DNA of 21,916 nt, taken from the IMG/VR virus record IMGVR_UViG_3300025164_001490, positions 1 through 21,916 of that record; one strand, written 5' to 3'. A model generated the notes under the pieces. The model was not told where the DNA came from, did not search any database, and saw only the letters and a list, made by a program, of their open reading frames with translations. Within the stretch, counting starts at the first letter, position 1. Each line of letters opens with the position of its first letter. The DNA comes from a virus. Made by a program: the position numbers and the translations under genes. Positions 1 through 21,916 of this stretch are shown here, in pieces.

Positions 1-304
1 CTTTGATCAGGTCACTCAGGGCCTTGGACACCACTTTGTCATGGTCCGCGTTGGTCGCCAGGGCCGCGATGTAGTTGTGCCATGCTTCGGTCGCCTGGTA
101 GAGGCGCCCAAGCTCCTGGCTCGTGATGACGGTCAGGTCCTCGGGCATCATGGGGAACCCGATGTCGTCGTACTCAACCCCCGGGACAGGGCTTTCCACC
201 GGGTTCCGGGGGATCGGGACCTCGACCCTGACGTCCAGGGCATCGCGGTACATCTGGATCTTGGCCTGGAGCTTGGGATCATCCAATGGTTGGGCAAGCT
301 TCAT
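1..304 (-). CDS. Hypothetical protein, partial (C-terminus outside window)
   Basis: I do not recognise this gene. Its ATG overlaps the stop of the upstream Cas4-like gene as ATGA, and AGGA lies about five bases before the start, so translation is probably coupled. About 101 codons are visible, beginning MKLAQPLDDPKLQAKIQMYR, with no stop before the window edge. The first 60 residues are rich in Pro, Asp and Val. From about residue 58 the sequence looks helical, with regularly spaced Leu, Tyr, Trp and Ala. It is the last visible member of the minus-strand replication and recombination cluster, which makes a DNA-metabolism role possible. No motif supports a specific function. Confidence 0.6.
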   Translation of the reverse strand, partial: MKLAQPLDDPKLQAKIQMYRDALDVRVEVPIPRNPVESPVPGVEYDDIGFPMMPEDLTVITSQELGRLYQATEAWHNYIAALATNADHDKVVSKALSDLIK

Positions 305-999
305 AATTTCCTGGTGGTTGGGTTCATGACCTCGGGGCAGATGCCACGGAACCTGCAGCTCGAGGTACAGGGGGATGTCCCGAACCAATGTTTCTTGGTT
401 TCGGGTGGTACCCCGCGGGTGATTGCATCCTCTACCTTCAGGAGCATGGTCCACATTTTCTTGGCACGATCCGGGCTGTAGGGTACCCGGTACTGCCGGG
501 TCGAGAAATCGTTCCGGCAGATGTACAACAAGTACCCAAGGGTCGCGTTGGTCCTGCTCATGTAAAGTTGCAGTTGGTCTTCGTGCTTCTCCAACGGGGT
601 TTTGCCAAGGCTGTCGAACACCGACTTGGAGCAGGTCTTGTATTCATGAACCTCGTGGTGCTCTTGAGGTCCATGGACATCAGCATCACACCGGCCGGAG
701 CAATGGCTGGAGAACTGGATCCTGAGCTCTGGGCTATAGGTCCACCCCACCGTGTCATAATGCTTGGCCATTCCCTGCTGTACTTGTTCGTGGATATACT
801 TCCCCACGTCCATCATCCCGTTGGATTCGAAGGTTCGGTCTTCCTTGAGCCCCGGGGTCTTGAGAGCATCGTGGTAACAGGCAAACAGACAACCGTTCAC
901 CAGGTTGCTTGGATAGAATCTTCCCGTCGGTTCCCTTGGGGTCTGGTGGAGCGATGGCCAGGATAGCCGGACAATATCCTCGGGGGTCATGGGGGCCAT
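301..999 (-). CDS. Cas4/RecB-like PD-(D/E)XK nuclease with predicted Fe-S cluster
   Basis: A 232-residue protein with the PD-(D/E)XK exonuclease signature in order: H70 (GKYIHE), D105 (GRCDAD), E119 and K121 (HEYKT), then Q142 and Y146 (QLQLY). C37, preceded by the FYPSNL segment, and the C-terminal triplet C211, C215, C221 match the one-plus-three cysteine layout that holds a 4Fe-4S cluster in Cas4 and AddB nucleases. Family members resect or trim DNA ends. Here it probably processes ends for the UvsX recombinase two genes upstream. The ATG start has AAGGA about eight bases before it, and only 18 bases separate it from the preceding gene. No Cas1/Cas2 gene or CRISPR array is present, so a recombination role is more likely than spacer acquisition. 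Confidence 0.82.
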   Translation of the reverse strand: MAPMTPEDIVRLSWPSLHQTPREPTGRFYPSNLVNGCLFACYHDALKTPGLKEDRTFESNGMMDVGKYIHEQVQQGMAKHYDTVGWTYSPELRIQFSSHCSGRCDADVHGPQEHHEVHEYKTCSKSVFDSLGKTPLEKHEDQLQLYMSRTNATLGYLLYICRNDFSTRQYRVPYSPDRAKKMWTMLLKVEDAITRGVPPETKKHWFGTSPCTSSCRFRGICPEVMNPTTRKL

Positions 1000-1017
1000 T
1001 GTACAGATCCTTAAAAA

Positions 1018-1425
1018 TTACGCAAGTTTTAGAAGATCACGCCCGATAGAACCGGACACCACTTTGAATACCTGGCCCCCGGCGGCAAAATGGATCATGT
1101 GGCTATAGGGTTCCAAGGTGTTGTCACTCTCGAGGGTCTCGAGCTCCAGGCAGTAGCCCGGCACCACGATGATCTCGCGATGATGCCGGATAAAGTTGAC
1201 CAAGAGCATCGGGGTACGGCTCGATACCCTGGCATCCTGCAGCAGCTTCCGGATGACCCCGTTGGTAACCTTGAAGGTATCCTTGGCCGTGCTCTTGACC
1301 TCCTGGACCCATCGTTCTCCATGGCGCCCATCTCCCTTGCTGTGCCACATGGCCCCGGAGTTGGCATTGACCTTCCCGCCGTACTTCTTGATGACGTCGC
1401 GTTCGCGTCGTTTCCAATGGTTCAC
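1018..1425 (-). CDS. Small PD-(D/E)XK nuclease, Hjc-like Holliday junction resolvase candidate
   Basis: A 135-residue protein with E8, a Gly-Gly and NSGA segment (residues 16-25), D32 in KGD, and E42/K44 in QEVKST. This is the E...SG...D...ExK pattern of archaeal Hjc-type resolvases and related phage nucleases, and the length fits that family. Such enzymes cut branched DNA, here probably recombination or replication junctions formed with UvsX. The start is GTG, overlapping the UvsX stop as GTGA, with GAGGA six bases upstream. That SD is the reason for choosing the GTG. The C-terminal half (residues 70-135) has no motif I recognise. A Mrr-like or VRR-NUC-like nuclease is the alternative reading. 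Confidence 0.65.
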   Translation of the reverse strand: MNHWKRRERDVIKKYGGKVNANSGAMWHSKGDGRHGERWVQEVKSTAKDTFKVTNGVIRKLLQDARVSSRTPMLLVNFIRHHREIIVVPGYCLELETLESDNTLEPYSHMIHFAAGGQVFKVVSGSIGRDLLKLA

Positions 1426-2720
1426 TCGGGTTCCTCACCGGACTCGCGATCTTGCAGACTTTCGTCCATGATCTTGGCCCTGGGGTCAGGGAGTGAGGTC
1501 TTGTGTATCCCCCGGATCTCCAGGGCCTTGTGAGCCTGGAGAATATCATCCTGAACCATCTTGAGGAGATCCGGATCGGTCTGGAGGATGAGGGCCAAGT
1601 CCTCTCGTTTTACCTGCTCACCATTCAGTTCCAAGACCCCGTCCCCATAGAACCATTTGTTACCTTGATATTTGAATATGTCGGATGACACCGCCAGGTC
1701 CGTGACCTCACTGTAGATGTCGGGTCCAATGGGAAGACCCCGGGGGTTGTCCCCCCGGATCACGTAGGTGACCTGGCATGACCTGTGGGGTACGCAGATC
1801 TTGGACTTGTCCACCGTGATGGAGATCTGTTTGGCCCAGGTCTTCTTGTTCGTCGTGACGAAGGATGCCACCCGGGTCTTGAGGGCCAGGTGCTTGTCAT
1901 GCTTGAGGGCATAGCCCCCGGGGGTATCGGTGGCCTCGCCGGTTGGACTCCAGCCCCCGATCTTGGCCCTGATCTGGTTGATGATCACGAGGGCTGTCTT
2001 GAGATTCTCACGACTCAATCGGTTGCATAGGCTCAAGAGGAAGTTGCAATGACGGTTCACAAGCTTGGGATTCAGGGCCACGTGGACATCTTCATGCTCT
2101 CCCGCGAGTTCCTTGTCCGTCACCATGGCCCCGATGGAATCCAGGATATAGAGGTTGAGCTCCCCGGTGAGCAGGAGACGCTTGACCTTGTTTAGCTCGG
2201 TCTCGGCATTATCCCCATACAGCAGGATGAACTTGCCCCCGCCCTCCTGGGACGCGACGATCCTGTCGACCTCCTGGGCCACGACCCCCAGGTTCTTGAA
2301 CATCTTGATCTCAAGGTCCGAGTACGGGATCTTGACCCCTTGGTGCCGAACCCAGTTGAGATCCAGCCCGGCGCTCTCGGTCGAGACGACCGCGATGGCG
2401 CAGTTTTTACCGAAGACCTGTTGGGCGCTCTTGGCTAACCCGAGCGCTATGGTGGACTTGAAGGTTGCGGGTGGGCCAAAGATCTCGGTGATGGCGTTGT
2501 ACGGGATCCCGCCCCCCGTGATCACGTTGACCCCAAAGATCTGGGCCGGGAGCCGATCCTCGAACGCAGGGGTTATGTTGCTCCCAACTTCAATGACCCC
2601 GCCGTAGTCCCGCCGTAGCTCCTGGATCACCAGGTCTAACCTGCTCTTGCTACTCTTGAGCTTCGTCGACTTGGGGGTCTTGGGTACCAGATCCTTGGGC
2701 TTTTGTTTTTTCTTCGCCAT
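1422..2720 (-). CDS. uvsX: UvsX/RecA-like recombinase
   Basis: Strand-exchange ATPase of 432 residues. A Lys-rich N-terminal tail (MAKKKQKPKD) is followed by the core. The Walker A segment GPPATFKST (residues 82-90) has Phe before the Lys, as in T4 UvsX (FKS), rather than the Gly of cellular RecA. The likely catalytic Glu is E115 (VSTESAGLD). Walker B is LYILDS with D194. A NQIRAKIGG and PGGYALK segment matches the RecA L2 and following strand. I placed the start at 2720 because AAGGCGG lies upstream of that ATG. An in-frame ATG at 2756 would add 12 residues and deepen the overlap with the preceding gene, which is 71 bases even with the chosen start. Two nuclease genes follow, suggesting a recombination-dependent replication module. 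Confidence 0.9.
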   Translation of the reverse strand: MAKKKQKPKDLVPKTPKSTKLKSSKSRLDLVIQELRRDYGGVIEVGSNITPAFEDRLPAQIFGVNVITGGGIPYNAITEIFGPPATFKSTIALGLAKSAQQVFGKNCAIAVVSTESAGLDLNWVRHQGVKIPYSDLEIKMFKNLGVVAQEVDRIVASQEGGGKFILLYGDNAETELNKVKRLLLTGELNLYILDSIGAMVTDKELAGEHEDVHVALNPKLVNRHCNFLLSLCNRLSRENLKTALVIINQIRAKIGGWSPTGEATDTPGGYALKHDKHLALKTRVASFVTTNKKTWAKQISITVDKSKICVPHRSCQVTYVIRGDNPRGLPIGPDIYSEVTDLAVSSDIFKYQGNKWFYGDGVLELNGEQVKREDLALILQTDPDLLKMVQDDILQAHKALEIRGIHKTSLPDPRAKIMDESLQDRESGEEPE

Positions 2721-3546
2721 ATTTAACCGCCTTGTATGCTCGGTAGAGTGATGCACAGTTGTCTTCTATCGACTCGCCGTACTGGTGACTCGGGATCATG
2801 CCGCTGGGGCGTGGATGATAATGGACGGCCGAGACCCAGGTATCGGGCAGGAATACGATGTCGTGTCTTGACGACACCGACAACGACACCGCCATTGGGT
2901 CGGGTTGAAAATCAAACACCACGGCCACCCGGGTTTTGCCCCGGAGCCGGAATTTCATGGAAGCGAACGGCCGGTCGTTAAGCTCGCCGTGATACCGGGC
3001 CGATGGAAGGAGCGGCGACGCCCCGGTGGCCAGGATCCACTTGCGGATGAACTCGACTCGTTCCTGCTGCCGCAGGCTTGCGATGGGCTTGTTCGAGAGG
3101 GTCAGATCCGCAATCCGGACACAGACGGACAGATCCATACTTCCGGGTGGGAGTGCCGCATCGAGGGCATTGACTACTGTCCTGTGTATCGACTCCGTAT
3201 TTTTCCATTGGGGAACCTCGATTGAATTGGTTTTCAGGTACAACCTCATGGTATCAGGTTTGTAGAACCCCTGGCCTGTGTTCACGCTGTAAACCCTCCC
3301 GGTGAACTTCCGGTGCTCCAGATGACCGAAATGCTGGAGCATCATCTTGCGGTCTGTCAAGAACGCGGTGTACTTGACGTAGTGGAGGAAGGCGTAGACC
3401 GCGTCAGCCGCCTGGTGGTAACTGAGGCCCGTGTGGTCCGCTACCTCCTGGATGATCCTGTGGGCCGAGATCTTGGGCTTCATGCCCTTGGTCTCGGGGG
3501 CCGTGGGATCGGGCTCTTGGATGATTTTGTCGATCGGGTCGGTCAT
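2650..3546 (-). CDS. Protein with HU/IHF-like N-terminal domain and unknown C-terminal domain
   Basis: A 298-residue protein. Residues about 26-110 resemble the HU/IHF fold: an Ala-rich helical stretch (IIQEVADHTGLS), then HFGHLEHRKFTGR, an NTGQ turn where HU has Asn-Pro-x-Thr-Gly, and a final strand (RLYLKTNSI). The intercalating Pro typical of HU is not visible. Residues 130-298 match no family I know; they carry several beta-like segments and a polar Lys/Gln/Glu tail. The ATG at 3546 follows AAGGA and is preferred over the longer frame to 3624, which would overlap polA. Its place between DNA polymerase and UvsX suggests DNA binding or architecture. The HU assignment rests on pattern only. 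Confidence 0.55.
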   Translation of the reverse strand: MTDPIDKIIQEPDPTAPETKGMKPKISAHRIIQEVADHTGLSYHQAADAVYAFLHYVKYTAFLTDRKMMLQHFGHLEHRKFTGRVYSVNTGQGFYKPDTMRLYLKTNSIEVPQWKNTESIHRTVVNALDAALPPGSMDLSVCVRIADLTLSNKPIASLRQQERVEFIRKWILATGASPLLPSARYHGELNDRPFASMKFRLRGKTRVAVVFDFQPDPMAVSLSVSSRHDIVFLPDTWVSAVHYHPRPSGMIPSHQYGESIEDNCASLYRAYKAVKYGEEKTKAQGSGTQDPQVDEAQE

Positions 3547-3563
3547 GTTGGAGTCCTTGTATT

Positions 3564-6500
3564 CTATTTCGCCGCAGACCACGTAGTTGCGTATTTCGCA
3601 CTTACCTTCAGGGGCACCCGCCAATCGATGTGACTCATCGATGCCTCCATGTGGTTCACAATGATGATCTTGGCTTCTTCGGCGTGCTGGTCCGGTACTT
3701 CTTCCACGACTTCGTCGTGAACCTGGAGCACGAGATCCGCCCCCATGGTCTTGAGCACTGGATCGTTCGTGATCGCGGGCATGTAGTAGCGCATCAGGTC
3801 TGCTGCGGAGTTGTGAGTGATGACCCCGTTGACCATAAATCGTCCAGTGTCGCTGTTGACTACATCGAACATCTCGATGTATTCTTCAGTTTCTGTTACG
3901 CTACGGACAATCTCTACCCTGCCGAAGGCTTTGGACACGTTGTCATTCGCGAGTAGGCTCAGCGCCTTTGCATTCTTCGCAGGGTTCAGGAATCCGATCT
4001 GTTGTACAAATTTATGGAGATCGCGAGTGCGTAATCGTACGAGTGTTCTATCGACGTAGGTATGGACTCGACTTTCGATGCCAAACAACAACAGTGCTTG
4101 CTGTATCTCTTCGGCGTAAGTTCTGAATCTTCCGCCTTGCCCGAATGTAAGGGCGATAGTTTTGCCTGTCACGCCACCATCGCCATCAAACATTCCCCGT
4201 AAGAATCCACGCAACAATTCAGAATCTTTGAATATCTCCGCTGGAATGCCATTCTTAAGGTTTAGTTCGGTGGCTTGACGTGCCAGGACAGCGGAGTCCA
4301 GATTGAGTATGTGCATGGGTAATTTGTTGGGGCGCTGACGTGTACAGAGTCTATACCGTAGCCCTGCGGTGCTCAGGCAGTCCAGCATGTAGGGAAGGAT
4401 ACTGATCTCGTGCTCCGCTACCAGCCAGGTCAAGGCTTTATTTCGAACGATAGTTCCGTCTGAGGCCAATCTACCCAGCATGATCCCTAGAGCTAGAGGA
4501 TTCTGTATGGCGCTGAGTGATATTCTTTTTGCGTTGCCGACACCATTCGGAGCTTTCCGGTGTGTCCTTAGTGTGGGTTTCGGAAGTTCTACATGACCAT
4601 GAAACTTTACTGCATGGGCAAGTTTGATGCGCTCTATTGGTGCAAATTCTAGTGCGGTTCTAAAGCGTTCCGATCCAACTTCGTTAACCGTAAGGAATTT
4701 GTGCTCAGGGCTACAGATGATTCGATTACCAGATGCAAATTCAACGAGTATTTTCTTTTTCATACCGGAAGCGATCACCACCGCGCCGACAAAGGCGTTA
4801 CCATCCCATATCCTTACCGATCTATTGACGAGCGACTTGATAGGAACGTAGCCGTGACCTTCGACCAATACCCTGGAGTTTCCCTCAACACAGCCCTGGA
4901 TGATGGCGTTGAAGAGCTGGCGCTCCGCTTTGGAGGAAGCCCGTATGTTGTTGGACCAGATCTCCGGCAGCCGTCGGCGCCTGTTCAGCAGCGTGAGGAC
5001 AAACCCATTGGCCTTGCAGAAACCTGTGTGATACTTCTTGGCCTGGAGTATCCCAGGGAATGTTTTGAAGAACAGGTCGATGATCGCTCTGGCTTCCTCA
5101 AGCGTAACCCCAAGGTTGGCGGCCAATCGTTTGTCCCCCATGCCGTACAGGATGCCGAAGAGCAATGTCTTGGCCGACTTGCGGCACGCCAACATCTTCT
5201 TTTGTGCGGACGTCAGGACACCACCCGACTCCTTGAGAACCTTGGCCTCGAGGATGTCCTCGTACTTGAGGTCAAACAGGCTCGCGGCCGTGTAGGCGTG
5301 GAGGTCGCGGCCCTCTAGCAACACCTTGATCAAATTCTCATCACCCGATATCTGGGCCGTGAGCAAGACCTCCAGTTGGCTGAAATCCGCCACCACGAGG
5401 GATCTGCCCTCCGGGGCCTTGAAGGCAATCCGGATATCGTACTGCTGGATGCGCTCGTCTTCCGATGGGTTCTCGACGTTCTGTAGATTTGGTGAGGCAG
5501 AACTGGTACGTCCGGTCCGAGTCCCGGTGACGCGAAACTGACAATGGACTCGTCCGTCACTCTTGATATGGCTGGACAAGCCCTCGACATATGTGCTCAA
5601 CAGCTTGCTGAGTTTCCGGTGCTCCAACAGGGGGGTAATGTCATCGGGGTAGTCTTCCTCCAGGATTTCGAGTGCCTCTTTTTTGTACGAGGCCTTCCGT
5701 ATCCCGCTGGCCCCGCCATCCGTGTACTTGACGATCGGCATCCCGATGGTCTCGTGGAACAACCGGTGTAGCTGGTCACTGGAGTTTAGGTTGATGACAT
5801 GGCCTGCCCGCTGGGTGTAGAAGTTCTCAATCTCCTGAATCCTTGATTTCAAAGGAGCTTCGTACCGTTTGAGCGCATGGGCCTCGACGCAGGCGCCGTT
5901 GTGCTCCATCGTCCAGATGGACTTGACATACGGTTCCTCCATCTCGATGTAGTAGTCCCAAAGGGATTTGCCGTCTTGCCATACCTGCTCCTCAAGCCGA
6001 CGCTTGAGTTCGTAAAAAAGCAGCAGGGTGGCGTAGGGATCGGTGGCCGCGTAGTCTAGGAATACTTCTCGTTTGGTCTCCATGGCCCACTCGGCCGGCG
6101 ACAGGTTGATCCCCTTGGGCGGTTTCTTAAACAGGGTGCTGAATGGCTTCATCCCGTGGATTAATCCGTAATCTCCGCAACATTCCTTGAGTCCATGGCG
6201 ACCGTACCGGTTCTCATCCACCAGGTGGTCCATCACCAGGGTGTCGAACACCCGGGCACGGAATCCCGGGCGAACCCTCCAGGTGCGCCAACAGATGTGG
6301 GCGTCGTAGGGGTAGTTGTGGGCAATGACGTCAACCCCAACGCAGTCGAGCATCGAGACCAACGGGACCGCGACCACGGGGTTGGGTTCGAATACCAGGC
6401 GGGACCCTTGCGCAAGATCGAACAATTGGTCACCCCATTGGGGTCTCCAGGGTGTCTTGGGAACGCTCAAGGACACCAGGACGTTGCGGGCGACGTGGGG

Positions 6501-6626
6501 ATCCTCACTCGTGGTTTCGGTATCGAACGCCACGATCCCCAGGTCGCGGATCACCTGGGACAAGACCAAAGCCTCGGCCTCAGTCTTGATTTCGATGTAT
6601 GGTAGAAGGGAGTGAAATTTTGGCAT
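3564..6626 (-). CDS. polA: Family A DNA polymerase (3'-5' exonuclease plus polymerase), intein-containing precursor
   Basis: The precursor is 1020 residues; the spliced product would be 659. The proofreading domain has D35 and E37 (FDTETT), N104 and D108 (AHNYPYD), and Y192 and D196 (DYAATD). The polymerase domain has motif A with D414 (ADFSQLE), motif B with R482, K486, F490 and Y494 (RKSAKTLLFGILYG), and motif C with H970, D971, E972 (QVHDEV). There is no 5'-nuclease domain, as is usual for phage replicative enzymes. The intein occupies residues 579-939, inside the conserved QG|SAAD segment between motifs B and C, so the precursor should be inactive until spliced. Motif A lacks the Arg of canonical SQIELR (here SQLEVL). 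The start is weakly preceded by GGTGATG, and the reading frame overlaps the upstream gene by 47 bases, suggesting coupled translation. Confidence 0.95.
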   Translation of the reverse strand: MPKFHSLLPYIEIKTEAEALVLSQVIRDLGIVAFDTETTSEDPHVARNVLVSLSVPKTPWRPQWGDQLFDLAQGSRLVFEPNPVVAVPLVSMLDCVGVDVIAHNYPYDAHICWRTWRVRPGFRARVFDTLVMDHLVDENRYGRHGLKECCGDYGLIHGMKPFSTLFKKPPKGINLSPAEWAMETKREVFLDYAATDPYATLLLFYELKRRLEEQVWQDGKSLWDYYIEMEEPYVKSIWTMEHNGACVEAHALKRYEAPLKSRIQEIENFYTQRAGHVINLNSSDQLHRLFHETIGMPIVKYTDGGASGIRKASYKKEALEILEEDYPDDITPLLEHRKLSKLLSTYVEGLSSHIKSDGRVHCQFRVTGTRTGRTSSASPNLQNVENPSEDERIQQYDIRIAFKAPEGRSLVVADFSQLEVLLTAQISGDENLIKVLLEGRDLHAYTAASLFDLKYEDILEAKVLKESGGVLTSAQKKMLACRKSAKTLLFGILYGMGDKRLAANLGVTLEEARAIIDLFFKTFPGILQAKKYHTGFCKANGFVLTLLNRRRRLPEIWSNNIRASSKAERQLFNAIIQGCVEGNSRVLVEGHGYVPIKSLVNRSVRIWDGNAFVGAVVIASGMKKKILVEFASGNRIICSPEHKFLTVNEVGSERFRTALEFAPIERIKLAHAVKFHGHVELPKPTLRTHRKAPNGVGNAKRISLSAIQNPLALGIMLGRLASDGTIVRNKALTWLVAEHEISILPYMLDCLSTAGLRYRLCTRQRPNKLPMHILNLDSAVLARQATELNLKNGIPAEIFKDSELLRGFLRGMFDGDGGVTGKTIALTFGQGGRFRTYAEEIQQALLLFGIESRVHTYVDRTLVRLRTRDLHKFVQQIGFLNPAKNAKALSLLANDNVSKAFGRVEIVRSVTETEEYIEMFDVVNSDTGRFMVNGVITHNSAADLMRYYMPAITNDPVLKTMGADLVLQVHDEVVEEVPDQHAEEAKIIIVNHMEASMSHIDWRVPLKVSAKYATTWSAAK
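3810..4892 (-). mobile_element. Intein with LAGLIDADG homing endonuclease in DNA polymerase
   Basis: A 361-residue in-frame insertion. It begins with Cys1 (CVEGNSRVL) after extein Gly578 and ends VNGVITHN before extein Ser940. Splicing elements are present: Cys1, block B His at intein residue 64 (SPEHKF), penultimate His and terminal Asn, and Ser+1. Two dodecapeptide motifs, LGIMLGRLASDGT (Asp145) and LRGFLRGMFDGDG (Asp236/238), mark a LAGLIDADG endonuclease that looks intact. The gene removes itself at protein level and can home into empty polA alleles. A sampled 60-base line (4201-4260) is about 40% G+C, against about 60% at 5401-5460 in the host gene, which suggests separate ancestry. The absence of any stop and the protein-splicing ends rule against an intron. 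Confidence 0.95.
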
Positions 6627-7245
6627 GTGGCATCACCAGCCCGTAGATGTTGATTCCAGCGCGATAAAAGACCCCCTTGGCCGCGACCGGCAGGCTACGC
6701 CACGAATGGGTTGGTTCTCGAAACGAATCCCTGACCCCTGAGTAAAGTTGTACCAGCTTGTTATCCAGCAGGTTTCGGTAATACCGTATCCCAACATGGA
6801 CGACCTCGTTGTGACGATTGGTCGTTAGAAACACGATCCCTTCGGAGTTCTCCCCCATCTTGACAAGCGGGAGGCGTTCCTGAGGCCCGGCGTCGGCCTG
6901 GGCTTCCGCCAGCGCCACGATGTCGGACATGAAGAGACTTTTGTTGTAGATCAAGCTTTTGAACTTTTGGTCCACGTCGTACTTGGCCTTGGGGTCAAGC
7001 ATTTCGGTGGACGGTAATTCGGCGTTCTGACGTGCGTACATCCCGATGGCCCTGAGTCGCATGGGTACCAGTAGTTTGGATGCTTCCCGAATCGCCATGA
7101 CGGAATATAAGTCCGTCGCGACCACCAGGTCCTGGGAGGCCACGTAGGCCAGCAGCCCCCCAGGACCCAGGTTCCGGGCGTAATCCTCGATCAGCCCCCG
7201 TAGGGCCGAGCGTTCGGATTTGAGGTATTGGAACCTTGTAGCCAT
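6580..7245 (-). CDS. Hypothetical protein upstream of DNA polymerase
   Basis: A 221-residue protein that I do not recognise. It overlaps the zinc-ribbon gene by 55 bases upstream and polA by 47 bases downstream, so its translation is probably coupled to both. It looks soluble, with no signal peptide or membrane segment. The N-terminal third is helical and Leu/Arg-rich (ALRGLIEDYARNLG), and the C-terminal half has alternating hydrophobic segments (GIVFLTTNRHNEVVHVGIRY) typical of beta structure. The ATG at 7245 has only AAAGA very close before it, so the exact start is less certain than the frame. Its placement between primase and polymerase genes suggests a replication accessory role, but this is context only. 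Confidence 0.7.
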   Translation of the reverse strand: MATRFQYLKSERSALRGLIEDYARNLGPGGLLAYVASQDLVVATDLYSVMAIREASKLLVPMRLRAIGMYARQNAELPSTEMLDPKAKYDVDQKFKSLIYNKSLFMSDIVALAEAQADAGPQERLPLVKMGENSEGIVFLTTNRHNEVVHVGIRYYRNLLDNKLVQLYSGVRDSFREPTHSWRSLPVAAKGVFYRAGINIYGLVMPHAKISLPSTIHRNQD

Positions 7246-8198
7246 TCTTTCGGTATCGCGAGTCCGATTTCTTCTGCCTGTTGCCCGATGGTCGGGCCTT
7301 TCGTGATGATGAGGTTGAGTCTCTCGAAGAAATGCTCCAAGTCTTCAAAATCAGGTTGTACCACCTGGTAGCCCTTGGCCTCGGCATAGTCATAAGCTGA
7401 CTTTTTTCGCGGCTGACCATCGCGGCCAATCGTGTTGGTCACGGTCTTGGAGACGTAGATCACGATGTCGTACAGTGCCTTGGGATGCGGTTGGCCACAC
7501 TTGGTGCAGCGGCGCACAACCTCGGGGTATCCTTCGATCTTGCACATCTGGCACACCGCAGGGTTGTACCGCACTTGTTCGAATTGCTCGACGTTCAACT
7601 GGGCAATCTGGTGGGTGTTGAACATCGGGGCCTTGCACTGCTGGCACGCCAGAGCTTCGATCTGCATGAGGCCCCCGCAGCCTTTGCACTCGTTCTGTAC
7701 ATTGTTGTGAAGTTGCCGGATGTCCCGGTACTGGGCTCCGCTGCAGTACAGCACCTTGAGACCCCCGGGCACTACCATCTGGCGTTGCGCCGGGTCGACA
7801 ATCGGGACATTCGCTGGAATCAAGGTTTTCTTGCCATTGGTTTCGATGTAGCGGCCGTGGTCAAACACCGGGATCACGATCTCGCTGGGGGCGGAGCGTT
7901 GCCCGCGGTCGGCCCGGAGCTGACTCGTGGCTTTGCCGTAGCACGTGAGGCAGCGGCCCGTGGTGCTCTCGAATCCGTCGGTACATATGACCGGGGGCAT
8001 GGTCTCCTTCTTGCCCGTCTTCTCGCTCACCCGTTCGATCCAATGGCGCCGGACCTCAGGGAAGCCGTTAGGGAACAGATCTTCCGGGGGTTGGAGCACC
8101 TGGATGGGAAGTTGGGACCCATCCTGCAGGATGACGTTGGGCAGGAACGGCATCCTGCCGCTTGAGGTCGGTTTGGTCTTGGTGAAGGCGTCGTTCAT
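7191..8198 (-). CDS. Multi-zinc-ribbon protein in the replication cluster
   Basis: A 335-residue protein with five CxxC pairs: C83/C86, C171/C174, C185/C188, C216/C219 and C231/C234, plus single Cys at 72 and 152. The four pairs between 171 and 234 can form two adjacent four-Cys zinc sites, and C72 with C83/C86 may contribute to another. The N-terminal 70 residues are Pro-rich, and the C-terminus (from about residue 255) is Tyr/Phe/Glu-rich and helical, ending in a Gly/Asn/Pro tail. AAGGAG lies five bases before the ATG, one of the strongest SD sequences in the window, implying high expression. Zinc ribbons and the position between primase and polymerase would suit a single-strand DNA-binding or primosome protein, but I see no OB-fold signature and leave the function open. 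Confidence 0.75.
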   Translation of the reverse strand: MNDAFTKTKPTSSGRMPFLPNVILQDGSQLPIQVLQPPEDLFPNGFPEVRRHWIERVSEKTGKKETMPPVICTDGFESTTGRCLTCYGKATSQLRADRGQRSAPSEIVIPVFDHGRYIETNGKKTLIPANVPIVDPAQRQMVVPGGLKVLYCSGAQYRDIRQLHNNVQNECKGCGGLMQIEALACQQCKAPMFNTHQIAQLNVEQFEQVRYNPAVCQMCKIEGYPEVVRRCTKCGQPHPKALYDIVIYVSKTVTNTIGRDGQPRKKSAYDYAEAKGYQVVQPDFEDLEHFFERLNLIITKGPTIGQQAEEIGLAIPKEWLQGSNTSNPNARPYGG

Positions 8199-8237
8199 AG
8201 GTTCTCCTTGTAGTGGGTAGCTAAGTAGCCTGATGGT
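8199..8237 (-). promoter_or_regulatory. Short leader with CTACTTA element and strong SD
   Basis: A 39-base gap between the primase stop and the zinc-ribbon gene start. On the minus strand it carries CTACTTA (8222-8228), exactly 12 bases before AAGGAG (8204-8209), which lies five bases before the ATG. The same heptamer at the same 12-base distance from AAGGAG occurs in the only other sizeable gap of this cluster, at 11753-11759. It may be a promoter element or an mRNA processing or translation signal. No hairpin with a T-run is visible. Confidence 0.3.
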
Positions 8238-9098
8238 CTAGTTAGCTGGGTTAAACAGGTGTTTTATTTCTTCAGGTGACAGGTTATCCGGTTGGGCCCC
8301 TGGGTACTGGAGCACCGTCGCGGGTACCCCTTGGGCCAGGAGCGCTTGTTGAACGATTTTCCCAGAGGTTCTTCCGGAAACGTCGTTGTCAAACACCACG
8401 ATAACACGGTCCGCCAGATTCTGCAAATGGGTGATTTGTGACGGCGTCACCTTGGTCCCCATGGTGGCGACGACGTTGTCGACCCCGTGCTGCTTGAGCC
8501 AAAGGCAGGCCTTGTACCCCTCGACCACATAAAGCAACGGGGTGCCCTTGGGCACCAGGTGGCCCCCGTAGAGCCATGACTTGTTTCGAGGTGCATAGTT
8601 GTGATCTACAGCACCCCGGAGCATCGTCCCGGTATAGACTTTATACCGCGGTTCCACCCCGTCGGCCGCTCGCCCGCTGATTGCCACGAGACGACCACCG
8701 GGTGCCCGGATTGGGAACGTGATGCGCTCGTACATCATGTCGTACCCGACTTCGAATTTCAGTAATGTGGCTTCGGAGAAACCTGTGTCCGCCAGGGCCA
8801 CGGGGCAGTAGCGAAACAGCGCCAAGACCGATTCGTTCATCTGGTCGTTCGTTTCCCGGCGGATCGCGGGCATCAGGTTGACGCCGTCGAAATTATACCC
8901 AAGTAATTTCTTGAGGGATTCGAAATTTCCTGTGATCCCGCAGCTAAAGCACCGGTAGTGGCCACTGGCCAGATGGACTGAAAAACTTGGATGTGCCTCT
9001 TGTCCGCCCTTGTGGACAGGGCACGCGGCAATCGCATGGGTATCGCTGGTACGACGCACCAGGTTGAGCCGGGCGTCGAGCTGGTCTAACAAATCCAT
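8238..9098 (-). CDS. DnaG-like DNA primase
   Basis: A 286-residue compact primase that makes RNA primers for lagging-strand synthesis. The N-terminal CHC2-type zinc finger is C26, H29, C50, C53 (CPVH ... CFSC). The RNA-polymerase-like core has basic and aromatic segments (residues 124-156). The TOPRIM domain has E193-G194 (VVEGYKA) and D237/D239 (VVFDNDVSG), the metal-binding acidic residues. There is no long C-terminal helicase-interaction domain as in bacterial DnaG, as expected for a short phage primase. Its ATG overlaps the helicase stop as TAATG, so the two should be made together and probably act as a primosome. Confidence 0.93.
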   Translation of the reverse strand: MDLLDQLDARLNLVRRTSDTHAIAACPVHKGGQEAHPSFSVHLASGHYRCFSCGITGNFESLKKLLGYNFDGVNLMPAIRRETNDQMNESVLALFRYCPVALADTGFSEATLLKFEVGYDMMYERITFPIRAPGGRLVAISGRAADGVEPRYKVYTGTMLRGAVDHNYAPRNKSWLYGGHLVPKGTPLLYVVEGYKACLWLKQHGVDNVVATMGTKVTPSQITHLQNLADRVIVVFDNDVSGRTSGKIVQQALLAQGVPATVLQYPGAQPDNLSPEEIKHLFNPAN

Positions 9099-10411
9099 TA
9101 GTCGTTGAACCGGTTGGTCTCCTTGGATTCTTCCTCATCCTCCCCAAGGTACTTGGACGGAAGTTTCCAGTCGGGTTGACCGTTGGGCAACATGATGGGG
9201 CCAAGGCCATGACAGCATTTGTTCCCAACGGAGAAGCCGTCCAGCGTGGTCTCGCGGGCCGCCTGGACTAAAAAAACCGTACGTTCGAGACGTTTGTCAT
9301 TGTCGAGCCGGAGCATGAGGTCACAGTCCATCGCAAAGGCATCGGAGAACGCCGCGTCTCCCGTGACCCAGAGGCGTGCTCTCTCGCCCTTCCGATTCGC
9401 CTGGGTCGTGATGACACTCGGGAGCTTGAGCGCTTGGCAAAGGTGTTGCAGATCGTAACTGATGTTCCGGATGGTCTTGGGGTCGGCGTCCCGTTTCTTG
9501 GTCTGCTGATCCACCATCTTGTAGAGCGAGTCCACCAACAGGATGTCGGGCTTATATTCGTCGATCTTGGCCATGAGGGACGAGACCGTTCGGCCTTCGA
9601 TGTTATCAGTCAGCGACGTGATGATGATCTCCTGTTCATACGGAATCGTATTCCGAGACGTTAAGTATTCGCGGAACCTTGCCTCGTCGGTTTCAAACAA
9701 GCTGCCGCCGAGCACCTGGCCGTAGTCCACATGACACTGGATCGCGGCCGTACGGTTGAGCAGTACCTCCTCGGCCATTTCGCACGACACCACCAGGGAG
9801 CGCTTGCCAGCCCGTTGGGCCGCACACGCGATTTCCAGGAGCCGGAACGTCTTGGTAGATTTCATACGCCCATAGATCACGTTGAATGTCCCTGGCTGGA
9901 TTCCGCCGGTTGCCTCGTTGAGCGGTGCCCAAGGCCAGGGAATTCCCCTCATCCTGCCGCCATGCTTGATGTCGAGGTACATTTGATAGAGCTTACCCGA
10001 GTGGCTCGACATAGTGATGTCTTTTGACATCATCATGCTGGAGCTGGCGGCCGAGGCCCCGCGGTGCAGTTCCGCGACGGCGTCGTCATACTGCTGCATC
10101 GCGATGTTGCTTTCCGCGTTGGCAATCGAGGCCCTGAGGGTAATTTCGACTCGCTCCTTATGAACCCTGTCCACTAGCTCCGAGACATTCATGGTGGTCT
10201 CGGGGGTGTACATGAACGCGGGGACAAGCCGTGTGATGTCCTCGAGTGGCGGGACGTTGGTGTGACGTTGGAAATATGCCCCGATGAATCCCCAGACGGC
10301 TTTTTCGTCTGGCGTGTAGAACGATCGTTCCGTAACCCCAAGGCGCTTGGCCTCCAGGAAATTGGTCGAGCTTTCGATCGCTTTGGTCAAGAGCTTGACA
10401 GTACTGCTCAT
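9098..10411 (-). CDS. DnaB-like replicative helicase
   Basis: A 437-residue hexameric-type helicase of the RecA-fold SF4 class. The N-terminal helical domain covers residues 1-130. The ATPase has Walker A GRMKSTKT (181-188), the DnaB H1a Glu at E211 (SCEMAEE), Walker B D294 (ILLVDS), and a polar motif with Q337 (TTQANR). The residue before the Walker A Lys is Thr rather than Gly. The start at 10411 is chosen because GAGGA lies eight bases upstream and the ATG overlaps the previous stop as ATGA; the longer frame to 10534 adds a Thr/Arg/Pro-rich leader that is only the shadow of the upstream gene. It is followed by primase with a TAATG overlap. Confidence 0.92.
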   Translation of the reverse strand: MSSTVKLLTKAIESSTNFLEAKRLGVTERSFYTPDEKAVWGFIGAYFQRHTNVPPLEDITRLVPAFMYTPETTMNVSELVDRVHKERVEITLRASIANAESNIAMQQYDDAVAELHRGASAASSSMMMSKDITMSSHSGKLYQMYLDIKHGGRMRGIPWPWAPLNEATGGIQPGTFNVIYGRMKSTKTFRLLEIACAAQRAGKRSLVVSCEMAEEVLLNRTAAIQCHVDYGQVLGGSLFETDEARFREYLTSRNTIPYEQEIIITSLTDNIEGRTVSSLMAKIDEYKPDILLVDSLYKMVDQQTKKRDADPKTIRNISYDLQHLCQALKLPSVITTQANRKGERARLWVTGDAAFSDAFAMDCDLMLRLDNDKRLERTVFLVQAARETTLDGFSVGNKCCHGLGPIMLPNGQPDWKLPSKYLGEDEEESKETNRFND

Positions 10412-10995
10412 AGGATTTCCTCGAGTGTCTTGGTGGCGGCCAGCGCGGTCTTGAGGCTGACTCCGCGGAGTTGTTGTAGTTGTAATAATGCTTCGAGTAC
10501 CGGGAGATCCCCAAGATGCAGGATGTTGCCCCACAGGTTTTCGACTCGCTTGGTCAAGGGGAAGTTGAATGGCGACGCGAGCATCTCGGTGATGAACTCC
10601 ATGTTGTCCGCCGGTACCCCGTGGGTCAGGGCCACGCGGGCCACGTCCTCGAGGTCTCCCTTGATGACCGAGGGGGCACCGAACGCTACCCCACGGTACA
10701 CCACGAGTCCGGCGGAACTGAACTTGCCTGCGCTATAGTCATCCACGGCAAACCATGCCGTCATGGTCCCGGGGATCGACATCCCGACCTCAAGACCCCA
10801 TTTTCTATGGGTTGAGCGCACCAGGGTGGCCATGTGGTAACTCGCGGCCTCCATGGCCATGATGGAGGTTATGGCCGGCCGTCGCAGTTCTTCCAGGCGC
10901 TCACCCGAGGGATTCTCCAGGTAATCCCCGTGGTCGAGAAACCGGTACTCCGGTTTTTCAGGAAGGACGGTTCCCCAGAATGCTCGCCAGAACAT
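10408..10995 (-). CDS. Hypothetical protein upstream of DnaB-like helicase
   Basis: A 195-residue protein that I do not recognise. The ATG at 10995 follows GAGGA five bases upstream, so I prefer it to a longer frame starting at 11064. The N-terminus is aromatic (MFWRAFWG), a middle section contains alternating hydrophobic strands (AWFAVDDYSAGKFSSAGLVV), and residues 150-195 are Leu-rich and strongly helical (LLQLQQLRGVSLKTAL). It looks soluble. It overlaps the gene before it by 38 bases and the helicase gene by four bases (ATGA). Immediate coupling to a replicative helicase would fit a helicase loader or accessory factor, but no motif confirms this. Confidence 0.7.
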   Translation of the reverse strand: MFWRAFWGTVLPEKPEYRFLDHGDYLENPSGERLEELRRPAITSIMAMEAASYHMATLVRSTHRKWGLEVGMSIPGTMTAWFAVDDYSAGKFSSAGLVVYRGVAFGAPSVIKGDLEDVARVALTHGVPADNMEFITEMLASPFNFPLTKRVENLWGNILHLGDLPVLEALLQLQQLRGVSLKTALAATKTLEEIL

Positions 10996-11293
10996 CTCGT
11001 TCCTCGTGGTTGTGCTCCAGGGCGTTGGCAATATCGTCCCGTAGGCAGTTAAAAAAATAGGCAAAGGCCTTGAGGGTCTCGCGGTCCATCACCATGTTGT
11101 TGTTTGCAGCCGTGGGGCTGTTGGATATCGTGCCCTTGGCCACCAGCTCCCCACGGCTCGACAGCATGGCGAACTCACAGCCGAGCAACAACTTGGATTC
11201 CTCATCCGCTGGCCCAGGGGTTATCCCGGGTTCCGGGGGGGAGATACGGAACTCCCCCCCGAGGATACGGATTTCTTTGATCTCGATCTTCAT
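10958..11293 (-). CDS. Hypothetical protein, 111 residues
   Basis: I do not recognise this gene. It starts MKIEIKEIRILGGEFRISPP, with a beta-like amphipathic N-terminus, then a Pro/Gly/Glu linker, a hydrophobic segment (LLLGCEFAMLSS), and a helical C-terminus (residues 70-105, including AFAYFFNCLRDDIANAL). The ATG overlaps the upstream stop as ATGA, which fixes the start by coupling. Its own end overlaps the next gene by 38 bases. It is one of four small unknown genes between the UDG-like and helicase genes. No enzymatic motif is visible. Confidence 0.65.
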   Translation of the reverse strand: MKIEIKEIRILGGEFRISPPEPGITPGPADEESKLLLGCEFAMLSSRGELVAKGTISNSPTAANNNMVMDRETLKAFAYFFNCLRDDIANALEHNHEERDVLASILGNRPS

Positions 11294-11730
11294 TTGTCCT
11301 CCTCTGGTTTTGTGATCTTGGCGGTGAAGCTCTTGGTCTTGATGGCCGTGAGGGCTTCGGACGGAAGGGCCTTGGCCTTCACCAAGGTCTCGAGCGTAGC
11401 GGTCAAGACGACAGGCTCCTTGGGTTCCACGAGGCCAGGGTATTGTTCGAGCGGGTTTGACAACAGGGTCTTGAGGACTGCGGTATCCACGAAGCGGTTC
11501 GGCGTGAGCGAGAGACTGAAGCTCTTGCCCGTTACATCACGGAAGTCCTTGTTTGATTCGGCCTCTTGCTTGGACAATTCGACGAGTCGTTTCTCGATCG
11601 CGTCTTTGTTATCTACAAGCTTGGTGTACAACCTGATTTTGTCGCCGTGCTCTGTCATCAGGATCTCGATCGTGCTGTTGGATTGATCGAGGGCATCGCG
11701 TTGAATTTTGATTTTTTCAGGTAAGCGCAT
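11290..11730 (-). CDS. Hypothetical helical protein, 146 residues
   Basis: I do not recognise this gene. The first 65 residues are charged and heptad-like (RDALDQSNSTIEIL ... DAIEKRLVELSKQEAES), suggesting a coiled coil. A more hydrophobic middle follows (residues 66-110), then a Lys/Thr-rich tail ending EEDK. The start is well supported: AAGGAG lies four bases before the ATG, after a 52-base gap that also carries a CTACTTA element. The strong SD and the gap suggest this gene heads its own expression unit leading into the helicase and primase genes. It may be a scaffold-like or protein-binding accessory protein, which is speculation. Confidence 0.7.
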   Translation of the reverse strand: MRLPEKIKIQRDALDQSNSTIEILMTEHGDKIRLYTKLVDNKDAIEKRLVELSKQEAESNKDFRDVTGKSFSLSLTPNRFVDTAVLKTLLSNPLEQYPGLVEPKEPVVLTATLETLVKAKALPSEALTAIKTKSFTAKITKPEEDK

Positions 11731-11782
11731 GGTACTCCTTTGGGGTATGGGTTAAGTAGATCGTCCTCTTATGAGCACCAGA
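11731..11782 (-). promoter_or_regulatory. 52-base gap with CTACTTA element and strong SD
   Basis: The largest gap in the minus-strand cluster. On the minus strand CTACTTA (11753-11759) lies 12 bases before AAGGAG (11735-11740), which precedes the ATG at 11730 by four bases. The layout matches the leader at 8199-8237. No stem-loop terminator is visible. I read it as a possible internal promoter or translation enhancer for the genes that follow. Confidence 0.3.
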
Positions 11783-12139
11783 TCATGTATTTTCACTGGC
11801 CCAGCGGGTCAAACGATCGTAGGCGTATTGCTCATGTTCCTCGGCCGTGGCCTTGAGGATACCGATGAGCCGGTCGAGTTGCTTTTTCTCATCGCCCGGG
11901 TGACACGGGGTCTTGGCAAACACCCGGATCCCCACCTTGCTGAACTCAAGGTTACGGGCATTGTCCAGTTCGGCCGACACCCAGCCGATTTGGCTTGGAT
12001 CGATACCCCGGAGATCCGGGGCCTCAACCTTCACCTCCACGGGGGTCATGACCGTGGCCCCGAGGTATCCTTGTTTTGTCGTGGTGGCGCCCCCGGTCCT
12101 CGCGCCCAACAGTGCGGAAAGTGCATCATTTCGATTCAT
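11783..12139 (-). CDS. Hypothetical protein, 118 residues
   Basis: I do not recognise this gene. The ATG at 12139 follows AAGGAG seven bases upstream and lies inside the end of the UDG-like gene (14-base overlap); a longer frame to 12181 has no such SD. The N-terminus is Ala/Gly/Thr-rich (MNRNDALSALLGARTGGATT). A central beta-like segment follows (PVEVKVEAPDLRG), and a charged helical C-terminus (KKQLDRLIGILKATAEEHEQ). There is no membrane segment. It is probably co-translated with the UDG-like gene; no function can be assigned. Confidence 0.65.
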   Translation of the reverse strand: MNRNDALSALLGARTGGATTTKQGYLGATVMTPVEVKVEAPDLRGIDPSQIGWVSAELDNARNLEFSKVGIRVFAKTPCHPGDEKKQLDRLIGILKATAEEHEQYAYDRLTRWASENT

Positions 12140-12803
12140 GGGTAAGCTCCTTGCTAAATTCTTTGGCCGACATCGCGGCACTCCAGGCCACCGATACGGC
12201 TTCCTTGAGTTGTGTCAACTGTGTCCCCGGGTTCTCCACCATGGACCCACGGGCGACTTTCCCGGGGTCCCACGACACCACCGCGGGGTATCGAAGTGTC
12301 TTGGCAATGCTTTTGCCAGGAACCTCGAGGTAATGGACGGTGTCGGACGCCTTGGTGATGGTGTTGCGGGTCACAAGGGTCGCGGCTCTCTCGCCTAGCA
12401 GCAGGATGATCTTGGGGTCCACGATGTAGATTTCCTGCATGAGCCTTGGGTTACAGGCGAGTAGTTCGTCTCGTGTAGGTGATCTCGGCTTACGCTTGAT
12501 CCCTTCGTCGGTGTCCTCATCGTATGATGGCCGGCACAGCACCATCGAGGTGATGTAGACATCGTATTGGCGTGATATCCCCAGGGGGGTGAATATCTCG
12601 TCCAACAGACTCCCGGCCTCACCCCTGAGGGGGAACCCGACCTTATCCTCGTAGGCGCCAGGTGGTTCCCCGATGATCATGAGGTTGGCATTTATCCCAC
12701 CTTCACCGAACACCACCTTGGTTCGCCGCGTACACAGGTCAGGACACCGGAGGCACCCCTTGTACTCTTCGAATAGTTGTTTGATATCACTTCGTTTGTC
12801 CAT
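12126..12803 (-). CDS. Uracil-DNA glycosylase-like protein (family 4 type), altered active-site motifs
   Basis: A 225-residue protein. The family 4 layout is clear: C17 and C20 (CLRC) with C90 (VLCRP) and C117 (LACNP) match the four 4Fe-4S ligands, and motif 1 is GEPPGAYEDKVGFPLRGEAG (45-64). Family members remove uracil from DNA. Two conserved positions differ: the uracil-stacking Phe of PFVG is Leu59, and the second-motif His-Pro is Tyr172-Pro173 (LRYPAVV). It may therefore have weak, changed or no glycosylase activity. I chose the second ATG (12803) because AAGGA lies eight bases before it; the first ATG (12812) overlaps the helicase stop. It is made directly after the SF2 helicase, with a one-base gap. 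Confidence 0.8.
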   Translation of the reverse strand: MDKRSDIKQLFEEYKGCLRCPDLCTRRTKVVFGEGGINANLMIIGEPPGAYEDKVGFPLRGEAGSLLDEIFTPLGISRQYDVYITSMVLCRPSYDEDTDEGIKRKPRSPTRDELLACNPRLMQEIYIVDPKIILLLGERAATLVTRNTITKASDTVHYLEVPGKSIAKTLRYPAVVSWDPGKVARGSMVENPGTQLTQLKEAVSVAWSAAMSAKEFSKELTHESK

Positions 12804-12804
12804 T

Positions 12805-14109
12805 TTACACATCCTTCTGGACCCTGTAGCCCGAGACCGTCAGGGATTCCATTGTCTTGTTCAGTGTCCTGATGAAGGCTGGGTGCCGCGCCGCGTAAAA
12901 CCATGCCTGCGGTTCTTGCCCGCCTTCACGTTCGAGCCGCCCAACCGTCTGGACCACGGCGTTGCGGTCTTTCATCGGGGTCACGACCCTGAGGGTATCG
13001 AGTGATGGTTCACTCAATCCTTCTTTTCCGAATAGCTCGATTGCCAAGGTAATGGGCTTGGTCCGGAGGTTCGCGAGCCGGACATCTGCCGGAGTTTCCA
13101 TGATGTTGATCCCGGGGGCAAGGTCATGCAACCTGTCCCTGAGGTTCAACAATACTTGCCGACGGCTCGAGATGATGAGTTGCTTTCGAAGTTGACGGTA
13201 TCCTTCTCGAATGTCTGTCTCCAGGACCCCGAGGTATTGTTCCGATTCGGCCAACTGGGTGACCGCCACGGCGTAGTTGTCGTCCAGCAGCAGGTCATCC
13301 ATCCGGACGAGCCGGAAGAATACCGAGGCCTTGGCCCTGGTGGAGTCTCGATAGAACACGTTCTTACTCAAGGCATGGTAGTAGACGAACGACAGGTAGT
13401 CCTCTCGCGCCAGGGTGGCGGACAACCCTATGCGGCGCCCTGGGAAAGCATTGGCCACCCCGGAGAACACGGGGGCAGCGAGATGATGCATCTCGTCCAT
13501 AATAATGCATCCATATATTTCGCCTAGCATACGCTTGTTAGTTTCATCGAGCGCAAGGACCGACTGGACCAGCGCGACGGTGAAGGGCTGGAGATCAAGA
13601 TCTCCGGATATCACCCGGCCTACCCGTTTGATCGACGTCTCCTTCAGGATCACCTCGGTCCATTGTTCCAGGATGTCTTTCGTGTGGGCCACCACCAGGG
13701 TCCAGCGACCGTACTCCACCGCGGCCTTGAGGGCGATGTACATCTTGCCCTCTCCGCACCGAAGACTCACGATAGCGTCGGACTGCCCTGGGGGCAGGGT
13801 CCCGGCGTCCCGGAGGAACTGGATGGCATCGACCTGCAACTGGTCCCTCGGGACAATAGCGCAGTGCTCCGCCACCGTGGGGAAATCCTTGGGGCCACGG
13901 TAGTGCGTAGGGGTAGAGGCGAGGTCAAGGTAGTGCCTTGGGGCCACGATGTGGTCGGGGGTCTCGTGGTACAGTTTCACCACCTTGGCCACGGTTGCCC
14001 TTCCGGTGGGTAGTACAATATACTGTAGGTCGTACATGGCTTTATCGGCCTCGGGGGTACCCCGGGGTAACCAAAGCATTTGATCCAGGAGGATACCCGT
14101 GTTCGACAT
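12805..14109 (-). CDS. SF2 DExH helicase (UvsW/XPB-like)
   Basis: A helicase-translocase of up to 434 residues. Motif I is SLRCGEGKMYIAL, with K122 but Met123 where Thr or Ser is expected. Motif Ia is VVAHTKDILEQW, motif II DEMH (205-208), motif III SAT (230-232), and motif VI QTVGRLERE near residue 390. The family includes T4 UvsW and XPB/RAD25, which remodel branched DNA and R-loops; the UvsX, nuclease and DnaB genes in the same cluster fit that role. It is the first gene of the minus-strand cluster. The start is uncertain: neither the ATG at 14109 nor the one at 14079 (MLWLPRGTPE) has a good SD. The longer version overlaps the divergent plus-strand gene by 11 bases. Confidence 0.88.
   Translation of the reverse strand: MSNTGILLDQMLWLPRGTPEADKAMYDLQYIVLPTGRATVAKVVKLYHETPDHIVAPRHYLDLASTPTHYRGPKDFPTVAEHCAIVPRDQLQVDAIQFLRDAGTLPPGQSDAIVSLRCGEGKMYIALKAAVEYGRWTLVVAHTKDILEQWTEVILKETSIKRVGRVISGDLDLQPFTVALVQSVLALDETNKRMLGEIYGCIIMDEMHHLAAPVFSGVANAFPGRRIGLSATLAREDYLSFVYYHALSKNVFYRDSTRAKASVFFRLVRMDDLLLDDNYAVAVTQLAESEQYLGVLETDIREGYRQLRKQLIISSRRQVLLNLRDRLHDLAPGINIMETPADVRLANLRTKPITLAIELFGKEGLSEPSLDTLRVVTPMKDRNAVVQTVGRLEREGGQEPQAWFYAARHPAFIRTLNKTMESLTVSGYRVQKDV
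13995..14024 (+). promoter_or_regulatory. Possible sigma70-like promoter for the plus-strand cluster
   Basis: TTGCCC (13995-14000), an 18-base spacer, and TATACT (14019-14024) lie about 75 bases before the GTG start of the first plus-strand gene. The site is inside the 5' coding part of the divergent helicase gene, which is expected because almost no intergenic DNA exists here. The -10 is embedded in a locally AT-rich patch (TAGTACAATATACTG) in otherwise GC-rich DNA. Phage-polymerase promoters may look quite different, so this remains a weak call. Confidence 0.3.
14087..14092 (+). promoter_or_regulatory. Consensus SD that fixes a GTG start
   Basis: AGGAGG lies six bases before GTG at 14099. 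No in-frame ATG with a comparable signal is nearby, so this site supports the GTG start of the 337-residue protein. On the opposite strand it falls inside, or just before, the helicase reading frame. Confidence 0.8.
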
Positions 14110-15112
14110 ATATGATGATGCTGGAGCGTTACTGAAGCGGCTCTACCCAGATGTCTCTCAACTTCCCAAGTTTGTCCTCATGGGCCAACCCAGGCAATTC
14201 GATCTTCCAAAGTATGCGTCCGATGACTTTGCCGTCGCGGTGCCGCTGCACGATGGGATCAAGTATGCTTACCCCTTGATGACCCCTGGGGCCACGGCGG
14301 TGAGTTGTCTCTACTTCGAACATACGCATCAAAATCTTCCTGCTGATCTTCGCAAGGAAGCGGCCACTCGATTGCTCGAAGCATGTGACCACCATTCCCT
14401 GGAGGTGACGGAAAAAGTTGCGGAATTAGCGACAGAGTATCAGGAAGAAGAAAAAACCGCAAGTTTTAAGACCCGGTTCCCGGACCAAGGGATCGAGGGC
14501 ACCCCGTGGTTCCCTCTCTCGACGGCCGAACAAGTAAAGCTCGCGACAGACCTATACCCCCAGATCATCCGAAAACTGGCACCATCGGAACGACGGGAGT
14601 TTACCTTGAACCTGCAGAAACAGGCGTCGGCCCATGGGCTCGGGATGCCCGATACCGCTGCCCAGTGGGGCGGGAACGTCTTGGCCAAGGGGCTGGTGCT
14701 CGATGGCGTGGAGAAGCGGGCCTCCATGATGAATCCCCAGCAGGCCGAGTTGCTCCGGGGGGCGATTGACCAGATCCTTGTGATGTCACCCGAAAAGGTG
14801 GCATCGGTGTTTGAACAGCTGGATCAAGAGCTTGGGTTTGATGTCCTGTGGGACACCAAGCTGCGGGATCCCCAGGCTATCCATGGGTTTTCTGAACCTG
14901 AGGTTGAGTTGGTGAAGTTCGCGGAGTTCGAAATGTCACGTGAACATTGGGACGCAGCGTGCGATGCGGGCCTGTTGGATGTCTTCGAAGACGACACCAA
15001 ACGGGCACTTCGCCAGCACCCCGAGGTGTTGGACGAATACACCGGGACCCCGGTGCTCCAGCACATCCTCGACGGGCTCGAATCCCTTGGGATCGTCCAG
15101 GGGGACAACTGA
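14099..15112 (+). CDS. Putative phage structural/morphogenesis protein with internal duplication
   Basis: A 337-residue protein with a GTG start. It holds two similar segments, residues 58-115 (YPLMT ... YFE ... LPADLRKEAATRLLEACDHHSL) and 138-195 (FPLST ... LYP ... LAPSERREFTLNLQKQASAHGL), sharing a [YF]PLxT start, an Arg-Glu pair and a final Ala-x-x-His-x-Leu pattern. A helical, acidic region follows (200-337). I do not know a named family. It opens the plus-strand structural cluster two genes before portal, which suggests a virion or head-assembly role, but no direct evidence exists. The stop TGA at 15110 is in the same frame as the short segment at 15122-15157 and the next gene. Confidence 0.85.
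   Translation: MFDIYDDAGALLKRLYPDVSQLPKFVLMGQPRQFDLPKYASDDFAVAVPLHDGIKYAYPLMTPGATAVSCLYFEHTHQNLPADLRKEAATRLLEACDHHSLEVTEKVAELATEYQEEEKTASFKTRFPDQGIEGTPWFPLSTAEQVKLATDLYPQIIRKLAPSERREFTLNLQKQASAHGLGMPDTAAQWGGNVLAKGLVLDGVEKRASMMNPQQAELLRGAIDQILVMSPEKVASVFEQLDQELGFDVLWDTKLRDPQAIHGFSEPEVELVKFAEFEMSREHWDAACDAGLLDVFEDDTKRALRQHPEVLDEYTGTPVLQHILDGLESLGIVQGDN
14270..14683 (+). repeat. Two-fold divergent protein repeat within the 337-residue gene
   Basis: Copy 1 is 14270-14443 and copy 2 is 14510-14683, each 58 codons, separated by 66 bases. The repeat is visible at protein level only: aromatic-PLxT at the start, a Tyr at position 15 or so, then a basic Arg-Glu helix and an Ala-rich helix ending in His-x-Leu. 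The DNA sequences have diverged, so the duplication is old. Confidence 0.6.
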
Positions 15113-15121
15113 CGGATAATC

Positions 15122-15157
15122 ATGTATCGTGATGGCGATTCTGTAGCGATGAGGTGA
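15122..15157 (+). pseudogene. Short coding remnant or leader peptide duplicating part of the next gene
   Basis: An 11-codon frame, MYRDGDSVAMR then TGA, sits in the 69-base gap before the next gene. Codons 15131-15151 encode DGDSVAM, the same seven residues encoded at 15281-15301 in the following gene. The two DNA copies match at 17 of 21 bases, and all four differences are at third codon positions without changing an amino acid. That pattern implies both copies were under protein-level selection. The frame is the same as both neighbouring genes, separated only by TGA codons. It could be a remnant of a duplicated gene or a translated leader. The SD is weak (GGAT). Confidence 0.35.
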
Positions 15158-15181
15158 CTCTCGCGTGGACCAGAAACCCAG

Positions 15182-15859
15182 ATGTCAAAAATTTCATCCC
15201 TATTCAATCGCCCAGAAATTCATCCCCTTGTACTCGACGTCGGGCTCGTTGAAATCTTTGGGCCCGAGTGGATCACGTGGGATGGGGACTCCGTCGCGAT
15301 GGCGGCGGCGAGACAATCGGGCGGATCGGTAAGTCGAGCTACACAGTCGAAAATTAACGGGTTGCTTGTGCTTCACGGTACCCATGGGTATTGGGAAGAC
15401 TGGCGGGCATTTGAGGATGTCTCCTGGGGACTGTCGGGCCATCAGGTTGACCTCGCGCAATTGACCCCCTTGACCGCCGTGGTGCTGCTCTATGGGTACC
15501 GCACGGCCAAGTGGATTGATTCCAAGAGTGAATTCTCTGATGACGTCATTGCCTACATCTTGGCCGTGATGTTGAGCGAGCAGTTCAGTCTATTGCCTAC
15601 TGACCTTGGGTTCCTGCAGTCACGATTTCTTGAGGCTAATCCATTGGCCAGCAATAGGGCCGAGTTGGTGAAGGCGGGGTTGATCGCTGGGATCAAGACT
15701 CCAGCGAGCAATACCGAAGAGAATGCGATCTCGGTCGAGTTACTTCGACATTCGAATTTGGAAACAGTGTTGGCATCCTCGTGTTCCATCGAGATCATTA
15801 CCCAGCAGGCTGATGCATTTGGGCTAGGCCGTACCGTGCGGGCAGTATTGGAGGTTTAG
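15182..15859 (+). CDS. Hypothetical phage protein upstream of portal
   Basis: A 225-residue protein with no family I can name. The N-terminal third contains HPLVLDVGLVEIFGPEW followed by a WDGDSVAM segment, a middle portion is Trp/Phe-rich (YWEDWRAFEDVSWGLSG), and the C-terminal half is helical. No membrane segment or enzyme motif is visible. The ATG at 15182 is the only usable start after an in-frame TGA at 15155, but its SD is poor, so expression may depend on re-initiation after the upstream frames. It ends one base before the portal ATG, so co-expression with portal and a head or neck role are likely inferences. Confidence 0.8.
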   Translation: MSKISSLFNRPEIHPLVLDVGLVEIFGPEWITWDGDSVAMAAARQSGGSVSRATQSKINGLLVLHGTHGYWEDWRAFEDVSWGLSGHQVDLAQLTPLTAVVLLYGYRTAKWIDSKSEFSDDVIAYILAVMLSEQFSLLPTDLGFLQSRFLEANPLASNRAELVKAGLIAGIKTPASNTEENAISVELLRHSNLETVLASSCSIEIITQQADAFGLGRTVRAVLEV

Positions 15860-15860
15860 C

Positions 15861-17720
15861 ATGAGTGTTACGTTTGGTAATCCAGATCGGCCCTCTACGG
15901 TTACGGACTTTGTCGCGCGGGGCGGTACCATTCGGTACCCAAACCCCTTCTTCGACGTGGCCCAGACCTACATGCCGACCACGGTCAAGCACCTGTTTAG
16001 TTTCTGCAAGACCTACTATCTTGGCAACGGGCTGGTCAACAACGTGATCAACCGGATGGCCTACTACCCAGTGACTAAGCTCCGGTACGGCCAGAAGACC
16101 AAGAACAAATCCACCGACGATTATGTCGAATTGTTTGAAGAGCAACTGAACCTTGAATCCTTCCTCATTGAGGTTGGGGTCAATGTCCTGGTGTTCGGCA
16201 ACGCCTACATGTCGGTTCACTATCCGATCCGCAAGATGCTCACCTGCACGGCGTGCAAGCATGAGATGGCGGCCGACACGGTAAATTACAAATTCGAGCG
16301 ATTTGAATTCAAGCTTAGTCCTTGTCCTCGATGCGGTTCCGTAGCGATCGCTACAGTACGGGACATGGCGATAGCATCGTCCAGGAAGATCAACTTGATC
16401 CGATGGGACGTGATGGACGTGGAGGTGTTTTTCAACCAAGCCAACGGGATGTCGTATTACATCTTGTCGGTCCCCATGACCACTGCCAAGGCCATTACCG
16501 AGGGCAACACCCTGTTGATCAACGATACGCCCCAGGTGTTTATCGATGCGGTCAAGCGAAAGGAGAAGATTCTTCTCAACAGCCAGAATGTATTCCACAT
16601 GAGGCGCCCGAGCCTCGCGGGCCAGGACATGGGCCTGGGGATCCCGTTGGTTCTCCCGGCGATGAAAGACCTCTACCTCATGCAGGTGTTGAAGAAGTCC
16701 CAAGAGGTCATTGCCCACGAACATATCGTGCCCTTGCGGATCCTCCACCCCGCTACCTCAACAAACGTGGATCCAATCCAAACGATGGATTTGACTTCAT
16801 GGCAATCGACTGCCCGGTCAGAGTTGGCCCGTTGGCGGCAAGATCAAAACTATATCCCGATGCTCCCGATGCCCATTGGGTTCCAGTATCTTGGGGGCCA
16901 GGGAAAATCACTCCTGTTGACCAACGAACTCAAGCAGTTGTCCGAGAGCATCGTGATGTCGTTGAACGCTCCAATTGAGTTTGCGTTCGGCGGTTCGACT
17001 TACAGTGGCAGTAGCGTGACCCTCCGGATGCTGGAGAACCAGTTCCTACGCCACCAGAGCCAGCTACTTAAGTTGGTCAAGTTCATCACTTCGTCGATCT
17101 GTAATGTCCTTCGGATCGAGCCCCCTACGGTTGAGTTTACTTCACTCCGGACGGCTGACGATATTCAGCGCAAGAGCATCCTGATGCAGCTGAACCAGAT
17201 GAATCGAGTTTCCGCCAGGACATTGCTCGAGGAGTTCAACCTTGATCCTGCTGATGAAGAGAAGATGATCGAAACGGAGCTTGGGGCTCGTAACCGGATG
17301 GAACAAAAGCAATTCCTCCAAAGCGCTGAGAACCAAGGCAAAGCCCAGGTGATTGGCGCCAGGTACCAAAGCAACGCCCAGATGGAGGCCATGAAATCGA
17401 CAAGCAGGCTCCAGGGAATGCCCTCGACCCAGGCGCAAGCCCAGGCGGAACAAGGGGGTGTCCAAGGAAGTCAGCCCGGGGGCCAGCCCGAAGGTCAGGA
17501 AGGCCCCATGGTGTTGTCGGAAAAGCAGATCAAGTCTGCAGTCAAGGAATTGGCAGGGTTGCAGGAAGGGGAACGGGCCCAGGCGCTCCAGCAATTGGGT
17601 CAGAAGATTGACCCCCAGAGCCTCCAGATGATCATTGGGATCCTGGGCCAGAAACCCAATGACAATATGAAACCACTGCCGGATCAGCGGCCGCCTCGGC
17701 GCCACAAGGCCCTGGTGTAG
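15861..17720 (+). CDS. Portal protein with inserted zinc ribbon
   Basis: A 619-residue protein with the features of a large-phage portal, the ring at the capsid vertex through which DNA passes. Helical and beta segments around NVLVFGNAYMSVHYP (108-122) are followed by CTAC (C129, C132) and CPRC (C155, C158), a likely zinc ribbon. Residues near 380-430 (NAPIEFAFGGSTYSGSSVTL, then a long helix) resemble the portal stem and crown region, and residues about 500-545 are Gln/Gly/Pro-rich before a helical end and a basic C-terminus (RRHKALV). GGAGG lies six bases before the ATG. No domain search was possible, so the assignment rests on pattern, size and neighbourhood; terminase is not in the window. 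Confidence 0.75.
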   Translation: MSVTFGNPDRPSTVTDFVARGGTIRYPNPFFDVAQTYMPTTVKHLFSFCKTYYLGNGLVNNVINRMAYYPVTKLRYGQKTKNKSTDDYVELFEEQLNLESFLIEVGVNVLVFGNAYMSVHYPIRKMLTCTACKHEMAADTVNYKFERFEFKLSPCPRCGSVAIATVRDMAIASSRKINLIRWDVMDVEVFFNQANGMSYYILSVPMTTAKAITEGNTLLINDTPQVFIDAVKRKEKILLNSQNVFHMRRPSLAGQDMGLGIPLVLPAMKDLYLMQVLKKSQEVIAHEHIVPLRILHPATSTNVDPIQTMDLTSWQSTARSELARWRQDQNYIPMLPMPIGFQYLGGQGKSLLLTNELKQLSESIVMSLNAPIEFAFGGSTYSGSSVTLRMLENQFLRHQSQLLKLVKFITSSICNVLRIEPPTVEFTSLRTADDIQRKSILMQLNQMNRVSARTLLEEFNLDPADEEKMIETELGARNRMEQKQFLQSAENQGKAQVIGARYQSNAQMEAMKSTSRLQGMPSTQAQAQAEQGGVQGSQPGGQPEGQEGPMVLSEKQIKSAVKELAGLQEGERAQALQQLGQKIDPQSLQMIIGILGQKPNDNMKPLPDQRPPRRHKALV

Positions 17721-17723
17721 CCG

Positions 17724-20700
17724 GTGGCATACTTTACAACTGAGGAATCCGACGGTCACGCTAAAGACGCGGTAGAACGGGCGATCAAAGAAGTCTTCAC
17801 CGACATAACCGTGGGGGACAAGACCTTGCGGCTTGACGGTGTGCAGGTAGACCAGCGGCTTGACCCCCAGGATTACGAATCTCAGCGCCAAACCAAGTTG
17901 AAATCAGGGGTCTGGGGGATGTCGGTCTCGGGGCTGTTCTCGCTGTTGGATCAAAATGGAAAGGTCAAGGACACGGGTCGGGTCAAGCTCATGACCTTGC
18001 CGCAGAAGACTGCTCGCCATACCTTCATCTTTGGAGGCCAGGAGTATCAATTCGATACTCAGTTTCGACTCAAGCCAGGGATATACACCCGGGTGACGGA
18101 CGCGGGAGAGTTTGCCTCCAGGATTTCGGCCGAGGGGAAATATTACCGCAATACCGAAATATTCTTTGATCCCCAGACCAAGGTCTACACCCTTGGGGTA
18201 GGGACTTCCCACGTACCCCTCGCGACCCTGTTGGATCTCATGGGGGTGTCGGTCCAAGAGCTTGAACTTGCGGTCGGCAAGGAGGTCGCAACCGCGAACC
18301 TGGGGAAGGCGAAGCCCGGGGACTACAGCAAGCTCTACAAGGCGTTGTTCGACCTGGACCCTGGACCTAAACCGGATTACCAGGTGATCGTCCAGGCGCT
18401 CCATGACAGCAAGCTTGATCCTGATGCCACCGAGTACACCACGGGCATGAGGTTATCTTCGGTCGACAAGACCGCGATCCTCACGACCATGAAGAAACTG
18501 TTCAAGCTGGTCAGAGGGGAGACAGAGGAGGATGACCCCAACAGCCTGGTGACCAAGTCGGTCCATTACTACGAGGACTATCTTCGTGAGTGGATCCTGA
18601 AACATGGAAGCGAAGTACGGCGAAAGATTTCCAACAAATTGCCTCACGCCAATAAGGTGGAGGATACGATCTCGACCTCCATCCTGATGCCGGCGATCGG
18701 GAAGCTCTTTACCGCGACCCCGTTGGCTCAACGGCGCGAACAGCACAATGTCGTAGACATTCTGTCGGGTACCGGCAAGACAACGCTCCGGGGTCCCGGG
18801 GGGATATCAGACCCCAACATGATTCGGGACGACATGAGGACGATCCATTCGTCCCACATGGGGTTCTTGGACCCGATCAAGACACCGGAAGGTTCGACCA
18901 TCGGGACAACCTTGTTCTTGTCTTCGTTGGCCAGGAAGCGGGGCAACGAACTGGTCGCGACCTTCATGGACGTGAAGACTGGCAAGGAGGTGGACCTCAC
19001 GCCCAAACAAGTGTTCGACACCGTGGTGGCGTTCCCTGACGAGTATGACTTTGAGGTCAAGCCACCGAAGGCAAAATCCAGCAAGGTGATGGCTTCCCAC
19101 CGGGGTGACGTGCGAGACTACCCGCCATCCGAGGTTCAATACGTCCCAGCTTCCCAGGCGGGACTGTTCCACCACACGACCAACCTGATCCCTTTTCTTC
19201 GATCGAACAACGGCGTCAGGGCCATGACGGCGTCTCGTCAGATCGAGCAGGCCATCTCCTTGACCCATCGGGAAGCCCCCCTGGTACAACTGAAGTACGG
19301 TCGCTCCGATTCGACCGCTGAGCAGGGGTTCGGTCGCTACCTTGGGGCCAGCCTCAGTCTAGTGGATGGTGAAGTTTCGTCTGTCCGGCAAGGCAAAATC
19401 ATCGTGAAGGACAAGGCCGGGGCTTCCTCGGTAGTCAACACGTATCGAGATTTTCCACTCAACAACTCCAAGGGGTACATCAACTCCGAGGCCTTGGTAT
19501 CCGTGGGGGATAAGGTGAAGAAGGGTCAGGTGTTGGCCGATACCAATTACACGAAGAACGGGACCCTTGCCCTTGGGACGAACCTTCGGGTCGCGTACGT
19601 CCCGTGGAAGGGCCTGTTGTTTGAGGATGCCTTGGCCATCAGCGAGTCCGCAGCCACCAAGCTGACTAGCGATCATCTCCACCAGTTCGTCGTGGAGTTG
19701 GGGGAGAAGTCGATCTCGGGTCGAGACAAATTCCGTAACTATTTTCCCAACAACATCTCCCATGCCCAGTCCCAGAAATTAGACTCCGACGGCGTCATCA
19801 CGGTGGGGCAGGAAGTCAGCCGAGGGGATTACCTCTACGCGGGAATGTTTGAGAAAGAAGTTGATCCGGACAGCGAAGCGATCCTTCGGGTCGGGACCCG
19901 GGCGTTCCAATCGTTCGGTGACTCCTCGATCCAGTGGGAGAAAGATTACCCCGGGGTCGTGACCGCGGTGGAGAAGTTCGCCAAAAAGTACATCGTCCAC
20001 GTGAAGACCAAGGAACCGGCCGTCGAAGGAGACAAGCTGGTTGGGCGCCACGGGAACAAAGGGATCATCAGCAAGATTGTCCCGGATGCCGAGATGCCCC
20101 ATGACCTCGAGGGCAAGCCATTCGAAATCCTGATGAACCCCGCGTGTTACGACGACAAGACAGAAGTTTTGACAGAAAATGGGTGGTTGCCTTTCTCACA
20201 GGTTAGTCAAGGCGACGTCGTAGCGTCTATGCATCCAAACGGAGAGTTAGTATATGAAAGTGTGCTGGCAGTTCATCGAAGTTTTTATGTTGGGCCAATG
20301 TACAGGATCAAGAATAAAAAACTTGACCTTATGGTAACGCCAAACCATAGGATGTACACGCGAAAAGGAGACAGCAATGAGAAATCGCCGTATGAAATCA
20401 ATGAAGCGAAGAAAATTTTTGGCCAGCGGCGCTACTACTTAAAGAATTCTGAAAAATGGGTGGGTAGTTCTGCAGAGGTTGTGCGCTTCGGAGAACCTGA
20501 AGATCGTGATGGTACTGGGCCAAAAGCCGACCCAAGAAAACTGGAAATAGCCCCCAGTGAATTTGCCGAGTTCCTAGGAGTGTTCATCGCCGAAGGCTGG
20601 GCGTGTAGGCGAGAGGGTGGCATCTATGATGTGGGTTTAAGTCAGTCACAGAGATTGAATCCAGATAAATGCGTGGAGATCGAACGCTTTTTGGCTCTAT

Positions 20701-21916
20701 TACCGTGGTCGTTTTCCAGGCGTGAAAGAGACAACGGTCAAGTTGAGTGGACTGCACGAAATAGGGAATTATGCCTTTGGCTCATGGAACATGTGGGCAC
20801 AGGGGCCAAGAACAAACGTATACCACGCCAGGCACTGGCGTGGCCGAGCGCTACCTTAGAATTACTGCTTAACGGGCTCATGCTGGGCGATGGATCGACA
20901 CGAAATTCACCTCAAACGTCCCACTACGACAACCGGAGGTATTTTACGGCCTCGAAAGGTCTGGCGGACGACGTGCAGGAACTTGCGCTTAAGCTTGGTG
21001 TTTCTGCACAGATAACGACACAAATTAGTTGTTTCAGAGAAACCGTTACGGATATCTTTGTGGTCAGTTTTTTGAAACGGTCAACACCTTCTGTTAATTG
21101 GCCAGGGAAAAAACATGCACAAGTGGAAAAGTGGGTACATTACGAAGGCGATGTATTCTGCTTGACTGTTCCCAGCGGGCTACTGTATGTTCGTAGGAAT
21201 GGTGTGCCAGTATGGTCTGGTAATTCTGTCGTCGGGCGTGTGAACCTGGGGCAAGTGTACGAGACCCTCGTGGGCAAGGTGGCGGCCAAGACGGGGAACC
21301 CCGTGGTGGTGGACAACTTCGCCTCCGAGCAAGACAACCATAAGTACGTGGCCGACATGTTGAAGAAGCATGGGCTTCAAGATCGCGAAATCGTGGTGGA
21401 TCCGGTCGACGGACCCACGGAAAACCCGGTGCTCACGGGCAACCAATACATCTTTAAGTTGACCCATCAGGTTGATAAGAAGCTATCGGCTCGAGGGGCA
21501 GTGTCCAAGACCACGGGGGAAAGGCTCCAGTACACGGGTGACAAGATTCCATCGAAGGGCGGTTCCGAAGGTGGCCAATCGATCGGTATCCTCGACACCT
21601 ACGCCCTGTTGGCCAACGGGGCAACGGCGAACCTCAAGGAGATGTTCTCGTACAAGGGGGACGCTCAGAATGCTTTGTTTTGGTCAACATTGAAGAACGG
21701 AGGTGTCTTGCCGGCCGCCGAGGTGCCGTTCACCGCAACCAAGTTTCTCGCGCTCCTGGAAGCCATGGGGGTACATGTCAAGAAGGATGGCAATTCGCTC
21801 CAACTGCTCCCCATGACGGATCGAGACATCGAGACCATGTCGGCCGGCGAATTGAAGAACCCCGGCCAGGCGCTCGACGCGAAGCTCCGGCCGTACCAAG
21901 GGGGTATCTTCGATTC
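17724..21916 (+). CDS. rpoB: Phage-encoded multisubunit RNA polymerase beta subunit, intein-containing, 3' partial
   Basis: At least 1397 codons, open at the window end. Beta hallmarks appear in order: HSSHMGFLDPIKTPEGSTIG (372-391), matching the bacterial THYGRVCPIETPEG segment; a FEDALAISE segment; GDKLVGRHGNKG (769-780 region), which carries the two active-site Lys residues; GRVNLGQVYE; and a late segment with KLSARG ... GGSEGGQSIGILDTYAL matching bacterial HARSTG ... GGQRFGEMEVWAL. Beta forms one half of the RNA polymerase active centre. This is a single chain, not split as in phiKZ-type phages. An intein occupies residues 808-1167. GTG at 17724 follows the portal stop by three bases, with a weak SD, so translation is probably coupled. 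A beta-prime partner should lie outside the window. Confidence 0.95.
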   Translation, partial: MAYFTTEESDGHAKDAVERAIKEVFTDITVGDKTLRLDGVQVDQRLDPQDYESQRQTKLKSGVWGMSVSGLFSLLDQNGKVKDTGRVKLMTLPQKTARHTFIFGGQEYQFDTQFRLKPGIYTRVTDAGEFASRISAEGKYYRNTEIFFDPQTKVYTLGVGTSHVPLATLLDLMGVSVQELELAVGKEVATANLGKAKPGDYSKLYKALFDLDPGPKPDYQVIVQALHDSKLDPDATEYTTGMRLSSVDKTAILTTMKKLFKLVRGETEEDDPNSLVTKSVHYYEDYLREWILKHGSEVRRKISNKLPHANKVEDTISTSILMPAIGKLFTATPLAQRREQHNVVDILSGTGKTTLRGPGGISDPNMIRDDMRTIHSSHMGFLDPIKTPEGSTIGTTLFLSSLARKRGNELVATFMDVKTGKEVDLTPKQVFDTVVAFPDEYDFEVKPPKAKSSKVMASHRGDVRDYPPSEVQYVPASQAGLFHHTTNLIPFLRSNNGVRAMTASRQIEQAISLTHREAPLVQLKYGRSDSTAEQGFGRYLGASLSLVDGEVSSVRQGKIIVKDKAGASSVVNTYRDFPLNNSKGYINSEALVSVGDKVKKGQVLADTNYTKNGTLALGTNLRVAYVPWKGLLFEDALAISESAATKLTSDHLHQFVVELGEKSISGRDKFRNYFPNNISHAQSQKLDSDGVITVGQEVSRGDYLYAGMFEKEVDPDSEAILRVGTRAFQSFGDSSIQWEKDYPGVVTAVEKFAKKYIVHVKTKEPAVEGDKLVGRHGNKGIISKIVPDAEMPHDLEGKPFEILMNPACYDDKTEVLTENGWLPFSQVSQGDVVASMHPNGELVYESVLAVHRSFYVGPMYRIKNKKLDLMVTPNHRMYTRKGDSNEKSPYEINEAKKIFGQRRYYLKNSEKWVGSSAEVVRFGEPEDRDGTGPKADPRKLEIAPSEFAEFLGVFIAEGWACRREGGIYDVGLSQSQRLNPDKCVEIERFLALLPWSFSRRERDNGQVEWTARNRELCLWLMEHVGTGAKNKRIPRQALAWPSATLELLLNGLMLGDGSTRNSPQTSHYDNRRYFTASKGLADDVQELALKLGVSAQITTQISCFRETVTDIFVVSFLKRSTPSVNWPGKKHAQVEKWVHYEGDVFCLTVPSGLLYVRRNGVPVWSGNSVVGRVNLGQVYETLVGKVAAKTGNPVVVDNFASEQDNHKYVADMLKKHGLQDREIVVDPVDGPTENPVLTGNQYIFKLTHQVDKKLSARGAVSKTTGERLQYTGDKIPSKGGSEGGQSIGILDTYALLANGATANLKEMFSYKGDAQNALFWSTLKNGGVLPAAEVPFTATKFLALLEAMGVHVKKDGNSLQLLPMTDRDIETMSAGELKNPGQALDAKLRPYQGGIFD
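20145..21224 (+). mobile_element. Intein with LAGLIDADG homing endonuclease in RNA polymerase beta
   Basis: A 360-residue in-frame insertion between extein MNPA and SVVGRVNLGQ, where bacterial beta has the continuous LNPLGVPSRMNIGQ stretch. It starts with Cys1 (CYDDKTEVLTENGW), has block B TPNH (His68 of the intein), and ends GVPVWSGN before Ser+1. The penultimate residue is Gly instead of His, seen in some active inteins. Endonuclease motifs are FLGVFIAEGW (Glu150) and LLNGLMLGDGS (Asp249), both intact. Two sampled 60-base lines here are 40-43% G+C against 65% just after the insertion. It is clearly a different lineage from the polymerase intein: the ends, block B and endonuclease motifs differ. 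Confidence 0.95.

Follow-up and report, generated by a model that had tools for sequence, protein, structure and literature searches.

A candidate severed gene start, carrying a heptapeptide repeat, upstream of a portal-adjacent phage gene

The locus described here raises the question of what a short frame is doing in the gap between two phage genes when a seven-residue stretch of it, DGDSVAM, is encoded a second time inside the downstream gene (Table 1). The window, i.e., the whole stretch of DNA that was analyzed, is the complete virus record IMGVR_UViG_3300025164_001490, with a length of 21,916 bases. The original prediction had given coordinates for both copies, a match of 17 out of 21 bases with synonymous third-position changes only, a spacing of 150 bases, and a common frame in which the upstream gene, the short frame, and the downstream gene are separated by TGA stop codons, all of which was exact on rechecking. 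The four mismatches are GGC/GGG, GAT/GAC, TCT/TCC, and GTA/GTC. From this arrangement, it had proposed that the gap holds a remnant of a duplicated gene, a selected leader peptide, or part of a single product reached by TGA readthrough.

Table 1. Features in and around the gap, in window coordinates
Feature	Position	Strand	Basis or remark
Upstream gene, 337 aa, conserved neighbor, uncharacterized	14099-15112	+	phmmer/HMM relatives in related loci; TGA stop at 15110-15112
Short frame MYRDGDSVAMR, 11 codons	15122-15157	+	Shares the frame of the downstream gene, of which it is the proposed severed 5′ end (family comparison)
DGDSVAM, copy 1	15131-15151	+	Inside the short frame, upstream of the second copy
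Candidate hairpin, TGA in GUGA loop	15146-15164	+	-9.3 kcal/mol alone, z -2.9
Shine-Dalgarno (SD)-like GAGGTGA	15151-15157	+	Well spaced for GTG 15165 (other frame); 24 nt from ATG 15182
In-frame TGA between short frame and downstream gene	15155-15157	+	Same in three other contigs
Downstream gene, 225 aa from ATG 15182, all-helical uncharacterized phage protein	15182-15859	+	Relatives, model, BFVD match
DGDSVAM, copy 2	15281-15301	+	Residues 34-40 of the downstream protein
Portal gene	15861-17720	+	29% identity to the Salmonella phage Arash portal

The gap and its genomic context

The short frame begins at ATG 15122, in frame and 9 nt past the upstream stop codon, and ends at a second in-frame TGA located 43-45 nt after that stop. 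The first in-frame start codon beyond the second TGA is ATG 15182, 24 nt on. It is unlikely that any of this reflects an assembly error, which the original prediction had named as grounds for its own refutation. The interval 15080-15320 is identical in three other IMG/VR contigs, and these differ from the window by 1-3 bases elsewhere in the compared stretches, which makes them separate assemblies and not copies.

Related loci preserve the upstream and downstream genes as neighbors located 5′ of the portal and RNA polymerase beta genes. Portal and RNA polymerase beta genes are close neighbors in several hundred IMG/VR stretches, and the phage group that they mark is large, mostly uncultured, and related to Salmonella phage Arash and Vibrio phages D181 and D69. 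Like the window, these three phages have a portal gene followed by a small gene and an RNA polymerase beta gene, with a helicase upstream. However, their portal proteins are 28-29% identical to that of the window, and HMMs of the upstream and downstream proteins retrieved no match in the Arash and Vibrio loci. A tblastn search of the phages collection with both proteins likewise returned no match up to E = 1, neither protein matched a PHROG or Pfam family, and a scan of 18 family members for known families gave stray matches only, in one member each.

Related loci were collected by a portal-based scan, which yielded 365 related stretches, and by a polymerase-based scan, which yielded 347, with 80 kept from each. 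Near-copies of the window aside, the closest relatives in the kept stretches reach at most approximately 41% identity. The downstream protein is homologous to a portal-adjacent helical family (best phmmer E of 2.2e-20), and its gene is located between the upstream gene and the portal gene, as it is in that family. It is a divergent member, with no more than 26% identity to any family member in the tree alignment and a very long branch; no position in the tree was obtained for it, and its start region is not alignable residue by residue to those of its relatives.

The start of the downstream gene among relatives

The family survey began with 113 matches, which were reduced to 87 distinct downstream frames; for 78 of these, the locus also contains the upstream gene. 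Near-copies of the window (L001-L006, L008-L011, and L093-L100) were excluded from the count. When the two genes are close together, i.e., when fewer than 260 nt separate the upstream stop from a conserved "HP" anchor in the downstream protein, every one of the 42 distinct relatives has a downstream frame that is open as far as the upstream stop. This count is an independent one, as the relatives in it were selected by distance alone. The stop-to-anchor distance in the window is 103 nt, inside the family range, and yet the window is the only member with an in-frame stop in this stretch (0 of the 42 close-spaced relatives have one). A frame open to the upstream stop is a usual rather than a defining trait of closely spaced members, and the TGA at 15155-15157 removes it from the window. 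Of the 36 relatives with wider spacing (at least 260 nt), 8 likewise have a downstream gene starting at the upstream stop.

The 50 relatives with an open frame form a set defined by that very trait and used solely for start offsets and extension lengths. Their start codons are offset from the upstream stop by -17 to +17 nt (median -1), compared with +9 for ATG 15122 and +69 for ATG 15182 in the window. Counted from start codon to anchor, relatives have 7-160 codons, ATG 15122 would give 31, and ATG 15182 gives 11; an extension of 11 codons or fewer is seen in only 2 of the 50. Because the family frame is open to the upstream stop and ATG 15122 stands at the family start position, the simplest reading of these comparisons, and the most likely one, makes the short frame the original 5′ end of the downstream gene, which the TGA has severed from the remainder. 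Three points count against this reading. The start region of the divergent window protein is not alignable to those of its relatives, an in-frame start codon could occur near the upstream stop by chance, and none of the related loci was found to come from a close relative whose frame runs unbroken across the TGA.

The predicted protein structures are compatible with such a loss. The protein translated from ATG 15182 was modeled as a complete helical fold (pLDDT of 91.6). In contrast, the N-terminal extension of one relative (L053) has a pLDDT of 36-53 in residues 1-50, with most of its domain well predicted, and disorder-promoting residues in 50 relatives have a frequency of 0.59 before the anchor versus 0.45 in the domain that follows. 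With the extension modeled as disordered in a relative and the window domain complete in its model, an extension could be lost and the protein remain intact. The fold predicted for the BFVD entry A0A6J5LQ26, an uncharacterized phage protein of 283 residues, matches that of the downstream protein (E of 1.3e-9, TM of 0.75 by query), which has 225 residues in the window. Searches of the downstream model against solved structures using Foldseek and VIA-align 2 gave nothing convincing, which should not be taken as evidence of a new fold. A Cys-rich, strand-bearing insert that appears in both the L053 model and the family consensus has no counterpart in the downstream protein of the window.

In this family the downstream gene begins where the upstream gene ends, with a loose N-terminal extension preceding the helical domain, and we infer that a nonsense change to TGA in the window lineage cut off its first 11 codons. 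The protein would now most probably be made from ATG 15182, with most of the extension gone and the folded domain intact. Ribosomes ending the upstream gene would restart at ATG 15122, and, after the TGA ending at 15157, part of them, or fresh ribosomes, would start at ATG 15182, such that the short frame may act as a stepping stone across the 69-nt gap. The SD score of ATG 15122 (-3.5) is like those of relatives, and that of ATG 15182 (-3.0) is weak, a point against this account. Considering the account as a whole, we hold with moderate confidence that the downstream gene once began, or in translation still begins, with the short frame.

Prokaryotic termination-reinitiation, as treated in PMC12548453 and PMC10666635, resembles the window in its co-oriented frames and its short stop-to-start gaps, here of 9 and 24 nt. 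The window differs in having an 11-codon frame between two genes. Section 6 of the review PMC12548453 describes coupling as reduced but real up to approximately 30-40 nt, and both spacings fall inside this range, which counts in favor of restart. In contrast, PMC10666635 describes gaps of approximately 20 nt as almost abolishing coupling, which counts against restart over 24 nt and leaves the proposed restart contested. The window locus amounts to a small natural test of the stop-to-start distance that allows restart in a phage operon.

The locus is largely ordinary, and the best label for it is a start region that a stop codon has severed in a single lineage of an uncharacterized, widespread phage gene. 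For annotation, the value of the family comparison is that it places the start of the downstream gene in relatives, and it suggests that the window lineage lost or severed this start and kept the folded domain.

The DGDSVAM repeat

The likeness between the two DGDSVAM sites is limited to 21 bases, and the flanking sequences do not match at an offset of 150. Both sites also encode an identical seven-residue peptide, IATESPS, in an antisense frame, and the pattern of purely synonymous differences is therefore not particular to the sense frame. When windows were simulated, an identical seven-residue pair appeared in 1 of 60 under a third-order Markov model and in 2 of 400 under a second-order one, the criterion being any such pair no more than 70 codons apart in one frame, with all six frames counted. 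A survey of 1.34 Mb of non-redundant related loci gave 898 pairs at first, and filtering on identity and flanks left 3 isolated comparable pairs, i.e., approximately 0.05 per window length; none of the 3 has a stop between its copies. Locus L025, a very dense repeat array, was the source of 894 of the initial 898 pairs. Near-repeats matching at 17 or more of 21 bases within 210 nt number 3 in the window, compared with 0.6 expected.

A chance origin of the match, at 0.5-5% per window, is uncommon and would be expected occasionally across many windows, and the dissimilar flanks together with the synonymy in the antisense frame make it the likely one. In addition, relatives of the downstream protein have W-EPETLW at the helix start where the window has its second DGDSVAM, so that no link to the gap is required to account for a motif at that site. 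The repeat is thus probably coincidental. A striking seven-residue synonymous repeat can be a coincidence, and yet this one led to a real anomaly at that very site, where a start region that otherwise stays open contains a stop.

In a rival reading, the short frame and the match are both due to chance, and the gap is plain spacer, with the downstream gene simply starting at ATG 15182. The repeat without flanking likeness, synonymous in the antisense frame too, fits this explanation, as does the complete model obtained for the protein from ATG 15182, and start codons are not uncommon close to a stop in any one frame. However, an untranslated gap of 69 nt would be an exception among closely spaced loci, given the open frame in every one of the 42 relatives. 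We consider a plain spacer unlikely, albeit an explanation that carries real weight.

Readthrough, duplication, and frameshifting

Readthrough of the TGA at some rate would yield a long form with the extension alongside a short form from ATG 15182. The two sides of the TGA do share one frame and are one gene in the family, and the TGA sits in the loop of a small hairpin. Nevertheless, this hairpin is unexceptional in longer context, being no better than shuffles when 51 or 88 nt are folded, and the stop is conserved in 0 of the 42 close-spaced relatives. TGA also ends 10 of the 18 listed window genes, including the upstream gene, whose C-terminus aligns with the C-termini of its relatives, and neither the window nor any of four related records, one of which is 78.5 kb long, yielded a tRNA gene. 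On the same two grounds, reassignment of TGA as a sense codon and a suppressor tRNA were both rejected. Past the TGA, the residues LSRGPETQ bear a GPxT likeness to relatives with short extensions; this likeness failed a profile test, in which 295 of 500 permutations scored at least as high, as did 177 of 500 random segments, and no protein conservation spanning the stop was demonstrated. The single product that the original prediction envisaged is therefore upheld by the family comparison as regards the anatomy of one gene. The readthrough itself is not, with TGA an ordinary stop, no tRNA gene, and a complete model for the protein from ATG 15182, and we regard it as improbable.

A slightly poorer case can be made for a duplication that copied part of the downstream gene into the gap. 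The two sites, 150 nt apart, share seven residues and 17 of 21 bases, which is rare in simulations, but the likeness stops abruptly at the ends of the 21 bases, and family members have W-EPETLW in place of DGDSVAM at the second site. The proposed duplicated-gene remnant likewise found no support among genes that lie between the upstream and downstream genes elsewhere. Of the remaining 28 wide-spaced relatives, most have another frame between the two genes, often beginning M-S-x-S-F-G (L026, with no such frame listed, and L024, with one of 52 aa only, are exceptions), and none of these frames begins like MYRDGDSVAMR. A remnant of an intervening gene was rejected on this basis, the peptide being too short for full exclusion. 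Many of the relatives L012-L089 carry an extra gene of approximately 245 residues at this position, often starting MxSKSFG. As for a selected leader peptide, a separate short frame is present in 0 of the 42 close-spaced relatives, and the near-identical copies of the window are too alike to carry a signal of selection.

The TGA might also be imagined as a regulated gate, at which a fixed share of ribosomes reads through to make the long form, the others restarting at ATG 15182 for the short form; the DGDSVAM of the extension would mimic the helix start, and the long form would thereby compete with the short form or block it. This is highly improbable. Equally hard to credit is a start at GTG 15165 followed by a -1 slip, at the A-run 15187-15191, to the frame of the downstream gene: GTG 15165 has the best nearby SD sequence (-6.9) at a suitable spacing and the run of five A residues is located after it, but this run is not a standard tandem slip site, a nearby stop that would force the shift is absent, and no close-spaced relative needs one.

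In the window, the genes for DNA polymerase A (3564-6626, minus strand) and, past the portal gene, RNA polymerase beta (17724-21914, plus strand) contain intein-like segments with LAGLIDADG domains. In locus L007 (152-3124), a related portal gene encodes an extra segment of approximately 320 residues that resembles an intein inside the portal protein.
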